Part shown: piece by piece, positions 1-64,000 of the stretch
Position numbering within the stretch: position 1 is the stretch's first letter
Layout of the letters: every line of letters begins with the position of its first letter
NCBI RefSeq assembly: GCF_900168255.1
Contig: NZ_LT799838.1
Coordinates: forward strand, 2,418,001 to 2,482,000
Direction: 5' to 3'
DNA length: 64,000 nucleotides
Source: Psychrobacter sp. DAB_AL43B
GTDB taxonomy: Bacteria > Pseudomonadota > Gammaproteobacteria > Pseudomonadales > Moraxellaceae
The notes under the pieces: model-generated
Seen by the model: the letters and a program-made list of their open reading frames with translations, nothing else
Databases searched by the model: none
Told to the model about the DNA's origin: nothing
Translations under genes and position numbers: made by a program

Positions 1-821
1 TCGACCCTGAGCGTGTGACGTTTTATCGGCAGTCAGATGTACCAGAGATACCGGAGCTGGCGTGGATACTCAATTGTTCATGTGCCAAGGGTCTTATGAA
101 CCGTGCCCATGCTTATAAGGCATCTGTCGATATCAATAATGAAAAAACTGACGTCGATCCCGATCAAGGCATTACTATGGGTCTGTTTGGCTATCCGGTA
201 TTGATGGCTGCTGATATCTTGATGTTTAATGCCACTCATGTTCCTGTTGGGCGCGACCAAATTCAGCATATTGAGATGGCGCGTGATATTGCGGGTACTT
301 TTAATCATAAATATAAGCCGCTATTTACGCTACCTTCAGCCGTCGTCGATGATGAGATGCCCTTATTAACGGGGCTTGATGGGCGCAAAATGAGCAAAAG
401 CTATGGCAATACCATTCCGCTATTTGGTGAGTCTAATCCACAAGTCAGCGCTGAAAAGCAGATGCATAAAGCGATTATGAAAATCGTGACCAATTCACAA
501 TTGCCAGATGAGCCAAAAGATCCTGACGATTCTGCTATTTTTGAGATTTATAAAGCCTTTGCTACGCCGGAAGAAATCGCCGACATGCGTGCACAGTTTG
601 CTGCTGGTATTGGCTGGGGCGATGCCAAGCAAGCCTTATTTGATAAAATCAATGCAGAAGTTGCCCCATTTCGCGCGCGTTACGAAGAACTCATGGCCAA
701 TCCGAAAGAGTTGGAAGAAATTCTGCAAATGGGGGCAGAAAAAGCCCGTCGCCATAGCCGTAAGCAACTAGACAAAACGCGCCGCGCTATTGGTATCCGT
801 CCCCTTGCTAAGCTTAAATAA
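1..821 (+). CDS. trpS: Tryptophan--tRNA ligase, 5' end outside the window
   Basis: Class I aminoacyl-tRNA synthetase that charges tRNA-Trp in the cytoplasm. The frame is open from the left edge (first full codon at base 3), so the N-terminus and the HIGH-type ATP-binding motif lie outside. Visible are the QSDVPE block typical of TrpS, the tryptophan-pocket region [13 protein letters not shown], and the signature [10 protein letters not shown] at about 378-407, followed by the C-terminal anticodon-binding helices. About 272 codons are visible. It is followed after 36 bp by scpA on the same strand, so the two may be cotranscribed. The family call is firm; only the missing 5' part limits it. Confidence 0.95.
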
Positions 822-857
822 GCCTCTGACTGCTTTAACTTATCGTAATCACAGTGG

Positions 858-1811
858 ATGCTAAGCGTGCAGACTGAGCTAAAAAATCAACCAGCGGCTT
901 TACCAAAAGTCGCCTCTCTTGTAAACGCGCATCAAAACTCGACAGTTATGGATAGTAATGGCGAGCACGACCATTTAGCTATCCATGATATGTCGCTGCG
1001 CATTTATCAAACGCCGGTACAGCATTTGCCAGAAGATCTGTATGTGCCGCCGCAAGCGTTTGCCATTTGGCTAGAGCAGTTTGCCGGACCATTAGATTTC
1101 TTGCTATATTTGGTCAAAAAAAATAATGTTGATTTGACTCAGATGCCGATACTGCCGATTACCGAGCAGTATTTGGCATATATCAGTGAATTAGATACCG
1201 AGCATTTTGAATTAGCCGGTGATTATCTGCTGATGGCGTCGACGTTAATTGCGATCAAAACTGAGCTGCTATTACCTAAGCCAGAAACGCCTACCGATGA
1301 ACGCGATCCAAAAGCCGAACTGATTGAGCGCCTTGAGGAATATGCCCAAATCAAAGCCGCCAGTCAGCGTTTGGACAATTTAGTCCGACTTGAGCGCGAT
1401 GTATTTTTAGCGATGGTTAGCATGCCTAGCCAAGATATTATGAGCGCTGAATTGCCAAGCTACTCACCGACCCTATTGATTGATAGCTTATTTAAAATGC
1501 AGCTACAACCAGATTATCAGATGCATACCATTAAGGTTGACGCTGTGCCCCTTGCTGATCGTATTGCCAGTATCAGTCGGCAGCTAAGTACGGATGGTGC
1601 CCGCTCCTTTTATGAGCTACTAGATAAAGCTCAAGGTAAGATCGGAGTGGTGGTGAGCTTTGTCGCCGTACTTGAATTAATGAAGCGTCAACTGATTGGT
1701 GTGGTTAATACTGATGCAGACAGTAGCACTAGCACAGCAAATAACGCTGATGGCACTCTATCTAATACTGACAACCACCTCGGAAAATTAACGTTACAGT
1801 GGTTAGTTTAA
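858..1811 (+). CDS. scpA: Segregation and condensation protein A
   Basis: Kleisin subunit that bridges the SMC heads in the chromosome-condensing SMC-ScpA-ScpB complex. After about 60 poorly conserved residues comes the ScpA core (FAGPLDFLLYLVKK, then the ITEQYLAYI helix), a middle region rich in charged helices, and the C-terminal winged-helix segment near VVSFVAVLELMKR. At 317 residues it is somewhat longer than many ScpA proteins because of the N-terminal extension and a Ser/Asn/Asp-rich tail. The ATG used has only a weak ribosome-binding site, so a later start is possible. scpB follows after 57 bp, as expected for the pair. Confidence 0.93.
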   Translation: MLSVQTELKNQPAALPKVASLVNAHQNSTVMDSNGEHDHLAIHDMSLRIYQTPVQHLPEDLYVPPQAFAIWLEQFAGPLDFLLYLVKKNNVDLTQMPILPITEQYLAYISELDTEHFELAGDYLLMASTLIAIKTELLLPKPETPTDERDPKAELIERLEEYAQIKAASQRLDNLVRLERDVFLAMVSMPSQDIMSAELPSYSPTLLIDSLFKMQLQPDYQMHTIKVDAVPLADRIASISRQLSTDGARSFYELLDKAQGKIGVVVSFVAVLELMKRQLIGVVNTDADSSTSTANNADGTLSNTDNHLGKLTLQWLV

Positions 1812-1868
1812 TTTGCATTGGCTTAATCAAAGTTATCTCAATAAAGTGACCCTAATAAAGAAAAAACA

Positions 1869-2453
1869 ATGAAAGACATGGCTTCACAATCAGCAACCTC
1901 ACCTTCTTCGGTGGATAAAGAGCTACAGCAGCTCAACATAGTCAGCAAACATATTGAAGTGCTATTACATGCCTCAGAATCTCCATTGACCGCTAACACC
2001 CTAAAAAAACACCTTTCACTGTCTACTAAGACGTTAAATCAGGCACTAGAGTTACTACAACAACGCTTAGACACTGGTGTACTAAGTTTACATGAAACGG
2101 CCAGTGGTTATCGCTTGCAAATCGCTGATAGCTATAGTGCCTTAATCCAGAGCGTCTTTCCACAACGTCAAGAACGCCTAAGCCAAGCGTTACTTGAAAC
2201 ATTGAGCGTGATTGCCTACAAGCAACCTGTAACACGCAGCGACATAGAACATGTGCGCGGTGTCACGCTTTCAAGCAATATCTTACGCCAATTATTTGAT
2301 AAAGGTTGGATCGAAGAGAACGGCTATAAAGATACGTTGGGACGCCCTGCTTTGTTGCATACTACAGCACAATTCTTAGATGCCTTTGGTATGAGCCATT
2401 TAGATGAGCTACCACCGATGCCAGATATAGACGCCATTAAATCTATGTCTTAG
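1869..2453 (+). CDS. scpB: Segregation and condensation protein B
   Basis: Partner of ScpA in the SMC condensin-like complex. It is 194 residues with the two winged-helix domains of the family. The second carries the conserved stretch LLETLSVIAYKQPVTRSDIE, then the VRGV segment and a GWIEE..GRPALL motif. The first 15 or so residues are Ser/Thr rich and not conserved, so the true start could be ATG 1869 or the ATG at 1878. The gene lies directly after scpA and its stop is followed by a 15-bp tandem repeat and then a bidirectional terminator. Confidence 0.93.
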   Translation: MKDMASQSATSPSSVDKELQQLNIVSKHIEVLLHASESPLTANTLKKHLSLSTKTLNQALELLQQRLDTGVLSLHETASGYRLQIADSYSALIQSVFPQRQERLSQALLETLSVIAYKQPVTRSDIEHVRGVTLSSNILRQLFDKGWIEENGYKDTLGRPALLHTTAQFLDAFGMSHLDELPPMPDIDAIKSMS

Positions 2454-2463
2454 GTTATGGAAA

Positions 2464-2543
2464 CTTAGCCTTTTGAAGCTTAGCCTTTTGAAGCTTAGCC
2501 TTTTGAAGCTTAGCCTTTTGAAGCTTAGCCTTTTGAAGCTTAG
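2464..2543. repeat. 15-bp tandem repeat, five copies
   Basis: The unit CTTAGCCTTTTGAAG occurs five times head to tail (2464-2538), then a broken sixth copy begins. Each junction creates AAGCTT. It begins 11 bp after the scpB stop and lies upstream of the terminator, so it would be in the 3' untranslated part of the scpAB mRNA. The copies are identical, which points to recent expansion. Confidence 0.95.
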
Positions 2544-2633
2544 CATCTGGAAAATCAGCAGCTATAATTTAAAAGTTGAATAAAAATATCTTAGTAAAAA
2601 AATGATTTGAAATTTAATAGCCTATTTATACCC

Positions 2634-2668
2634 AAAAAAAGACAGACCCTGTAGGATCTGTCTTTTTT
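2634..2668. terminator. Bidirectional terminator between scpB and lolA
   Basis: Inverted repeat with arms AAAAAAGACAGA and TCTGTCTTTTTT around a short GC-containing loop. The A-run on one side and T-run on the other let it work on both strands. It sits between the convergent scpB (+) and lolA (-) genes. Confidence 0.85.
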
Positions 2669-2711
2669 ATAGATTAAATATCACTTAGCGATACTTATAA
2701 TTGATTAACTT

Positions 2712-3413
2712 TTATTGATTAATGATATCAACACCTTTTGGTGGTGTGAACTTAAACTGACTGCTGCCGATGCTCGGGTTCAATTTAATGCTGCTAAACT
2801 TGATAGAAGTGGTTTGTCCCAAACTGTCATTTAATACCATCATCACTGGCTTACCGCCGCTAAAGCTCATTGATAAACTCTTAAAGCTGGCGCTGTCAGA
2901 TTTCGGATACAGCACATAGTAGTTTTTATTGGCGTATGGTTGCGTGATTTTAAAGTTCTTATCAATTTTACTTGGGTCACCTGATAGTAGTAGTGCCGGT
3001 GTATTGCCTACTTGGCTATCTACGTTCTGTTTGGTTGCTTGCTCTAAATCCTTATCATAAACCCACATTGAACTACCATTAGCCACAATCAGCTGCTCTG
3101 ATGGTGATTTGGTTTCCCAACGGAAATTATTTGGACGTTGCACACTCATCGTACCGGTAAAAGCACCACTGTTAGCACCCTTAGTGGTTTGGCTAAAATT
3201 AGCAGTCATGCTCTTGGTATTGGTTAAAAGCTTATTTAAATTCTTGGCTGCTGTTAAATTACTAGCAGGCGCAGCATGGGCAGATTGTGTTAATGCCATC
3301 ATAGGTGCTGCAACGCCAAGCGTGGTCATCAAAACACCAGCTAGAGCACCGCCCATTATTTTTTGTTTTAGAGTTGTTGTCTGTTTAATAGATTGATTGG
3401 TCAATAAAGTCAT
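2712..3413 (-). CDS. lolA: Outer-membrane lipoprotein carrier protein LolA
   Basis: Periplasmic chaperone that takes lipoproteins from LolCDE at the inner membrane to LolB at the outer membrane. A signal peptide ending near AHAAPAS is followed by the LolA fold: LTNTKSMTANFSQT, then FRWETKSPSEQLIVANG and WVYDKDLEQAT. The start at 3413 was chosen because a good ribosome-binding site (GAGAGGAT) lies 6-7 bp upstream; a longer reading from 3437 lacks one. Length 233 residues, with an N-terminal region longer than in enterobacterial LolA. It is monocistronic here, ending at the bidirectional terminator. Confidence 0.92.
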   Translation of the reverse strand: MTLLTNQSIKQTTTLKQKIMGGALAGVLMTTLGVAAPMMALTQSAHAAPASNLTAAKNLNKLLTNTKSMTANFSQTTKGANSGAFTGTMSVQRPNNFRWETKSPSEQLIVANGSSMWVYDKDLEQATKQNVDSQVGNTPALLLSGDPSKIDKNFKITQPYANKNYYVLYPKSDSASFKSLSMSFSGGKPVMMVLNDSLGQTTSIKFSSIKLNPSIGSSQFKFTPPKGVDIINQ

Positions 3414-3742
3414 TATAAATCCTCTCTCAAAATGCAAAATAGCATAAAAAATAAAACGTTTTATTAAATTTTTGTTTTCAGTAAATGTTTATCTCACGAG
3501 AATAAAATCGGTGTGATAAAACAATGAAGACAGTGTGCCAGTTTTTTTATTACGCGCCTAGTCATGATTTGCAATCTTTACTACCGCCGCCATACACGCT
3601 TGTAACCGTTGCAATTACACTGTAAGAAACGGTATTTACCGTATTTTTGAATGCTTTTCATATAAATGGCATTCATAAATTTTTAGCTTTTACTTATAAT
3701 ATAGTCAGTCCTAAATAAAAGAAGTGCAAATATTATAACGCG

Positions 3743-3846
3743 CTATTGGGATAAATTTTTCTTGCTTGCTGTGCCTACGCAGACAGAGGCTACAAAAAAC
3801 TGATCCCAGCAGCACTGTATTCTTTTAAAAGTGAATCAATTATAAT
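3743..3846 (+). repeat. Dispersed intergenic repeat, copy A
   Basis: About 105 bp sharing long identical blocks (GCTTGCTGTGC, CAGACAGAGGCT, ACTGTATT, AGTGAATC) with the reverse strand of 59641-59748. A short stem forms between TGGGAT (3747-3752) and ATCCCA (3793-3798). The other copy has TGGTAT and ATACCA at the same places, so the pairing is kept although the bases differ. No protein is encoded. It lies upstream of lolA and downstream of rpmA. Confidence 0.75.
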
Positions 3847-3855
3847 TTATAGAAT

Positions 3856-3896
3856 AAAAAAGCCCTTACTACCAACCGGTAATAAGGGCTTTTTTT
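3856..3896 (-). terminator. Terminator of the rplU-rpmA operon
   Basis: Strong hairpin AAAAAAGCCCTTA...TAAGGGCTTTTTT with a short loop containing ACCGG. It lies about 50 bp past the rpmA stop on the minus strand. The A/T flanks make it symmetrical, so it may also stop transcripts from the other side. Confidence 0.88.
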
Positions 3897-3944
3897 AGTC
3901 ATCAAGTTATTTTATGCAAAAGATAAAACAACCTAGATGGGCAA

Positions 3945-4202
3945 CTAGGCGCTTTCAACCATCACATAACGACGGTTGAATTTACCTTTAGTCGCAAACT
4001 TCACCACACCGTCATTTAGTGCAAATAAAGTATGATCACGACCCATGCCAACACCTTCGCCGGCGTGGAATTCTGTACCACGTTGACGAACGATGATGTT
4101 ACCAGCGACGATGGCTTGACCGCCAAAGATTTTTACGCCGAGCATTTTTGGGTTTGAATCACGACCATTACGGCTTGAACCGGCAGCTTTTTTATGTGCC
4201 AT
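3945..4202 (-). CDS. rpmA: 50S ribosomal protein L27
   Basis: 85-residue ribosomal protein of the large subunit whose N-terminus reaches the peptidyl transferase centre. It begins [16 protein letters not shown] and contains [20 protein letters not shown] and [17 protein letters not shown], all standard L27 sequence. A GGAG-type ribosome-binding site lies just upstream of the ATG. It follows rplU by 94 bp, the usual rplU-rpmA order, and is closed by the terminator at 3856-3896. Confidence 0.98.
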
Positions 4203-4296
4203 GAGAAAATCTCCTTGTTAATGTGACTTATCGCTAATGCGACAACTCTTAAGCTTTTAGTGCGTTATTAATTATCAATAAACTGATAATCGTTAA

Positions 4297-4608
4297 TTAA
4301 GCATTAATCGCTTTGATTTTTAACAAGGTATACCATTGGCGGTGACCTTGCTCTTTGTGATAATGCTTACGACGGTTGTGCTTGACGATACGGATTTTTT
4401 CGCCGCGACCATGCTCAACAACTTCAACTTCAACGCTAGCACCTTCAACGATAGGTTGACCGATTTTGACAGTTTCACCGTCAACAATCATCAACACGTC
4501 TTCGAATTTGATCGTTGCGCCTGTTTCTGCTTTAAGTAGCTCAACTTTAAGCAACTCATCGACGACTACACGGTGCTGTTTACCACCAGTTTTGATTACT
4601 GCGTACAT
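4297..4608 (-). CDS. rplU: 50S ribosomal protein L21
   Basis: 103-residue large-subunit protein that binds 23S rRNA. It begins [14 protein letters not shown] and includes [18 protein letters not shown], the basic L21 signature. It is the first gene of the rplU-rpmA operon, divergent from ispB, the same arrangement as in Escherichia coli. Confidence 0.98.
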
Positions 4609-5163
4609 TGTATGACTCCGTTTAACCCGTGTGCCGTGGCTGATATCATACCAACACTTCGACGACGAACACGACAGGGAAAAATTAAAGGCAAGATTTT
4701 ACGGCTTTTTGCTCATAAAAGCAAGCCGCGTCTCTTGTTTTTGTGTGGTGGTAATACCAACAGCCTACGCTCATATCAAACGCAATGTCATTGATTAACC
4801 AGCGTAATGTATATCGCTATTAATACAGACCGCCTAATAACAAGCAAGAATATTGGTTAAAATCCAACAGCGGCTATTATAACTTATCTAATCAGATACT
4901 TACAGTTTTTTATAGGCAAGCGCTCATTGTTAATAAATTATTGTTTATTCAACTCATAGATTAATGCATTCTAATCAGTTGTATTTTATCTTGTGCCCTT
5001 ATAAATCAAGCTATATTAGCTAGAATCTAAAGCTATACCCTTCATTCTGCTATACTTAAATCAACAATTTATATAGACAGCTATGCTATTATGCATAAAA
5101 CGATAGCTTGACCATAAATAGCTATTAAAACATTCTTTATTTTCATTGGTATGATTATTCACT
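4609..5163. other. Divergent rplU / ispB intergenic region
   Basis: 555 bp between the divergent rplU and ispB starts. It holds no credible gene. On the minus strand a perfect TATAAT (plus coordinates 4876-4881) could be the -10 box for rplU, which would leave a leader of more than 250 nt. A TTGACC at about 5109 could belong to ispB. Neither was confirmed by a good partner box. Confidence 0.4.
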
Positions 5164-6213
5164 ATGACCCGTACTTCTCTATCTAACGCTGCAGCTCCAC
5201 TATCCACTACGCCATCGATCAATTTATCAACAGCACCAAGCTATGCTGATATTCAAAGCATTGTTGCTGATGATTTTGAAATTATGGATAAACAAGTCTT
5301 TGGTAGTCTTAATTCCAAAGTTAAGTTGGTGATGAATGTATCACAGCACGTGATTAATGCGGGCGGCAAACGTATGCGCCCCTTAATTACTCTGTTGTGT
5401 GCACGGATGTTCAATGACGAGCCATCACAGCAAGCCATGCATTTGGCGGCGATTACTGAGATGTTACATACGGCAACGTTGGTACATGATGATGTCATTG
5501 ATGAATCAGGACAGCGCCGTGGTAAACCAACTGCTAATGCCACTTGGGACAATGCGACAGCGGTGCTGGTCGGCGACTATCTGATTGCCCGCGCCTTTAA
5601 CTTGTTGGTGGGTTTTCAAAGCTTGCCATTATTACAGGTGTTCTCAGATGGCACTTGTGATATTGCTGAGGGCGAAGTATTGCAGCTTCAACATCAGCAC
5701 AATCCTGAAGCAACTGAAGAAGATTATCTAAACATTATTGATGGCAAGACTTCACGGTTATTCATGATGGCGACTCAAGGCGCAGCGATTTTGCAAGGTC
5801 AAACGCAGCACTTGCAGGCGTTAGCTGATTTCGGTCAGCACTTTGGTAATGCCTTTCAGATCGTTGATGATGTGCTCGATTATAGTGGCGATAGTGAATT
5901 GATGGGTAAAAACCTCGGCGATGATCTAGCAGAAGGTAAACCTACTTTGCCTACTATTAAAGCACTTGAGTTATTAAAGGACAGTAATAAAGAAGGTTAT
6001 GAGCAATTACGTATTGCGGTGCAAACGGGTAAAACCCCAAATGCAGAACAATTGATTGCGCTAGTACGTCATTCAGGCTCGCTTGATTACTGTAAACAAC
6101 GTGCTTTAGAAGAAACCAAACTTGCGCAACAAGCATTGAGTAGCTTACCTGACAATCGCTATCGTCAAGGACTGTATCAATTGACTGAACTTGCCAGCGC
6201 ACGTTTATTATAA
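5164..6213 (+). CDS. ispB: Octaprenyl diphosphate synthase (polyprenyl synthetase)
   Basis: Trans-prenyltransferase that extends farnesyl diphosphate with isopentenyl diphosphate to make the ubiquinone side chain. It is 349 residues. GGKRMRP is at 67-73, the first Asp-rich motif DDVID at 109-113 in LVHDDVIDESGQRRG, and the second Asp-rich motif in FQIVDDVLDY at 231-240. About 30 extra Ser/Thr-rich residues precede the usual start. Divergence from rplU-rpmA supports ispB rather than ispA. Exact chain length cannot be read from sequence by eye. Confidence 0.93.
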   Translation: MTRTSLSNAAAPLSTTPSINLSTAPSYADIQSIVADDFEIMDKQVFGSLNSKVKLVMNVSQHVINAGGKRMRPLITLLCARMFNDEPSQQAMHLAAITEMLHTATLVHDDVIDESGQRRGKPTANATWDNATAVLVGDYLIARAFNLLVGFQSLPLLQVFSDGTCDIAEGEVLQLQHQHNPEATEEDYLNIIDGKTSRLFMMATQGAAILQGQTQHLQALADFGQHFGNAFQIVDDVLDYSGDSELMGKNLGDDLAEGKPTLPTIKALELLKDSNKEGYEQLRIAVQTGKTPNAEQLIALVRHSGSLDYCKQRALEETKLAQQALSSLPDNRYRQGLYQLTELASARLL

Positions 6214-6831
6214 TGAGCCGCTATTTATGGTTAAAACCACAAAGATAATTGTGCGCTTAAGTTATTACCTTTAAGTGCAGCACAGGTTTATCATAAACAA
6301 ATATGATAACGACGCTGTCGTCCTATTTTTTGTGATTGTCATTAATACTAAAACTAATCTAATTCGATTTATCATTCACTAGTATTTCAGGGTTCATAAT
6401 TAAGTATTGCTAAAGCCAGTTTTTTCTGAACAGCTGATGCTTTGGGATGATTTTTCTACTAATATTCCTCAATCTCATCAAAAAAACAAAAATTAACAAT
6501 ATTGTATTTCATCAACCACGATGAATTTTGTAATGTAATTTTGATGTTGTGCTTGTGTTTCCGATATGTCACGGGCATTTATCATACTAAAAGATGGTTA
6601 TATGAGGTGCAATTGGTTTTTTGTGCCTTGACTGTGGGGTATACCCTATAGTTTATAATAATTCATTAAATTAAATTTACTTATCCGGTTATTGCGCATT
6701 TAACGGCCGATATACTCTGGCGGCGGTAAATACATATTATTTTTTATATCTCATACGTTAAGATTTATCCATAAACTTTTTATACTGTCACTATTTATTA
6801 TTATGTAATACTTATATTGTCGAGGACATTG
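6214..6831. other. Intergenic region upstream of the efflux operon
   Basis: About 620 bp, AT-rich, with no open frame that looks coding on either strand and no clear hairpin terminator for ispB. It must carry the promoter of the efflux operon, but no strong -35/-10 pair stood out. No regulator gene is present on either side of the operon. Confidence 0.4.
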
Positions 6832-8223
6832 ATGAAGCATTCTTATCTTGCGCTTGTAATAGCAACTGTACTATCTGGAGCTGTACTGGTTGGCTGTGAC
6901 AAAAAACAGGACGCCGATGGTGCAGCGGCCGCACAGCAACAAATGCCGCCCTCCGTCGTCAACGTCCAAACTGTGACCTTTGTTACCGTACCACAAGTAC
7001 AGACTTTTGCTGGACGCACAACGGCATACCAAACCGCGGACGTTCGCCCACAAGTAAACGGAATTATCGACGAAGTGTTGTTCCGTGAGGGCAGCAACGT
7101 CAAAAAAGACCAACCTTTATATCGTATTAATACGGATAACTACGCAACGTCTATCACCAGTGGTCAGGCGGCGATAGCACAAGCCGAAGCCAACTATCAG
7201 ACAGCTTTGGCTAATAATGCCAATGCAAAAGCGGAGTTAGCCAGCCGTCAAGCGTCGCTATCACAAGCACAAAACGACTTACAACGTCTGCAAGGGCTGG
7301 TTGCTATCGATGCCATCTCAAAGCAGCAGTACGACCAAGCACAAACCGCCGTACGTACTGCGCAGGCCGCTGTACAAAGTGCTAATGCTGCTATCGGTCA
7401 ATCGCAAGCGGGTATTGAAAGCGCAAAAGCAGGTATCCAAACAGCGAAGGCCAGCCTACAAGCCAGTACCTTAGATCTGAATCGTACGATCGTACGCGCA
7501 CCTATCTCAGGTCGTACGGATCGCTCTAGCGTTACCGCTGGTACATTGGTCAGCTCTGGTCAACCTACTCCTTTGGTTACTATCTCACGCCTAGATCCTA
7601 TCTATGTTGATATCAGTCAATCCTCTTCTGAGCTACTAAAATTGCGTCAGCAAATTTCAGCTGGCAAAGCTCAGGCAGGAATGAGCTCGGTTGAATTGGT
7701 GTTAGAGGATGGCTCAACGTATCCTGTACGCGGCGAGTTGGCGTTATCAGAAGCGAAAGTCGATGAGTCTACAGGGGCAGTGACATTACGTGCGGTATTC
7801 CCGAATAACAGCAATATCTTATTGCCAGGTATGTATGTCAGCGCCCGCTTGACCCAAAGTGTGATTACCAATGCAGCACTCGTACCACAAAGCGCAGTGA
7901 TGCGCTCGACCAAGAGTGAAACGCAAGTTTATATCGTTGATGAAAACAATAAAATCCAAGTTCGTCCTGTCACGATTAATGGTACCTATAAAGGGCAATG
8001 GGTGATCACTGACGGCCTTCAAGCTGGCGATAAAGTAGTCGTTATCGGTGGTGCAAAAGTCAAGCCTGAACAAGAGGTCGTTGCGAAACCATTAGAAAAT
8101 CCAAACCCTGAGCCTTCTGCAAAAGGGGCTGCTGCTAAAACACCACAGCAAGCTGCAAAAAATATGGATAAGTCTACCGATGGTAAAACTGCCAACAAAC
8201 CGGCACAACCAGCCGCCAAATAA
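6832..8223 (+). CDS. acrA: RND efflux periplasmic adaptor (membrane fusion protein)
   Basis: Adaptor that links the inner-membrane RND pump to the outer-membrane channel. The start at 6832 has a GAGGA ribosome-binding site and gives a lipoprotein signal ending LVGC (Cys22). Asp at +2 would keep it at the inner membrane, as in AcrA. The order is biotinyl-lipoyl half, a long Ala/Gln-rich coiled-coil hairpin (about 110-210), the second lipoyl half (TIVRAPISGRTDRSS), then beta-barrel and membrane-proximal domains. The C-terminus is a Lys/Ala/Pro/Gln-rich tail of about 40 residues. First gene of a three-gene operon, 35 bp before the pump. AcrA, MexA and AdeI types cannot be separated by eye. Confidence 0.92.
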   Translation: MKHSYLALVIATVLSGAVLVGCDKKQDADGAAAAQQQMPPSVVNVQTVTFVTVPQVQTFAGRTTAYQTADVRPQVNGIIDEVLFREGSNVKKDQPLYRINTDNYATSITSGQAAIAQAEANYQTALANNANAKAELASRQASLSQAQNDLQRLQGLVAIDAISKQQYDQAQTAVRTAQAAVQSANAAIGQSQAGIESAKAGIQTAKASLQASTLDLNRTIVRAPISGRTDRSSVTAGTLVSSGQPTPLVTISRLDPIYVDISQSSSELLKLRQQISAGKAQAGMSSVELVLEDGSTYPVRGELALSEAKVDESTGAVTLRAVFPNNSNILLPGMYVSARLTQSVITNAALVPQSAVMRSTKSETQVYIVDENNKIQVRPVTINGTYKGQWVITDGLQAGDKVVVIGGAKVKPEQEVVAKPLENPNPEPSAKGAAAKTPQQAAKNMDKSTDGKTANKPAQPAAK

Positions 8224-8258
8224 TTCCATTCAAAGCTAGGAAGACTTAGGGATTTACT

Positions 8259-11200
8259 ATGTCACGTTTTTTTATTGATCGCCCTATCTTTGCATGGGTG
8301 ATGGCTATTTTAGTCATGCTCATCGGGATAATATCGGTTATCAACCTACCGATTGAGCAGTATCCAGCTATTGCGCCACCAACCGTCACGGTCAGCGCTA
8401 GCTACCCTGGTGCTAACGCTGAAACCGTTGAAAACTCAGTAGTACAGATTATTGAGCAGCGCATGAAAGGGCTTGATGGCTTGATGTACATGAAGTCGTC
8501 GAGTGCCTCAAATGGTAGTGCCTCTGTACAGCTGTTCTTTGAGAACGGTACAGATTCTGATACCGCACAGGTTCAGGTACAGAACAAATTACAGGCCGCA
8601 ATGAGCTCGTTGCCCGAGCAAGTACAGCGTCAAGGCGTTAACGTTAACAAAGCCTCTGAAGGCTTTTTAGCCGTGTTTGGCTTTGTGTCTGAAGATGGCA
8701 GTATGGATCCTGCTGATATCGGTGATTATATCAACTCTAATGTCGTCGATCAGCTCAGCCGTGTTGAAGGCGTTGGTCAAGTCCAAGCGTTCGGTGCATC
8801 TTACGCTATGCGTATTTGGCTCGATCCTGAACGTTTACGTGGCTATAGCTTGGTGCCATCCGATGTGGTCAACGCGGTACGTGCGCAAAACGCACAAGTA
8901 TCAGCCGGTCAGTTAGGTCAAGCACCTGCTGATACTGATGAACAAGTTATTAATGCAACCGTCACCGTACAAAGCTATCTAAAAACGCCTGATGAGTTCA
9001 AAAACATCCTACTAAAAACCGATACCTCTGGCGCGCAAGTACGCTTAGGCGATGTTGCAAAGGTTGAAATTGGTAGTGAAAGTTATAGTACGATTGCCTT
9101 GTTTAATGGCCAACAAGCCGCTGGCCTTGCTGTCTCACTAGCGAGTGGTGCTAACGCGCTTGCAACTCGCGAATTGGTCGGTGATCGAGTTGCCGAGCTA
9201 GAAGCAAACTTCCCTGCAGGCCTAAAGTCAGTCATTCCTTATGACACTACCCCATTTGTACGCTTGTCTATTGAACAAGTGGTCAAGACCTTAATCGAAG
9301 CGATTATATTAGTATTTATCGTCATGTTTATCTTCTTGCAGAACTGGCGCGCGACTATTATTCCGACGCTTGCTGTACCTGTGGTACTGCTTGGTACTTT
9401 TGCAGTACTGTATATTGCAGGGTTCAGTATCAACGTACTGACTATGTTTGCCATGGTACTGTCCATCGGCCTACTGGTCGATGATGCTATTGTCGTCGTA
9501 GAGAACGTCGAGCGGCTATTGGAAGAAGACCAAAATATCTCTATCAAAGACGCTACGATACAATCGATGGGTGAGATTAGTAAAATCGTTGTTGGTATCG
9601 CGCTTATCTTATCGGCGGTATTCGTACCGATGGCCTTCTTTGGTGGCTCAACTGGGGTAATCTATCGTCAGTTCGCCATTACTTTGATTACCAGTATGGT
9701 GCTGTCAGCTCTAGTTGCTCTTATTTTCACCCCTGCCCTATGTGTGACCTTGCTAAAACGTAGTAAGAGCCATGAAAAAGGTAATTCTGAGAATCAAAAA
9801 GGCTTCTTTGGTTGGTTTAACCGCTCTTTTACCAAAACCAGTCGCTCTTATGAAAATTTCGTCGGTAAAAGCTTCCGCCTTAAATGGGTATATCTGATTG
9901 TCTATGCGGCTATTATCGGTATTATGGCAGTGGTATTCTTACGTATCCCTGGCTCATTTTTACCGGAAGAAGACCAGGGTATTATGTTTACCGCCGTACA
10001 GCTGCCCGCTGGTTCGACACTGAATGAGACGCAAGCGGTTCTAGATAAAGTGAGCGCTTATTATAGCGGCCAAGAACCGGATAATGTGGAATCAGCGTTT
10101 ACCATCGCTGGCTTTAGTTTCGTAGGACAAGGACAAAACGTCGGTATCGCCTTCGTAAAACTCAGCGACTGGGCGGATCGTAAAGGTGAAGACAATACAG
10201 CACGGGCAGTCTCTGATCGTGCACAGGGTTATTTCTTTACCCAAATTAACGAAGCGACTGTGTTTAATATTATCCCACCAGCAATTAGTGGACTTGGTAA
10301 CTCTAGTGGTTTTGACTTGATGCTTCAAGACTCCGGTAACGTCGGACACGAAGGTCTGTTAGAAGCACGTAATATGTTACTGGGCATGGCTGCTCAAAAC
10401 GATCAAGTAGCCGGTGTACGTCCAAACGGACAAGAAGATGCACCGCAGCTTAAAGTTGATATTAACCAAGAACAAGCCGCTGCTTATGGTCTATCCATGG
10501 CAAATATTAACAGTGTCATCTCAACCGCGTGGGGCTCAAGCTATATCAATGACTTCGTTGATCGTGGTCGTGTCAAACGCGTATTTGTACAAGGTGAACC
10601 TAGTAGCCGTACTAATCCTGATGATATCGGTAAATGGTATGTCCGTAACGATAGCAACGAGATGATCTCATTTGATGCTTTCTCTAGTAGTAAATGGGAA
10701 ACCGGTTCACCGGGTCTCACGCGCTATAATAGTTTGGCGTCAATGAATATCCAAGGTAGCGCTGCTCCTGGTCTAAGTACCGGTGAAGCGATGGATGCCA
10801 TGGAAGCGATGGTCGAACAGCTGCCAGACGGCATCAGTTACGAATGGACAGGTCTATCATTAGAAGAGAAGAAGTCAGGTGCTCAAGCGCCGATGCTGTA
10901 TGCAGTTTCTATCTTAGTGGTATTCTTATGTCTTGCTGCCTTGTATGAGAGTTGGTCAATTCCATTCTCAGTACTATTGGTGATTCCACTTGGGGTATTG
11001 GGGGCGGTGCTGTTTACTTGGTTTCGTGGCTTATCCAATGACATTTACTTACAAGTTGGTCTACTCACGGTGGTTGGGCTATCGGCCAAAAACGCCATCT
11101 TGATTATCGAGTTTGCGAGGGATCACCAAGAGGAAGGTTATACCTTAAAAGAGGCCGTCATGACCGCGGCGCGGCAACGTCTGCGTCCTATTATTATGAC

Positions 11201-11558
11201 CTCACTTGCCTTTGGTCTTGGTGTTGTGCCATTATTCATCGCGACAGGTGCTGGTTCTGGTAGCCAAAACGCCATTGGTACCAGTGTGGTTGGCGGTGTT
11301 GTCACTGCTACCTTCTTAGGTATCTTCTTTATTCCGATGTTCTATATTTGGGTACGTAGCTTGTTTCCGTACAAATATGACACGCCGCCAAATGATGGTG
11401 GGAATACGCCTGACAGCTCTAACCCTGATAATCCAGACAATCCAGTTGGACCAACAGAGTATAATGAGCCACCGATCATACATGTTGACGACGATATGCA
11501 AAACATGACGCTCTCTAAGAGCTCTCAGCCTGCAAGCTTTGGAGATAATACACAATGA
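8259..11558 (+). CDS. acrB: RND multidrug efflux pump, inner-membrane transporter (HAE1 family)
   Basis: Proton-driven exporter of drugs and other amphiphiles. It is 1,099 residues and starts MSRFFIDRPIFAWVMA, the standard HAE1 N-terminus. The proton-relay pair is in LLVDDAIVVVENV (around 405-410) in TM4, and the TM10 lysine is in VVGLSAKNAILIIEFARD. Two large periplasmic loops carry the porter and docking domains. It is about 50 residues longer than AcrB because of an Asp/Asn/Pro-rich cytoplasmic tail after the last membrane segment. Its stop overlaps the start of the channel gene (ATGA). Closest in style to AcrB/MexB/AdeJ. Confidence 0.95.
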   Translation: MSRFFIDRPIFAWVMAILVMLIGIISVINLPIEQYPAIAPPTVTVSASYPGANAETVENSVVQIIEQRMKGLDGLMYMKSSSASNGSASVQLFFENGTDSDTAQVQVQNKLQAAMSSLPEQVQRQGVNVNKASEGFLAVFGFVSEDGSMDPADIGDYINSNVVDQLSRVEGVGQVQAFGASYAMRIWLDPERLRGYSLVPSDVVNAVRAQNAQVSAGQLGQAPADTDEQVINATVTVQSYLKTPDEFKNILLKTDTSGAQVRLGDVAKVEIGSESYSTIALFNGQQAAGLAVSLASGANALATRELVGDRVAELEANFPAGLKSVIPYDTTPFVRLSIEQVVKTLIEAIILVFIVMFIFLQNWRATIIPTLAVPVVLLGTFAVLYIAGFSINVLTMFAMVLSIGLLVDDAIVVVENVERLLEEDQNISIKDATIQSMGEISKIVVGIALILSAVFVPMAFFGGSTGVIYRQFAITLITSMVLSALVALIFTPALCVTLLKRSKSHEKGNSENQKGFFGWFNRSFTKTSRSYENFVGKSFRLKWVYLIVYAAIIGIMAVVFLRIPGSFLPEEDQGIMFTAVQLPAGSTLNETQAVLDKVSAYYSGQEPDNVESAFTIAGFSFVGQGQNVGIAFVKLSDWADRKGEDNTARAVSDRAQGYFFTQINEATVFNIIPPAISGLGNSSGFDLMLQDSGNVGHEGLLEARNMLLGMAAQNDQVAGVRPNGQEDAPQLKVDINQEQAAAYGLSMANINSVISTAWGSSYINDFVDRGRVKRVFVQGEPSSRTNPDDIGKWYVRNDSNEMISFDAFSSSKWETGSPGLTRYNSLASMNIQGSAAPGLSTGEAMDAMEAMVEQLPDGISYEWTGLSLEEKKSGAQAPMLYAVSILVVFLCLAALYESWSIPFSVLLVIPLGVLGAVLFTWFRGLSNDIYLQVGLLTVVGLSAKNAILIIEFARDHQEEGYTLKEAVMTAARQRLRPIIMTSLAFGLGVVPLFIATGAGSGSQNAIGTSVVGGVVTATFLGIFFIPMFYIWVRSLFPYKYDTPPNDGGNTPDSSNPDNPDNPVGPTEYNEPPIIHVDDDMQNMTLSKSSQPASFGDNTQ

Positions 11559-13345
11559 GTTTTAGTTATTTCGTTACCCCCAACTCAGCAACTAAGGCAG
11601 TCTCTTTGACTGCCCGCGTTAGCCAAAATAGCGGTCGTTTAATAGGCTTAACGGCATTAGCGATCAGCATGGCTGCTTGTAATACCATTCCAAAAGCGGA
11701 TATGCGTCCTGTCCTTGCTGAGCCTAATATTCCTATCGGACAAACCTATGGGGCGTTCGATAAGGAGACCGTCAGTACGGCTGAGCAACCAAGCATTGCC
11801 AATCAACGCTGGCAGAACTTCTATAGCGACGAGCGTTTAAAAGGTCTGATTGCTTTAGGTCTTGAAAATAACAAAGACTTTGAAAGTGCACGCTTAGCCA
11901 TTGAAAAAGCACGTGCTCAATATCAAATTAGTGATATTCGCGACTTGCCAAGTATCGATGGTAGCGGTGGCTACAGTCGCTCAGCACAAAATAGCCGCGA
12001 TAAAAACTCTAGTGGTGCTTATAGCGTAAATTTAGGTCTTGCCAATTATGAGCTCGACTTTTGGGGTAAAATCTCTAGTTTAAAAGACCAAGCGTTGCAG
12101 AATTTCTTAGCCACCACGGCTGCAAAAGACGCTACCCAAATTAGCTTAATTAGTAACATTGCCCAAAGCTATGCCAATTTAAGCTACAGTTTAGCGCAGC
12201 TGAAACTGGCGGAAGCAACGGTTGAGAGTCGTGAGAAATCACTATTTATCGCTGATAAACGTTTTGAAGCCGGTATTGATCCTAAGCTGCCTTCGTTACA
12301 GTCTAGTGCCTCACTTGAAAATGCGAGACTTGCCGTCTTACGTGCGCAAAGCAGTATTTTAAAATCACGTAATGCATTGCAGTTTTTGGTCGGTGGACCG
12401 ATTCCAACCAATCTGATTCCAACCCCAGCTGTCAGTAATATCACTAGCCAAAAGATATTTAGTGCTGGCTTGCCTAGTGAGTTGCTGCGCTATCGCCCAG
12501 ATGTGTTGCAAGCGGAATACAACCTAAAAGCCGCTGGTGCTAATATCGAAGTAGCACGCGCGTCTTATTATCCTTCTATAAGCCTCGCAAGTAGCATTGG
12601 CGTCAGTAGTGGTAGTTTGGACGACTTATTCAAAAGTGGTGCCGTTGGCTGGTCATTTGGTCCAAGCATTAGCGTGCCTATCTTTGATGCAGGTCGCTTA
12701 GATGCCAACTACGATGTCGCTAAAATTGAGCGTGAACAAACCCTTGCTGGCTATGAGCGCTCAATTCAAACCGCTTTCCGCGAGGTCTCTGATGTCTTGG
12801 CAACGCGTGCTACCTTAGGCGAGCAGCTCGAAGCCCAATACCGTCTGCAAGACAACTTTGAGCAAACCTATCAGATTGCAGATGCGCGCTTTAAAGCGGG
12901 TATTGCTAACTATCTAGACGTTCTTGATGCACAGCGTTCACTGTTCTCAACGCAGCAAGGTATTTTAGATTTAGAGCTACAAAAAATCGTTAGCCAAGTC
13001 GAGCTTTACCAAGCGCTTGGTGGTGGTGCCAACCTAGATGTGCCAACTGTTATTCCTACGCCGCAACATAGAAACTTAGTGCAAGTGGCTAACGTAGCTG
13101 GCAATAAAGCAAAAGCGGTCAATGCTATCGATGCCGCTAGCTCAGCGCGTGTTGCTTCTGTCCAAGAAGCTCAAGCGATTAAGCAAGCGCAACCAGTAGA
13201 AAAAGCCACCTTTAAACCTACTGCTGTGGTTGACGTCAATAATGACGGTAAAACCGATGCTGCTGTAGGCATCTTAACTGAAGAGGCTACTCTGAAAGAA
13301 ACCAGCGTTGAGCAAGTACCTGTCACGCAGATTGTTGAACCTTAA
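11555..13345 (+). CDS. Outer-membrane efflux channel lipoprotein (NodT/OprM family)
   Basis: Trimeric outer-membrane channel completing the RND pump. A lipobox MAAC gives Cys42. Two OEP repeats follow, each with the family's long helices (LANYELDFWGKISSLKDQ; the later RFKAGIANYLDVLDAQRSL). At 596 residues it exceeds the usual 470-500: after the second OEP domain is an extension of about 90 residues rich in Ala/Lys/Val. Near the end the extension has DVNNDGKTDA, which fits a calcium-binding DxNxDGxxD loop. It overlaps the pump gene by 4 bp and is closed by the terminator at 13408. Confidence 0.93.
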   Translation: MSFSYFVTPNSATKAVSLTARVSQNSGRLIGLTALAISMAACNTIPKADMRPVLAEPNIPIGQTYGAFDKETVSTAEQPSIANQRWQNFYSDERLKGLIALGLENNKDFESARLAIEKARAQYQISDIRDLPSIDGSGGYSRSAQNSRDKNSSGAYSVNLGLANYELDFWGKISSLKDQALQNFLATTAAKDATQISLISNIAQSYANLSYSLAQLKLAEATVESREKSLFIADKRFEAGIDPKLPSLQSSASLENARLAVLRAQSSILKSRNALQFLVGGPIPTNLIPTPAVSNITSQKIFSAGLPSELLRYRPDVLQAEYNLKAAGANIEVARASYYPSISLASSIGVSSGSLDDLFKSGAVGWSFGPSISVPIFDAGRLDANYDVAKIEREQTLAGYERSIQTAFREVSDVLATRATLGEQLEAQYRLQDNFEQTYQIADARFKAGIANYLDVLDAQRSLFSTQQGILDLELQKIVSQVELYQALGGGANLDVPTVIPTPQHRNLVQVANVAGNKAKAVNAIDAASSARVASVQEAQAIKQAQPVEKATFKPTAVVDVNNDGKTDAAVGILTEEATLKETSVEQVPVTQIVEP

Positions 13346-13407
13346 GTGATCAGAGCGCTATAATCTCGTGAAGGTGCTTTATCCTCACGTTGATAGTCGA
13401 TAAGTAC

Positions 13408-13438
13408 AAAAAGCCCTACCGACTTGGTAGGGCTTTTT
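13408..13438 (+). terminator. Terminator of the RND efflux operon
   Basis: Perfect stem AAAAAGCCCTACC / GGTAGGGCTTTTT with a 5-nt loop, 63 bp after the channel gene's stop and ahead of hemB. Confidence 0.9.
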
Positions 13439-13493
13439 GCTTTCGTCAGCTACTATTGGTTATAGTAGTCGTATTATATTAATACCAAAATAA

Positions 13494-14531
<1,038 letters not shown>

Positions 14532-14593
14532 TTTTAGCTAATTTGCTTATTTATATTTTTGCTTATTTATATTGTGGTTTAAACTGCAAACCT

Positions 14594-14634
14594 ATCACAC
14601 CCGCTGCTATCAATCAGCTGGTGTGATTTTTTTT
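14594..14634 (+). terminator. Terminator of hemB
   Basis: Stem ATCACACC.GCTG / CAGC.GGTGTGAT with an 8-nt loop, followed by eight T residues, 63 bp after the hemB stop. A run of A is absent on the other side, so it mainly serves the plus strand. Confidence 0.88.
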
Positions 14635-14650
14635 ATTGTAATAAGTAAAT

Positions 14651-15628
14651 CTATAAACGCGCACGCTCATGTGGCTCATTAAAGTCAATAACCGGACCAA
14701 CAGGCACAATACGAGTGGGATTAATATTGGCATGGCTGATGTAATAATGCGCCTTGATATGCGCCATATTTATTGTCTCTGCGATACCTGGTACTTGATA
14801 TAAATCACGTAGATAACCCCAAAGATTCGGATAGTCAACGATACGACGTATATTACATTTAAAATGACCGACATAAACCGCATCAAAACGTACTAAAGTC
14901 GTAAATAAACGCCAATCCGCCCCAGTTATCGTGCTACCTATTAGGTAACGTTGGTCTGCCAAACGCGCCTCTAACTTATCTAACGCATCGAATAGTTTGA
15001 CTACCGCTTCTTTATACGCCGCTTCTGTAGTGGCAAAACCAGCTTTATAAACTCCGTTATTAACCGCATCATAAACAAATGCATTGATCGCATCGATTTC
15101 TGCTATGGATTCTGCAGGTAAAAAATTGCCAGCTATCGCCCCAATCTCATCAAAGGCTGAGTTAAACATCCGAATAATCTCAGAGGATTCATTGCTAACG
15201 ATAGTATGGGTTTTTTTATCCCATAGTATCGGTACTGTGACTCGTCCCGTATAGTCAGGCTTTGCTGCGGTATAAATTTCATATAAATAATTTGCATCGA
15301 CGATAGGATCAGCGACAACCCCTGCGCCCTCTGCAAACGTCCAACCTTTATCACCCATAAATGGATGCACCACAGATATCGAGATCAGGTCTTCTAAGCC
15401 TTTGAGCTTGCGGAAAATGGTCGTACGGTTCGCCCATGGACACGCCAAAGAGACATATAAGTGATAACGGTTGGCCTCCGCTTTAAAGCCGCCTCGACCA
15501 GAGGGACCTGCACTGCCATCTACGGTCACCCAGTTTCTAAAGCCTGCGTCTTCACGCTTAAAGCGTCCGCCGCTAGATGCGGTGTCATACCATTTGTCTT
15601 GCCACTGCCCGTCGACCAATAGACCCAT
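14651..15628 (-). CDS. yqjG: Glutathionyl-hydroquinone reductase (Xi-class glutathione transferase)
   Basis: Reduces glutathionyl-hydroquinones, using glutathione, to hydroquinones; a cytoplasmic quinone-detoxification enzyme. It is 325 residues from the start at 15628, chosen for its GAGGAG ribosome-binding site. The catalytic CPW is at 63-65 in SLACPWANRT, followed by an Xi-class N-terminal thioredoxin fold (VTVPILWDKKTHTIVSNES) and a helical C-terminal domain with ITGADWRLFTTLVRFD. Single-gene unit convergent with hemB. PcpF, YqjG and ECM4 share this architecture. Confidence 0.92.
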   Translation of the reverse strand: MGLLVDGQWQDKWYDTASSGGRFKREDAGFRNWVTVDGSAGPSGRGGFKAEANRYHLYVSLACPWANRTTIFRKLKGLEDLISISVVHPFMGDKGWTFAEGAGVVADPIVDANYLYEIYTAAKPDYTGRVTVPILWDKKTHTIVSNESSEIIRMFNSAFDEIGAIAGNFLPAESIAEIDAINAFVYDAVNNGVYKAGFATTEAAYKEAVVKLFDALDKLEARLADQRYLIGSTITGADWRLFTTLVRFDAVYVGHFKCNIRRIVDYPNLWGYLRDLYQVPGIAETINMAHIKAHYYISHANINPTRIVPVGPVIDFNEPHERARL

Positions 15629-15933
15629 ATCACTCTCCTCAATATTCTGTTTTGATATTATTTCATGGAACATGCATACTATGAAATCATCATAATAAGC
15701 ACTCTATTTTGAGAATTATGATAGCAGTTATATATTACCCAGCATTAGCCTTTGTGGTTCTGCTGACAATAAAACATAAACCAATTTTACTGACTGTTTA
15801 ATATAACTACATAAATAACGGTCTAAATCGCTCAATATAAAAGTATAATAGTCAGTATTATGCCAATAAAAGAATTTTATTAGAAAAAAGGCTTGCAAAG
15901 TAGTAGAAACTTGATAGAATACTCAACCTAAAT
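15629..15933. other. Intergenic region between the GHR gene and tRNA-Val
   Basis: 305 bp, AT-rich. It holds the ribosome-binding site and presumably the promoter of the minus-strand reductase gene at its left end, and the tRNA-Val promoter at its right end. No gene is seen. Confidence 0.5.
15893..15920 (+). promoter_or_regulatory. Sigma-70 type promoter of tRNA-Val
   Basis: TTGCAA at 15893-15898 and TAGAAT at 15915-15920 are 16 bp apart, placed 13 bp before the mature tRNA 5' end. Confidence 0.7.
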
Positions 15934-16010
<77 letters not shown>

Positions 16011-16020
16011 AATATTTAGA

Positions 16021-16051
16021 AAGCCCTAGTCTAACGACTGGGGCTTTTTTT
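16021..16051 (+). terminator. Terminator of tRNA-Val
   Basis: Stem AGCCCTAGT / ACTGGGGCT (one T-G pair) with a 6-nt loop and a run of seven T. Confidence 0.88.
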
Positions 16052-16081
16052 GTCCGTAAAATATGGGCTGTAGTGGAAAAT

Positions 16082-16288
16082 ATTTAATTGAAGAATGAGC
16101 TGGTATATCACCAAGACTACAAAATAAGATTCAAAGCCATCAACGACATCACTCAATACATTGAGCTTGAATACAATGAGGAGCGGTTAGCAAAGCACTG
16201 CTTCTCCCTGACGCAAGACAAGAGCTGTGCTCGCAGTGGCACTAAGATTCAAAAGGGCTTAGGCTATAAAACGCCAAGGCAGATGTAA
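16082..16288 (+). pseudogene. Relic of an IS3-family transposase C-terminus
   Basis: The translated text KNELVYHQDYK, then ITQYIELEYN, and finally IQKGLGYKTPRQ is the C-terminal end of an IS3-family OrfB integrase domain. The order is right, but about 20 unrelated residues separate the EYN and IQKGLGYKTP blocks, where an intact element has none. There is no start codon with a ribosome-binding site and an in-frame stop sits just upstream (16085). The rest of the element is missing. It lies just after the tRNA-Val terminator. Confidence 0.75.
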
Positions 16289-16517
16289 TTTGATTATTAT
16301 CGTCTAGCTGCGTAAATAAAATCTCCCAAGTTAATGTCTACGGATTTGACAACATAGGTCATTGAATACGCTGGGTTATAAACCGCTGAAGTTGCTCAAG
16401 AGTAATCACTGGCTTTATACTCACTGATACTTAATGCTATGCAAAATTAGCGTTACTGAGCTTAAAATAGCCACTTAACGTATTTAAGATTTTCAATATC
16501 TATGAGCTAGCCAGCCA
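16289..16517. other. Non-coding DNA between the IS relic and torD
   Basis: About 230 bp with no frame that looks coding and no recognised signal; probably debris from the same insertion. No T-run hairpin was found for the end of torD. Confidence 0.4.
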
Positions 16518-17204
16518 TCAGCTCACTATACTTTCTAATGCTGCTCTGTCTTCTATGACAAACTGCTCTACCAAAGCAGCAAGTGCAGGATAAATATCTG
16601 TTTTTACGTTGATTTTTTGACAGTATTTAGTGAACTGCGGTAGCCAATTGAGTAAAGCAGTATCAAGAAAGTCGATTTGTTCTTGTGCCGTGTTGACCAT
16701 ATCAAGCTGTTGCTCAATACTTTTATTAATCCATAAGCTCATAACGATAAAATATACACTTAAATGGTCATTTGGCTCACGAAACTCAGGATGTAAGCTT
16801 AGCTGCTGGCTATCAAGAAAACGCATCATATGCGCCGCAGGTTTGCCATAAAGGTGTTTATCACTGCTCAGATAATAAGAAGCGTAAGGCGGTGCACTAT
16901 CATCACCACTCAGTAAAAAAATCTGCGCAAAATCTGCGGCAAGCTCAATGGCACGATGCTCTTTAGGGAATTGCTGCAAATTATCAATGGCGACTTTCAC
17001 GCGATTACTGTATTGCTCAAGTCCGAGACTAACAAATACCTCGTGAATACTATCGTAAGCTTGATTCTGTTGCCACTCATCTAAGGTCGTTGAGGTAAGC
17101 TCACGCGCGAAAACATCTGCAAACCAACGATAAAGTGCAGAACGTGCCGGATTAGCAGCTTGCCATTCTTCATTAATATTGATTTTATCTTCAGTTATGT
17201 TCAT
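16518..17204 (-). CDS. torD: TorD molecular chaperone for TMAO reductase
   Basis: Cytoplasmic chaperone that binds apo-TorA and its twin-arginine signal during molybdenum-cofactor insertion. It is an all-helical protein of 228 residues. Family marks are SGDDSAPPYASYYLSSDKHL with YGKPAAHMM, and the EPNDHLSVYF motif (the ExxDH signature of TorD/DmsD proteins). It is downstream of torA on the same strand but separated by 237 bp that include a hairpin terminator. Its expression would therefore need read-through or its own promoter. Confidence 0.9.
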   Translation of the reverse strand: MNITEDKININEEWQAANPARSALYRWFADVFARELTSTTLDEWQQNQAYDSIHEVFVSLGLEQYSNRVKVAIDNLQQFPKEHRAIELAADFAQIFLLSGDDSAPPYASYYLSSDKHLYGKPAAHMMRFLDSQQLSLHPEFREPNDHLSVYFIVMSLWINKSIEQQLDMVNTAQEQIDFLDTALLNWLPQFTKYCQKINVKTDIYPALAALVEQFVIEDRAALESIVS

Positions 17205-17250
17205 TTTAAATCCAATTTAAGCTGTCTTTTATGTGTTATTGGTGGCTACT

Positions 17251-17290
17251 TTTATTAAGTAACACATTTATTAAGTAACACATTTATTAA
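17251..17290. repeat. Short 16-bp tandem repeat upstream of torD
   Basis: TTTATTAAGTAACACA occurs twice, then a third partial copy (TTTATTAA). It lies in the torA-torD gap, 46 bp upstream of the torD start on the minus strand, where a promoter for torD would be expected. Confidence 0.8.
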
Positions 17291-17357
17291 ATAGCGGTTT
17301 TATTTTTATTAAATACTGGCATTGAGTACTACATTAGAACAGATCGTCTATATAAAT

Positions 17358-17416
17358 AAATGCCTTTGTAAATCACACATGCTATTTACGTCGCATACGG
17401 CTTACAAAGGCATTTT
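17358..17416 (-). terminator. Hairpin terminator after torA
   Basis: Arms AAATGCCTTTGTAA (17358-17371) and TTACAAAGGCATTT (17402 on) form a 14-bp stem with a 30-nt loop. It begins about 25 bp past the torA stop. A and T runs flank both sides. It separates torECA from torD. Confidence 0.75.
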
Positions 17417-17441
17417 TTATCACTTACTGTCCTAAATGATA

Positions 17442-19964
17442 TTAACCCATTTGGGATGATACAGCAGAGCTACCATCTGGATTGACATACTTTGGACCAC
17501 CGAACGAAGTCACTGCTGGTGCTTTACCAACGAATTTCTCCATCTCGACGATACAAGTATTGGCACTAGGCGCTTGTGCAAGACTTGAGGTACCGATATC
17601 AATGGTTAACGTATTAGGGTCACCATAGGTATCTAGCGCACCGATTTCAGGGCCAGTAGGTCCATACCATGCACCCTCTTGGATACGAATGATACCCGGT
17701 GGAAAGTTATCAGAGATAACTGCACCAGCCAATAACTGACCACGATCATTAAAGACACGCACAATGTCACCATCTTTGATACCACGAGCTTTTGCATCCT
17801 CAGGACCCATGTAACAAGGCTCACGACCTTGTACCGTATAGGTTGCACGGCGCTCTTCAGACTCACAAGTTTGTGAGTGCAGACGGGTATCTGGATGCAC
17901 TGATTGTAGCCATAGTGGATGCTTATCTGAACCAGGACCACCATGTGAGCGCTCAATTTTCTCCATCCAGGTAGGATGGCCTTTACAGTCATCATAACCA
18001 TAACTGGCAATTTTGCGGCTACTTATCTCAATAAAGCCTGATGGTGTGCCAAGGGCGTTGACTTCAGGATCTTCAAGGAAATCAGCATGTCTTGTCCAGT
18101 TTTTACCCTCTGGGAATAGCACGTAGCCTTTTTTCCAGAATTCAGCAAATTCAGGCATGAAAAATTCTTTTTTCAAGTTATCAGCACGGCACTCTTCGTA
18201 GATTTGCTCGATCCACTGCATCTCATTCATATTACGGCTATATTCGATTTCACGATTCATGCGCTTAGTTAATTCATACCAAATATCAAAGTCTGATTTA
18301 GAATGATAAAGCGGGTCAATCAGCTTGTGCATGGCAATAACGCCACGGTTACTATAGGTACCGTAAGCATCAATATCATTACGCTCATAAGGCGTACATG
18401 CTGGCAGTACAATGTCAGCAAAACGACAGGTTGCCGTCCAGTTATAGTCGACCGCAACGACTGTCTCAACTTTGCGGTACGCCTCTTTCATACGGTTGCG
18501 CTGCTGATGGCGATGCCATTGGTTACAGCCTGAAAAAATACCCATTTTATAAGGCGGAAGGGTAACTTTGTGACCATTAAAGTCAATCACTTTACCCGGC
18601 TCAAGTAAGCAATCAATAGCGCGAGCAACTGGTATAACAGAGCTATACCCATTAAAGTCTTCGTTATCGTGCTTAGGCTTACGACCAGTATCAAGATTTA
18701 GCGGGAACGCACCCGGCATAGAAGCACCTGAAGCTGGTACACCCGATGAGCTATAGTGATGCGAATAACTAATGCCCCCACCCGGCTGACCAAACTGACC
18801 AAGCATAGCAGCGATAATCGCTCCCATCCAATAAGGTTGCTCACCATGCTGTTGACGCTGAATCGCCCAGCCGAAAATAAGCTGGGTACGATTCTTCGCC
18901 ATTTTGCGGGTAAGCTCACGGATACGGTCCGCTTTGATACCACAAATCTTTTCTGCCCACTCTGGGGTTCTCTCGATTTTATCTTCAGTTTTACCCATCA
19001 CATAAGGAATAAACGCTTCGAAGCCGAGAGTATAGACATCAATGAATTTTTCATCATAAAGCTTTTCGGTATATAGCGTATGCACAATAGCCAGCATAAA
19101 CGCCACATCAGTATGTGGGTTAACATATTGATGATCACACTCTAGATAGTTCTGGGTTTTACTTTTGACCGGATCAATACAGATGACCTCAATCTCTTTA
19201 TTTCGAACTTTGGTACGTAATTGCTCTAAGTACTCATAAGATTCGTGAGTTTCGGTATTCCAGCCAACTTGTAAGTTTTTGACAGGGTCATTCGCCCACA
19301 TAACGATGACTTTTGAATTTTCTAAAATCAACGGCCATGATGTACCTTGTGAATAGACCTCAGTCGAACCTAACACGTAAGGCATAATAACTTGACCAGC
19401 ACCGGTTGAATAATCCCCTGCTGTACCGACACTCCGTCCATGCATCGCCACAGCGCGTAGCATATGGTTACCACAACTGTGGATCTGTCCTACTGACCGC
19501 CAGCCAACGTTGGCCGTATGCAACGCCCAAGGACCGTAATCTTTTTGGATACGCTCAAGCTCTTCATAGACCATGTCTAGAGCAGCATCCCAACCGACGC
19601 GTACGAAACGGTTATCACCGCGCTGTGTCGTGTCACTTTTATGACGGTTTTTATACCAGTCAACCCGAATCATAGGATAACGTACCCGTGATGGGCTATA
19701 AATAATGCCAGGCACACCCTGTAAAATATCGGTCGGGAACTGATCAAACTCAAAAGGTTGCACTTCAACGAGCTTGTCACCCTGAACATTGGCACGGAAG
19801 GCACCCCAGTGTGCACCGGACATTTTCCAGCCGCTCAAATCAGGTTTTTTCCCAGTCTTACTAGTAACGATACTGTTATCGGCAAGTAGTGATGTCGGTA
19901 ACAACGCGGTACCCGTTAAAGCAGCTAGTGACTTGAGAAAGTGTCTGCGATTGATGTTTTTCAT
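17442..19964 (-). CDS. torA: Trimethylamine-N-oxide reductase, molybdopterin catalytic subunit
   Basis: Periplasmic bis-MGD enzyme that reduces TMAO to trimethylamine as terminal step of anaerobic respiration. It is 840 residues, close to the usual 830-850. The Tat signal [12 protein letters not shown] is at 5-16. The Mo-ligating serine is expected at S186 (GDYSTGAG). [24 protein letters not shown] and the C-terminal [10 protein letters not shown] region match the DMSO/TMAO reductase family. No N-terminal iron-sulphur Cys motif is present, as expected for TorA. Electrons should come from TorC, encoded 28 bp upstream. DorA or BisC-type enzymes are alternatives, but the torECAD order favours TorA. 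Confidence 0.95.
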
Positions 19965-19992
19965 AAGTTATCTCTCTAATTGTTTTCTCTAG

Positions 19993-21240
19993 TTACGGTC
20001 TAGCACCTTGGAACGTGTTTTCAGGCGACCCACTACCTTGAGGGTTCTTTCTAAAGTCTGATGAATGCAGTTGTAGATATTTTAAGACCATAGCTGCACT
20101 GTCGTTGTCTAAGTTAGTAAACCCTACCATGCCACTAAATAGTCCTGGCCATTGGTTGGCATCGTGTCCACTCGGGTCTGGTTGACGGTGACAAGTACTA
20201 CAGCTATCACTATACGTCTGGCTAGCAATGTCCCAAGCTGGCTCGATACTCTCCATGAGGCCTCCTTCGGCAACCCAGAACTGAGCCTTCACTTTTTGCC
20301 ATTCAAGACCAGTCAGCGGATCTTCTTTAGCTTCGCCTGCTGTGATGAGACTCTTATCACTAGCTAAGTCTTTTTCGATAATGGCATCAGGAATATTTAA
20401 ACCAAAGTTGGTATACCATACACGACCGAAGCCTTTGTTTTTGCGCCACATATCGAGCTCAATTTGTACCCCACCATCTTTGTGCGCCAACACTTTAACA
20501 GGTGCAGCAATTTCTATACTACCTGCTTTAGTCTTTCTATCATCTGAGGTATATAAATCTTGCGGTACAATGTTGTAATAGTTTTGACCATCTTTAATTT
20601 TGGTACTTCTGGCTTCAGACAATAGCGAATCAAATGCTGGATTGTGCATACCTTCAGTATTTGGTAACTCGTGCGCAATCCCTTTGTGGCAATCAAGACA
20701 GCTGGCATCACGTTCAGCCGCGCTACGCATAATCATTTGTGAGGTGACGCGCATTTTATCAAAATCCATGCTGTCGTAATCATGGCAAGTGCGACACTCT
20801 TTAGAATCGTTGGCTTTAAAACGGCCCCACTCACGTTGCGCTAATACCACACGATGATCAAGAAATTTTTCTCGAGTACCAATATCACCCATCAACTGTG
20901 ACAGTACCTCACGTGAGGCTTGCATTTTACGCGCAACTTTCGCCGTAAAATCATGGGGTACGTGACAATCTGAACACTCTGCCCTAACACCTGTACGGTT
21001 TTTGAAATGTACGGTTTTCTTGAGCTCGGGTAGCATGTTGTCACCCATCGTATGACAAGAAGTACAGAACTCTTCGGTATTGGTTGCTTGCATGCCAGCA
21101 TTAAACCCTGCCCAGAACCAAACTCCACCCGCAAAGCCGATGATGATAAGTATTCCAAGTCCGATCTTTGCGGAAGGTTTAAACAGAAGACGACGCAGCC
21201 AGTTAAATAGGCTTTTGATTGCACTCATGATTGCTTTCAT
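19993..21240 (-). CDS. torC: Pentahaem c-type cytochrome TorC
   Basis: Membrane-anchored quinol dehydrogenase feeding electrons to TorA. It is 415 residues. One N-terminal membrane helix (about 25-46) leads into a NapC/NirT domain with four CxxCH sites at C59, C89, C149 and C181. A C-terminal domain adds a fifth CxxCH at C347 (DSCSTCHRQ). The fifth haem domain is what distinguishes TorC from NapC. The start at 21240 has a TAAGGA ribosome-binding site. Haem attachment requires the Ccm system, whose ccmFGHI genes lie just beyond torE. Confidence 0.95.
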   Translation of the reverse strand: MKAIMSAIKSLFNWLRRLLFKPSAKIGLGILIIIGFAGGVWFWAGFNAGMQATNTEEFCTSCHTMGDNMLPELKKTVHFKNRTGVRAECSDCHVPHDFTAKVARKMQASREVLSQLMGDIGTREKFLDHRVVLAQREWGRFKANDSKECRTCHDYDSMDFDKMRVTSQMIMRSAAERDASCLDCHKGIAHELPNTEGMHNPAFDSLLSEARSTKIKDGQNYYNIVPQDLYTSDDRKTKAGSIEIAAPVKVLAHKDGGVQIELDMWRKNKGFGRVWYTNFGLNIPDAIIEKDLASDKSLITAGEAKEDPLTGLEWQKVKAQFWVAEGGLMESIEPAWDIASQTYSDSCSTCHRQPDPSGHDANQWPGLFSGMVGFTNLDNDSAAMVLKYLQLHSSDFRKNPQGSGSPENTFQGARP

Positions 21241-21375
21241 GATGATTCCTTACTGTATTTCATAGCCATTTGAATTTCATACAATTTGGGCGGTCATTTG
21301 TCCATTTTTTGCGTGAAAATAATAGAGATTAGCGATTGGACAATATCAGTTACTGACGGGACGCTAGTTAACAGG

Positions 21376-21546
21376 TTAAGAAGGTGGTCCCCAGAACCAC
21401 ATTTGACCGAACCAAATGATGAAACCATAAGCACAAATGAATAACAGCGCTATAAATGGTAAGGCAATAAAAGCCATGACTAGGGCACTAAGCCATTCGC
21501 GTCTGACTGGTTGCTGCTGGTTTTTTAGTTGCTGTTCAGGTTGCAT
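21376..21546 (-). CDS. torE: TorE/NapE-family small membrane protein
   Basis: 56-residue protein. It starts MQPEQQLKNQQQ, has VRREWLSALVMAFIALPF entering one membrane helix, and ends with YGFIIWFGQMWFWGPPS. The (V)RxEW entry into a single helix followed by a YGF-IW segment is the NapE/TorE pattern. An AGGTGA ribosome-binding site lies 5 bp before the ATG. It is the first gene of the tor operon, 135 bp before torC, giving the torECAD order known from Shewanella. Its function in TMAO respiration is not established. Confidence 0.85.
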   Translation of the reverse strand: MQPEQQLKNQQQPVRREWLSALVMAFIALPFIALLFICAYGFIIWFGQMWFWGPPS

Positions 21547-21919
21547 AGTTCACCTCTAAATATATTCACGCTGGCTAACAAGTAGTAAAACAGTAATATT
21601 TAAAGCTTTTATTTCAAATAAGAATGCTAAATAAACTATTTTTTGTATTTTTATCTTTGTTCTAAATGGTCGTTATATTTTTATTGTTTAGTTTATTTTA
21701 AGTTAGATATTGTTTAGTTTAGATTTCATAAAACGCTAAATAACTTAATACCTTACTACCTGTAATGATAACATGGATACTCAATATTCTGTAACTAATC
21801 TGCAACATTACACCCTAAAACTTATGAGTTGAGTGCTCATTTAAGTAGCATAAAACAAGCCGCATAAGGCAGGATGAGCTCTATGGCTGTACGCTATTGA
21901 AACTGCTCATTTTTATAAA

Positions 21920-21949
21920 GAAACGCCCCGAAATTATCGAGGCGTTTCT
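21920..21949 (-). terminator. Hairpin terminator of the ccm operon
   Basis: GAAACGCC..CG / CG.GGCGTTTC stem with a short loop; on the minus strand it is followed by TTTCTTTAT. It lies about 230 bp past the ccmI stop, on the far side of the 7-bp tandem repeat, so the repeat would be transcribed in the 3' end of the ccm mRNA. Confidence 0.6.
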
Positions 21950-22026
21950 GATCTAGGCTTTTATACTAACTACTCTCTGATTCATGAATAGCTCTGTCGT
22001 TAAAATCTTGTTATTAAAACTCATAT

Positions 22027-22145
22027 AACACTGAACACTGAACACTGAACACTGAACACTGAACACTGAACACTGAACACTGAACACTGAACACTGAACA
22101 CTGAACACTGAACACTGAACACTGAACACTGAACACTGAACACTG
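22027..22145. repeat. Heptanucleotide tandem repeat (AACACTG)17
   Basis: Seventeen perfect head-to-tail copies of AACACTG (119 bp), then a partial AACA. It begins 33 bp past the ccmI stop. A 7-bp unit shifts frame with each copy. The minus strand happens to stay open through it (repeating FSVQCSV), but no ribosome-binding site or conserved protein supports translation. Perfect copies imply a young or actively slipping array. Confidence 0.97.
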
Positions 22146-22177
22146 AACATTTTTCATCTAACACTTCCGACTAACAT

Positions 22178-23458
22178 TTAAGGCACCTGCTGATTGATTT
22201 CAATATTTACTTGTTGCTGGTCACTTTTTAGCACGACTGGATTAGAAGATAAATCACCAGATACGGAAATAGCATTACCAGAATGGCTAATGCGCGCGGT
22301 CACAACCAGCTGCTCACCTGATGCGCGTGCAGGTTGTAGCGTTCTATCAGCCATCATTGCGTCTAGATTGCTTAGGCTTAAACTGATATTGCCTTGCTTT
22401 AAACTGCTAATCGGTATTCGTTTTGCCGCATAGGGAGGCCCACCTTCAGCGGCGCGAATAGCAACAAACAATACATCGTTAGCGGTTATTAACGGTAGTA
22501 ATTTAGCATTCACAGTGACAGATATATCTATACCTTCATTAGCTTGCGCCTGTTGCCTGACAATATCGGCCGTTAACTCATCCAAGCCAGTAAGCGCATG
22601 CCTATCATCGCTCGGATTTTTTTCCATACGCTGACGCATTTTAGCTATCCAGCCTTGTGCCTGTTCATAGTTACCTGCTTTCGCCTCGCCCCTTGCCATT
22701 AACATCTGTGCTGACTCATTATCAGGATCACTTTTCAGGATGTCCTCCAAGACTCGGCGAGTCTCGATATCAAGACTACCTCCATTCGCTAAAAAGCTTA
22801 ATTGCGCATACTCTGCTGCAATATTTTTGTCATCAGGGGATAGTCTATAAGCTCTCGAAAGTGCTTCTAAAGCCGATTCTGGCTCTTCAAAAGATAAGAA
22901 TATTTCCGACAATACCATCCAGCGGTAAGAATCATCAGCATTACGATGGACATTGGTTTGAATGGTCGAGAAAAGTCCTGCACCATCTTCAAAAGCCCAC
23001 TCTGGTAGCACGTCAATCTTGCCGGAAAGCAGCTCCTCTGACACGTCACCCACTCTATCCTGCGCGCGCCATAAGTCAAACACATCACTACGATCGCTGA
23101 AAAGCACATAAGCACATATCGCCAATACTGGCACACAGACTATCAGTGCCAACTGACCTTTTAGACTAGGCAATTGCATAGGCGTTGCGATTTGTTCAGC
23201 ATCTAATAACTGACGCTCAAGTTCTGTTTTTTGAGCGATATATTGAGCATCATCTATAGTACCTATTGCTTTATCAGCAGCAAGCTCACGCAACCTGGAC
23301 TTGTACACATCGACATTTAGATCAATGAGCCGATTGTCTACAGGGTCAGGCGCATCTCTGCTTGAGCGCAACCACGGTACGATGACTATCAATGCGGCTA
23401 ATAGCGCAACCAATAGGCTAAAAATAATGAATATGACAAGAGTAGAAAACACAGTCAT
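22178..23458 (-). CDS. ccmI: Cytochrome c biogenesis protein CcmI
   Basis: Membrane protein that holds apocytochrome c for haem ligation by CcmF/H. It is 426 residues. Membrane helices are at about 7-30 and 104-122. Between them lies the cytoplasmic leucine-zipper-like loop (VYKSRLRELAADKAIGTID, typical of CcmI/CycH). The periplasmic part has TPR-like repeats (WMVLSEIFLSFEEPESALEALSRAYRLSPD) and a C-terminal beta domain. Its ATG overlaps the ccmH stop by 4 bp. Last gene of the ccmFGHI operon. Confidence 0.92.
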   Translation of the reverse strand: MTVFSTLVIFIIFSLLVALLAALIVIVPWLRSSRDAPDPVDNRLIDLNVDVYKSRLRELAADKAIGTIDDAQYIAQKTELERQLLDAEQIATPMQLPSLKGQLALIVCVPVLAICAYVLFSDRSDVFDLWRAQDRVGDVSEELLSGKIDVLPEWAFEDGAGLFSTIQTNVHRNADDSYRWMVLSEIFLSFEEPESALEALSRAYRLSPDDKNIAAEYAQLSFLANGGSLDIETRRVLEDILKSDPDNESAQMLMARGEAKAGNYEQAQGWIAKMRQRMEKNPSDDRHALTGLDELTADIVRQQAQANEGIDISVTVNAKLLPLITANDVLFVAIRAAEGGPPYAAKRIPISSLKQGNISLSLSNLDAMMADRTLQPARASGEQLVVTARISHSGNAISVSGDLSSNPVVLKSDQQQVNIEINQQVP

Positions 23459-24132
23459 AAGGAATCTCCTTTATCGCGTGTTTGCCCATTAGATTTGGGT
23501 TTCGTCGTTTTAAGATTAGAGGGCTTAGTCTCAGTCTCAGTCTCAGTCTCAGTCTCAGTTAGGTTAGCTTCGTCTATCGTTGCCTCTGTCGTTGTCTTAC
23601 CTGATTCTTCCCGACTTGCTAACAGCCTATCTAACGCGGCTTGCTCTTTAACTGTTAGTGAACTACTTATATCTGTATTCGGCATAATAGGGCGTTTATT
23701 AGGAGCTTTACTACGAGTATGATTGCGCCAAAACCAGCCGCCCAGTATTAAGATTAATAATAGTGGTGGAAAGAACCAAAGTATCCATGTAGATGGACGT
23801 ACTGGTGGACTATAACTAATAAAATCGCCATAGCGCTCTTGCATATACTGACGAATCTCAGCGTCCGAGCGACCATCTTTTACCATATCATAAGTTTTTT
23901 GCTTTAAATCCTGGGCGATAGGTGCATCAGAACCTGCCAGATTTTGATTTTGGCATTTCGGGCAACGAAACTCATCAATTAGGCCGCGGTACTGCGCTTC
24001 TTGCCGTTTTGAATCAAAATCGTAAACTTCGATAGCAGCATGACTCAGGTTTGTCGCTCCTATTAATAAAGTGAAAAGCACAAAAACTGGGATTAATACT
24101 AGTCTGTAAAATAATGAGGTGTTAGCGTTCAT
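23455..24132 (-). CDS. ccmH: Cytochrome c maturation protein CcmH
   Basis: Thiol-disulphide protein keeping apocytochrome CxxCH cysteines reduced for haem attachment. It is 225 residues. A signal peptide precedes the catalytic RCPKCQNQNLAGSD (C57, C60), then PIAQDLKQKTYDMV and the RYGDFISYSPP motif, then a membrane anchor (LWFFPPLLLILILGGWFW). The cytoplasmic tail is longer than usual and holds a TE dipeptide run encoded by a hexamer repeat at about 23529-23560. It overlaps ccmG and ccmI by 4 bp each. Confidence 0.93.
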   Translation of the reverse strand: MNANTSLFYRLVLIPVFVLFTLLIGATNLSHAAIEVYDFDSKRQEAQYRGLIDEFRCPKCQNQNLAGSDAPIAQDLKQKTYDMVKDGRSDAEIRQYMQERYGDFISYSPPVRPSTWILWFFPPLLLILILGGWFWRNHTRSKAPNKRPIMPNTDISSSLTVKEQAALDRLLASREESGKTTTEATIDEANLTETETETETETKPSNLKTTKPKSNGQTRDKGDSL

Positions 24133-24719
24133 TGGCAGACCTCTTCAACTTGGGTAGATGCTATCTTTTCACCAGTAGCCTCTTGTTGTAGAAGTTTTAA
24201 ACAAGGATTAATCCGGCTTTGCCAATTTTCTTCGTTTACTTCACCAACGATATGCTGACGAATAATGCCCTTGCTATCGACAACGAAAGTCTCAGGGGCA
24301 CCAGTCAAACCTAAATCCAAGGCGAACTGACCAGAATAGTCTTGCACAGACATCAAATACGGATCGCCAAGCTCATTAAGATAATTAAGCGCATCACCAA
24401 TCTCGTCTTTATAGTTCACACCGACTGTATGGACACCACGCTTCTTTAATTCTAAAAAGAAAGGATGCTCATACACACAAGTCGGACACCATGAACCCCA
24501 AATATTGATTAAATAAGGAGATGTTGGCATTTGTGAGTCTGTCACCATGAGACTGGTATCAGACAATAGTGGCAACTCAAAAGTTGGTACTGGACGCTCG
24601 AGTGCTGTATTGGTCACGATCTCCGTCGGCTTACCCAGTCTAAAAAAAAGCATAATAATGAAACCAATAAACACGATAAGCGGAATCACAAACCACAGTT
24701 TAAGTTGTTTACTTTCCAT
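24129..24719 (-). CDS. ccmG: Thiol:disulphide interchange protein CcmG (DsbE)
   Basis: Membrane-tethered periplasmic thioredoxin that reduces apocytochrome or CcmH disulphides. It is 196 residues. One N-terminal helix (about 9-27) precedes a thioredoxin fold with active site WCPTC (C78, C81) in NIWGSWCPTCVYEHPFF. The cis-Pro region is GAPETFVVD. It starts 4 bp after the ccmF stop and overlaps ccmH. Confidence 0.93.
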   Translation of the reverse strand: MESKQLKLWFVIPLIVFIGFIIMLFFRLGKPTEIVTNTALERPVPTFELPLLSDTSLMVTDSQMPTSPYLINIWGSWCPTCVYEHPFFLELKKRGVHTVGVNYKDEIGDALNYLNELGDPYLMSVQDYSGQFALDLGLTGAPETFVVDSKGIIRQHIVGEVNEENWQSRINPCLKLLQQEATGEKIASTQVEEVCQ

Positions 24720-24723
24720 AACC

Positions 24724-26802
24724 TTAGCGCTCCTCTACTGATTGAGTAACTGAACTATTAACTGATTTGACCCCAGCCTTTATATACTCAGACTTTATAT
24801 CTATAGGCCTGTCTTCATAGATACCATAGTCAAGATCATCTTCTAGAATTTTGGAACGCTTCCTAGGTTTGATGCGATAACGAGGATCTAACATCGATAT
24901 CACTACACCAAGTACCATGATAATAGAACCCAGCCAAATCCAGCGAATAAGGGGTTTGACATAGATGCGGATTGCCCACTGATTACTGTCTTCAGCAATA
25001 GGTTCACCTAACGCGACATACAGATCTCGGCTTAGTCGATCATCAATTGCAGCTTCGGTCATCGGCATCATACTCACCACGTAAGTACGTTTTTGTGGCC
25101 GCAATGTCGTAACCGATTGACCATCTTTACTGACTAAGACTTCGGCTTCGGTCGCATCATAGTTACTGCCTTTGACCTCTGTAAAACCTTTAACCTCAAA
25201 ATCATAACCTTGAACATGAACACTGTCGCCGACACCCATAGCCACATCAGTTTCAATACTCATACTAGAGGTAAATGCCACACCTATCGCGGCGATTAAT
25301 ACGCCTACGTGGGCGGTCTGCATGCCCCAATAACTACTTTTCAGACGTTTAATACCAGCCAGTCGAGTTTTAGCATTTTTAGTCTTATCTTTAATATCGA
25401 CGAACATCCATGCCAATATCCATAGACTCAACGCGACAGTCACCGCGATATTAAACATTGCTACTGGATAAACGAAATAGCTGATAATTGCACCCAAAAC
25501 AGCACTGCTAATACCGATAATCAGTGCCGGTCCAAGTAAAGGTCGACTGTCCTTCTTCCAACGAATATTGGAGCCCATGCCCATCGCGAGCATTACTAAC
25601 CACGTTAGCGGTACAAATAAAGCATTAAAATAAGGCGCACCAACGGAGACTTGCCCTAAATTAAAGGCATCAGCAATGATAGGATACAAGGTACCAAGCA
25701 GGACGACTAAAGTCGCTATTAAGATAATGGCGTTATTGATGACTAAAAAAGACTCACGAGAGATCGCGCGATATTGACTTTCAACAGTCAACTGCCAGCC
25801 ACGCAGGGCAAACATAATTAATCCACCGCCGATGACTATCGCTAAAATAACTAAAATAACGAGGCCTCGGGTTGGATCAGCTGCAAATGAATGCACAGAG
25901 GTAATGACGCCAGAACGCACAAGGAAGGTACCTAGCAAACTTAGCGCAAAGGTAAAGATGGCCAGCATAATGGTCCATGCCTTAAAGACGCCGCGCTTCT
26001 CAGTAACAGCCAATGAATGCAATAATGCCGTACCCGCCAGCCATGGCATCAAAGAAGCATTCTCCACTGGATCCCAAAACCACCAGCCACCCCAGCCAAG
26101 CTCATAATAAGCCCACCAAGAACCCAAAGCGATTCCTAGCGTTAAAAACCCCCAAGCCGCTTGAGTCCAAGGCCGTGACCAGCGTGCCCATACTGCATCC
26201 AGCCTCCCTGCCCACAATGCTGCCATACAAAAAGCAAAAGGCACGACCATGCCAACATAACCCATATATAGCATTGGCGGGTGAATGATTAAGCCAGGAT
26301 CTTGTAGTACTGGATTTAGATCTACACCATCGACCATTAGATAAGGCAAGGTGCGATTAAACGGCGATGAGGTGAAAATAAGCATCGCTAACATCATCGT
26401 CTGCACGCCAGCCATAATAACCAACACCCGCGCACGCATAGATAATGGCAAACCGCGACTGAATAAGGAGACTAATGCTGCCCAAGTCGCCAGAATAGTC
26501 ATCCATAACAATAACGAGCCTTCGTGACCACCCCAAGTCGCTGATACTCGGTAATACCAAGGTAGCAAGCTGTTAGAGTGTTGGGTCACATATTCCAGAC
26601 TAAAGTCATTGTAATAAAATCCTGCCATCAATCCCACGAATGACAGCATCATCATAGAAAACTGTGCCCAAGCTAGACTCGGCGCTAACCGTTGCATAGC
26701 AGCATTGTGTTTTAAAATACCCCATGTAGGTAATATCACTTGCAATATGGCGAGCACAAAGGCTACCAGCAAAGCAAAATATCCCAGCTCTGTGATTAGC
26801 AT
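24724..26802 (-). CDS. ccmF: Haem lyase subunit CcmF
   Basis: Large polytopic membrane protein of the CcmF/H haem-ligation complex. It is 692 residues, normal for the family, with about 14-15 membrane helices. The WWD domain GGWWFWDPVEN is at 238-248. Conserved histidines appear in WGGHEGS (H92) and LIIHPPMLY (H174). First gene of the operon. No ccmA-E genes lie upstream; the next genes belong to other units. It presumably serves TorC among other cytochromes c. Confidence 0.96.
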   Translation of the reverse strand: MLITELGYFALLVAFVLAILQVILPTWGILKHNAAMQRLAPSLAWAQFSMMMLSFVGLMAGFYYNDFSLEYVTQHSNSLLPWYYRVSATWGGHEGSLLLWMTILATWAALVSLFSRGLPLSMRARVLVIMAGVQTMMLAMLIFTSSPFNRTLPYLMVDGVDLNPVLQDPGLIIHPPMLYMGYVGMVVPFAFCMAALWAGRLDAVWARWSRPWTQAAWGFLTLGIALGSWWAYYELGWGGWWFWDPVENASLMPWLAGTALLHSLAVTEKRGVFKAWTIMLAIFTFALSLLGTFLVRSGVITSVHSFAADPTRGLVILVILAIVIGGGLIMFALRGWQLTVESQYRAISRESFLVINNAIILIATLVVLLGTLYPIIADAFNLGQVSVGAPYFNALFVPLTWLVMLAMGMGSNIRWKKDSRPLLGPALIIGISSAVLGAIISYFVYPVAMFNIAVTVALSLWILAWMFVDIKDKTKNAKTRLAGIKRLKSSYWGMQTAHVGVLIAAIGVAFTSSMSIETDVAMGVGDSVHVQGYDFEVKGFTEVKGSNYDATEAEVLVSKDGQSVTTLRPQKRTYVVSMMPMTEAAIDDRLSRDLYVALGEPIAEDSNQWAIRIYVKPLIRWIWLGSIIMVLGVVISMLDPRYRIKPRKRSKILEDDLDYGIYEDRPIDIKSEYIKAGVKSVNSSVTQSVEER

Positions 26803-27328
26803 ATATCTGACCTTATTTGATCGGCTTCGGTCATCATTAAGAGTGACCTAAAATTTAAAGTAGACTGATTGAAGTAGAGCTTAAAACCATTCTAACATTA
26901 ATGATTTATTTTTGATATTTACGTCTCAAATCTTAGCCAAATTTATGCCGGTTTATCGAGACTAATAATGACTTCAAGCCAGCATTTATGCGGAATGTTT
27001 GCATGTAAGCATCTTCTTATGAAGCAGTAGGTTAAGACCTCAGAGTGCGTTAAGTACGGAAGCCTACTCAATAAATCATCATTTGCTCTATTACTTTATT
27101 TATTTTAGGTAATCAGCGCTTACTTATATTCAACCAACCATAAGACATGGCTCATTGACAGGTAGTTACGAGTTTTTAACATAACTGTGCTGTAACTAAT
27201 AAGGTAGCTACCCTTAATTGTTAGTATAGTTATATGATATTAATTAAACTTTATTGATTAGCATTTTATCTAACGGCATAACTTTAAAAATTATTAACAA
27301 CTAATTAGGCTAGAGAGCTGAGAGCATT
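26803..27328. other. Divergent intergenic region upstream of ccmF
   Basis: 526 bp between the divergent ccmF and a small lipoprotein gene. It is AT-rich, with no coding frame of note. It must contain both promoters; none could be placed with confidence. Confidence 0.4.
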
Positions 27329-27754
27329 ATGAATATGATAAATAAAAATCTAAAAACTGCTACCATAATCCAACTATCCCCTGACAATAAGCAATCAAAC
27401 ACCACCCGTAAAAAATGGCTATTTGTCATACTAGCAACATCGGCATTAACATTAAGTGCTTGTGATAAAAAAGACGAATCAACGATGGAAGGTTCAGCTC
27501 TGGAGATTGACTCGCAAACATCAGAGCAAGAAGCAGCAGCAGAGATAGCTATGGCCAGTGAGCCCATGCATAGTAACCGAGAGGAAAGTGCTATTCTGCC
27601 AAGTAACGATATGCCTGAGAATACTGGGGCAGTTTCCGAGGATGGTGCGATAGTCAGCGAAGATATGTCAAATGACAAGGTGGGTATTAACCGTAGTAAT
27701 GATTCTGAAGTGTTAGACAGTGGCGAAACAGAAGAACGCGTCTCGGCTTATTAA
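27329..27754 (+). CDS. Small acidic lipoprotein, function unknown
   Basis: 141 residues. A basic N-region of about 30 residues precedes a hydrophobic stretch ending in a lipobox LSAC (Cys45). The remainder is Glu/Ser/Asp-rich with no recognisable domain and low complexity. The cytoplasmic N-region is unusually long for a lipoprotein, but there is no later Met before the hydrophobic segment. The opposite strand is also open here (27310-27678), but it has no plausible start site or domain. I do not recognise the family. Confidence 0.6.
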   Translation: MNMINKNLKTATIIQLSPDNKQSNTTRKKWLFVILATSALTLSACDKKDESTMEGSALEIDSQTSEQEAAAEIAMASEPMHSNREESAILPSNDMPENTGAVSEDGAIVSEDMSNDKVGINRSNDSEVLDSGETEERVSAY

Positions 27755-28066
27755 GATTTAAATTCTCGGGATATATCAGAGACCAGTTTATTTGAATCAG
27801 AGAACTAGATAATAAAATCTAAGCCCCACTACCAGCAAGTGTCCATTAAACAAGTGTTTTTAGTAAACTTGCATAATCTACTGAAAGTCTAGAGTAAGCA
27901 CCTAAAGAATAGTAAGTTTGGTGTCGTCCATTTGATTTGCTTATCTTAGCCAGTGAGTTAGCTATCAAAGAGAGGTATTTGGCGTGTTTAAGGTATTGCT
28001 AGCTACTTTCTATTGCTAGCTACTTTCTATTGCTAGCTACTTTCTATTGCTAGCTACTTTCTATTG
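27755..28066. other. Convergent intergenic region with repeat
   Basis: About 310 bp between the lipoprotein gene and tatC. The right half is occupied by the 17-bp tandem repeat that reaches into the tatC stop codon. No convincing terminator was found. Confidence 0.5.
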
Positions 28067-28079
28067 CTAGTTACTTTCT
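27995..28079. repeat. 17-bp tandem repeat, five copies, reaching into the tatC stop
   Basis: ATTGCTAGCTACTTTCT repeats five times in succession. The fifth copy has one change (GCTAG-T-TAC) and contains the tatC stop codon and the codons for its last residues. The repeat thus seems to have grown outward from the 3' end of tatC. Confidence 0.95.
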
Positions 28080-28936
28080 AATGTTTCATTCCCTGAGGCT
28101 AAAACGGTAATTCCTTCATCTCTAATTAATATTTTTGCTAAAAACAAACCCAATTCAAACAAGAGCCACATAGGAATCGCTAGTAACAGCATTGATACGC
28201 CATCAGGCGGTGTCACTACCGCGGCGACCCCAAAACAGCCGACAATGATATAACGACGCTTATCTTCTAAACTTTTAGTAGAAACGATTCCGACCATTAC
28301 CAATAATAAGGTGGCCACTGGAATCTCAAAAGTCAGTCCAAACACCATAAATAGCTTGAGGGCAAAGCTCAGGTAACTGTCAATATCGGTCATTGGTATA
28401 ACGTTCTGCGGAGCGAACATAATAAAAAATTTCAATACACCTTTGAGTACGATAAAGTAGGCGAAAGCAACGCCAGCATAAAATAGAAATATCGAAGACA
28501 GTAGTAAGGGAGTAGCGATTTTTTTCTCTTTTTCATATAAGCCGGAAGCCACAAATGACCAAATTTGATACAGGATATAAGGCATCGCTAAAAATGCGGC
28601 GACAAAGCCCGTTAAGCGAATGGGTGCCATAAAGTTTGACGTTATGTCGGTGGCAATCATAGTCGAATTGATAGGCAACTGCGCTACCAATGGATCTGAT
28701 AAAAGATTATAAAGCTCGCGTGAAAACCCTACCAATGCTAAAAATATAATTAAAACGGCAACGCATATTTTTATTAAGTGCGTGCGCAGCTCGATTAAAT
28801 GTTCAGTGATAGGCATATCACTAAGAACACCTAATGTATCTTCTGACTCATTATTCTGTGTTGTATCTGTTGTCGCCTCAAGTTCCGTAGCAGCTATTTT
28901 TTCTTGTCGACTTTTTTGCCGTTTAAATAGGCTCAC
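28067..28936 (-). CDS. tatC: Sec-independent protein translocase TatC
   Basis: Six-helix membrane receptor for twin-arginine signals. It is 289 residues. A charged N-terminal tail of about 40 residues precedes the conserved MPITEHLIELRTHLIK, followed by the FMAPIRLTGFVAAFLAMPYILYQIW region (split here as FMAPIRL and MPYILYQIW) and the FGLTFEIPV motif with its conserved Glu. It overlaps tatB by 4 bp. The C-terminal codons lie in a 17-bp tandem repeat. TorA in this window carries a clear Tat signal. Confidence 0.95.
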   Translation of the reverse strand: MSLFKRQKSRQEKIAATELEATTDTTQNNESEDTLGVLSDMPITEHLIELRTHLIKICVAVLIIFLALVGFSRELYNLLSDPLVAQLPINSTMIATDITSNFMAPIRLTGFVAAFLAMPYILYQIWSFVASGLYEKEKKIATPLLLSSIFLFYAGVAFAYFIVLKGVLKFFIMFAPQNVIPMTDIDSYLSFALKLFMVFGLTFEIPVATLLLVMVGIVSTKSLEDKRRYIIVGCFGVAAVVTPPDGVSMLLLAIPMWLLFELGLFLAKILIRDEGITVLASGNETLESN

Positions 28937-29319
28937 TGATCCGCCTCCTGTTTAATTAGCGAGGAGGAAGTATCTAGTTGATGGTCTTTATCATAAGAGG
29001 TGATTGGCTGATGTGAAGCGTCTAAGCTTTGGTTCTGTGAATGCTCAAATTTTTGCATACTACCGCGCATTTCTGCTATTTCACGCTTCATATCCGACTC
29101 AGTCTGACGGATTTTCGCAAGTTCATTTTGCATTTGTTGACGCGTTTCAGCTAGATCAAGCTCAGCCTCTATTTCAGACTGTAGTGTTGATATTATACGA
29201 CGCATTTTGGCATACCATTGCCCAGCTGTACGGGCGGCCTGTGGCAGCTTCTCTGGGCCCAATACGATTAAAGCAATGACGCCAAACAAGAGTAGTTCGG
29301 AAAAACCAATATCAAACAT
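28933..29319 (-). CDS. tatB: Sec-independent protein translocase TatB
   Basis: Single-helix partner of TatC in signal recognition. The start at 29319 gives the classical MFDIGFSELLLFGVIAL, so it was preferred to an in-frame GTG 9 bp earlier. GPEKLPQAARTAGQW follows, then an amphipathic and coiled-coil region (about 45-95) and an acidic/polar tail. 128 residues. Glu8 in the membrane helix is typical of TatB. Confidence 0.94.
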   Translation of the reverse strand: MFDIGFSELLLFGVIALIVLGPEKLPQAARTAGQWYAKMRRIISTLQSEIEAELDLAETRQQMQNELAKIRQTESDMKREIAEMRGSMQKFEHSQNQSLDASHQPITSYDKDHQLDTSSSLIKQEADQ

Positions 29320-29374
29320 AACAGTCACACATATTAATAGACTACTTAGTGCCGCTATTTATAAGCGGCGCGCT

Positions 29375-29632
29375 TCATACTTTGTGCTTATCATAAGTGG
29401 TGACGGGGCTGATTTCCATATCATCAACCTGACTGCCTGCTTGTGTATCATTTTCATGGCTAAGCACACGTTTCTTGTGAGCATGCTCAGTTTCTTCATC
29501 TTTCACTGCTTCTTTAAAACCCTTTACTGCACCACCTAGGTCTTTGCCAGCATTTTTAAGCTTAGCGGTACCAAATACGATTACCACTACCACCAATAAA
29601 ATTAGCCAATGTGTAATGGAAAAACTACCCAT
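29375..29632 (-). CDS. tatA: Sec-independent protein translocase TatA
   Basis: Pore-forming single-helix subunit of the Tat system. It is 85 residues, starting [21 protein letters not shown] followed by the amphipathic helix hinge [21 protein letters not shown], the TatA hallmark. The tail is polar and rich in His/Asp. First gene of tatABC, 55 bp before tatB. Confidence 0.95.
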
Positions 29633-30133
29633 AACGGTATCCTTATATTTTGAGATCTTGTTTAGACCAGTATTTGTAAGTGTGCTTTAGAAACCCCTTC
29701 CTCATACTAACATCACAGCTTCAAGCAGCGCAATCACAGTGGCTCTTTCTCTAAACCAAGCATCTGTTTCTCTGGTATATAAAGCAGCTACGATAAGTTT
29801 ACGACCTGGAGGTCAAAATACTACTTGATTAAATATTAAAGGGTTTCTGTCAGGTTATTATCAGTTTCAATTGCTCTGACTGTTAACCACTATCCAAAAT
29901 TACTTTGCTATTTTTAATTGTAGAATAGCTATAAGCTAATAGAATCAATACATATAAGATAACGTTATATTATATGATTTGGTCGACCTACTTTGACATG
30001 ACAGAGGTTGTTGTTACACAAGCTAAAGTAACTGCGCCAAAGATTAGACCACAAAAAAAGCACCGAGCCTTCATGGCTTGGTGCTTTTTGTTTTCAGCTC
30101 AGAGCTTTTTTATTTTTAGCTCAAAGCTAGCGT
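29633..30133. other. Intergenic region upstream of tatA
   Basis: 501 bp. It should contain the tatABC promoter. At 29988-30008 there is an 18-of-21 match to the anticodon arm of the tRNA-Val in this window, but no full tRNA can be folded. The terminator at 30053-30090 belongs to the ddh gene. No gene seen. Confidence 0.45.
30053..30090 (-). terminator. Terminator of ddh
   Basis: Stem AAAAAGCACCGAGCC / GGCTTGGTGCTTTTT (one wobble) with a 4-5 nt loop, about 45 bp past the ddh stop. A and T runs on both sides make it bidirectional in principle. Confidence 0.87.
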
Positions 30134-31129
30134 TTACAGCAGTTCTTTACGCAGCTGCGCCGGTGTCTTAGGCGATAATAAACCAGGTGCGACGTCAAGC
30201 ACGGTTTTCGCACCGGTATCCCCTGCCATGTTCATCTTATAGGTAGCGCGGGCGTAGGCCACGAGCACGCTAGAGGTGAACTCAGGGTTACTGCCGAGCT
30301 TTAATGAAAACTCCAACACTTGGTTGTTGCTGTCTTGCTCAGTGCCGCTGACACCGCTGCGAATGACGAAGCCACCGTGGGGCATCTTGCGGTGCTCACG
30401 CTCAAAAGTTTGTTGGTCGATAAAGTGTACTGCGGTGTCGTAGTCGGCAAAGTAATCCGGCATGGTTACTATGGTGTTACGTACTATATCGGCATCGGCG
30501 CCATCTGCTAGCACAATATAGCATTCGCGGGTGTGCTTCTCGCGTGTGCTAAGTGTAGGCTGCTCACCGTTACGTACCCGTGCCATGGCAGGTTCTGAGG
30601 GAATGGTATATTGCACGCCTGACTTAACACCATCCACGCGGCGTACTGCATCTGAGTGTCCTTGGCTTAAGCCTTTGCCCCAAAAGGTATAGGTTTCTCC
30701 GACCGGTAAAATGGCTTCACCGTATAAGCGGTTGATAGAAAACAGACCGGGATCCCAACCTACGGACAACATGGCGACTTTACCCGCTTCCTTAGCAGGT
30801 ACATCAAGCGCTGCAAAGTACTCAGGAATTTTAGCGTGAGTATCGAAGCTGTCGACGATATTAAATAAGCTGGCGAACGCTGGACCTTGCTCAGGCAAAT
30901 CAGACTTGGAGCCGCCACATAAGATCAACACGTCTATGTCATCTTTGTATTGTGCAATATCGTCCATGGCGTACACAGGAACGCTTGGGTCGATAAGAAT
31001 AACGGAGGCGGGATCTCGGCGGCTGAATACACAGACTAATTGCATGTCTGGACTTTGCTTGATAGCGGCTTGGGTGCCGCGGCCGAGGTTGCCGTAACCG
31101 GCGATGGCGACTCTAATTACTGGGGTCAT
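30134..31129 (-). CDS. ddh: meso-Diaminopimelate D-dehydrogenase
   Basis: NADPH-dependent enzyme that makes meso-diaminopimelate from tetrahydrodipicolinate in one step, bypassing the succinylase branch of lysine and cell-wall synthesis. It is 331 residues. The Rossmann motif is VAIAGYGNLGRG, followed by VFSRRDP and ILCGGSKSDLPEQGP. MLSVGWDPGLFSINRLYG and FWGKGLSQGHSDAVRRV are strong signatures of Ddh. An AAGGT ribosome-binding site lies upstream. The gene looks richer in G+C than its neighbours. Ddh is patchily distributed in bacteria, so transfer is possible. Single-gene unit with its own terminator. Confidence 0.92.
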   Translation of the reverse strand: MTPVIRVAIAGYGNLGRGTQAAIKQSPDMQLVCVFSRRDPASVILIDPSVPVYAMDDIAQYKDDIDVLILCGGSKSDLPEQGPAFASLFNIVDSFDTHAKIPEYFAALDVPAKEAGKVAMLSVGWDPGLFSINRLYGEAILPVGETYTFWGKGLSQGHSDAVRRVDGVKSGVQYTIPSEPAMARVRNGEQPTLSTREKHTRECYIVLADGADADIVRNTIVTMPDYFADYDTAVHFIDQQTFEREHRKMPHGGFVIRSGVSGTEQDSNNQVLEFSLKLGSNPEFTSSVLVAYARATYKMNMAGDTGAKTVLDVAPGLLSPKTPAQLRKELL

Positions 31130-31582
31130 TATGATTAACCTTACGTTGGTGTAGCGGACAGTCAGTTACTGCTGGTGTGATATGTATCAAGTAATACATA
31201 TTATGTAATTAACACATATTGTGTAATAAGGGTCTGCAAAAATAGCACGTATTTTAGATCATTACTATTACGAGTGATAGCTGACTTTACATATTTGAAT
31301 CTATCTGTACGGCCCATCTGTACAAAGCTACTAGTTTACGCACCCTACAAATCACTTGTTAGTATTATTATTGGTATAACATAAAATCGGAATAGAGAAA
31401 GTCAGTAAACACTCGGACTATAGCTGGCAGTTTAGTTCCTACAGCAGAAGTTCCACAAAGAAAACAGTATATTATGATTGTCGCTTAGGATAGTTCAGAT
31501 AAGGCATACCAATATTAGCTATGATAACTTCTGTCCCAAACTCTCCATTTATCAGTTTTCAGCTCATTACCCTTATTGACCG
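31130..31582. other. Intergenic region upstream of ddh
   Basis: About 450 bp. Near the ddh start are two similar dyads (see 31195-31224). The remainder, up to the 3' fragment of the interrupted gntR gene, shows no gene. Confidence 0.4.
31195..31224. promoter_or_regulatory. Pair of operator-like dyads upstream of ddh
   Basis: TACATATTATGTA (31195-31207) and ACACATATTGTGT (31212-31224) are near-palindromes whose centres are 17 bp apart. Together they read as a direct repeat of ACATATTRTGTAAT. They lie 66-95 bp upstream of the ddh start. A regulator binding as two dimers is plausible; none could be assigned. Confidence 0.45.
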
Positions 31583-31656
31583 CTAAATAATATTAATTTC
31601 ATAGCTGAACTTATCTGCTAGCCCGAATGATTCTCTATACTCAATAGGATCACCTT
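31583..31656 (-). pseudogene. 3' fragment of the interrupted gntR gene
   Basis: Minus-strand codons PIEYRESFGLADKFSYEI and a TAG stop follow directly, in frame, when the insertion sequence and one copy of its 8-bp duplication are removed. This is the expected C-terminal strand of a UTRA ligand-binding domain. It is now cut off from its start. Confidence 0.85.
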
Positions 31657-32636
31657 ACCCCACTCTCAACTTGAAATAAGCAAATCAAACTGAAGTGGCG
31701 GGTTACCAAGTTTTTTGTTGAGTACAAAGCATAGATTATGTGACAGAATTTTACGAATCAATCGATGAGACAAATGCCATAAATCTCTTGCTCGTACCCT
31801 TTGTATATTAAATCGTTCTGATAGCTGACCAATGACTGTTTCAACGATACGGCGGGTTTTCATCAGCCGCCTTACCACCGGTTTGGGTCTATCCTCTTTC
31901 ATGTTGGCTCTGAGTGGCGTTTGTAAATCCACTCCTTGAGCGTCGTAGTACGATGTCAGACTAGGGCTGATATACCCTTTATCAGCGCCGAGCAAACCAT
32001 GGATATTGTCAGTAATATCAGGCGCAACCGCTCTTTCATCAACATTGGCAGGGGCAACGGTAAAGCCTTTAACCATGCCCGATAAGTTAACCAGCAAATG
32101 TCCCTCAAAGCCATAGTACCTCTCTTGCTTAGCTGCACAGTAGCTAAAAGCCGCTACGTCTTGATAGTTTTTATGCCGATAAGCGCGTCCATAATGACAG
32201 ACGGGTATCGGAAAACCATCCATAAAATGGATGTTGTCACGGCCCTCAAGTTGACTGACTGTATCTTGTATCCGCTGTTTGACCTGCCACAGATTCGCGC
32301 AATGCTTTGCGAAGTTAGGATATGAGCCGATGGCTGGAAACCAAGATTGCCAATGCTGGGTAAAGTATTGCCAAATCTGTTTGTCTTGATCAAGGTTTAA
32401 AAATTCACCGACCAGTTCCATGCAAATAATCTCAGGATCACTCAGCTTTGGCGCGTAACCTGCACCTCGCAAGGGTTTGGTGACGACTATTTTGTAATAT
32501 TGCTCTACCATTAAATAGATATTGATGATAAATTCGTCTATGGGCATCTCATGACTCCGTTGTATTCTTGGTCGAAAACAATAGATTAGTGAGATGCTCT
32601 TCTTTTTTCAATCCCTTTCGATGTTGAGAGTGGGGT
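31657..32636 (-). mobile_element. IS982-family insertion sequence, 980 bp
   Basis: Terminal inverted repeats ACCCCACTCTCAAC (left) and GTTGAGAGTGGGGT (right) bound one transposase gene on the minus strand. ATCACCTT is duplicated on both sides (31649-31656 and 32637-32644), an 8-bp target duplication within the range for IS982. The duplication is perfect, so the insertion is recent. It splits a GntR-family regulator. Confidence 0.95.
31666..32547 (-). CDS. IS982-family transposase
   Basis: 293-residue DDE transposase, intact. Catalytic residues are expected at the Asp in HFMDGFPIPVCHYGR, the Asp in LLGADKGYIS and the Glu in RRIVETVIGQLSERFN. The C-terminal IQRVRARDLWHLSHRLIRKI block is typical of IS982. 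It fills the element, with its stop 9 bp from the left end. Confidence 0.93.
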   Translation of the reverse strand: MPIDEFIINIYLMVEQYYKIVVTKPLRGAGYAPKLSDPEIICMELVGEFLNLDQDKQIWQYFTQHWQSWFPAIGSYPNFAKHCANLWQVKQRIQDTVSQLEGRDNIHFMDGFPIPVCHYGRAYRHKNYQDVAAFSYCAAKQERYYGFEGHLLVNLSGMVKGFTVAPANVDERAVAPDITDNIHGLLGADKGYISPSLTSYYDAQGVDLQTPLRANMKEDRPKPVVRRLMKTRRIVETVIGQLSERFNIQRVRARDLWHLSHRLIRKILSHNLCFVLNKKLGNPPLQFDLLISS

Positions 32637-33296
32637 ATCACCTTCTAAATTCCTAGCAATGCGACATACCTTCACCAAGTTTTCTTGTTTAGTATTATCC
32701 AAATAAGGATCGCTGTGATCGGTTATAAAAAATAGTGTTTCTACGGCAGAAGATACAAACTGACCGCACTTCTTATAGTAAAACGGATAGAGAAAATTCT
32801 CAAAGTCTTCGGGAGCTAAAGTCACAAAGGCTTGGTAACGGCTTTTAGGTAGCCAAATTCTTTCACTCAGCAAAACTTTGTCATCGACAATACGAATACG
32901 CTCTATATAAATTAAGGCTTTATTTTTACCTAGATTTAGTTTTTGATTAATATCATCGATAGCTTCTATTACCATGATTTTTTTGACTATGCCTGTTGGC
33001 GTTACATAACTAGATTCTTTATCACGGAACTTAAAAAACCTTAATAATGAACTTTCAAAATCTGGGCGCTTTAAAAAAGTACCTTTGCCTTGCTGCTTAA
33101 TTAACACACCCTCTTCTACTAACTTTTCAACCGCTTTACGAACAGTTCCTACAGATACCTGATATTTATCAGCGAACTCCTGTTCCGTAGGTAAAGGCGT
33201 ATTTTCATCCCATTTACTCTCTGTCAGTAATGTCTGTATATGCCAACGCACCTGCTCATATCGTGGCATTTTAAAGTTCTTGAAATTTTCTATCAT
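32586..33296 (-). pseudogene. GntR-family regulator (UTRA type), 3' end cut by IS982
   Basis: An N-terminal winged helix (PRYEQVRWHIQTLL, LPTEQEFADKYQVSVGTVRKAV, GTFLKRP) is followed by a UTRA effector domain, as in HutC/FarR-type regulators. The host reading frame ends at base 32637 after 220 codons; the last 16 residues come from the IS. Joining the fragment at 31583-31648 restores a 241-residue protein, the normal size. The truncated product lacks the last UTRA strand and is probably inactive. It is divergent from a damaged MatC-like carrier gene, its likely former target. Confidence 0.88.
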
Positions 33297-33598
33297 TTTT
33301 TCACCAGAATGGAAAAGTTTTTATTAACCGATTTCTTTTTAAGCGTGTTCTTGCCTCAAAAAACAAGGTATCTCTAATCATTTTAATGTTGAATCTTAGC
33401 TAGATTTTTATGGTCAATCTTCTCTAATTAATGTACCCTTTTTTTTGCTATCACTCTACTCAACTAGAGTCGCTTTTAAGACTTATACGATTTTCTAGTC
33501 TTGAAAGCTATTTGTCGACATTAGCGTAATGCTCTTTACTCTGTAAAAACTGCTATGGTTTTTTATAGAATTCATACAGTTAAGGCAAAGGAGCAGTC
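33297..33598. other. Divergent region between gntR and the carrier gene
   Basis: 302 bp holding both promoters. The AAGGAG ribosome-binding site of the carrier gene is at its right end. No GntR operator could be identified by eye. Confidence 0.4.
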
Positions 33599-34018
33599 GT
33601 GACGCTTTATATTCTAGCCGCTATAGTGATATGTATCATTTTGGGCTATACCACCAAAATCAATATTGGTCTATTTGCTATCGCATTCTCATACCTGATC
33701 GGTTCTTTTGGTATGGGACTAAAGGCTTATGAGATTATTGAGCTATGGCCGCTCAAAATTTTCTTTGTTATTTTTGCCGTTACGCTCTTTTATAACTTTC
33801 CTCTCGCTAACGGCGCTTTAGAAAAGTTATCTAGTCATCTAATCTATAAATGTCGTCACTTTCCAGCATTCTTGCCTTTGGTTATTTTCTTTGTCGCCAC
33901 GATTGTCGCAGGTTTGGGCGCCGGTTATTATACGGTCTTAGCCACTATGGCACCGATGATCCTGCTGTTGTCTAAACGCACTAATTTAAATATCGTTTGC
34001 GAACGGCGCGTTTTTTAA
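33599..34018 (+). pseudogene. MatC-like dicarboxylate carrier, truncated after the N-terminal domain
   Basis: The 139-residue frame begins at GTG 33599, with AAGGAG 7 bp upstream. It matches the N-terminal part of MatC-type (SLC13-like) carriers: helices in MTLYILAAIVICIILGY, LFAIAFSYLIGSFGMG and TIVAGLGAGYYTVLATMAPM. Full-length carriers have about 420 residues or more. The homology stops at TNLN and the frame ends a few codons later, so about two thirds is missing. A deletion next to the adhesin operon is the simplest explanation. Confidence 0.7.
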
Positions 34019-34206
34019 TTTTAGAAGTGTATAGTTTTGTCTTTTCATTGTCGTATTCTCTAAGAATGTTAAGTCTCCGACAATACTGGGGCCGTTCAGT
34101 TTTTTTATATTAAACTTCAGTAGTTAGACCTATAAATACATTTTAAATAATTGCTTAGTTTTCGTGCGTTAAACATTATTTATTAATATGATTCAAAAAT
34201 AACTGT

Positions 34207-34239
34207 AAAAAAACGCCTCCGTATTGGAAGCGTTTTTTT
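34207..34239 (-). terminator. Terminator of the adhesin operon
   Basis: Hairpin AAAAAAACGCCTCC / GGAAGCGTTTTTTT with a 5-nt loop and one mismatch, starting 14 bp after the adhesin stop codon. Confidence 0.87.
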
Positions 34240-34253
34240 AGATCCCAATATAA

Positions 34254-37200
34254 TTAGATAATATTGGCAATCTCAGTATCAATATAAATCTGAGAAGAAG
34301 AATTACTATCTACTTGCCATACATTATATTCCTGTCCTTCATTATCTTTAACAGTCTGTTGTGTATTAACCCATCCATTCCCTTGCAGATCAACCGTATC
34401 ATCACTGTTACCTTTAACATAAATCGGGTTTGACGCTCCAGAGTTGATAATATCCCCATCACTGATATTCAAGGTATTGGCTCCTGTTCCGCTAATATCG
34501 ATTATCTCATTTTCAAAGATATCCGATAAGCTTATAGACTGACCTGCTCCGCTCAAATTGAAAGTATTAAGCTCTTCACTCAGATTAATTAATGGTGAGT
34601 CATAGGTATCATCACTGATATTAATAACATCCTCACCAATCGCTCCAATACTGAAGTTTGCTATACCAGCGCTTTCTACTTGCCAATTGATACTGCCTAA
34701 TAACTCATCAAGATCAGTAGCCGTTATTTGCAACATCGCTTCATATTCAGCATTACCATTACGATCCACCATGAGCACGCCACTTTCATAAGCAAGGTAG
34801 TTACCGATATTTCCAGCCGTTTGATTGCCATCAAGCAAACCAGCAATATCGATTTTATCGCCTTGTGTAGCGTTAAAGTCGGTCCAGTTATCAATGCCAT
34901 TGTTACCGTTACCGCCCTTAGTATCACCTAGGTTGGTAAAGATTACTGTATCAGCGCCTGCGCCCATAGTGAAACTATCATCTGCAGCAGAGCTGGTGAC
35001 ACTGTCATCATAAACAGAGGCAGTGATTGTTTTACCAACGTTAATCTCTAAATTAGCGGTTTCTTTTACGCCAGTCACAGAAATAGTTTCATAGGTAAAG
35101 TTTTCAATCCCATACGCTTCACCATTTGGTAGATAGCTATAACTACCATCTTTATTAACAGTTAAGGTTCCGTACAAACCTTCGATATCAATTGATTTGG
35201 CACCTTGATTTGGATCACTGACAAATACAGACTTACTACCAACTTTGAGCTCAGAGACGTTATCTATGCCTGTATCATTATCAAGTAGCAATCCGGTTAC
35301 TGGGTTAAACGTCGATCCCTTGAACTCGTCTGTATGTACTAAATCGACGACGAATTGATAGCCTTTAATATTCCCACCTGCAAAACCGCCGCTAGTGACA
35401 ATATTAATCTTATATGCACCAGCGGGCAGATCATAAATAGTGTCATTCAGAGACTGGCCTTTATCGCCAGATACTTGCTTTGTAAAAACCTCGCCAGTCG
35501 TGGTATTGGTTAGCGTGTAGGTTACGTTCTTAGCACTACTTTGAACATTAATCGTCGCTGATGCCACTTTATTGGAACCAATTTCAAACGTTTCTTCCAT
35601 CGTGTTACCGTGGTTGCCTACCGCTTTATAGTCACGATTGTACTGAATGTCAGAAGTGACGTTTTGCTCATTTACCGTTGCCTCATTAAAATCATTAGTA
35701 GCAGTATGAGTGCTAATCTTAATATTTAAGGTTTCAACAGCAGCTTTACCATTTGCGTCTTTAGTCACCAATCTAAATGAGTCAACTTCACCATAGGGTG
35801 GCTTCCAAGTAGGGTTATTAGAATTATTATCAACACTATAGGTGTACTCCCCATTTGCATCAATTGTGAGTTGTCCGTACTTACCTTGATAAGTCACTGG
35901 TGCGCCTGAAGTGACAGACTCTTCGCCAACTTTGAGTATCACGGTACCAGCATCAGGGGTGGCATCACCTTCAATCTGTCCCGTAAACTTAGAAGGTATG
36001 TTGTAATCATAGATTGTATCGCGATCTACATATAAGCCATTACCACTAAGAAGTCCTAGTCCACCAGCTGTTAGTAAAACGGCCTTATAATCTCCTTCAC
36101 CAAACTGTAAAGTCAAAGGATCCGATTTTCCACCAAGGAATGGAACATTGAACCAGTTTTTTTCAAAATGTACTTGGACATACTGTCCTGTATTTTCATC
36201 TAGCTTGTAAACGGCCATACTATAAGTTTTTGCAATATCTACTCCGCCACCACTACCATGTAAGGTAAGCTCACGCATTTGATTATCACCAACCGTGAAT
36301 TCAAGTGGCGGCTTGCCTCCTAGTAGCTCAAGATCCAGCACTGATGACGATCCAAAACTTAAGTCAAGAACCCCAAAACCCACCGCATCTTTAATGGCGG
36401 AATCCTTCGTATCTAAGATTACTGTTGGCTCAATATCAACAACGAGGTTCTCATCTACTTTAATCTGCTGATCAACAGGAAGGATGTTTAATTGAATATT
36501 AAGGTCTGCAGAAGCGGTATTACCGTCAGGTGATGTAATAGTATAAGTGAAGCTCTCCTCACTGCCATAAGGTCCGCGGAAATCTTCATTAATTTTATAC
36601 TCATAAGTACCATCAGAAGATATGGTTAATGTACCGTATTGCCCCTGAATGACATTGCTTCCTGTTTCAATCTCTTGTACACCATTAAAAGAGGTGATTG
36701 AAGTAACTGTTGTACCGCCCGGCAGTTCATCGTAACTAAAGTTTGAGTCATCACCTGCTAAGATATCTCCTGTCACTGAACCACTGACCGCTGTTGCTTC
36801 GGAATAGTCTAAAACGACATCTTTTTTAAACTCTAATGTATAACCGGTCAGCGCCGAGATGCCTTCACCACCGGACATGACAAATAACCATTGCCCTTCA
36901 TCTAAACTAAACTTAGTATCTTTGGACACACCACCTAGTAAATAGGACACCACCCAGTTCTCTTTTACTTCCTGTATTTCCCACTCATTAGTAGATTCGT
37001 TTAATTTATACAGACTTAGATCCATTGTACCAACAACTTGTATACCGCCAGCATTACCTTTAACGGTCACTTCACGGACTTGATCTTCGCCTACCTCTAG
37101 TACCACTGAGTTGTTGACAACGTTAGCAACAACGCCTGCACCTAGTACAGGGCCTAAACTTGCACCAACAACGGTAAAGCCAGTCTTATCCAAGTCTGAT

Positions 37201-39041
37201 GGTTTCTCATTTTCTGTTCGTGATGGTGTAGCATCTAGTTGGAAATCAACAAAGTTATCTGCAGCAGCGATAATTTCATCTGTGTTGACGGTATAATCTT
37301 TTGTGGCATTTACAGTACCGGTGTTACCCGCTTTATCCGTTGCGACAATACTAATTTCAATAATCGCATCAGCATCTGCCACAAGCTCAGTACCTGGAAC
37401 GTCAATACTAAAATTACCATTGACATCCACTGTACCGGTATAGTCAATACCATTGACGGTAACCGTCACGACATCGTCTAGCGTGAATTCACCCGACACG
37501 GTGCCCGTAACAGCCACGTCTGCCTCTGATTCTGCTTTGTTAATTACGTTGTCAGCAGTTAAGTCATTGATAGTAATCTGGGTGCTGATATCGTCAGGAG
37601 CAATCCTGTCCACCGTATAATCTTTAGTGCTGCTCACACTACCGATGTTTCCAGCTTGATCAGTGGCAGACACGCTCACTTCAATGATCTTATCAGTATC
37701 TGCCACTAGAGCAGTACCTGGAACGTCAATACTGAATTTACCATTGATATCAACGGTACCGGTATAACCAGTGCCATCAACCATCACTGTCACGACATCA
37801 CCGACTGTGAATTCACCCGACACTGTGCCGGTCACTGCCACGTCTGCTTCAGATTCTGCTTTGTTGATGGTGTTGTCATCAGTTAAGTTGTCAACAACAA
37901 CGGTGGTGGTTGCTGCTGTAGGCGCGTCTGTGTCCACTGTATAGTCTTTAGTGCTGCTCACAGTGCCGATGTTTCCAGCTGCATCGGTCGCAGCAACGCT
38001 CACTTCAATGAACTTGTCAGCATCTGCTACGAGCCCAGTACCTGGAACGTCAATACTAAAATTACCAGAAAAATCTACTTTGCCTGTATAATTAATACCG
38101 TTAACTTTTATCGTTACAGTGTTTCCTTCACTGTAATCACCAGAAACTTTACCGGTAATAGCAATATTACCTTCAGCCTCTATAGCATTAATAACGTTAT
38201 CGGCCGTTATGTTATCAACGATAATCTCAGTAGTATTATCATCAGGAGCAACGGTATCAATAGTAATAGTAACGCTCGTACCAGTGAGATTGCTTGCAGT
38301 GGTTGCTGTCAGCTTTTCTGAACCTTCACCCATAGCAGTAATGTCGTCTTGATTGACAGGAATGCTCCATTTATTATCGGCACCAACAATAGCAGTACCA
38401 ATAATCTCACTAGCTTCATTTTTTAAGACAATGGTATCGTCTGCCGTACCAGTACCTGTCACATTAAAACCAGTATCCGCTTCTTCAGCATTGACAATAT
38501 TATCACCAGCAATTGGAGAGGTAATCGTTAATTCCGTAGCCGGAACAATGGTAATATCGGCGGTCTCAGAATTCACGTTACCGGCTGGATCTTTAGCAGT
38601 GATCGTCAAAGTTTCTAGCCCGTTACCCATCGTAGTAACATCTTCTGGAGCGACCGCAATAGTCCATTTACCATTAGCGCCTACAAAGGCAGGACCAATC
38701 TCAACCTTAGTATCTGTTCCGTAAGTTAAGGTAATCTTGTCACCAGCTGTACCAGTACCCGTCACGTTAAAGCCTTTTTCAGCTTCTTCAGCATTGACAA
38801 TGTCATCGCCTGCGATTGGTTTATCGACTGTTAGTAGAGCGATGGTATCTACCGTTACTGTTACTGCAGGCGCAGCTTCACTCACGTTACCAGCAGCATC
38901 TTTAAGGTTGTAGCTTAAGCTATGATCACCATCGGTAAGGGCTGTTTCTGGTGTTAAAGTCACGGTGTTATCTGGGTTGGTGACTGAAGTCGATGGCACA
39001 ACTTTGCCATCAATTACCAACTGCGGAGTGCCATTAGCCAC
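34254..39041 (-). CDS. Bap-type giant adhesin, C-terminal part after a frameshift
   Basis: 1,595 codons continuing the adhesin begun at 41175, in another frame. In order: the end of one Ig-like module, two modules of the type PIAGDxIVNAEEA, three modules of about 105 residues (DNTINKAESEADVAVTGTVSG) ending TKDYTVD, and two related beta-rich modules with VCBS-like ends (GQYGTLTISSDGTYEYKI; GKYGQLTIDANGEYTYSV). The C-terminus is of the type I secretion class (SFTMGAGADTVIFTNLGD, WTDFNATQGDKIDIAGLL). No good ribosome-binding site precedes the apparent GTG at 39041. On its own this part would lack the N-terminal anchoring region. Confidence 0.85.
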   Translation of the reverse strand: MANGTPQLVIDGKVVPSTSVTNPDNTVTLTPETALTDGDHSLSYNLKDAAGNVSEAAPAVTVTVDTIALLTVDKPIAGDDIVNAEEAEKGFNVTGTGTAGDKITLTYGTDTKVEIGPAFVGANGKWTIAVAPEDVTTMGNGLETLTITAKDPAGNVNSETADITIVPATELTITSPIAGDNIVNAEEADTGFNVTGTGTADDTIVLKNEASEIIGTAIVGADNKWSIPVNQDDITAMGEGSEKLTATTASNLTGTSVTITIDTVAPDDNTTEIIVDNITADNVINAIEAEGNIAITGKVSGDYSEGNTVTIKVNGINYTGKVDFSGNFSIDVPGTGLVADADKFIEVSVAATDAAGNIGTVSSTKDYTVDTDAPTAATTTVVVDNLTDDNTINKAESEADVAVTGTVSGEFTVGDVVTVMVDGTGYTGTVDINGKFSIDVPGTALVADTDKIIEVSVSATDQAGNIGSVSSTKDYTVDRIAPDDISTQITINDLTADNVINKAESEADVAVTGTVSGEFTLDDVVTVTVNGIDYTGTVDVNGNFSIDVPGTELVADADAIIEISIVATDKAGNTGTVNATKDYTVNTDEIIAAADNFVDFQLDATPSRTENEKPSDLDKTGFTVVGASLGPVLGAGVVANVVNNSVVLEVGEDQVREVTVKGNAGGIQVVGTMDLSLYKLNESTNEWEIQEVKENWVVSYLLGGVSKDTKFSLDEGQWLFVMSGGEGISALTGYTLEFKKDVVLDYSEATAVSGSVTGDILAGDDSNFSYDELPGGTTVTSITSFNGVQEIETGSNVIQGQYGTLTISSDGTYEYKINEDFRGPYGSEESFTYTITSPDGNTASADLNIQLNILPVDQQIKVDENLVVDIEPTVILDTKDSAIKDAVGFGVLDLSFGSSSVLDLELLGGKPPLEFTVGDNQMRELTLHGSGGGVDIAKTYSMAVYKLDENTGQYVQVHFEKNWFNVPFLGGKSDPLTLQFGEGDYKAVLLTAGGLGLLSGNGLYVDRDTIYDYNIPSKFTGQIEGDATPDAGTVILKVGEESVTSGAPVTYQGKYGQLTIDANGEYTYSVDNNSNNPTWKPPYGEVDSFRLVTKDANGKAAVETLNIKISTHTATNDFNEATVNEQNVTSDIQYNRDYKAVGNHGNTMEETFEIGSNKVASATINVQSSAKNVTYTLTNTTTGEVFTKQVSGDKGQSLNDTIYDLPAGAYKINIVTSGGFAGGNIKGYQFVVDLVHTDEFKGSTFNPVTGLLLDNDTGIDNVSELKVGSKSVFVSDPNQGAKSIDIEGLYGTLTVNKDGSYSYLPNGEAYGIENFTYETISVTGVKETANLEINVGKTITASVYDDSVTSSAADDSFTMGAGADTVIFTNLGDTKGGNGNNGIDNWTDFNATQGDKIDIAGLLDGNQTAGNIGNYLAYESGVLMVDRNGNAEYEAMLQITATDLDELLGSINWQVESAGIANFSIGAIGEDVINISDDTYDSPLINLSEELNTFNLSGAGQSISLSDIFENEIIDISGTGANTLNISDGDIINSGASNPIYVKGNSDDTVDLQGNGWVNTQQTVKDNEGQEYNVWQVDSNSSSQIYIDTEIANII

Positions 39042-41175
39042 TTTGATCAGCAGGAACGATCACACTTGGGGTGTTGTCGTTAGTGACGCCACCAGAAGCA
39101 ATCATTTCAGCAGGGTCTAGAACATCGCCGCTGCCATCGTTAGCAACGTTGTCTGTAATAACAGGGGCGTCGATTGGGTCAGTTGGGGCGGTGATGTCAA
39201 CCACACCAACACTTTCTGTCAATTCCTCTGATTTGTTACCAGCAACGTCTTTAATGCTCGCAGTTATGTCCAGCGATTCGCCTTCTGCTGGTGCAGGGAC
39301 TTTAACAGTGACTTCTTTTGCATTGATATCTGCTGGCGTTAAGACTTTCTCAACACCGTTAGCCACGACGGTGTCACCTGCAACGGCATTGGCTGGAAGG
39401 CCTATGACAACGTCTACATTGCCGTCAGCATCAATCTCAGCAGCATTCAGGAATTCATCACCATTACCAACCACGATACTGGTTGGCTTACCTGGAGCAA
39501 TGGTGTCAACAGTGATATCAACAGGTATACTTGGAGCACTGCTGTTACTTGCTTTGTCTGTTACGGTGGCAAAAACACTATAGTCACCATCTTCAATAAT
39601 ACCACCTGGACTATTTGGAATGGTGACGGCGGCAACGCCAGCTATTGCTTCAGGACCAGTTACAATATGGGTAATCTCTACTGGATCGCCATCACCGGTT
39701 GGGACAACCGTTATGGTAATAGTGTCACCTTCTAATGTACCGGTTGGTAAGGTGACTTGGGTTTTAATACCATTTGCAAGCTCTTCCGCATTGACACCGT
39801 TTTCCGCTTCTGGAATGGCAATGACTGGAGCAACTTGATCTGCTCCTTCTTGACCACCAGGCGCTGTGGTGTCTTCTGCCACAATATCAGTAGGTTCAGA
39901 CTTATTCCCCGCCGCATCAGTTGCCGTCACAGTGATGGTCTCACCATCAACTAATGGTGTCTCACTGGTGTCAATCTTATAGTTACCATCGTCATCAGCA
40001 GTCACGGTGTAATCAGGAACGCCGTCACCATTGATATCAACATTAACAGTAGCGCCAGGCTCAGTACTGCCTGTGATAAGCGTGCCTTCAGGGTTGATCT
40101 CAGCGGTTGGTGCATCAGGAGCGGTAGTATCTTCTGCCACAATATCAGTAGGCTCAGACTCATTCCCCGCCTTATCCGTTGCCGTCACAGTGATGGTCTC
40201 ACCATCAACTAATGGCGTGTCACTGGTATCGACTTCATAGTTGCCATCATCATCGGCAGTCACGGTGTAGTCAGGAATGCCGTCACCATTGATATCAACA
40301 TTAACAGTAGCGCCAGGCTCAGTACTGCCTGTGATAAGCGTGCCTTCAGGGTTGATCTCAGCGGTTGGTGCATCAGGAGCGGTAGTATCTTCTGCCACAA
40401 TATCAGTAGGCTCAGACTCATTCCCCGCCTTATCCGTTGCCGTCACAGTGATGGTCTCACCATCAACTAATGGCGTGTCACTGGTATCGACTTCATAGTT
40501 GCCATCATCACCGGCAGCCACGGTGTAATCAGGAACGCCGTCACCATTGATATCAACATCAACAGTAGCACCAGGCTCAGTACTGCCTGTGATAAGCGTG
40601 CCTTCAGGGTTAATCTCAGCGACTGGGGCATCAGGGGCGGTGGTATCGACTGGTGGTTTACTACCATTATTATTACTACTACCGCTGCTACCTAGAGCCG
40701 CACCTAATAGTCCTACGCCCGCAAGACCCACTAACCATGGCAATGCATTAAAACCTTCTGTTTCCGTCGCGCCTATCCACCAAGGAGCAATCTGTGGATT
40801 TCCACCCAGCGCTTGGCCTTGTATATCGCCTGTTTCTAACTCGGTGACATAGTCTGCCACTTCACCTGAATCAGGAATGTAATAGTAATAGCTACCATCT
40901 TCTGCCATGCCTAGAAGTGCGCTGTCGATATCATCGTAAAACCCTTCAATAATAAGATCGGGATTTTCACTATCGCCTTCAAACGAGACATGAAGGTCTT
41001 TATCTATTCGTTTGGTAATAATGTGGTTTGGAGCGTGACCCGTCGATTCATCAAGTAGCTCATAGTTAATTTTATCAACGGCTTTGATTATTGTAGGTTT
41101 GCCATCTTGGGTAACAACTTTGTGCTCAGTAATAGTTTTTATTTGGTCATTTACTTTAACGGTGATAGTGCTCAT
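39034..41175 (-). CDS. Bap-type giant adhesin, N-terminal part
   Basis: 713 codons. The N-terminal domain (1-140; ITEHKVVTQDGKPTII, EDGSYYYYIPDSGEV) is the BapA-type prefix. A hydrophobic stretch LPWLVGLAGVGLLGAALG (145-162) comes next, then three nearly identical 86-residue Ig-like modules (178-435), each with a DINGDGxPD calcium-type loop, then further Ig-like modules. The AAGGA ribosome-binding site supports ATG 41175. The frame stops (TAA) right after PADQSG, while the next frame continues the same module with VANGTPQLVIDG. One extra base or two lost bases near 39040 would explain the split. It follows an OmpA-like lipoprotein gene by 63 bp. Confidence 0.88.
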   Translation of the reverse strand: MSTITVKVNDQIKTITEHKVVTQDGKPTIIKAVDKINYELLDESTGHAPNHIITKRIDKDLHVSFEGDSENPDLIIEGFYDDIDSALLGMAEDGSYYYYIPDSGEVADYVTELETGDIQGQALGGNPQIAPWWIGATETEGFNALPWLVGLAGVGLLGAALGSSGSSNNNGSKPPVDTTAPDAPVAEINPEGTLITGSTEPGATVDVDINGDGVPDYTVAAGDDGNYEVDTSDTPLVDGETITVTATDKAGNESEPTDIVAEDTTAPDAPTAEINPEGTLITGSTEPGATVNVDINGDGIPDYTVTADDDGNYEVDTSDTPLVDGETITVTATDKAGNESEPTDIVAEDTTAPDAPTAEINPEGTLITGSTEPGATVNVDINGDGVPDYTVTADDDGNYKIDTSETPLVDGETITVTATDAAGNKSEPTDIVAEDTTAPGGQEGADQVAPVIAIPEAENGVNAEELANGIKTQVTLPTGTLEGDTITITVVPTGDGDPVEITHIVTGPEAIAGVAAVTIPNSPGGIIEDGDYSVFATVTDKASNSSAPSIPVDITVDTIAPGKPTSIVVGNGDEFLNAAEIDADGNVDVVIGLPANAVAGDTVVANGVEKVLTPADINAKEVTVKVPAPAEGESLDITASIKDVAGNKSEELTESVGVVDITAPTDPIDAPVITDNVANDGSGDVLDPAEMIASGGVTNDNTPSVIVPADQSG
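39871..40644 (-). repeat. Three near-identical 258-bp coding repeats in the adhesin
   Basis: Each unit encodes 86 residues starting TTAPDAP and ending DIVAED. Units differ by a few bases only (for instance VAAGDD versus VTADDD). Near identity at the DNA level allows copy-number change by recombination and is also a risk for assembly errors. Confidence 0.93.
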
Positions 41176-41238
41176 GACATCATCCTTGAGTGATTAGTTC
41201 TAAATGAGATAGGTATCAATATAGAGTTATGAGTTAGT

Positions 41239-42210
41239 TTAATTATTCCCTTTACTTACAATAGCAACAACTCGGCGGTTGTTTCGGCGACCCTCTTCAG
41301 TATTATTGGTATCGATTGGCATCGTCTCGCCGTGCCCTATGCTGCTCAGACGTACAGTCTCTAGACCATATTGATCTACTAGAATGTTTTTAACGATGTT
41401 TGCACGAGACTGAGAAAGTTTTAGGTTATAACTTTCAGGTCCTTTATTGTCCGTGTGACCTGCTAGAGTAACTGCCATTTGCGGATAAGATTGAATAAAA
41501 TTAGCCATACCATCTAACACTGCAGAGTGATTACTTTTAATACCTGCACTATCAAAATCAAACAGCACATTGAATTGAGGAGGGTTTTTAATTTCTATGG
41601 GTTTATCGACAGTAGAGGCCGCGATAGGTTGTTGTAGGAGAGCTACAGATGGAGTTGCGGCGGTACAGTCCGATACGACTCGACTAATTTGATGCGTTTG
41701 CTGGGAACTTCCGTTTAATAGCACTAACGCTTCATCAGCAGGTATCTGCTTAATAACAGGTCGACCTGTTTCTGATAGATCGACTTGTAAATAAGTCGTC
41801 GTTTGAGGAATAAATTGATAGTTTTTAGAGTGAGAAATGACTTTACCACTTTCACTATTTAGGATTTCTGCATTGATGGTCTGTGAGGCATTGCAAATAA
41901 TCAGCTCAGAATAATGGCCACTTTTTAAACTAACCTGAAAAAGGTTATCAGATCCAACGCCTATATTGATATTACTGGACTGCTCACTATCATGAGAATC
42001 ACGAAAAAAGACGATTCTGCTTTCATTAGTTTCTAAATTTGCATTAGTAGGCTTATAAAACACTTCGCCACTCTTTTTCCAAGTGACGGACTTAATTTGG
42101 TGACTAAAGTCAGAGGTGGATAACATAGGATCAGTTTTGATAGTTTGGCAACCTACTAAACCAATCGTTGCAAAAATTGCAGTCGATAATAATATAGTTC
42201 TGCTGTCCAT
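41239..42210 (-). CDS. OmpA-family lipoprotein upstream of the adhesin
   Basis: 323 residues. A lipobox LVGC gives Cys21, followed by an unassigned beta-rich region (25-200) and a C-terminal OmpA-like peptidoglycan-binding domain: FNVLFDFDSAGIKSN, VTLAGHTDNKGPESYN, LSQSRANIVKNIL and RRNNRRVVAIV. It probably tethers the outer membrane to the cell wall. It precedes the adhesin by 63 bp on the same strand and shares its terminator, so a role in anchoring or secreting the adhesin is likely but inferred. No type I secretion genes are in the window. Confidence 0.88.
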   Translation of the reverse strand: MDSRTILLSTAIFATIGLVGCQTIKTDPMLSTSDFSHQIKSVTWKKSGEVFYKPTNANLETNESRIVFFRDSHDSEQSSNINIGVGSDNLFQVSLKSGHYSELIICNASQTINAEILNSESGKVISHSKNYQFIPQTTTYLQVDLSETGRPVIKQIPADEALVLLNGSSQQTHQISRVVSDCTAATPSVALLQQPIAASTVDKPIEIKNPPQFNVLFDFDSAGIKSNHSAVLDGMANFIQSYPQMAVTLAGHTDNKGPESYNLKLSQSRANIVKNILVDQYGLETVRLSSIGHGETMPIDTNNTEEGRRNNRRVVAIVSKGNN

Positions 42211-42720
42211 AGCGTCTTGTTCCGGTAAATGAAAAATCTAGTTTATAAACATTCTTTCTATTACTGTATACACCCAATATCTTTATGGAATTAAACTAGA
42301 TTTCCATAATGAAAGTATGGCTTTATAAAACGTAGTAATTAGTTTTTTATTACTGATGCGTTAATTTTATTATAGCTTTCTGTATTTATAATGCAATCAT
42401 GTAAGTTTGCTCAAACCTATATCATCAATCCTAGTATGGAATAAAATATATTATGATTTTATTAAAATTAATTAGATAAAATCATAGCTGATAAGCCCAT
42501 TAAAAAAATGTATTCCATAAGGTTGTTATTAGCTATATTAAAATTATGGTTTACTATTAAATTCGAGAAAATTGATTAATAAAACTATCAAGATAAAGCC
42601 AGATCATTAGAAAACCTTACTATTCTTATAGCGTAGATATATATCAACGAGGCATTCTAATACTAGAAAAAGTATTTTTTTATAATGATTAAATTTCGTA
42701 AAAAATAGTGAGCTACCTTA
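42211..42720. other. AT-rich intergenic region upstream of the adhesin operon
   Basis: 510 bp of very AT-rich DNA holding the promoter of the lipoprotein-adhesin operon. No gene or clear box was recognised. Confidence 0.4.
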
Positions 42721-43387
42721 GTGTTTACAATACTTCTACATTTAGGCATCTTCTTTACCTTCTACGTAAATTCGTATGAAAACAATATAGCTCGCAGTAA
42801 AAAAACTGCTGCTAATCCTATTATTACTACCAGTGTAGGCAATGATTGGCCGCCAATTAAGACTCAAGCTTGTATGAATGCCTTTGATACCACGAAAGCT
42901 CTATAAAAAGTCGATAATAGTCAAGTAATATATTTACATTTGAGTAAGAAACCTATAATTCACACTCATGCAAATAAACCTATTAGAACCATAGAAAATA
43001 GCGACGCTAACCTTTTTTATTCCATGAAGTCAGACGCTATAAGCAATAAAAAAGTTACAATAAAACAACAATAAATTAGAGAAACAACCAATTATTAAAG
43101 TAGTACCTATTTTATCTAATGATGAAAATTTAGAAAACATTAAATGTGATGTAGTTTTTCTTAATATAGATACACTTATACCCAATTCAAAATCTCAAAT
43201 AGATAAATGATATGATTTGATAAAAACTGAAATAGAAGAAAATAACAATCAACTTAGTAACGCTATTAACGAAGTGAAAAAACGTAACCAACAAAAAATA
43301 GATGAAATACAGAAAGAGCAGGTTAACACTAACAAGTATATTTATAATAATGAATATACTAAACTTTCTACTAAAGGTATTGAATAA
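42721..43387 (+). pseudogene. Eroded gene of unknown function
   Basis: An initial frame (start GTG 42721; a hydrophobic start, then ITTSVGNDWPPIKTQACMNA) meets TAA at 42904. The same frame then stays open to 43072 (VIYLHLSKKPIIHTHANKP). From 43075 the open text moves to another frame (LEKQPIIKVVPILSND), meets TGA at 43208 and continues to 43387 with a Lys/Glu/Gln/Asn-rich coiled-coil-like end. Two in-frame stops and one frameshift in about 220 codons mark a decayed gene. I do not recognise the family; a signal-anchored protein with a coiled-coil tail is all that can be said. Confidence 0.5.
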
Positions 43388-43748
43388 ATCCCTATAAAAA
43401 CGAAGGCTTCTTAAGTTATAAAGTAAACACTTAAAAAATCAGTTATATGGCTGTTAAAGTATTGTTCACTAACAGTTTTTATAATCTTATTTTAAAAAAT
43501 TTATTCATAAACGAACCTAAGTCGACTTTATTTACTAATAACAATGTTCAATAAAATTCATTCTTTTACTTATCAACCTAATTATACAAATCGTTAAATA
43601 ACGTTAGCTATTTTTTTCCTTAGGTTAAAAAAATAAAGTCACCAATTGACAGATAATTAAACTCTGTTAGAATCTGTAACACGACTGTATTGTTTTACAG
43701 TCTAATTATTGTAATTAAAGAATAACTAACAAATAGGAAGGGAATCAC
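43388..43748. other. Region upstream of the Roadblock-BLUF-GTPase operon
   Basis: About 360 bp of AT-rich DNA. Its right end carries the promoter at 43646-43673 and a 5' leader of about 65 nt. No gene seen. Confidence 0.5.
43646..43673 (+). promoter_or_regulatory. Sigma-70 promoter of the light/GTPase operon
   Basis: A perfect TTGACA (43646-43651) and TAGAAT (43668-43673) with a 16-bp spacer. Transcription would start near 43680, leaving a leader of about 65 nt before the first Roadblock gene. Confidence 0.78.
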
Positions 43749-44108
43749 ATGGCGAGTATCGATGCTTCTTTACAGGAATTAATGACACTTGACGGAGCTA
43801 TGGGAGGTTGTGTAGTCGACTATATGTCAGGCATGGTTTTGGGTTCTATTGGCTCAGGAGTAGACTTAGAACTAGCAGCTGCTGGTAATTCACAAGTCGT
43901 AAAAGCAAAAATGGAGACAATGAAGTCTCTTGGCATCAACGGTGGTATCAATGATATTTTGATCACCCTTGATACACAGCTTCATATTATTCGACCAACA
44001 CCTAAGCATCAGGATCTATTTATTTATCTTGTACTTGATAAGGCTAAAGCAAACTTAGCTTTAGCACGCCGCAAAGTGCAATCAATAGAAGATAGTATCG
44101 AAATATAG
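43749..44108 (+). CDS. Roadblock/LC7-domain protein, first copy
   Basis: 119 residues covering one Roadblock/LC7 domain: LQELMTLDGAMGGCVVDYMSGMVLGS, followed by ELAAAGNSQVVKAKMETMKSLG and the strand-helix end IRPTPKHQDLFIYLVLDKAKANLALARRKV (quoted here in parts: LFIYLVLDKAKANLALAR). Such proteins (MglB is the model) dimerise and bind small GTPases, often as GAPs. An AGGAAGGG ribosome-binding site lies 7 bp upstream. First gene of a four-gene operon containing a GTPase and a BLUF photoreceptor. A hairpin in the 155-bp gap after it may set its level apart from the later genes. Confidence 0.85.
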   Translation: MASIDASLQELMTLDGAMGGCVVDYMSGMVLGSIGSGVDLELAAAGNSQVVKAKMETMKSLGINGGINDILITLDTQLHIIRPTPKHQDLFIYLVLDKAKANLALARRKVQSIEDSIEI

Positions 44109-44115
44109 ATTTGTT

Positions 44116-44168
44116 AAAATATTTCTGTTAATAAGCTGTAAGAGCAGTTTTATTAACAGGGATATTTT
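44116..44168 (+). terminator. Hairpin in the operon after the first Roadblock gene
   Basis: Nested inverted repeats AAAATATT / ATATTTT, CTGTTAATAA / TTATTAACAG and a GCTG / CAG tip form one long stem-loop, followed by ATTTTATTG. It starts 8 bp past the stop of the first Roadblock gene. It is AT-rich and lacks a full T-run, so partial termination or a transcript-processing/stabilising role is likelier than full termination. Confidence 0.5.
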
Positions 44169-44263
44169 ATTGTGCCTATTAGGGTACATAACAGTGAACT
44201 GGGCTGTGCTCAGTTATTACTTAATGACTTTTTTAGAATTTTAGCAAGGATGCGAGGGGCGAA

Positions 44264-45031
44264 ATGAAATGTATTGCATACGTCAGTGAAGTGCCTCTTA
44301 CTAATGGTGGTGTTCGTCTACCTGTTGGATTGTCAGGCATAGTTAGAGCTTCTAACAGAAATAAAGCATCCGATATAACCGGCTTTTTATGCTACCGCCA
44401 TGGATACTATATTCAGGTTATTGAAGGGCCTGATAGAGAAGTAAGTCAGCTGGCATCGAAGATAGAAGTTGACTCTAGACATGAAAATTTTCGGGTTTTC
44501 ATTAATAAACGTATTTCTGAGCGATGTTTTCCAGATTGGAGAGTAAATGTCTTCGATTTTATAGATCAAAGTCCTTTATTTAAGCAATTCATTACGGGTT
44601 ATAGAGCAGAAATAGCCAATCTTACTGAAGCGCAGAAACTACCTATCCAATACTTCCACGATTTAAGCTCTATACCTGATTCAGACCATTCAAATATCAA
44701 TTCTAGCCAAAGTTATGAAGGTAAGAACCTAAGGTTACTTGCTTGGCCTGATTTCAATCTTATTAATCAGTCGCAAATGATTATAGATTTATGCGTCAAA
44801 CTAACCAAACAACCTTATTCATTCGACCAGTTGCTTGATGATGATCAACTGGGTACACGTGAACATATCATCACAACCCTCGAAAAATTTGACGCACTGG
44901 GAATATTGAAAGTGACAGAATCAGAGTTGCTGAAAGAACCAGAACAACCAAAAGAACAAAAACCAGAAACACAGACAAAAAAACCTAGTAGTTTTTATGG
45001 CGCTATCAAAAAATTTCTAGGAATGAGGTAA
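44264..45031 (+). CDS. BLUF-domain blue-light receptor
   Basis: 255 residues. A BLUF flavin-binding domain (about 1-95) has the three residues of the photocycle: Y6 (CIAYVSE), N33 (ASNRNKASDITGFLCY) and Q51 (YYIQVIEG). N-to-Q spacing is 18, as in AppA. The family's C-terminal W/F region appears as FPDWRVNVFDF. The remaining 160 residues have no recognised output domain: a helical middle and a Pro/Glu/Gln/Lys-rich linker to a basic C-terminus. It lies between a Roadblock protein and a small GTPase, 3 bp before the latter, so it probably signals by protein contact. It may sense temperature too, as some BLUF proteins do. Confidence 0.88.
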   Translation: MKCIAYVSEVPLTNGGVRLPVGLSGIVRASNRNKASDITGFLCYRHGYYIQVIEGPDREVSQLASKIEVDSRHENFRVFINKRISERCFPDWRVNVFDFIDQSPLFKQFITGYRAEIANLTEAQKLPIQYFHDLSSIPDSDHSNINSSQSYEGKNLRLLAWPDFNLINQSQMIIDLCVKLTKQPYSFDQLLDDDQLGTREHIITTLEKFDALGILKVTESELLKEPEQPKEQKPETQTKKPSSFYGAIKKFLGMR

Positions 45032-45034
45032 AAA

Positions 45035-45568
45035 GTGGACTATCAAAAATTAGCAATTATTGGAGAAGTTGGTGCTGGGAAAACTCAGATAATCGAAACC
45101 CTAAGCGAAATCAGTCCTTTTGGTACAGAAGCAAAGTCCACTATTGATATAGGTAAAGAATATACAACAGTGGGTATTGACTACGGGCGTATTACGCTTT
45201 CTGACAGTATGGCGCTGGGTCTTTATGGCGTTCCAGGACAGGAGCGTTACTCCTTTTTATGGGAGTTTGTGAATAACTCTCTTTGGGGACTGCTTATTCT
45301 TATCAAGTACGGGGAAACTCCCAACTATGATAATCTAGACAAAATGCTAACTTTTTTTGATCCAGAGAAAAGTCAAACTACTTGCATTGTTGCAATAACA
45401 CACTGCGAAGACGCTGATGAGTTTGACCTAGCGGTCCTTGGTCAAGAAATAAGAACTATGTTGATGCACCATAAAGTTGTTGCTCCAGTTATCAATATTG
45501 ATCCTAGGAGTCGAGAGTCTGCGACATCCCTTCTCGTCTTATTTAATGCACTTAATAGTGAAAAATAA
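45035..45568 (+). CDS. MglA-like small GTPase
   Basis: 177 residues. P-loop GEVGAGKT is at 10-17, switch I probably includes TT44-45, the switch II/G3 region is VPGQERY (66-72; Asp of DxxG replaced), and the base-recognition motif is THCED at 122-126 instead of NKxD. These deviations are usual in the bacterial GTPases paired with Roadblock proteins. It starts at GTG 45035, 3 bp after the BLUF stop. A Roadblock partner follows after about 30 bp. It probably acts as the nucleotide-dependent switch of the operon, regulated by one or both Roadblock proteins. Confidence 0.85.
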
Positions 45569-45597
45569 TTTTAAATATGATTATGCCTAATGGGAAA

Positions 45598-45981
45598 ATG
45601 AATGTGAAAACAGAACTGTTAAAGTCCATAAAAGAATTGTGCGAGAGTAATAAAGAAATTGTGTTAGTTAGCTTATGTACAACTGATGGATTTCCGATAA
45701 CGTATTTATCAATAGATGAGTTAAGTGCTGAAGCTGACAAGATGGCAGCAATAAGTAGTACTCTTGCGGCATTAAGCAATTCATCTGCTCGTCAAATGAA
45801 TCAAGGTGAATGCGATATTACTATCATTGAAGCATCATCTGGAAATATGCTATTTGTTACAGCCAACTATTTAGGAACACCTTGTGTCCTCACTGTTGTA
45901 GCAAACACAAAGATGACATTAGCAGAAGCCAGATATAAAACAAAAAAACTTACCGTTTCTATTGCTCAAATATCTGAATGA
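45598..45981 (+). CDS. Roadblock/LC7-domain protein, second copy
   Basis: About 127 residues. ELLKSIKELCESNKEIVLVSL, DGFPITYLSIDELSAEADKMAAI and SGNMLFVTANYLGTPCVLTVVA form one Roadblock/LC7 domain (quoted in parts), with a C-terminal helix containing KMTLAEARYKTKKL. It is only distantly like the first copy, so the two may form a heterodimer or have different jobs. Start uncertain: ATG 45577, ATG 45598 or GTG 45604. A GGGA at 45591 fits the later ones. Last gene of the operon. Confidence 0.83.
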   Translation: MNVKTELLKSIKELCESNKEIVLVSLCTTDGFPITYLSIDELSAEADKMAAISSTLAALSNSSARQMNQGECDITIIEASSGNMLFVTANYLGTPCVLTVVANTKMTLAEARYKTKKLTVSIAQISE

Positions 45982-46326
45982 TATAACGAAATTTCTGAAT
46001 GAACACTTAAATTAACGCACAAAGCACCATGCTAATTTAAACCATCAGATCTATTAGCTTCTGTTTTTTTTATTTATGACGAAACCGACTCATAACTCGC
46101 ACTACGTCCCGAAGCTTGAGATTTTTGCAGCATACCCTTCTCTACTAAATCATTGATATCCCGTAGTAAACCGCCCCGGGATTATCGGAGGCTCAACATT
46201 CTGAGAGAATATGCTAATGAAAAAGTGAAACCCTATTCCTAAAATTGGGAACAGAGCTGTTCGAATACTCATTGAAGCATTAAACGGTTATCAAGACATC
46301 TATCAGAATGGATAAGTAACCCTATA
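45982..46326. other. Intergenic region with gene debris upstream of ampC
   Basis: 345 bp. The left part has an AT-rich inverted repeat TTAAATTA / TAATTTAA (46011-46040) and a run of eight T at 46062 that may end the light operon. The middle is a Fic-type relic (46074-46170). The rest presumably holds the ampC promoter; none was found that I would defend. Confidence 0.4.
46074..46170 (-). pseudogene. Relic of a Fic-family protein C-terminus
   Basis: About 31 codons on the minus strand read GLLRDINDLVEKGMLQKSQA then SGRSASYE and a stop. This matches the C-terminal winged-helix end of Fic/DOC-type proteins (RDLNDLVEKGxL...GRSxxY). The upstream part is missing. Confidence 0.5.
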
Positions 46327-47502
46327 ATGAAAAACTCAGTTCAAACTACGTTAAATCGAGTGGGACTTACCGCTTTAGTGGTAGCGTCATTAATATCTGG
46401 AGCGGTGCAAGCAGCAGACAGTCATGATCGTCTAAAGAGTGCAGTTGATCAGCAAGCCAAACTCTTAATGGATGAGCATAATATTCCAGGGATGTCCTTT
46501 GGCGTCATTATTGATGGTAAATCGTATTTTTATAACTATGGTTTGGCTGACAAAAAAGCCCACAAACCTGTGTCAGAAAACACTATCTTTGAATTGGGCT
46601 CTATCAGTAAAACTTTCACTGCAACCGCTGCCAGTTATGCGGAACTCAATGGCCAGCTGTCACTAAATGATAGCGTGGATAAATATATCCCTTACCTAAA
46701 AGATAGCCCGATCGGCAATACCAAGCTAATAAACCTAGCCACTTATACGGCTGGTGGTCTACCGCTTCAAGTGCCTGATGAGGTTAAAAACAATAAAGAG
46801 TTACTCCGCTATTATAAATCGTGGCAGCCTGTCTTCTCAGTAAACTCAACGCGTCTGTATTCCAACGCCAGCATCGGGCTGTTTGGTTACATCTCTGCAT
46901 TAAGTATGGGCTCTGATTACACATCGCTAATGGAAAATAAAATACTGCCGTCACTCAGCATGCCAAATACCTTTGTTAATGTTCCTAGTGATAGAAAGGC
47001 GGATTATGCGTTTGGCTATAACGCTGCTGGAGAGCCGATAAGAGTCAATCCCGGCATATTGGACGCCGAAGCCTATGGTATTAAATCAACCAGTGCAGAT
47101 ATGACGCATTTCATGGCGGCGAATATGGGGCTAGTGCCGTTGGATAAAGATATTCAACAAGCGTTAGATAATAATAGAAAAGGCTATTATCAAGCGAGCA
47201 CTTTTATACAGGGATTAGCGTGGGAGATGTATCAGTTTCCAACAAAGCTAGAGACACTGCTTGAAGGCAATTCAGCGGAGGTGGTGCTTAAGCCTCAGAC
47301 AATTACGACAGATAATCATCCAATACCTATTTTAAATAACGTATGGGTCAATAAGACTGGCGCTACCAATGGTTTTGGCGGCTATATCGCTTATATTCCT
47401 ACTAAAAAGACAGGTATTGTCATCTTAGCAAATAAAAACTATCCTAATGCAGATAGAATCAAAGCAGCGTATACCATCTTAGAAAGTGCGATGACTCATT
47501 AA
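46327..47502 (+). CDS. ampC: Class C beta-lactamase (serine)
   Basis: Periplasmic enzyme hydrolysing beta-lactams, mainly cephalosporins in this class. It is 391 residues with a signal peptide ending near VQAADS. Catalytic motifs are S92-I-S-K95 (ELGSISKTF), Y178-S-N180 (LYSNASIG) and K343-T-G345 (VNKTGATNGFG), all in place. LATYTAGGLPLQVPDEV is also typical of AmpC. No divergent ampR gene is present, so expression is probably constitutive and low unless changed by nearby insertions. An IS3 element lies 52 bp downstream. Native AmpC-type enzymes occur in this bacterial family. Confidence 0.94.
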   Translation: MKNSVQTTLNRVGLTALVVASLISGAVQAADSHDRLKSAVDQQAKLLMDEHNIPGMSFGVIIDGKSYFYNYGLADKKAHKPVSENTIFELGSISKTFTATAASYAELNGQLSLNDSVDKYIPYLKDSPIGNTKLINLATYTAGGLPLQVPDEVKNNKELLRYYKSWQPVFSVNSTRLYSNASIGLFGYISALSMGSDYTSLMENKILPSLSMPNTFVNVPSDRKADYAFGYNAAGEPIRVNPGILDAEAYGIKSTSADMTHFMAANMGLVPLDKDIQQALDNNRKGYYQASTFIQGLAWEMYQFPTKLETLLEGNSAEVVLKPQTITTDNHPIPILNNVWVNKTGATNGFGGYIAYIPTKKTGIVILANKNYPNADRIKAAYTILESAMTH

Positions 47503-47586
47503 TTGAACATGAGTGATAAAATAGCATTATAAATCATTAAGAACCCAGCTAGATTGAACTGAGCCCCAAATGTTGGACGGTTTAGT

Positions 47587-48482
47587 TTACCCCAAGGACT
47601 GAGTTCTGTACTGCACAGGACTCAGTCCTTTCAGTTTCATCTGAATACGCTCATTGTTGTAATAATGAATATACTCGTGAATCTGTTGTTCTAAATCCTC
47701 AATCGTTTGAGGTTTTTCAATATAAATCGTCTCACACTTAAGTGTCCCGAAGAACCCCTCCATCAGTGCGTTATCTAAGCAGTTGCCTTTTCTGCTCATA
47801 CTTTGCTTAATACCATGCTGTTTAAGCACCTGTCCAAACTGTCTCAGTTGATAATGCCATCCTTGATCAGAGTGCAGCATTAGTGCCTTATCGCGACACG
47901 CTTTAGTCTTTGCTAAAGCATCATCAAGCATCTTACTAACTAAGTCATAGGTCGGGCGCCTTGAGAGCGTATAACTGACGATCTCATTGTTATAACAATC
48001 GAGTATAGGCGATAAATACAGCTTATTATCACCCACCTTAAACTCAGTAATGTCAGTGAGCCAGCGTTTATGCGGATGACCTGAATAAAACTGGCGCTTT
48101 AAATGATTCTTCGCGATTTTACCTTGTTGTCCTTTATAGGAGCGGTACTTCTGACGTCTTATCTTTGCGCTAAGCTTCATTTGACGCATAAGCTTAGCAA
48201 TGAGCTTATGGTTGTGATGAATCCCTAGGTACTTTAACGCGGCCGTGACTCTACGGTAGCCATACCTGCCTTTATGCTGATGGTAAAGCTCAGTTATTCG
48301 CTGTTTCAAATCAGCGTACTTATCGTCACTCTCAAGCTTTGTTCTATGGTAATAAAAGACGCTTTTAGGCAGACATGAGGCTTTAAGTAAGTCAGATAAA
48401 CAACAGCTATCCCTTAGTGCTTCGATGAGCCTTGCTTTGTCACTGCTTGTTCCTTTTGTTTGAGCAAGGCATCTAGCTTTTT
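47587..48482 (-). CDS. IS3-family transposase OrfB (integrase part)
   Basis: About 297 residues when read from the frameshift site. It includes an HTH_21-type helical region (HKGRYGYRRVTAALKYLGI) and an rve integrase core with Asp in TDITEF, Asp in LHSDQGWHY and Glu in NALMEGFFGTLK, ending in GLSPVQYR. The frame has no good independent start. It opens out of orfA at the A-AAA-AAG heptamer (48477-48483), so it is made as an OrfAB fusion by -1 frameshifting. The catalytic part is intact. Confidence 0.9.
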
Positions 48483-48931
48483 TAGGTAGGCAACCTCCGC
48501 ACGTAGGTATTCATTCTCACGTTTGAGTTCTGCTAGTGTTTTTTCATCATCTGGTTTGTCGGTAATAAATGGCTTGGTCATGGCGGTTCTACCTTTACGT
48601 TTGGATATTAGTCCAGACATGCCATAAAGCCGATACGCTTTGTGCCAATGACAATTAAGGCAGGTGAGCTGATGTTGAACGTTAAAGCGACCTCGGATTG
48701 ACTTAATCCTTGCTCTAACATGGTCGTAATCACGTGATGTTTAAACTCGCGACTATAGTGAGCTTTACTCGACTTTGGCTTGATGGCATCTATGCCACCG
48801 CTTTGGTATTGCTTAACCCATTTTTGTACAAGTTTCGAATCTACTTTAAACTTCTCACTTGTGGCAAGTCCGGTATGTCCTTGCCGATAGTATGCGATGA
48901 CTTCGATCTTGAAGTCTAGTGTGTAACGCAT
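48414..48931 (-). pseudogene. IS3-family OrfA (helix-turn-helix), frameshifted
   Basis: The first frame (48931 to 48608) encodes the insE-type HTH: DFKIEVIAYYRQGHTGLATSEKF, then QWVKQYQSGGIDAIKPKS (in part) and a second HTH. After SSPALIV the frame is wrong. Skipping by one base gives WHKAYRLYGMSGLISKRKG and the rest of OrfA (leucine-zipper-like LAELKRENEYLRAEVAYLKKL) to 48414. A one-base deletion near 48655 explains this. The element probably cannot make normal OrfAB on its own. Confidence 0.85.
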
Positions 48932-49001
48932 AAAAATACCCCATAAGTTGTGTCCAACTTATGGGGGTCAGTTCACATGCTGGGTTCTTTACGTTTACCT
49001 C

Positions 49002-49868
49002 TTAAGAGCAGCCTTCGACAAGATAGATTGCGGCTGGGATACCGATATCAATGCTTTCCACCTCACCTTTTAACAGTCTCTTATTATCTGCTGTCCACTC
49101 AGTCGTTTTAATCTTATAGTCATTAAGCTTTTGACCACCCTTGATATGATATTCAATTTGTAGAGGCAATTTGTCCTCTTTATTATCAAGCTCAATATTT
49201 TCGGCTGTTAATGACTCTCCGAGTTGGCTATCTTTTATTACCTTGAAATTAACATTAGCAAGCAGACTATAGTAATCACCATCGACCGCATATTTATCGA
49301 CCTCGTAAGTAAGGGCGTCATTATGCGCCTTCATAACGTCTGTGGCTGAATCACCGACATTGATACCTTTATAGAACGGTATGTTTGGATCCTGAATACT
49401 GATCAGCGCAACTTTATTATCTATAACCTGATACAGCACAGAGGCACGTTTGCCGTACTCTTTATCTACATAACTCAGTGTTGGATGACTGACGTAATAG
49501 CATGAGTCGTTATCGCCCTCTGCTTTGGTCAATCCTAGGTCACTTAACAGCTCTGGTGTAATGACCTGTCCAAAGCTGAGCTTCTCGTAACCTGACGGAC
49601 TTACGGTTTGCTCATCTAATAGATTTACTACTTCGAGAGTCTCTGTTTTATCCGTAGTGGTAGCATTTATAGGCGCTGGATTTATAGACGTCTCATCCTT
49701 CTTAGCCATACCTTTATCTGTAACATCAGTCTGCGCAGCGGCGTTATTATTTGAAGATGAAGGCTGTGAGTCGCAGCCTGTTAATAATTGCGCAGTACCA
49801 ATTAATAAAGTGGTGATTATTGCCATTTTAATTATCGGTAAGGGCGGTTTTTCATGAAAAGCTAGCAT
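49002..49868 (-). CDS. Lipoprotein of unknown function
   Basis: 288 residues. The signal ends in lipobox LTGC (Cys32), followed by an Asn/Ala/Thr-rich linker and a globular domain of about 190 residues (LSFGQVITPELLSDLGL; SCYYVSHPTLSY; IPFYKGINVGDSATDVMKAH). The middle resembles repeats found in some periplasmic proteins where GISVGDS-type turns recur, but I do not recognise the family. TAGGAG is 7 bp before ATG 49868. Single gene between IS3 and the DUF3124 gene. Confidence 0.75.
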   Translation of the reverse strand: MLAFHEKPPLPIIKMAIITTLLIGTAQLLTGCDSQPSSSNNNAAAQTDVTDKGMAKKDETSINPAPINATTTDKTETLEVVNLLDEQTVSPSGYEKLSFGQVITPELLSDLGLTKAEGDNDSCYYVSHPTLSYVDKEYGKRASVLYQVIDNKVALISIQDPNIPFYKGINVGDSATDVMKAHNDALTYEVDKYAVDGDYYSLLANVNFKVIKDSQLGESLTAENIELDNKEDKLPLQIEYHIKGGQKLNDYKIKTTEWTADNKRLLKGEVESIDIGIPAAIYLVEGCS

Positions 49869-50069
49869 GGCTAAACTCCTAAATATAGACTATGCATACT
49901 AATATACGCCTCAATGGGAATACTCTAAACCGGCTTTTCTGTGTTTATTTTCGAGCAGCTGTGTCAGATTGAAACTGACGCCATAAAACGCATTAAATAG
50001 TCCGTTAATGATAGTCCGTTAAAAATAAAAGCGGTACGCTAAAAACAGTGTTCCACTGGTATAAATCTA

Positions 50070-50615
50070 TTAATGCACAACCGGCGTACCTTCCGTGCTA
50101 AATGCAAAACCTTTGTTACTGAAGTTACCAATCATTACCGCTTCAATGACTGGTCTGACCGTTTCATCTATACCTTCGACTTCAATAATAAAATTCGCGC
50201 CCGAACCGCCTTTGTCTTCTTCTTTTTCGACAATATAATTTAAAGTTGCCATCGCTGGTAGCTCAATGGTTTCTGTTAAATATGACTTTACAAGCTCGCC
50301 ATCAGTACCGTAATAATCTATTTTATTAATATATAGCGATTTTTTTAAGGTCGTGTTGCGCACGCTCAAGGTCGCTGACAGTAAAACCTTTCGATTGTCT
50401 CTATCGGTATAAATATCTGAATAAATCGGCACATAAAAAGTTTGTTTATAGCCAAATTGGCTGTGATCAACATTTTTTGAGGTTTTTTCAAGCTCTTTAA
50501 TTGGGTCTTGATGCTTCTCTGAAAACATGACATTTGGATCTTGTTTAGACTCATCACAGCCGCTAAACAGTAGCAAGCCAGCAATACATAGCACGGATAT
50601 GCGACATTTATTCAT
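50070..50615 (-). CDS. DUF3124-family lipoprotein
   Basis: 181 residues with lipobox FSGC (Cys20). The mature part has FYVPIYSDIYTDRDNRKVLL, LSATLSVRNTT and the strand IDYYGTDGELVKSYL, the DUF3124 pattern. No function is known for the family. It lies 18 bp downstream of ktrA on the same strand, so it may be cotranscribed with the potassium-uptake genes. Confidence 0.75.
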   Translation of the reverse strand: MNKCRISVLCIAGLLLFSGCDESKQDPNVMFSEKHQDPIKELEKTSKNVDHSQFGYKQTFYVPIYSDIYTDRDNRKVLLSATLSVRNTTLKKSLYINKIDYYGTDGELVKSYLTETIELPAMATLNYIVEKEEDKGGSGANFIIEVEGIDETVRPVIEAVMIGNFSNKGFAFSTEGTPVVH

Positions 50616-50633
50616 AACGTTATCCTCTATCGA

Positions 50634-51335
50634 TTAGTGTACTTTAACCCCAACACTACGCAAAAACTGATTGATATGTTTGTTAGCGCCGTAGACCACC
50701 AGCACATCGTCTGCTTCCAGCACTTGCTCGGGCGTTGCTAAACCCTGAATATCGGGCTTGCGTTGGGGGCGACCAAAGCTGTCTTCATAATGCTCGTAGC
50801 GCATGGTACTCAGCAGCTTAAGATTAAATTTATGTTCCATTTGTAAAGCTGCAATCGTTTTTCCAATTAAAATATCTGGAATGCTAATCTCAACGATACT
50901 AAAGTGTTCCGTTAAACTAAACGAGTCGACGAAATAACGTAGCGATAGCCGTTTTGCCCAGCGCATCGCTGATTCTTTTTCAGGATGAAAAATATCATCA
51001 ACCCCAATCGCTTGTAAGACTTTTTCGTGCAGGGGGTTGATACTACGACTGATTAAACGCTTGGCTTTCAAGGTTTTAAACAGTGCCGTCGCCATCACAT
51101 TTGCCCCTTGGTCTTCACCAATCGCCACCACGACGATATCAGTATCCATAATAGGTAGACCGTTGACCGTATACTCATCGGTGGCATCCATGCAGATGGT
51201 ATGAGTGATAAGCTCTTTATAAGCTTCAACCTTTTGCATGCTGCTATCGATAGCAATGACCTCATGACCTTGGCTGGTCAGCGCCATACCGAGCGAGGAG
51301 CCAAAACTTCCTAAACCTGCGATGATATATTTCAT
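50634..51335 (-). CDS. ktrA: KtrA/TrkA-type potassium channel regulatory subunit
   Basis: Cytoplasmic ring-forming RCK protein that gates the KtrB channel in response to nucleotides. It is 233 residues with one RCK-N domain (Rossmann motif IIAGLGSFGSSLG, then AIDSS and MDATDE) and one RCK-C domain (FSIVEISIPDILIGKTIAAL). A single RCK pair distinguishes KtrA from the double-length TrkA. The start at 51335 has AAGGA 5 bp upstream. It follows ktrB by 57 bp. Confidence 0.9.
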   Translation of the reverse strand: MKYIIAGLGSFGSSLGMALTSQGHEVIAIDSSMQKVEAYKELITHTICMDATDEYTVNGLPIMDTDIVVVAIGEDQGANVMATALFKTLKAKRLISRSINPLHEKVLQAIGVDDIFHPEKESAMRWAKRLSLRYFVDSFSLTEHFSIVEISIPDILIGKTIAALQMEHKFNLKLLSTMRYEHYEDSFGRPQRKPDIQGLATPEQVLEADDVLVVYGANKHINQFLRSVGVKVH

Positions 51336-51392
51336 AATATTCCTTGTCACTTATGTAATCGTAAATGCAGCAATTGTGGCGATGCGTCATGA

Positions 51393-53153
51393 TTAGTTAA
51401 TAGTAATCTCTTCGGTTGGATAACGATAGTTACGTTGATGCCTGTTTTTAAGTAGGGCAACAAAAATAGTCAACATGCCGACGCGCCCAACAAACATAAT
51501 CACTGAGACCACAAGCTTGCTAAAGGTCGATAAATCAGCGGTTAAGTTTAAGCTGAGACCTACGGTGCTGTATGCCGAAAAACATTCAAAAATAACTTTA
51601 ATCAAATCAAGCTCGGGCTGATCGTAACTGATGAGCGTCACGCCCAGTCCAATGACCAATAATGACAACCACATAATCGAAAATGCCCGACGAATAGAGA
51701 TGTCGGCAATCTCACGTTGGAATACTTCAACTTTGGTCTGACCGCGCGCTAAGCTCAAGGTATTTAAGACCGCAATAGCAAAGGTGCTGGTTTTGATACC
51801 GCCGCCTGTTGAGTTCGGGGACGCCCCAATCCACATCAAAAAAATGGTCAGCATAATGGTCGGGAATGCCAGCGCGTCCATATCCGCAATATTAAATCCT
51901 GCCGTACGCGGGGTCGCAGCCGTAAATAACCCCGTGATGACCTTGCCATAAAAACTGCTATGCTCAGCCAGTATGCCGTTATATTCAAACATCAACACCC
52001 CAATCAGCCCGATCAGCAATAAAACACCAGAGGTAATCAACGTGATACGGCTATTAATACTTAGCAGCCACGGCTGATAGCCATAACGCGGATCATGAGG
52101 ATGGAGCGCCCTTTGGGCACGATGACGTAAATAGCGCAGTAGGTTGACGACAATGATAAAACCCATGCCACCAAATAAGAAGGTAGTACTGATAATCAGC
52201 TGTAACGGATAATTGAAGCGTAGCGAATCATCATATAAGCCGGCACTAAAGGTAGAGAAGCCTGCATTACAAAAGGCGGAGATGGCATGAAAGGCTGAAA
52301 AAAATAGTCGTTCAGAGAAGTTCATACCGGGTAAATCATAAATGCTGATATAAATCAAAATGGCTGCCAGCGCCTCAACGCCAAAGGTGACGTATAAAAT
52401 AGACTTTAAGGTCGTGACCATATCGCCTAAGCGCCGTGAGAAAGTCATTTCACTAATACTGAGCTGGGTCTCATAACTGACGCCACCTTTAAAAAAGTAG
52501 CTAAAATAAGTCACAAAAGTCAGAATACCAAGCCCGCCAATTTGAATCAGCCCTATGATAATCACTTGCCCAAAAGTAGTGAAACGCGTTGCCGTATCTA
52601 CCACAATTAGCCCTGTCACACAGACCGCGCTGGTAGCAGTAAATAGCGCATCAACAAAGGATATAGGCTCAGTGGTCGCGTTGGGCATCATCAATAGTAA
52701 AGCCCCAACCAATACCACTGATAAAAAACTTAAGATAAAAAACTGACCGGGGTTTAAAAAGGCACGATTAAGACTAAAGTTATTGTCAGATATTTCACGA
52801 ATGAAAGTGACAAACACGGCAATCTTAATGGCAATAAAACCATCAACCGGCATCGATAGCCCTGAACGCGCTAATTCAGTGAAATGTACTGCTAGTAAAA
52901 TCAAAATGGCCACACTGGTTACTAAATCAAAAACGGCCACTTTATTTACAGACAGCCGCGTCTTTGCGCGCACATAGCGCCAAACCGTGGCGACAAACCC
53001 TAATAAAATGATGGTTAAGTAGAAAAGGTGAAAAATATGCTGTAGCCAAGTTGATAGTGTAAAGCCACTATCGATTAGGGCAACCCCGACTCCGATTAGA
53101 CTAATAAAAATAGTGAGCTTGTTCAATAACCGGTACGGTAGGGCTGGATGCAT
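51393..53153 (-). CDS. ktrB: KtrB/TrkH-family potassium transporter
   Basis: Membrane-spanning potassium channel subunit, probably sodium-coupled if KtrB-like. It is 586 residues. Four selectivity-filter repeats are visible: TSAVCVTGLIV, AISAFCNAGFS, AATPRTAGFN and AYSTVGLSLN, each with its filter glycine. GASPNSTGGGIKTST is also typical of the family. The N-terminal 130 residues add extra membrane helices not present in short KtrB. First gene of ktrB-ktrA-DUF3124. Confidence 0.9.
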   Translation of the reverse strand: MHPALPYRLLNKLTIFISLIGVGVALIDSGFTLSTWLQHIFHLFYLTIILLGFVATVWRYVRAKTRLSVNKVAVFDLVTSVAILILLAVHFTELARSGLSMPVDGFIAIKIAVFVTFIREISDNNFSLNRAFLNPGQFFILSFLSVVLVGALLLMMPNATTEPISFVDALFTATSAVCVTGLIVVDTATRFTTFGQVIIIGLIQIGGLGILTFVTYFSYFFKGGVSYETQLSISEMTFSRRLGDMVTTLKSILYVTFGVEALAAILIYISIYDLPGMNFSERLFFSAFHAISAFCNAGFSTFSAGLYDDSLRFNYPLQLIISTTFLFGGMGFIIVVNLLRYLRHRAQRALHPHDPRYGYQPWLLSINSRITLITSGVLLLIGLIGVLMFEYNGILAEHSSFYGKVITGLFTAATPRTAGFNIADMDALAFPTIMLTIFLMWIGASPNSTGGGIKTSTFAIAVLNTLSLARGQTKVEVFQREIADISIRRAFSIMWLSLLVIGLGVTLISYDQPELDLIKVIFECFSAYSTVGLSLNLTADLSTFSKLVVSVIMFVGRVGMLTIFVALLKNRHQRNYRYPTEEITIN

Positions 53154-53723
53154 AGCCTAATTCCATGAAAGGAGTAACGATAATACTTATACTCCTTTTT
53201 TTAGCCATGCACTAAGATTGGTTTTAAATAATCGTAACCAGTCATGACAACTGACTTCTACCGTCAAATCTGTACAAACAAACTTGGGAGGTTTTACTCA
53301 AGCGGCTTGACGATAATAATCAAATCACATCTGTCTTGGCGATTTATAGCACTGTAGTAGCATAATAAATTCGGACAGCTAATAAAAGCTCAACGATTAA
53401 ATTTTGTGCCAATTTTCAATCGCTTTGTATTCGGTTTCTAGTCCAACATCAGTAGTGCCCGCAGTGACAGCTCTTAAAGTACGCTTTTATAAAAACCAAT
53501 CATTTTAACGTCATACATGATGAGATAACAGTTCGGTTTAATCTTTGTACATAGCTGTCCTTTGCGTTCCCTCTTCTGTGACAATATTGGCATCGACAGC
53601 AAGCTGACATGTCATCGTATTGTCATCTTTCCTTAATCAAAATGTCATAATTGCTAGTTACACTACCGACCTATGCAAGATAAGTAATTAAATTTTTAAT
53701 TATAAGTGATTGGGTTGGTTGAT
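53154..53723. other. Divergent region between ktrB and the phosphonate operon
   Basis: About 570 bp. No gene was recognised. The right end holds the Pho box cluster (53609-53648) and the presumed promoter of the phosphonate operon. The ktrB promoter must be at the left end but was not located. Confidence 0.5.
53609..53648 (+). promoter_or_regulatory. Pho box cluster (PhoB binding site)
   Basis: Heptamers ATGTCAT (53609-53615), TTGTCAT (53620-53626) and ATGTCAT (53642-53648) start at 11-bp multiples (0, 11, 33). The first two with their 4-bp spacer match the CTGTCAT-N4-CTGTCAT Pho box. They lie 76-115 bp upstream of the ABC gene, the right place to activate the phosphonate operon during phosphate starvation. 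Confidence 0.78.
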
Positions 53724-54647
53724 ATGTTAGAGCTTAGAGGTGTGACTAAAAAATATGATGGCAAAGTTATCTTTGAAGATATCTCCCTCAAAATTAATAA
53801 GGGCGAGATCGTCTCGATACTAGGGCCTTCTGGATGCGGTAAAACAACTTTATTACATATTATCTTAGGTTTAACTGATATTAATGACGGTCGACTGGCC
53901 TATAACGGCGAGGATATTACTCGTGTACCGATGAGGCAAAGAGGCTTCAATATCGTCTTTCAGGATTATGCTTTATTCCCAAATCTCAATGTCAAACAAA
54001 ACATCGAATACGGTCTACGTAACAATCCCAATGTCAGCACGCAACAAGAAGTCGATGAACTAGTCGACTTACTTGATATCAAAGCCCATCTCAATAAGCG
54101 TATCAGTCAACTATCCGGCGGTCAAAAGCAGCGAGTAGCACTCGCGCGTACCTTGGTTATGAAGCCTAAAATCCTACTATTAGATGAACCATTATCTGCG
54201 CTAGATGGCGTCATTAAAGAAACCATCAAAGAGCGCATTCGTGAGATTTCAATACGCTATCAGCTGACCACATTAATCGTCACACACGATCCCGAAGAGG
54301 CTATGACGCTGTCTGATCGCATCCTACTGCTATCGGATGGCAAAGTGGCGCAATTCGCCAAACCTACTGAGATTATTCGTAATCCTGCCAATGACTTCGT
54401 CAAAAACTTCATTCTTAATCAGCTCAATATTAAGCGTCGAAATATCTTAAGTTTATTTGCAGACGATACCACGCAAGTCGATCCTTTAAGTAAATACACC
54501 CAAAGCCAGCACTACGGTCAGGATGATGCCGTTGTGGGTCATCGCTATGCCAATGCCAATGCCAATGCCAATGCCAATGCCAATGCTAATACTAATGCTA
54601 TCAGCGACAGCAATAAGAAAAAAGTGAAAGATGCCGCTATCAGTTAA
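53724..54647 (+). CDS. phnT: 2-Aminoethylphosphonate ABC transporter, ATPase
   Basis: Energises phosphonate uptake. It is 307 residues from ATG 53724 (an earlier in-frame GTG has no better ribosome-binding site). Walker A is GPSGCGKTT (34-42), the Q-loop FQDYALFP, the signature LSGGQKQR, Walker B ILLLDEP and the switch His in VTHDPEEA. The C-terminus is a variable tail containing an Asn-Ala repeat encoded by a CCAATG hexamer run. Sequence alone says spermidine/iron/AEP-type ATPase; the AEP assignment rests on the downstream genes and Pho box. Confidence 0.87.
   Translation: MLELRGVTKKYDGKVIFEDISLKINKGEIVSILGPSGCGKTTLLHIILGLTDINDGRLAYNGEDITRVPMRQRGFNIVFQDYALFPNLNVKQNIEYGLRNNPNVSTQQEVDELVDLLDIKAHLNKRISQLSGGQKQRVALARTLVMKPKILLLDEPLSALDGVIKETIKERIREISIRYQLTTLIVTHDPEEAMTLSDRILLLSDGKVAQFAKPTEIIRNPANDFVKNFILNQLNIKRRNILSLFADDTTQVDPLSKYTQSQHYGQDDAVVGHRYANANANANANANANTNAISDSNKKKVKDAAIS
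54547..54598 (+). repeat. Hexamer tandem repeat in the phnT tail
   Basis: Units of ATGCCA (six in a row), then decayed ATGCTA/ATACTA units, encode alternating Asn and Ala near the C-terminus of the ATPase. Hexamer changes keep the frame, so length can vary without loss of function. Confidence 0.9.
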
Positions 54648-54705
54648 TGCTAATTAAAAATACCGTGAATGAGAGCCTTTGACCATTTGATCGTCTTGGA
54701 TAATT

Positions 54706-56388
54706 ATGAAACTTAGCAATCCACCACTCGTAAAAGTAATTTGGCTATTTGTTAGCATTTTATTTATCGCCTTTATGTTTGTGCCATTAGTCAAAATGTT
54801 GGCACTGTCCTTTAATGTCGGCGATGGGCTTGGACTAGAGAACTATACCAGCATTATTAGTACGGATAGCTTTAAGCAAATCATGCTCAATAGCTTCTCT
54901 GTCGCGACGATTAGCGCGCTCAGTGCCACACTACTTGCTTTTGTTTTGGCGTATACCGTGCATTGGACCAACCTGCCCAAAGGTTTTAAACAGTTCATTA
55001 AGCTTGCCGCTTTATTCCCTATGTTATTGCCAACGGTGACTTACGGCTTTGCCATTATCTACACCTTTGGTAAACAAGGTTTGCTGACTCAGATTCTTGG
55101 CTTTCAGCTGTTTGAAGAAATATACGGTTTTTATGGGATGTGGCTTGGTTATACCATCTACACCTTACCCATTGCCTTTTTATTACTCAATAATACCTTT
55201 CAGTATTTGGATAAAAAATTCGTCATCGTCTCAGAGTTAATGGGAGATTCTCATCTTCGCCAATTTGATATGACGGTGATTCGTCCTTTAATTGGTACCT
55301 TTGCAGCAGCATTAATTCAATGCTTCTTCTTAGCCTTTACTGACTTTGGTATTCCGGCATCAATAGGCGGTCAATATAACGTTATTGCCACTGAGCTCTA
55401 TACCCAGATACTCGGGGCGTCTCCTTCCTTTGAAAAAGGAGCGGTAGTTGCGCTATTTATGCTTATTCCATCGGTATTGAGTATCGCCATATTGTGGTAT
55501 GTCGCACGCTTTAACATTCGCTACGATTCGGTTGAACATATTGACTTGCCTAGCTCAAAAATAAAAGACCGAGTTTTAGCGGTGATATCTAGTGTTATTT
55601 TAGCTTCACTATTATTGGTGTTTGCCGTGATATTTATCATCCCATGGATTAAGTCATGGCCTTATCAGATGGAGTTCAGCACTGAGATAGTCAGCAAGGT
55701 TTTAGAGTCTGCCAATCTGATGCGAGTCTATAAGAACTCATTACTTGTGGCGGTATTGACAGCGGTTTTTGGCACCTTGATTACTTACTTTTCGGCTTTA
55801 TTATACGAGCGCTCAAACTTATTCAAACTTGGCAAATTCAGTATTGAGAGCTCAGCATTGGTGACCAATACAGTGCCGGGGATGGTCGTCGGTATCGCCT
55901 ACCTCATGGTATTTTCAGGCTCAGCGGTCGCCAACACTATCTTTATTATTGTTATCAGTAACATCATTCACTATTTCTCTACTCCTTATCTTATGAGTAA
56001 AAACGCGCTGTCGAAAATGAACTTAGGCTGGGAGACGACCGCTGGTTTATTGGGTGATTCATGGTTTACGTCACTACGCCGCATTGTCATTCCCAATTCA
56101 TTTTTCACCTTGATTGAAGTGGCTTCGTTTTACTTCATCAGTGCCATGGTCACGATCAGTGCCGTCATCTTTATCTCTGGTGCCAAAACCATGGTGTTAA
56201 CCACAAAGATTGTCGAATTACAGCATTTTGCACGTTTTGATGAGATTTTTATCTTATCGCTCATGATATTAATGACCAATATTTGCGCATTGATCTTATT
56301 TGCCATTATCCGTCACATTCATAGCAAACGGTTCTACGGTATAAAGAAAATAACCGCCGAAACGACTGTTACAGCAACGGCGGCTTAA
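54706..56388 (+). CDS. phnU: 2-Aminoethylphosphonate ABC transporter, fused double permease
   Basis: 560 residues with about 12 membrane helices, formed by two binding-protein-dependent permease units in one chain. The first coupling segment is near VIVSELMGDSHLRQFDMTVIRPL (part: SELMGDSHLRQF) and the second near LGWETTAGLLGDSWFTSLRR. Such fused permeases are typical of the second class of AEP transporters (PhnU2-like) and of iron(III) transporters. It is 58 bp downstream of the ATPase. Confidence 0.85.
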   Translation: MKLSNPPLVKVIWLFVSILFIAFMFVPLVKMLALSFNVGDGLGLENYTSIISTDSFKQIMLNSFSVATISALSATLLAFVLAYTVHWTNLPKGFKQFIKLAALFPMLLPTVTYGFAIIYTFGKQGLLTQILGFQLFEEIYGFYGMWLGYTIYTLPIAFLLLNNTFQYLDKKFVIVSELMGDSHLRQFDMTVIRPLIGTFAAALIQCFFLAFTDFGIPASIGGQYNVIATELYTQILGASPSFEKGAVVALFMLIPSVLSIAILWYVARFNIRYDSVEHIDLPSSKIKDRVLAVISSVILASLLLVFAVIFIIPWIKSWPYQMEFSTEIVSKVLESANLMRVYKNSLLVAVLTAVFGTLITYFSALLYERSNLFKLGKFSIESSALVTNTVPGMVVGIAYLMVFSGSAVANTIFIIVISNIIHYFSTPYLMSKNALSKMNLGWETTAGLLGDSWFTSLRRIVIPNSFFTLIEVASFYFISAMVTISAVIFISGAKTMVLTTKIVELQHFARFDEIFILSLMILMTNICALILFAIIRHIHSKRFYGIKKITAETTVTATAA

Positions 56389-56472
56389 TCTAGCGATAAC
56401 TTTTATATCAGCCGTTTTTTAATAACTAACTTTTTAATAATTTAAATCTCAACAAAATATATAGGATAAATG

Positions 56473-57477
56473 ATGTTTTTATTTAAGACGTTAATGGTGA
56501 GTCTTGCCTGCGGGATCATGTTGGCTGGTTGTAGCTCGCCGTCTATAGAGGGAAATAGTAGCAGTAATGTAGAAGAAGTGGTCATTTATAGTAATGCCGA
56601 CCAAGAGGCGGTAGCGGTCATTCAAGACGTTCTAAATGAAGCAGGATATGAAGGTCAGTATGTCTTTCAATCGTTTGGTACCGGCGAGCTGGGTGGTCGT
56701 TTATTGGCTGAAGGCGACAATATAGAAGCAGATATGGTCACTATGAGCTCGTTTTATTTAGAAAGCGCTCAGGCTAAGCAGCCGATGTTTAAAGAGTTAA
56801 CCTTTGAAGTAAAGCCGCAAGTGGCGGTCCCAAATTACTATGCGCCAATATTAGGCTTCACTGGTGCCATCATCTTAAATACTAAAGAGATGGCAGCGCA
56901 AAATCTGCCTAGACCGACCAATGCCAAAGATTTGGCAAAGCCTATCTACAAAAATAAAATTGCGATGGTTGATCCAAATGGCTCATCAACTGGTTGGTTA
57001 TTTATTCAGGATATTACTGCTACATATGGCATGGGTGCTGAAGGGCAGCAAATCATGAACCGTATCCGCGAAAACGCCGGGCCAAACTTAGAGTTATCAG
57101 GGTCAGGTCCAATCAAAAAAGTCATGGCGGGTGAAGTACCCATTGGTTTCGGTTTGCGTCACCAAGCAATCGCCAACCAAGATAAAGGCTTACCCATTGA
57201 TTTTGTCGATCCTAGTGAAGGTAACTACACCTTGACTGAGTCGCTCGCGGTGATTGATAAAGGTGCTAACACCAATCCAAATGCGATGAAAATGGCAGAA
57301 ATTATCGTTAAAAATGCACGACCCAATCTGCTAAAAATATATCCAAACGTGGTCTATGAGGGCGAAATGGTCCCATCTGAGAATCAAATAAAAAATAGCA
57401 AAGTTTATAATGAACCGCTAACGGCTGAGCTGCTAGACAAGCATCGGGTGTTCTTTCATGGACAAGCTGGGCAGTAG
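56473..57477 (+). CDS. phnS: 2-Aminoethylphosphonate ABC transporter, substrate-binding lipoprotein
   Basis: 334 residues. Start 56473 was preferred to the overlapping ATG at 56470 because AGGA then lies 6 bp upstream. Lipobox LAGC gives Cys20. The mature part is a type 2 periplasmic binding fold (VVIYSNADQEAVAVIQDVL; FQSFGTGELGGRLLAEG; AMVDPNGSSTGWLFIQDI). It delivers substrate to the permease. Third gene of the operon. Relatives bind iron or AEP; the neighbouring phosphonate enzymes favour AEP. Confidence 0.86.
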   Translation: MFLFKTLMVSLACGIMLAGCSSPSIEGNSSSNVEEVVIYSNADQEAVAVIQDVLNEAGYEGQYVFQSFGTGELGGRLLAEGDNIEADMVTMSSFYLESAQAKQPMFKELTFEVKPQVAVPNYYAPILGFTGAIILNTKEMAAQNLPRPTNAKDLAKPIYKNKIAMVDPNGSSTGWLFIQDITATYGMGAEGQQIMNRIRENAGPNLELSGSGPIKKVMAGEVPIGFGLRHQAIANQDKGLPIDFVDPSEGNYTLTESLAVIDKGANTNPNAMKMAEIIVKNARPNLLKIYPNVVYEGEMVPSENQIKNSKVYNEPLTAELLDKHRVFFHGQAGQ

Positions 57478-57596
57478 AACCTGCTAGTAGAAACTACTGT
57501 TTAAATAAGCTATCTACTCATATTTATATCTCATTTTTAAGCACTTTCTAAATAAATTTTACACTTCGAATATAACTTTTAAGAAGAATAATTATT

Positions 57597-58739
57597 ATGA
57601 AATTAATGACTGAACTATCTGACAAACACTATGATGTGGTCGTCGTCGGTGGCGGTATTGTTGGTCTTGCCAGTGCCTATGCGGCGGTTAAAAAAGGTCT
57701 GAGCGTGGCGCTGGTAGAGCGTGAGTCGCAGAATAAGGATGCATCCGTTCGCAACTTCGGCTTTGTCACCGTCAGTGGTCAACGCCGTGGCGAGCATTGG
57801 CAACGAGCAATGCACTCACGTAATATCTGGGCAGAGATTGCCCCACAAGCAGGTATCGAGGTTGAGCATAGCGGTCTGCATATGCTTATCCAGCGCCCTG
57901 AAGCAATGAGCGTCGCTGAAGCATTTTTAAAGACAGAAATGGGCGAATCGTGTCACCTATTGAGTCAAGCTGAGATGAATGAACAAGCTCCTTATCTCAA
58001 AGAGGGTCTGGGTGTTCTGTATAGTCCTCACGAGCTTAGAGTCGAGTCAAATACCGCTATTGGTAAATTAGCGCACTGGTTAAACCAATCGCAGGGTGTT
58101 GATTTTTACAATAAAACAGCGGTTCATTCTATTGAGTTACCCGTGGTTCATACCAGTCGCGGTACGCTGCATGCTAGGTATTGCGTCGTCTGTTCTGGGT
58201 CTGATTTACATAGCTTATATCCGGATACCTTAGCGCAGGCCAACGCCACACTCTGCACTCTAAATATGATGCGCGTCATGCCTAAAACCTCCTTTAAATT
58301 AAACGCTGCCGTCATGTCAGATTTAAGTTTTGCTCGTTATGATGGCTTTGCACAATTACCTGAAGCCAAAGGATTGATTCATTTGTTAGATGATATCCAG
58401 CCAGCTGAACGCAAGGCTGGCGTGCACTTAATCGTCGTCCAATCACTGGATGGATCACTCATCATTGGCGACAGCCATGATTATAGCGACAAAGAGTTGC
58501 CGTTTAGAGATAGTTATCAGGACGATTTGATTCTCAAAGAATTTCATCAAATAATGAATGTTGGTGAGGTAGACATTATCCAGCATTGGTCAGGGGTTTA
58601 CCCTAGTGCAGAAAACGTGGTGTTTAAAGCCTCTCCGGAAAAAGGCGTCGTCGTCGGTAGCATCACTAGCGGCACAGGTGCATCGACAGGATTCGCCTTT
58701 GGTGAAGAGTTAATCAACTTAGTATTGGAGTCAAAATAA
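57597..58739 (+). CDS. FAD-dependent oxidoreductase of phosphonate catabolism
   Basis: 380 residues, DAO fold. The FAD-binding motif is VVGGGIVGLASAYAA (17-31) with VERE after it, and the C-terminal HWSGVYPSAE and GSGTGASTGFAFG region (SITSGTGASTGFAFGEEL). Of the TIGR03364 type found with AEP transporters. Members studied under names such as PbfC/PbfD oxidise 2-aminoethylphosphonate or its N-methyl form to phosphonoacetaldehyde, as I recall. The stop overlaps the start of the PhnX-like gene (TAATG). It could replace PhnW, which is absent here. Confidence 0.87.
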   Translation: MKLMTELSDKHYDVVVVGGGIVGLASAYAAVKKGLSVALVERESQNKDASVRNFGFVTVSGQRRGEHWQRAMHSRNIWAEIAPQAGIEVEHSGLHMLIQRPEAMSVAEAFLKTEMGESCHLLSQAEMNEQAPYLKEGLGVLYSPHELRVESNTAIGKLAHWLNQSQGVDFYNKTAVHSIELPVVHTSRGTLHARYCVVCSGSDLHSLYPDTLAQANATLCTLNMMRVMPKTSFKLNAAVMSDLSFARYDGFAQLPEAKGLIHLLDDIQPAERKAGVHLIVVQSLDGSLIIGDSHDYSDKELPFRDSYQDDLILKEFHQIMNVGEVDIIQHWSGVYPSAENVVFKASPEKGVVVGSITSGTGASTGFAFGEELINLVLESK

Positions 58740-59485
58740 TGGGTACAAATATCAATAATATTAAAGCGCAATTCGACACTATCAAGCTATGTGTCTTTGA
58801 TATGGCAGGCACTACCGTTAATGAAGATAATTTAGTTTATAAAACCGTACGTGATGCCATTAATCACACATTACAAGAGGCTGGGCAGACTGATAAGCAA
58901 GTCAATTTGGCTATGTGTCTAGAGTTTGGGGCGGGCAAAGAAAAACGGCAAGCGATTAGCGATATACTTAACGAGCGGTTAAAAAATGATAATACGCTTG
59001 CTGTTGATATAGAAAAATGGACAGATACTGCTTTTTATACATTTAAAGCAGCCTTAGCACCAGCCTATACTCAAGAGACGGTGAAGACCTTCGATGGTAT
59101 GCTGGATTTGTTTGACAATTTAAAAAATTCAGGCAGAAAAGTCGTCCTTAATACCGGCTATGATTCTAAAACCGCCAATAAGATTTTGACTATCTTAGGG
59201 TGGTCAGTAGGCCATGAGATTGATGCTTTAATTACAGCAGATGATGTGGAGAATGGCCGTCCTGCGCCAGATATGATTACCCTTGCAATGGACAAGTGTG
59301 GCATTGCAGATCCACAGCAAGTTTTGAAAGCTGGTGATAGTGGTATCGATATTGAAGAAGGAAAGAATGCTAACTGTGGTCTATGTATCGGGGTGTTGAC
59401 CGGCGCACAAACTAAAGACCAGCTTGAGAAATATGCACCTGATATTGTGTTGGCTAAACTTACAGATTTGGCTGAATTAATGTAA
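58739..59485 (+). CDS. PhnX-like phosphonatase (HAD superfamily)
   Basis: 248 residues. The HAD nucleophile is D21 in VFDMAGTTV; the DxAGTT form (Ala for the second Asp) is the phosphonatase mark. A helical cap contains EFGAGKEKRQAI, where K67 may correspond to the Schiff-base lysine of true PhnX, though the alignment by eye is not certain. Motifs II and III: LNTGYDSKTA and GRPAPDMI with GDSGIDIEEGKNAN. It would split phosphonoacetaldehyde into acetaldehyde and phosphate. Last gene of the operon, translationally coupled to the oxidase. It belongs to the PhnX-like rather than the classical PhnX group. Confidence 0.85.
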   Translation: MGTNINNIKAQFDTIKLCVFDMAGTTVNEDNLVYKTVRDAINHTLQEAGQTDKQVNLAMCLEFGAGKEKRQAISDILNERLKNDNTLAVDIEKWTDTAFYTFKAALAPAYTQETVKTFDGMLDLFDNLKNSGRKVVLNTGYDSKTANKILTILGWSVGHEIDALITADDVENGRPAPDMITLAMDKCGIADPQQVLKAGDSGIDIEEGKNANCGLCIGVLTGAQTKDQLEKYAPDIVLAKLTDLAELM

Positions 59486-59884
59486 AAGTAGCAAGTTTTC
59501 TTTTACTTAACTCACTATATCCTGCTTTAGAAAACTCTAATTAAAGAGAACGCCCCAGTGAGACTGGTTATCAAGATTTAGGTGCTTGGAGACTCATGAC
59601 AATTACAGTAGTTATAACCATTTCATTGTTTCGCAATCGGTATATAGTCGATTCACTTTAAAAAAAATACAGTATTGCTGGTATGAATGTTTTGAAGCCT
59701 CTGTCTGGCGAAGTGCACAGCAAGCGAGAAAAATTTATACCAGCATAGTGTTGTGACAATCGTAGGTATTTTTATTTTGAACTGACTATATTAGATAGCG
59801 TATCATTATAAATAAGATGATATTGGACATTCAATCATCTTAAAAGATTATTCTATTATTTACAGAACAGTAAAGCAGTACTCT
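59486..59884. other. Convergent intergenic region with dispersed repeat
   Basis: 399 bp between the phosphonate operon and the siderophore-interacting gene. A weak hairpin GTAAAAG / CTTTTAC lies just after the PhnX-like stop. The middle is the dispersed repeat copy B (59641-59748). No gene seen. Confidence 0.5.
59641..59748 (-). repeat. Dispersed intergenic repeat, copy B
   Basis: Reverse-oriented relative of 3743-3846. On the minus strand its start ATGCTGGTAT and its middle ATACCAGCA pair over about 9 bp, enclosing the conserved core (GCTTGCTGTGC, CAGACAGAGGCT). The 3' part ends in AGTGAATCG. Non-coding. Confidence 0.75.
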
Positions 59885-60691
59885 TTATTCTGCCTCTTTT
59901 TCTGCGAGTCTATCACTCGCAGATTTGTCTTCAGCAACGCCTGCTTTCCAATAGGAAAAAGCATATAACTCATCTTTCGACCACTTTTTCTCGCCTTTCA
60001 GATAGTGGCGGATGGCTTTAACTGACGAAAATTCGCCAGCGACATAAGCAAATCGGCTTAGCTCAGCACTTGGTAGGGTGAGAGACTTGAGCGTATCAGC
60101 TAATTGACTGCCTTGCATAGGATATGAATTGTGTAGCCATGTCATCTCAATATTGGCCGAGGTTGGCAAATCCTGTTCATCTTCTTTACTGTGAACCTCG
60201 ATGACGCATTGCCCTGTCGCAGTGTCAGGCAGACTTTCCAGTATTGACCCAAGTACCGGTATAGCGGTAGCATCACCAACGAGTAGAAAGTGATCTGCTG
60301 CCGGATAAAGTGATTTCTTTTTCGGGTTCATAAGCACACCGAGCTCATCGCCAACTTGAGCATGTGTTACCCATCCGGAGGCAGGCGCCTCATCACCATG
60401 GGCAACAAAGTCAATCCAGATGTGTTGTTTTTCGATGTCCACACCACGGTGCGTATAAGTACGTTTAGTAAAATTAGCTTGGTCATCTAGATCAAGTGTT
60501 TGGGTTTTATCTACAGGTATGAGTAGTTTGTTATTTGCGCCAACGGTCATGGTGGCAATGTTGGTAATAGTATCTGGCTGCCCTGTGAGATAGACGCGAA
60601 TATAATGCGGGGTAAGCATTTGCTTGTCTGTAACCGTCATTACTTCTCGTACTGGTTTTTGATTTATTATATTAATTGAGGTGTTATTCAT
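59885..60691 (-). CDS. Siderophore-interacting protein (ferric-siderophore reductase family)
   Basis: 268 residues, ViuB/SIP type flavoprotein that releases iron from siderophores using reduced pyridine nucleotides. The FAD-binding motif is RTYTHRGVD, with the conserved WIDFVAHGDEAPASGW next. HFLLVGDATAIPVLGSILE is the nucleotide side, and YVAGEFSSVKAIRHYL and YWKAGVAED close the family pattern. Its ATG overlaps the MarR stop by 4 bp, so the two form an operon. The C-terminal 15 residues are Glu/Lys/Ser rich. Confidence 0.92.
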   Translation of the reverse strand: MNNTSINIINQKPVREVMTVTDKQMLTPHYIRVYLTGQPDTITNIATMTVGANNKLLIPVDKTQTLDLDDQANFTKRTYTHRGVDIEKQHIWIDFVAHGDEAPASGWVTHAQVGDELGVLMNPKKKSLYPAADHFLLVGDATAIPVLGSILESLPDTATGQCVIEVHSKEDEQDLPTSANIEMTWLHNSYPMQGSQLADTLKSLTLPSAELSRFAYVAGEFSSVKAIRHYLKGEKKWSKDELYAFSYWKAGVAEDKSASDRLAEKEAE

Positions 60692-61137
60692 ATGTTTTTT
60701 CCACTGGTTTGACTATTCTTAACATTGTCGATCATGTTACGGCTAACACGAAAAAACAATGTCAGCTCGGCGGTCGTTAAATTTTGAGTAAGTTGCTTTC
60801 TAGCCCAATCTTCTGCTGCATCAAGCTTTACCATCACATCCTTACCTTTAGCCGTCGGCTGTAGCAACTGGCTACGACCATCTAATGGATTATCTGTCTT
60901 AAAGATTAAATCAGCTGCCAAAAGATCATTCAGCGCACGGGTAATTTGGGCTTTATCACGCTCTATTCGTTTAGCAATAGACTGTGCGGTACTTTGTAAA
61001 TCATGACAGACGCATTTTAAGGTTCTAATGTGGGTGACTGATAATTCAAGTTCTTGGCGCCTGATACCTTCACGCAGTAGATTGGTATAGATGTGCATCA
61101 ATTGATGTAATGTTTCACTTAATAAATTATCCAGCAT
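60688..61137 (-). CDS. MarR-family transcriptional regulator
   Basis: 149 residues with the MarR winged helix: ELSVTHIRTLKCV, QSTAQSIAKRIERDKAQITRAL (part), DLIFKTDNPLDGRSQLLQPT, the last with the DxRS wing. An AGAG ribosome-binding site precedes ATG 61137. It is first in an operon with the siderophore-interacting gene. Two palindromes over its own promoter (61154-61196) suggest autorepression. Confidence 0.88.
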   Translation of the reverse strand: MLDNLLSETLHQLMHIYTNLLREGIRRQELELSVTHIRTLKCVCHDLQSTAQSIAKRIERDKAQITRALNDLLAADLIFKTDNPLDGRSQLLQPTAKGKDVMVKLDAAEDWARKQLTQNLTTAELTLFFRVSRNMIDNVKNSQTSGKNI

Positions 61138-61427
61138 AGAAATCTCTTTATTTAGTTGACACTATCAACTATACAAAAGATGATTGACTGTGTCAACTAG
61201 GTATTTGAATTGTTGGTAAGTAGCTATCTACGATTACTGCTAAATAAAAAAATATACGAGGATTGAGGCGGTTTTTCATCGTCTTCAAGAACTTAAATAC
61301 GATAGACTGGCTTTTTTAAGAATAGCAGCTGACACAAACTAACGCTTCAAAGCACTGAGCAGAGCCAGTATCATAGCGACATTAAATGACCCTAAATTAT
61401 TTATTGATACCATAAAAGGAAAATACC
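61138..61427. other. Divergent region between the MarR gene and the DUF3817 gene
   Basis: 290 bp. It holds the MarR promoter and operators on the left (61154-61196) and the AAAGGA ribosome-binding site of the DUF3817 gene on the right. Nothing else recognised. Confidence 0.5.
61154..61196 (-). promoter_or_regulatory. MarR promoter with two overlapping operators
   Basis: On the minus strand TTGACA (plus 61191-61196) and TATAGT (61168-61173) are 17 bp apart. Palindrome AGTTGA-N5-TCAACT (61154-61170) overlaps the -10 box and TTGAC-TGT-GTCAA (61184-61196) covers the -35 box. The two sites resemble each other in opposite orientation (TAGTTGACAC...TCAA). Confidence 0.75.
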
Positions 61428-61790
61428 GTGTCTCAAGCTCAGCCAAATATCAAGCAAGTGCTCAATCTTAGAAAAGAACAAAACACCACGTTAAAAAACC
61501 TCACGATTATGGGTTACCTAGAAGGCACTTCTTTTTTATTATTGATCGGTATCGCCATGCCCCTAAAATACATGATGGGCATCTCAGAAGGGGTGAAATA
61601 CATCGGTATGGCACACGGTATATTATTCATCGCCTACATCGTGGTACTTATGGGCGCTGCTATCAGAATAAAAATGCCTCTCTGGGCCATACCAGCGGGC
61701 GTACTTGGCTCATTCTTACCGTTTGGCCCGTTTATATTTGACCATTTTTTGAAAAAGAGCTTAAAGAAAAGCGTGAAGAAAGAAGCCTAA
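61428..61790 (+). CDS. DUF3817-family membrane protein
   Basis: 120 residues starting at GTG 61428, with AAAGGA 7 bp upstream. Three membrane helices: LEGTSFLLLIGIAMPLKYM, MAHGILFIAYIVVLMGAAI and WAIPAGVLGSFLPFGPFIFD (each 19-20 residues). The H in MAHG and the PFGPF turn are typical of DUF3817. The basic C-terminus is cytoplasmic. Function unknown; stands alone, divergent from the MarR operon. Confidence 0.82.
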   Translation: MSQAQPNIKQVLNLRKEQNTTLKNLTIMGYLEGTSFLLLIGIAMPLKYMMGISEGVKYIGMAHGILFIAYIVVLMGAAIRIKMPLWAIPAGVLGSFLPFGPFIFDHFLKKSLKKSVKKEA

Positions 61791-62256
61791 AACAAGCTCT
61801 GCTGCCGATGATATAAGCACACCTAATATAGGTGTGCTTACCTTGTTTAAAAAGCCGTGTCCATTAATCTGCTTGGTCAGTTTCATGCATATAAAAGCCT
61901 AACGTATTCATCAGGTTGGTTTTTTAAGATGAAATACCCCCACTACTTTTTTATTGTCATAATTTTAAATGATAGGAACAATCGAAGTTTTTTAGAGCAT
62001 ATCCAAAAAATGACAATAAAAAATCCAACTATAAACGCTTAATTTTAACGTCTAGAATTGGATTGATAACACAATGATATTTACTTGTTAAGCTAATAAT
62101 CAGATTTCTGATTGGTCTGTCATGCGTTGGTAACTCTTCTTTATTGTCAGCGGTATTATTGCCGTTTTCTTTTACATTAGCTTCCGACTCTTTAGGGTTT
62201 TATCATCCAAGAACCTAATAAACATTACATTAATAGCTTTTTCACAGACTTCAGAC
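61791..62256. other. Intergenic region with no supported gene
   Basis: 466 bp. The left end has the hairpin at 61814-61842. An open frame at 61857-62042 has no ribosome-binding site or recognisable domain. Nothing else seen. Confidence 0.4.
61814..61842 (+). terminator. Hairpin after the DUF3817 gene
   Basis: Perfect stem TAAGCACACCT / AGGTGTGCTTA with a 5-nt loop, followed by CCTTGTTT, a poor T-run. Probable terminator. Confidence 0.65.
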
Positions 62257-62751
62257 TCATTTTTCATTCTTCTTTTTAGCTTGTTTTTTCTTGTCAGACT
62301 TATCTTTCTTGTCAGATTTATCTTTCTTGTCAGATTTATCTTTCTTGTCAGATTTATCTTTCTTGTCAGATTTATCTTTCTTGTCAGATTTATCTTTCTT
62401 GTCAGATTTATCTTTCTTGTCAGATTTATCTTTCTTGTCAGATTTATCTTTCTTGTCAGATTTATCCTTCTTATCAGACTTATCTTTCTTATCAGACTTA
62501 TCTTTCTTATCAGACTTATCTTTCTTATCAGATTTATCTTTCTTGTCAGATTTATCTTTCTTGTCAGATTTGTCCTTCTTGTCAGATTTATCTTTCTTGT
62601 CAGATTTATCTTTCTTGTCAGACTTGTCCTTCTTGTCAGACTTGTCCTTCTTGTCAGACTTATCCTTCTTGTCAGAATCTAGAGTATTTTTCTTAGAAGA
62701 TTCTAATAGATCACTATCCATATCTTTGTTATTTAAAGAATTATTTGACAT
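62257..62751 (-). CDS. Lysine/aspartate repeat protein (SDKKDK repeats)
   Basis: 164 residues from ATG 62751, which has AAGGGTG upstream. A 25-residue N-terminus (MSNNSLNNKDMDSDLLESSK) leads into 21 copies of SDKKDK plus SDKK, ending KQAKKKNEK. There is no signal peptide and no globular domain; the chain is highly charged and probably unstructured or a salt-bridged single helix. The plus strand is also open here but would encode a monotonous hydrophobic FLSDLS repeat, a mirror artefact. Function unknown; a nucleic-acid or surface interaction is only a guess. Confidence 0.6.
   Translation of the reverse strand: MSNNSLNNKDMDSDLLESSKKNTLDSDKKDKSDKKDKSDKKDKSDKKDKSDKKDKSDKKDKSDKKDKSDKKDKSDKKDKSDKKDKSDKKDKSDKKDKSDKKDKSDKKDKSDKKDKSDKKDKSDKKDKSDKKDKSDKKDKSDKKDKSDKKDKSDKKKQAKKKNEK
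62287..62676. repeat. 18-bp tandem repeat, about 21.7 copies
   Basis: Unit on the plus strand GTCAGATTTATCTTTCTT, encoding SDKKDK on the other strand. Variants come in blocks: a run of ATCAGACTTATC-type units around 62471-62525 lies within GTCAGATTT-type units, and GTCAGACTTGTCC-type units are at the right end. Such blocks are expected from unequal crossing-over or slippage. Confidence 0.95.
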
Positions 62752-63058
62752 AATTTTCACCCTTATTTATAACACTATGTAGAATATCTTGATACTCGAT
62801 ACTATGCCAGTGCTCTTATCTAGTCAATGTATCGATACAAATATACATCTTAAAGCGCTACTCTATTAACGTGATTTTTTATCTAACAAATAGACTTATG
62901 GTCAATCGACTGCTATTAAACAGCCTATTTCGAAGTCGTTGTTTCAACCAAATCCCATTAAGAAGATGAACGATATTTAATTTACCAAATATTAAACCAT
63001 GTATGACATCGTCCATATTTTACCGAGTAGATTATTATTAATCTTCTCTATCATTATC
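62752..63058. other. AT-rich intergenic region
   Basis: About 307 bp between the repeat-protein gene and the EamA transporter gene. No gene, hairpin terminator or known repeat was recognised. Confidence 0.4.
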
Positions 63059-64000
63059 TTATATTTCCTCTGTCGGTGATTCCGTCATTTTCACCCCACC
63101 ATAGGTGACCAATATCACACCGAGCGCTATCAATGAAGCACCTAAAAACAGCCCTTCTGGTGGGGTTTCGCCTTGTAAGAAAATAGCGACAGGTACACCG
63201 ACAACTGCTCCTACCGAGCCTAATAAGCTCAACAACACTGGACCACCCGTTTTTTGTAGTAAAAACAGTAGTAAAAACTGACCAGCAAAGACGAACGCTT
63301 GCACGATGATTAAACCAAGCGGTAAAAGCTCGGCTATCGGAACAGTAAGTGAGTAACTAGGAATGATACTGACTAGGCCAAGTAACCCTGAAGCGGCTAT
63401 CAGCATACCGGGAGCGAGCGCGGTGGCAGAGAGATTCTTTGGCCAATACAACGTTCGATAGATATTGCCAATGGCCAGCAAAACAGGACCACAAAGAGTA
63501 AGAACAATCCAAAACACATTCGCATCTGATGCAGAAAACTTACGTGCCGCCAATACCCCTGCCCCAGCAAGAGCCGCGACCACGCCAAGCGCGCGAAGCT
63601 TGGTAAATTGCTCTATCCGAAGTACGATTGCTGCAAGATAAGTAAGGAGCGGCGGCAAGGAGATAATTAAAGCAACAAAACCTGCACCAACATGCGGAAT
63701 CGCTGAGAAAAATATTAAGTTGGAAGCTGCAATACTGACTAATGCTGCAATCGAATAATACCTGAGAATGGGCTTATTTAAAGGTGGTAACTCGTGGCGT
63801 AGAAGCGCATAAGTGAACAAAATGAACGCAGCACCCGTGATCGACCAAAAGAGAAATGCCAGTGGCGTCAAACCAATCTCGCCTGCATATTTTGCTAAAT
63901 TGGTAGAAATGCCGATTAAGGCGCCGCCTGCCAATAAACAAAGCAAAGGAATAATCCATGCTTTCTTACTGCCAAAACCCTCTTGCTGTGCTGACGCACT
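63059..64000 (-). CDS. EamA-family transporter, 5' end outside the window
   Basis: The minus-strand frame is open from the right edge (SASAQQEGFGSKKAWIIPL) to the stop at 63059, so the start may lie beyond 64000. Ten membrane helices in two repeats of five, as in drug/metabolite transporters: GISTNLAKYAGEIGLTPLAF, AALAGAGVLAARKF, and near the end PVAIFLQGETPPEGLFLGAS with LIALGVILVTYGG. Substrate unknown. The visible part already spans a full-length family member, about 313 codons. Confidence 0.85.
   Translation of the reverse strand, partial: SASAQQEGFGSKKAWIIPLLCLLAGGALIGISTNLAKYAGEIGLTPLAFLFWSITGAAFILFTYALLRHELPPLNKPILRYYSIAALVSIAASNLIFFSAIPHVGAGFVALIISLPPLLTYLAAIVLRIEQFTKLRALGVVAALAGAGVLAARKFSASDANVFWIVLTLCGPVLLAIGNIYRTLYWPKNLSATALAPGMLIAASGLLGLVSIIPSYSLTVPIAELLPLGLIIVQAFVFAGQFLLLFLLQKTGGPVLLSLLGSVGAVVGVPVAIFLQGETPPEGLFLGASLIALGVILVTYGGVKMTESPTEEI

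Follow-up and report, generated by a model that had tools for sequence, protein, structure and literature searches.

Can a small Ras-like GTPase of a bacterium be placed under the control of a photoreceptor that is encoded directly beside it? This question is raised by a locus in the window, by which we mean the whole stretch of 64,000 nucleotides of Psychrobacter DNA that was analysed. A sequence-only reading of this DNA had proposed an operon composed of a Roadblock protein, a BLUF protein, a small GTPase and a second Roadblock protein, and this composition is right: all four plus-strand genes, encoding R1, the BLUF protein, the GTPase and R2, are confirmed by the window's list of open reading frames (ORFs) and by the sequence (Table 1).

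Gene order, spacing and distribution of the operon

Table 1. Features of the operon and of the encoded proteins, with positions in the window
Feature	Position	Strand	Description	Basis
Promoter	43646..43673	+	sigma-70-like, TTGACA-16-TAGAAT	read from sequence
R1	43749..44108	+	divergent Roadblock-like protein, 119 aa	
Hairpin in R1-BLUF gap	44115..44169	+	25 pairs, one bulge	
BLUF-winged-helix protein	44264..45031	+	255 aa	
BLUF domain	44264..44545	+	residues 1-94, with Y6, N33, Q51 and W92	Pfam PF04940, E 9.4e-21
W-P strand and predicted winged-helix module	44711..44923	+	residues 150-220	AlphaFold2 E-H-H-H-E; homology to Group 3 partner C-terminus
C-terminal tail	44984..45028	+	residues 241-255, basic, amphipathic	
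Small Ras-like GTPase	45035..45568	+	177 aa, GTG start, Group-3-MglA-like (VPGQ, THCED, DPR)	
R2	45577..45981	+	MglB/CvnB-type Roadblock protein, 134 aa	

The TTGACA-16-TAGAAT element that had been noted upstream of the operon is present. A conserved promoter was rejected, since a loose form of the pattern matches in two of 23 upstream regions of orthologues (two of them short), namely in the window's own and in one other at a different place. The four genes had also been described as tightly spaced, which holds for BLUF-GTPase (3 nt) and GTPase-R2 (8 nt) but not for R1-BLUF, where a gap of 155 nt contains a strong hairpin, so that only BLUF-GTPase-R2 is tightly packed. The whole R1-BLUF gap (44109-44263) gives a folding z of -4.73 against 200 dinucleotide shuffles, and eight of the 23 intergenic R1-BLUF gaps, among them that of the window, were folded; for seven of these, which differ in sequence, z lies below -2.4. 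The hairpin could set R1 apart in expression. Elsewhere in the window, two overlapping minus-strand ORFs of 1595 and 713 aa (34254-41175; 8-nt overlap, different frames), the latter with bacterial Ig repeats (Big_6), look like one large adhesin-type gene over two frames, and a Beta-lactamase-family protein (PF00144, E 1.9e-75) adjoins IS3-like transposase ORFs (rve, HTH_Tnp) at 46327-48931.

Conservation of the BLUF-GTPase-Roadblock neighbourhood had been proposed as a check, and the neighbourhood extends well beyond the strain. A search with the GTPase gave a match at E <= 0.001 in 153 of 299 genomes of the family, and 35 close copies (E 2.8e-88 or better; 77-83% identity, the window's own aside) lie in 30 genomes of the genus, the next-best match being at 4e-27 and 38% identity. 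Of 105 genomes of the genus, 104 gave some BLUF match when searched with a profile of the BLUF protein, and the 34 full-length matches (at least 365 bits), together with one partial match (212 bits), lie in the same 30 genomes as the GTPase. The BLUF protein is encoded directly upstream of the GTPase in 34 of the 35 pairs, the matched stretches being 6 to 9 nt apart, and the remaining pair lies on two contigs. All four genes are found in 23 of 30 compared loci, which represent the best GTPase match of each genome and no random draw; of the remaining seven, five are so short that contig ends seem to have cut them, one is without R2 (L007, and L004 where the same place was read further) and one is without R1 (L025). 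Two or three copies of the operon are found in several genomes. One of them has a tandem of two operons (L072) and another an extra copy on a 29.6-kb contig which reads as plasmid-like (L067), and these extra copies suggest mobility.

In the class, the GTPase search matched at 1e-8 or better in 63 of 369 genomes, and the close GTPases outside the genus came from one Arenicella-like genus (60-70% identity, four copies in three genomes), all four within R1-BLUF-GTPase-R2 units, with the GTPase of one locus (L108) placed by its coordinates. The four-gene unit is also carried by a contig of an uncultured Arenicella, and the whole operon lies on a 71.7-kb plasmid of Agarilytica rhodophyticola, where the GTPase has 70.7% identity and both R1 and the GTPase are annotated as hypothetical proteins. 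These data bear on the explanation that the BLUF protein and the GTPase are only co-transcribed neighbours acting separately. The uneven packing of the operon, with the R1-BLUF gap and its hairpin, would suit this explanation; adjacency of 34 of the 35 pairs in the genus with the last one on two contigs, the recurrence of this arrangement in another genus and on a plasmid, and the homology of the BLUF protein C-terminus to the usual partner of such GTPases (see below) argue against it and make it highly improbable. Purifying selection on the operon was computed, with a median dN/dS of about 0.04-0.06 for the GTPase, R1 (0.064) and R2, of 0.18 for the BLUF domain, of 0.17 for the winged helix and of 0.38 for the linker; pairs with dS outside 0.15-1.5 were dropped, and the median dS of 1.0 to 1.2 is near saturation.

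The GTPase and Roadblock proteins among known systems

The sequence-only reading had compared the operon with MglA/MglB-type pairs, which is appropriate for the kind of GTPase and Roadblock protein, but Group 3 MglA systems and actinobacterial conservons are closer than MglA/MglB of Myxococcus. Group 3 MglA systems occur across beta/gamma-proteobacteria, and the published hallmarks of their GTPase are a G4 motif without Lys, deviating from [NT]KxD, and D-x-R in G5, in operons of MglA with one or two MglBs and a receiver-like/winged-helix protein (Wuichet and Sogaard-Andersen, 2014; PMC4316618). The GTPase of the window, which matches Pfam Ras with E 2.5e-6, has THCED as G4 and thus no Lys, T and H being found in 11 of 11 BLUF-linked rows, and D156 and R158 of G5 are likewise present in all 11 rows with P (9) or A (2) between them. 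The clear Roadblock protein R2, the divergent Roadblock-like R1 and a partner with a winged-helix-like C-terminus, for which the core alone matches more weakly, are encoded beside the GTPase; Group 3 operons have one or two Roadblock proteins and such a partner. In contrast to these systems, the partner starts with a BLUF domain instead of a receiver-like domain and does not have the middle region, which makes the operon a Group 3 variant and no ordinary member. The GTPase clade is also set off by a long branch: the BLUF-linked GTPases (11 rows) lie on one side of it with support of 100/99 and in 200 of 200 bootstrap trees, in a tree without outgroup in which 61 of 124 rows were kept after removing >88% identity and for which the program warned of a long row meeting the branch of the BLUF-linked GTPases. 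Two further loci were observed. In a member of the class (L128, 3712-6744), an R1 with 65% identity to that of the window lies on the other strand and the partner is of a non-BLUF type, a possible intermediate. The other Roadblock cluster of the window's genome (L058, 4916-8192) is without the partner and GTPase genes that the related L057 and L075 have at the corresponding position.

The second Roadblock protein had been taken to be the divergent one; this order has to be reversed, since R1 has no Roadblock match of its own and the profile of R2 matches solved Roadblock proteins. R2 alone reaches Robl_LC7 with E 3.5e-4 (20.7 bits, just below the Pfam cut-off of 23), and the profile of R2 and its relatives matches solved Roadblock proteins with a best E of 4.7e-24, and CvnB5 with 6.5e-17, which marks it by sequence as a clear MglB/CvnB-type protein. 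For R1 alone, the Pfam search gave no Roadblock match. Robl_LC7 is matched by seven of 22 members of its family (best E 5.7e-4, the seven not being shown individually), the family profile meets a solved Roadblock protein with no better E than 0.021, and the profiles of R1 and R2 match each other with P = 1.4e-4 over 115 columns; R1 is placed as Roadblock-like only via its wider family.

The actinobacterial conservons (CvnA-D, MfpB-E) have in common with the operon a small GTPase with a Roadblock protein, here a putative GAP, and, beside the GTPase, a helix-turn-helix protein with a C-terminal amphipathic helix. Their sensor is a separate histidine-kinase-like protein, whereas here the BLUF domain is fused to the partner module, and one Roadblock protein was found in the conservon loci examined where R1 and R2 are found here. 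A CvnA-like histidine kinase was found neither among the listed neighbouring ORFs nor among the five scanned with Pfam. Further comparisons concern MglA/MglB of Myxococcus and Thermus, with a Ras-like GTPase and a Roadblock protein, here a putative GAP, in common and with known outputs in Myxococcus, and the short BlsA-type BLUF proteins of Acinetobacter, with the photoreceptor domain and the bacterial family in common. The former are not known to have a BLUF/winged-helix partner, the latter are not known to have a winged-helix/tail module, and PixD of cyanobacteria is not known to have an output domain. The G4 and G5 motifs of MglA in Myxococcus and Thermus are different ones (PMC4316618), and a Psychrobacter BLUF protein that was included in an earlier comparison does not group with the BlsA type (PMC3554667). 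In PixD-PixE the BLUF protein works by protein contact, as is proposed for the operon; according to the accessible part of PMC9090330, PixE is a PATAN-domain CheY-like regulator and phototaxis is affected through PilB1, and no small GTPase is described there in this pathway, which runs through PixE and PilB1.

The BLUF domain and the C-terminal module

When the model of the BLUF protein was compared with solved folds by Foldseek, all 50 matches listed were BLUF structures, and a second comparison with residues 1-134 only also matched solved BLUF proteins. The residues Y6, N33 and Q51, all of which the sequence-only reading had seen in the window, are widely kept: among 106 aligned rows, some of them near-copies and three of them fragments without BLUF, and counted over the rows that have a residue at the position, N33 is found in 103 of 103, Y6 in 98 of 99, Q51 in 99 of 103 and W92 in 102 of 105. 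Judged from these sequences, the protein probably binds flavin and is photochemically active. Q51 is replaced by E or G in four of 103 sequences, which may leave some members unable to sense light; two of the four belong to Arenicella-like copies near another BLUF gene. Such replacements would fit a BLUF domain that is a temperature or redox sensor, or an inert dimerisation scaffold, with a natural signal other than light, but the retention of Q51 and N33 at these frequencies while the domain drifts (dN/dS 0.18) renders this explanation unlikely. Two neighbourhoods of such genes were observed: in an Arenicella-like locus (L108, 1614-6434) an R1-BLUF-R2 unit without GTPase, in which Q51 is changed to G, lies beside a complete R1-BLUF-GTPase-R2 unit, and at L111 (4858-8031) an operon BLUF gene without Q51 is adjoined by a second BLUF gene, separate and divergent, with a product of 205 aa.

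The C-terminal part of the protein, in which no known output domain had been recognised and which had been guessed to be the GTPase/Roadblock interface, is not featureless: it holds the W-P strand, the predicted winged helix and the tail, and the interface guess gains support from the relation to Group 3 partners. By profile computation, this C-terminus is judged homologous to the module of winged helix and tail with which the partner proteins of Group 3 MglA end. The whole untrimmed BLUF protein matches the Group 3 partner profiles weakly (probability 11% and 4%), so trimming was needed; both trimmed sets, from which 9 of 76 partners without usable W-P and one of 26 class partners were dropped, were first anchored on W-P, which favours a match, and then re-tested without this anchor. 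With W-P and tail left out, the match of the winged-helix core was reached or beaten by two of 200 shuffles, and against the class-wide partners the hhalign probability was only 16%. Pfam gave no DUF742 match in the BLUF protein, and direct homology of its C-terminus to conservon DUF742 was rejected as not significant, 14 of 200 shuffles being as good. The C-termini of Group 3 partners match DUF742 over the helix-turn-helix with 0 of 200 shuffles as good and a probability of 11%; a GEF role of the BLUF protein would therefore be an analogy drawn via the Group 3 partner. Other sensor swaps were searched for with Pfam: 26 proteins upstream of class-wide GTPases gave no match at E 0.01 and 22 Acinetobacter-type partners gave only weak scattered matches (best E 0.0022), so that no input domain other than BLUF was recognisable in this sample.

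A predicted winged helix could also bind DNA. The BLUF-winged-helix protein would then be a light-controlled transcription factor, with the GTPase and Roadblock proteins controlling where or when the winged helix binds, in line with the published suggestion that Group 3 systems, whose partner has receiver-like and winged-helix regions, may regulate transcription (PMC4316618). A helix-turn-helix with amphipathic tail is, however, also found in the conservon CvnC/DUF742 proteins, which the conservon papers report as likely exchange factors. Light-controlled DNA binding is the main rival, if a rather improbable one, and light-controlled exchange is the likeliest mechanism.

A proposed light-to-GTPase switch and its significance

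The BLUF protein holds the slot of the Group 3 partner and keeps the W-P strand, winged helix and basic tail, and the receiver-like input of this partner therefore seems to have given way to BLUF. We consider it probable, with real room for doubt, that the operon is a light-input Group-3-type MglA/Roadblock unit with BLUF in place of the receiver-like domain and with the C-terminal output module kept. This module would comprise the W-P strand, the winged helix, a flexible linker and the basic amphipathic helix. Blue light, or temperature-driven loss of flavin binding, would shift the BLUF domain between two states, which would expose or hide the winged helix and tail and thereby let them act on the GTPase encoded directly downstream. 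The BLUF protein would most likely be an exchange factor or an exchange-regulating adaptor like the conservon protein MfpC, R2 would by analogy be the GAP, and R1 may be a second Roadblock partner, as heterodimer mate or scaffold; contact with the GTPase, GEF-like action and control of the nucleotide state would in this way set the output. In the conservon literature, the Roadblock protein MfpD/CvnB is the GAP and MfpC/CvnC is likely the GEF (PMC13343842, PMC13015309), with one figure legend of PMC13015309 swapping the two labels, and mfpC is stated there to be found only in Actinobacteria (PMC13015309).

The likeness to conservons and the same order of a DUF4388 protein, a GTPase and a Roadblock protein on a Thermus plasmid led us to propose a modular adaptor, consisting of input domain, winged helix and tail, that adjoins such GTPases and for which BLUF would be the input here. 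Tentatively, we put forward the possibility that a bacterial Ras-like GTPase has in the BLUF protein a natural GEF gated by light, which would have arisen by exchange of the input domain in a widespread modular G-protein adaptor. On the Thermus plasmid (L162, 3369-5498) the DUF4388-GTPase-Roadblock genes are followed by a protoglobin gene, a possible gas-sensing counterpart. Twitching, surface attachment or polarity, which the sequence-only reading had named as the output, gained no support from the analysis. Two PilT-family ATPases of the genome score over the cut-off and nothing ties them to the operon; no pilus gene lies beside it among the window's ORFs and the neighbours scanned with Pfam.

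The sequence-only reading knew of no described system with this composition. This stands in so far as the open literature, with most subscription journals outside the scope of the search, gave no description of a BLUF/GTPase/Roadblock unit, the terms co-occurring in the accessible parts of PMC9090330, PMC12724252 and PMC8993538 on different subjects, but the type of system was published in 2014 (PMC4316618), and the operon is a form of it in which the sensor is swapped. In the same literature, no paper was found that gives the input or output of Group 3 MglA systems. If our interpretation is true, this would be, within the literature covered, the first Group 3 MglA system with an identifiable signal, carried between distant gammaproteobacteria and in one case on a plasmid. 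The BLUF swap suggests that the input half of the partner protein is the N-terminal one, and with a photoreceptor as input, blue light would serve as a clean on/off switch for the pathway and as a route to its output. Coupling of light to G-proteins has so far mostly been engineered in optogenetics, and the operon would be a natural case of it: the conserved four-gene set of Psychrobacter and a small number of marine bacteria suggests that a Ras-like switch is controlled by light in nature.
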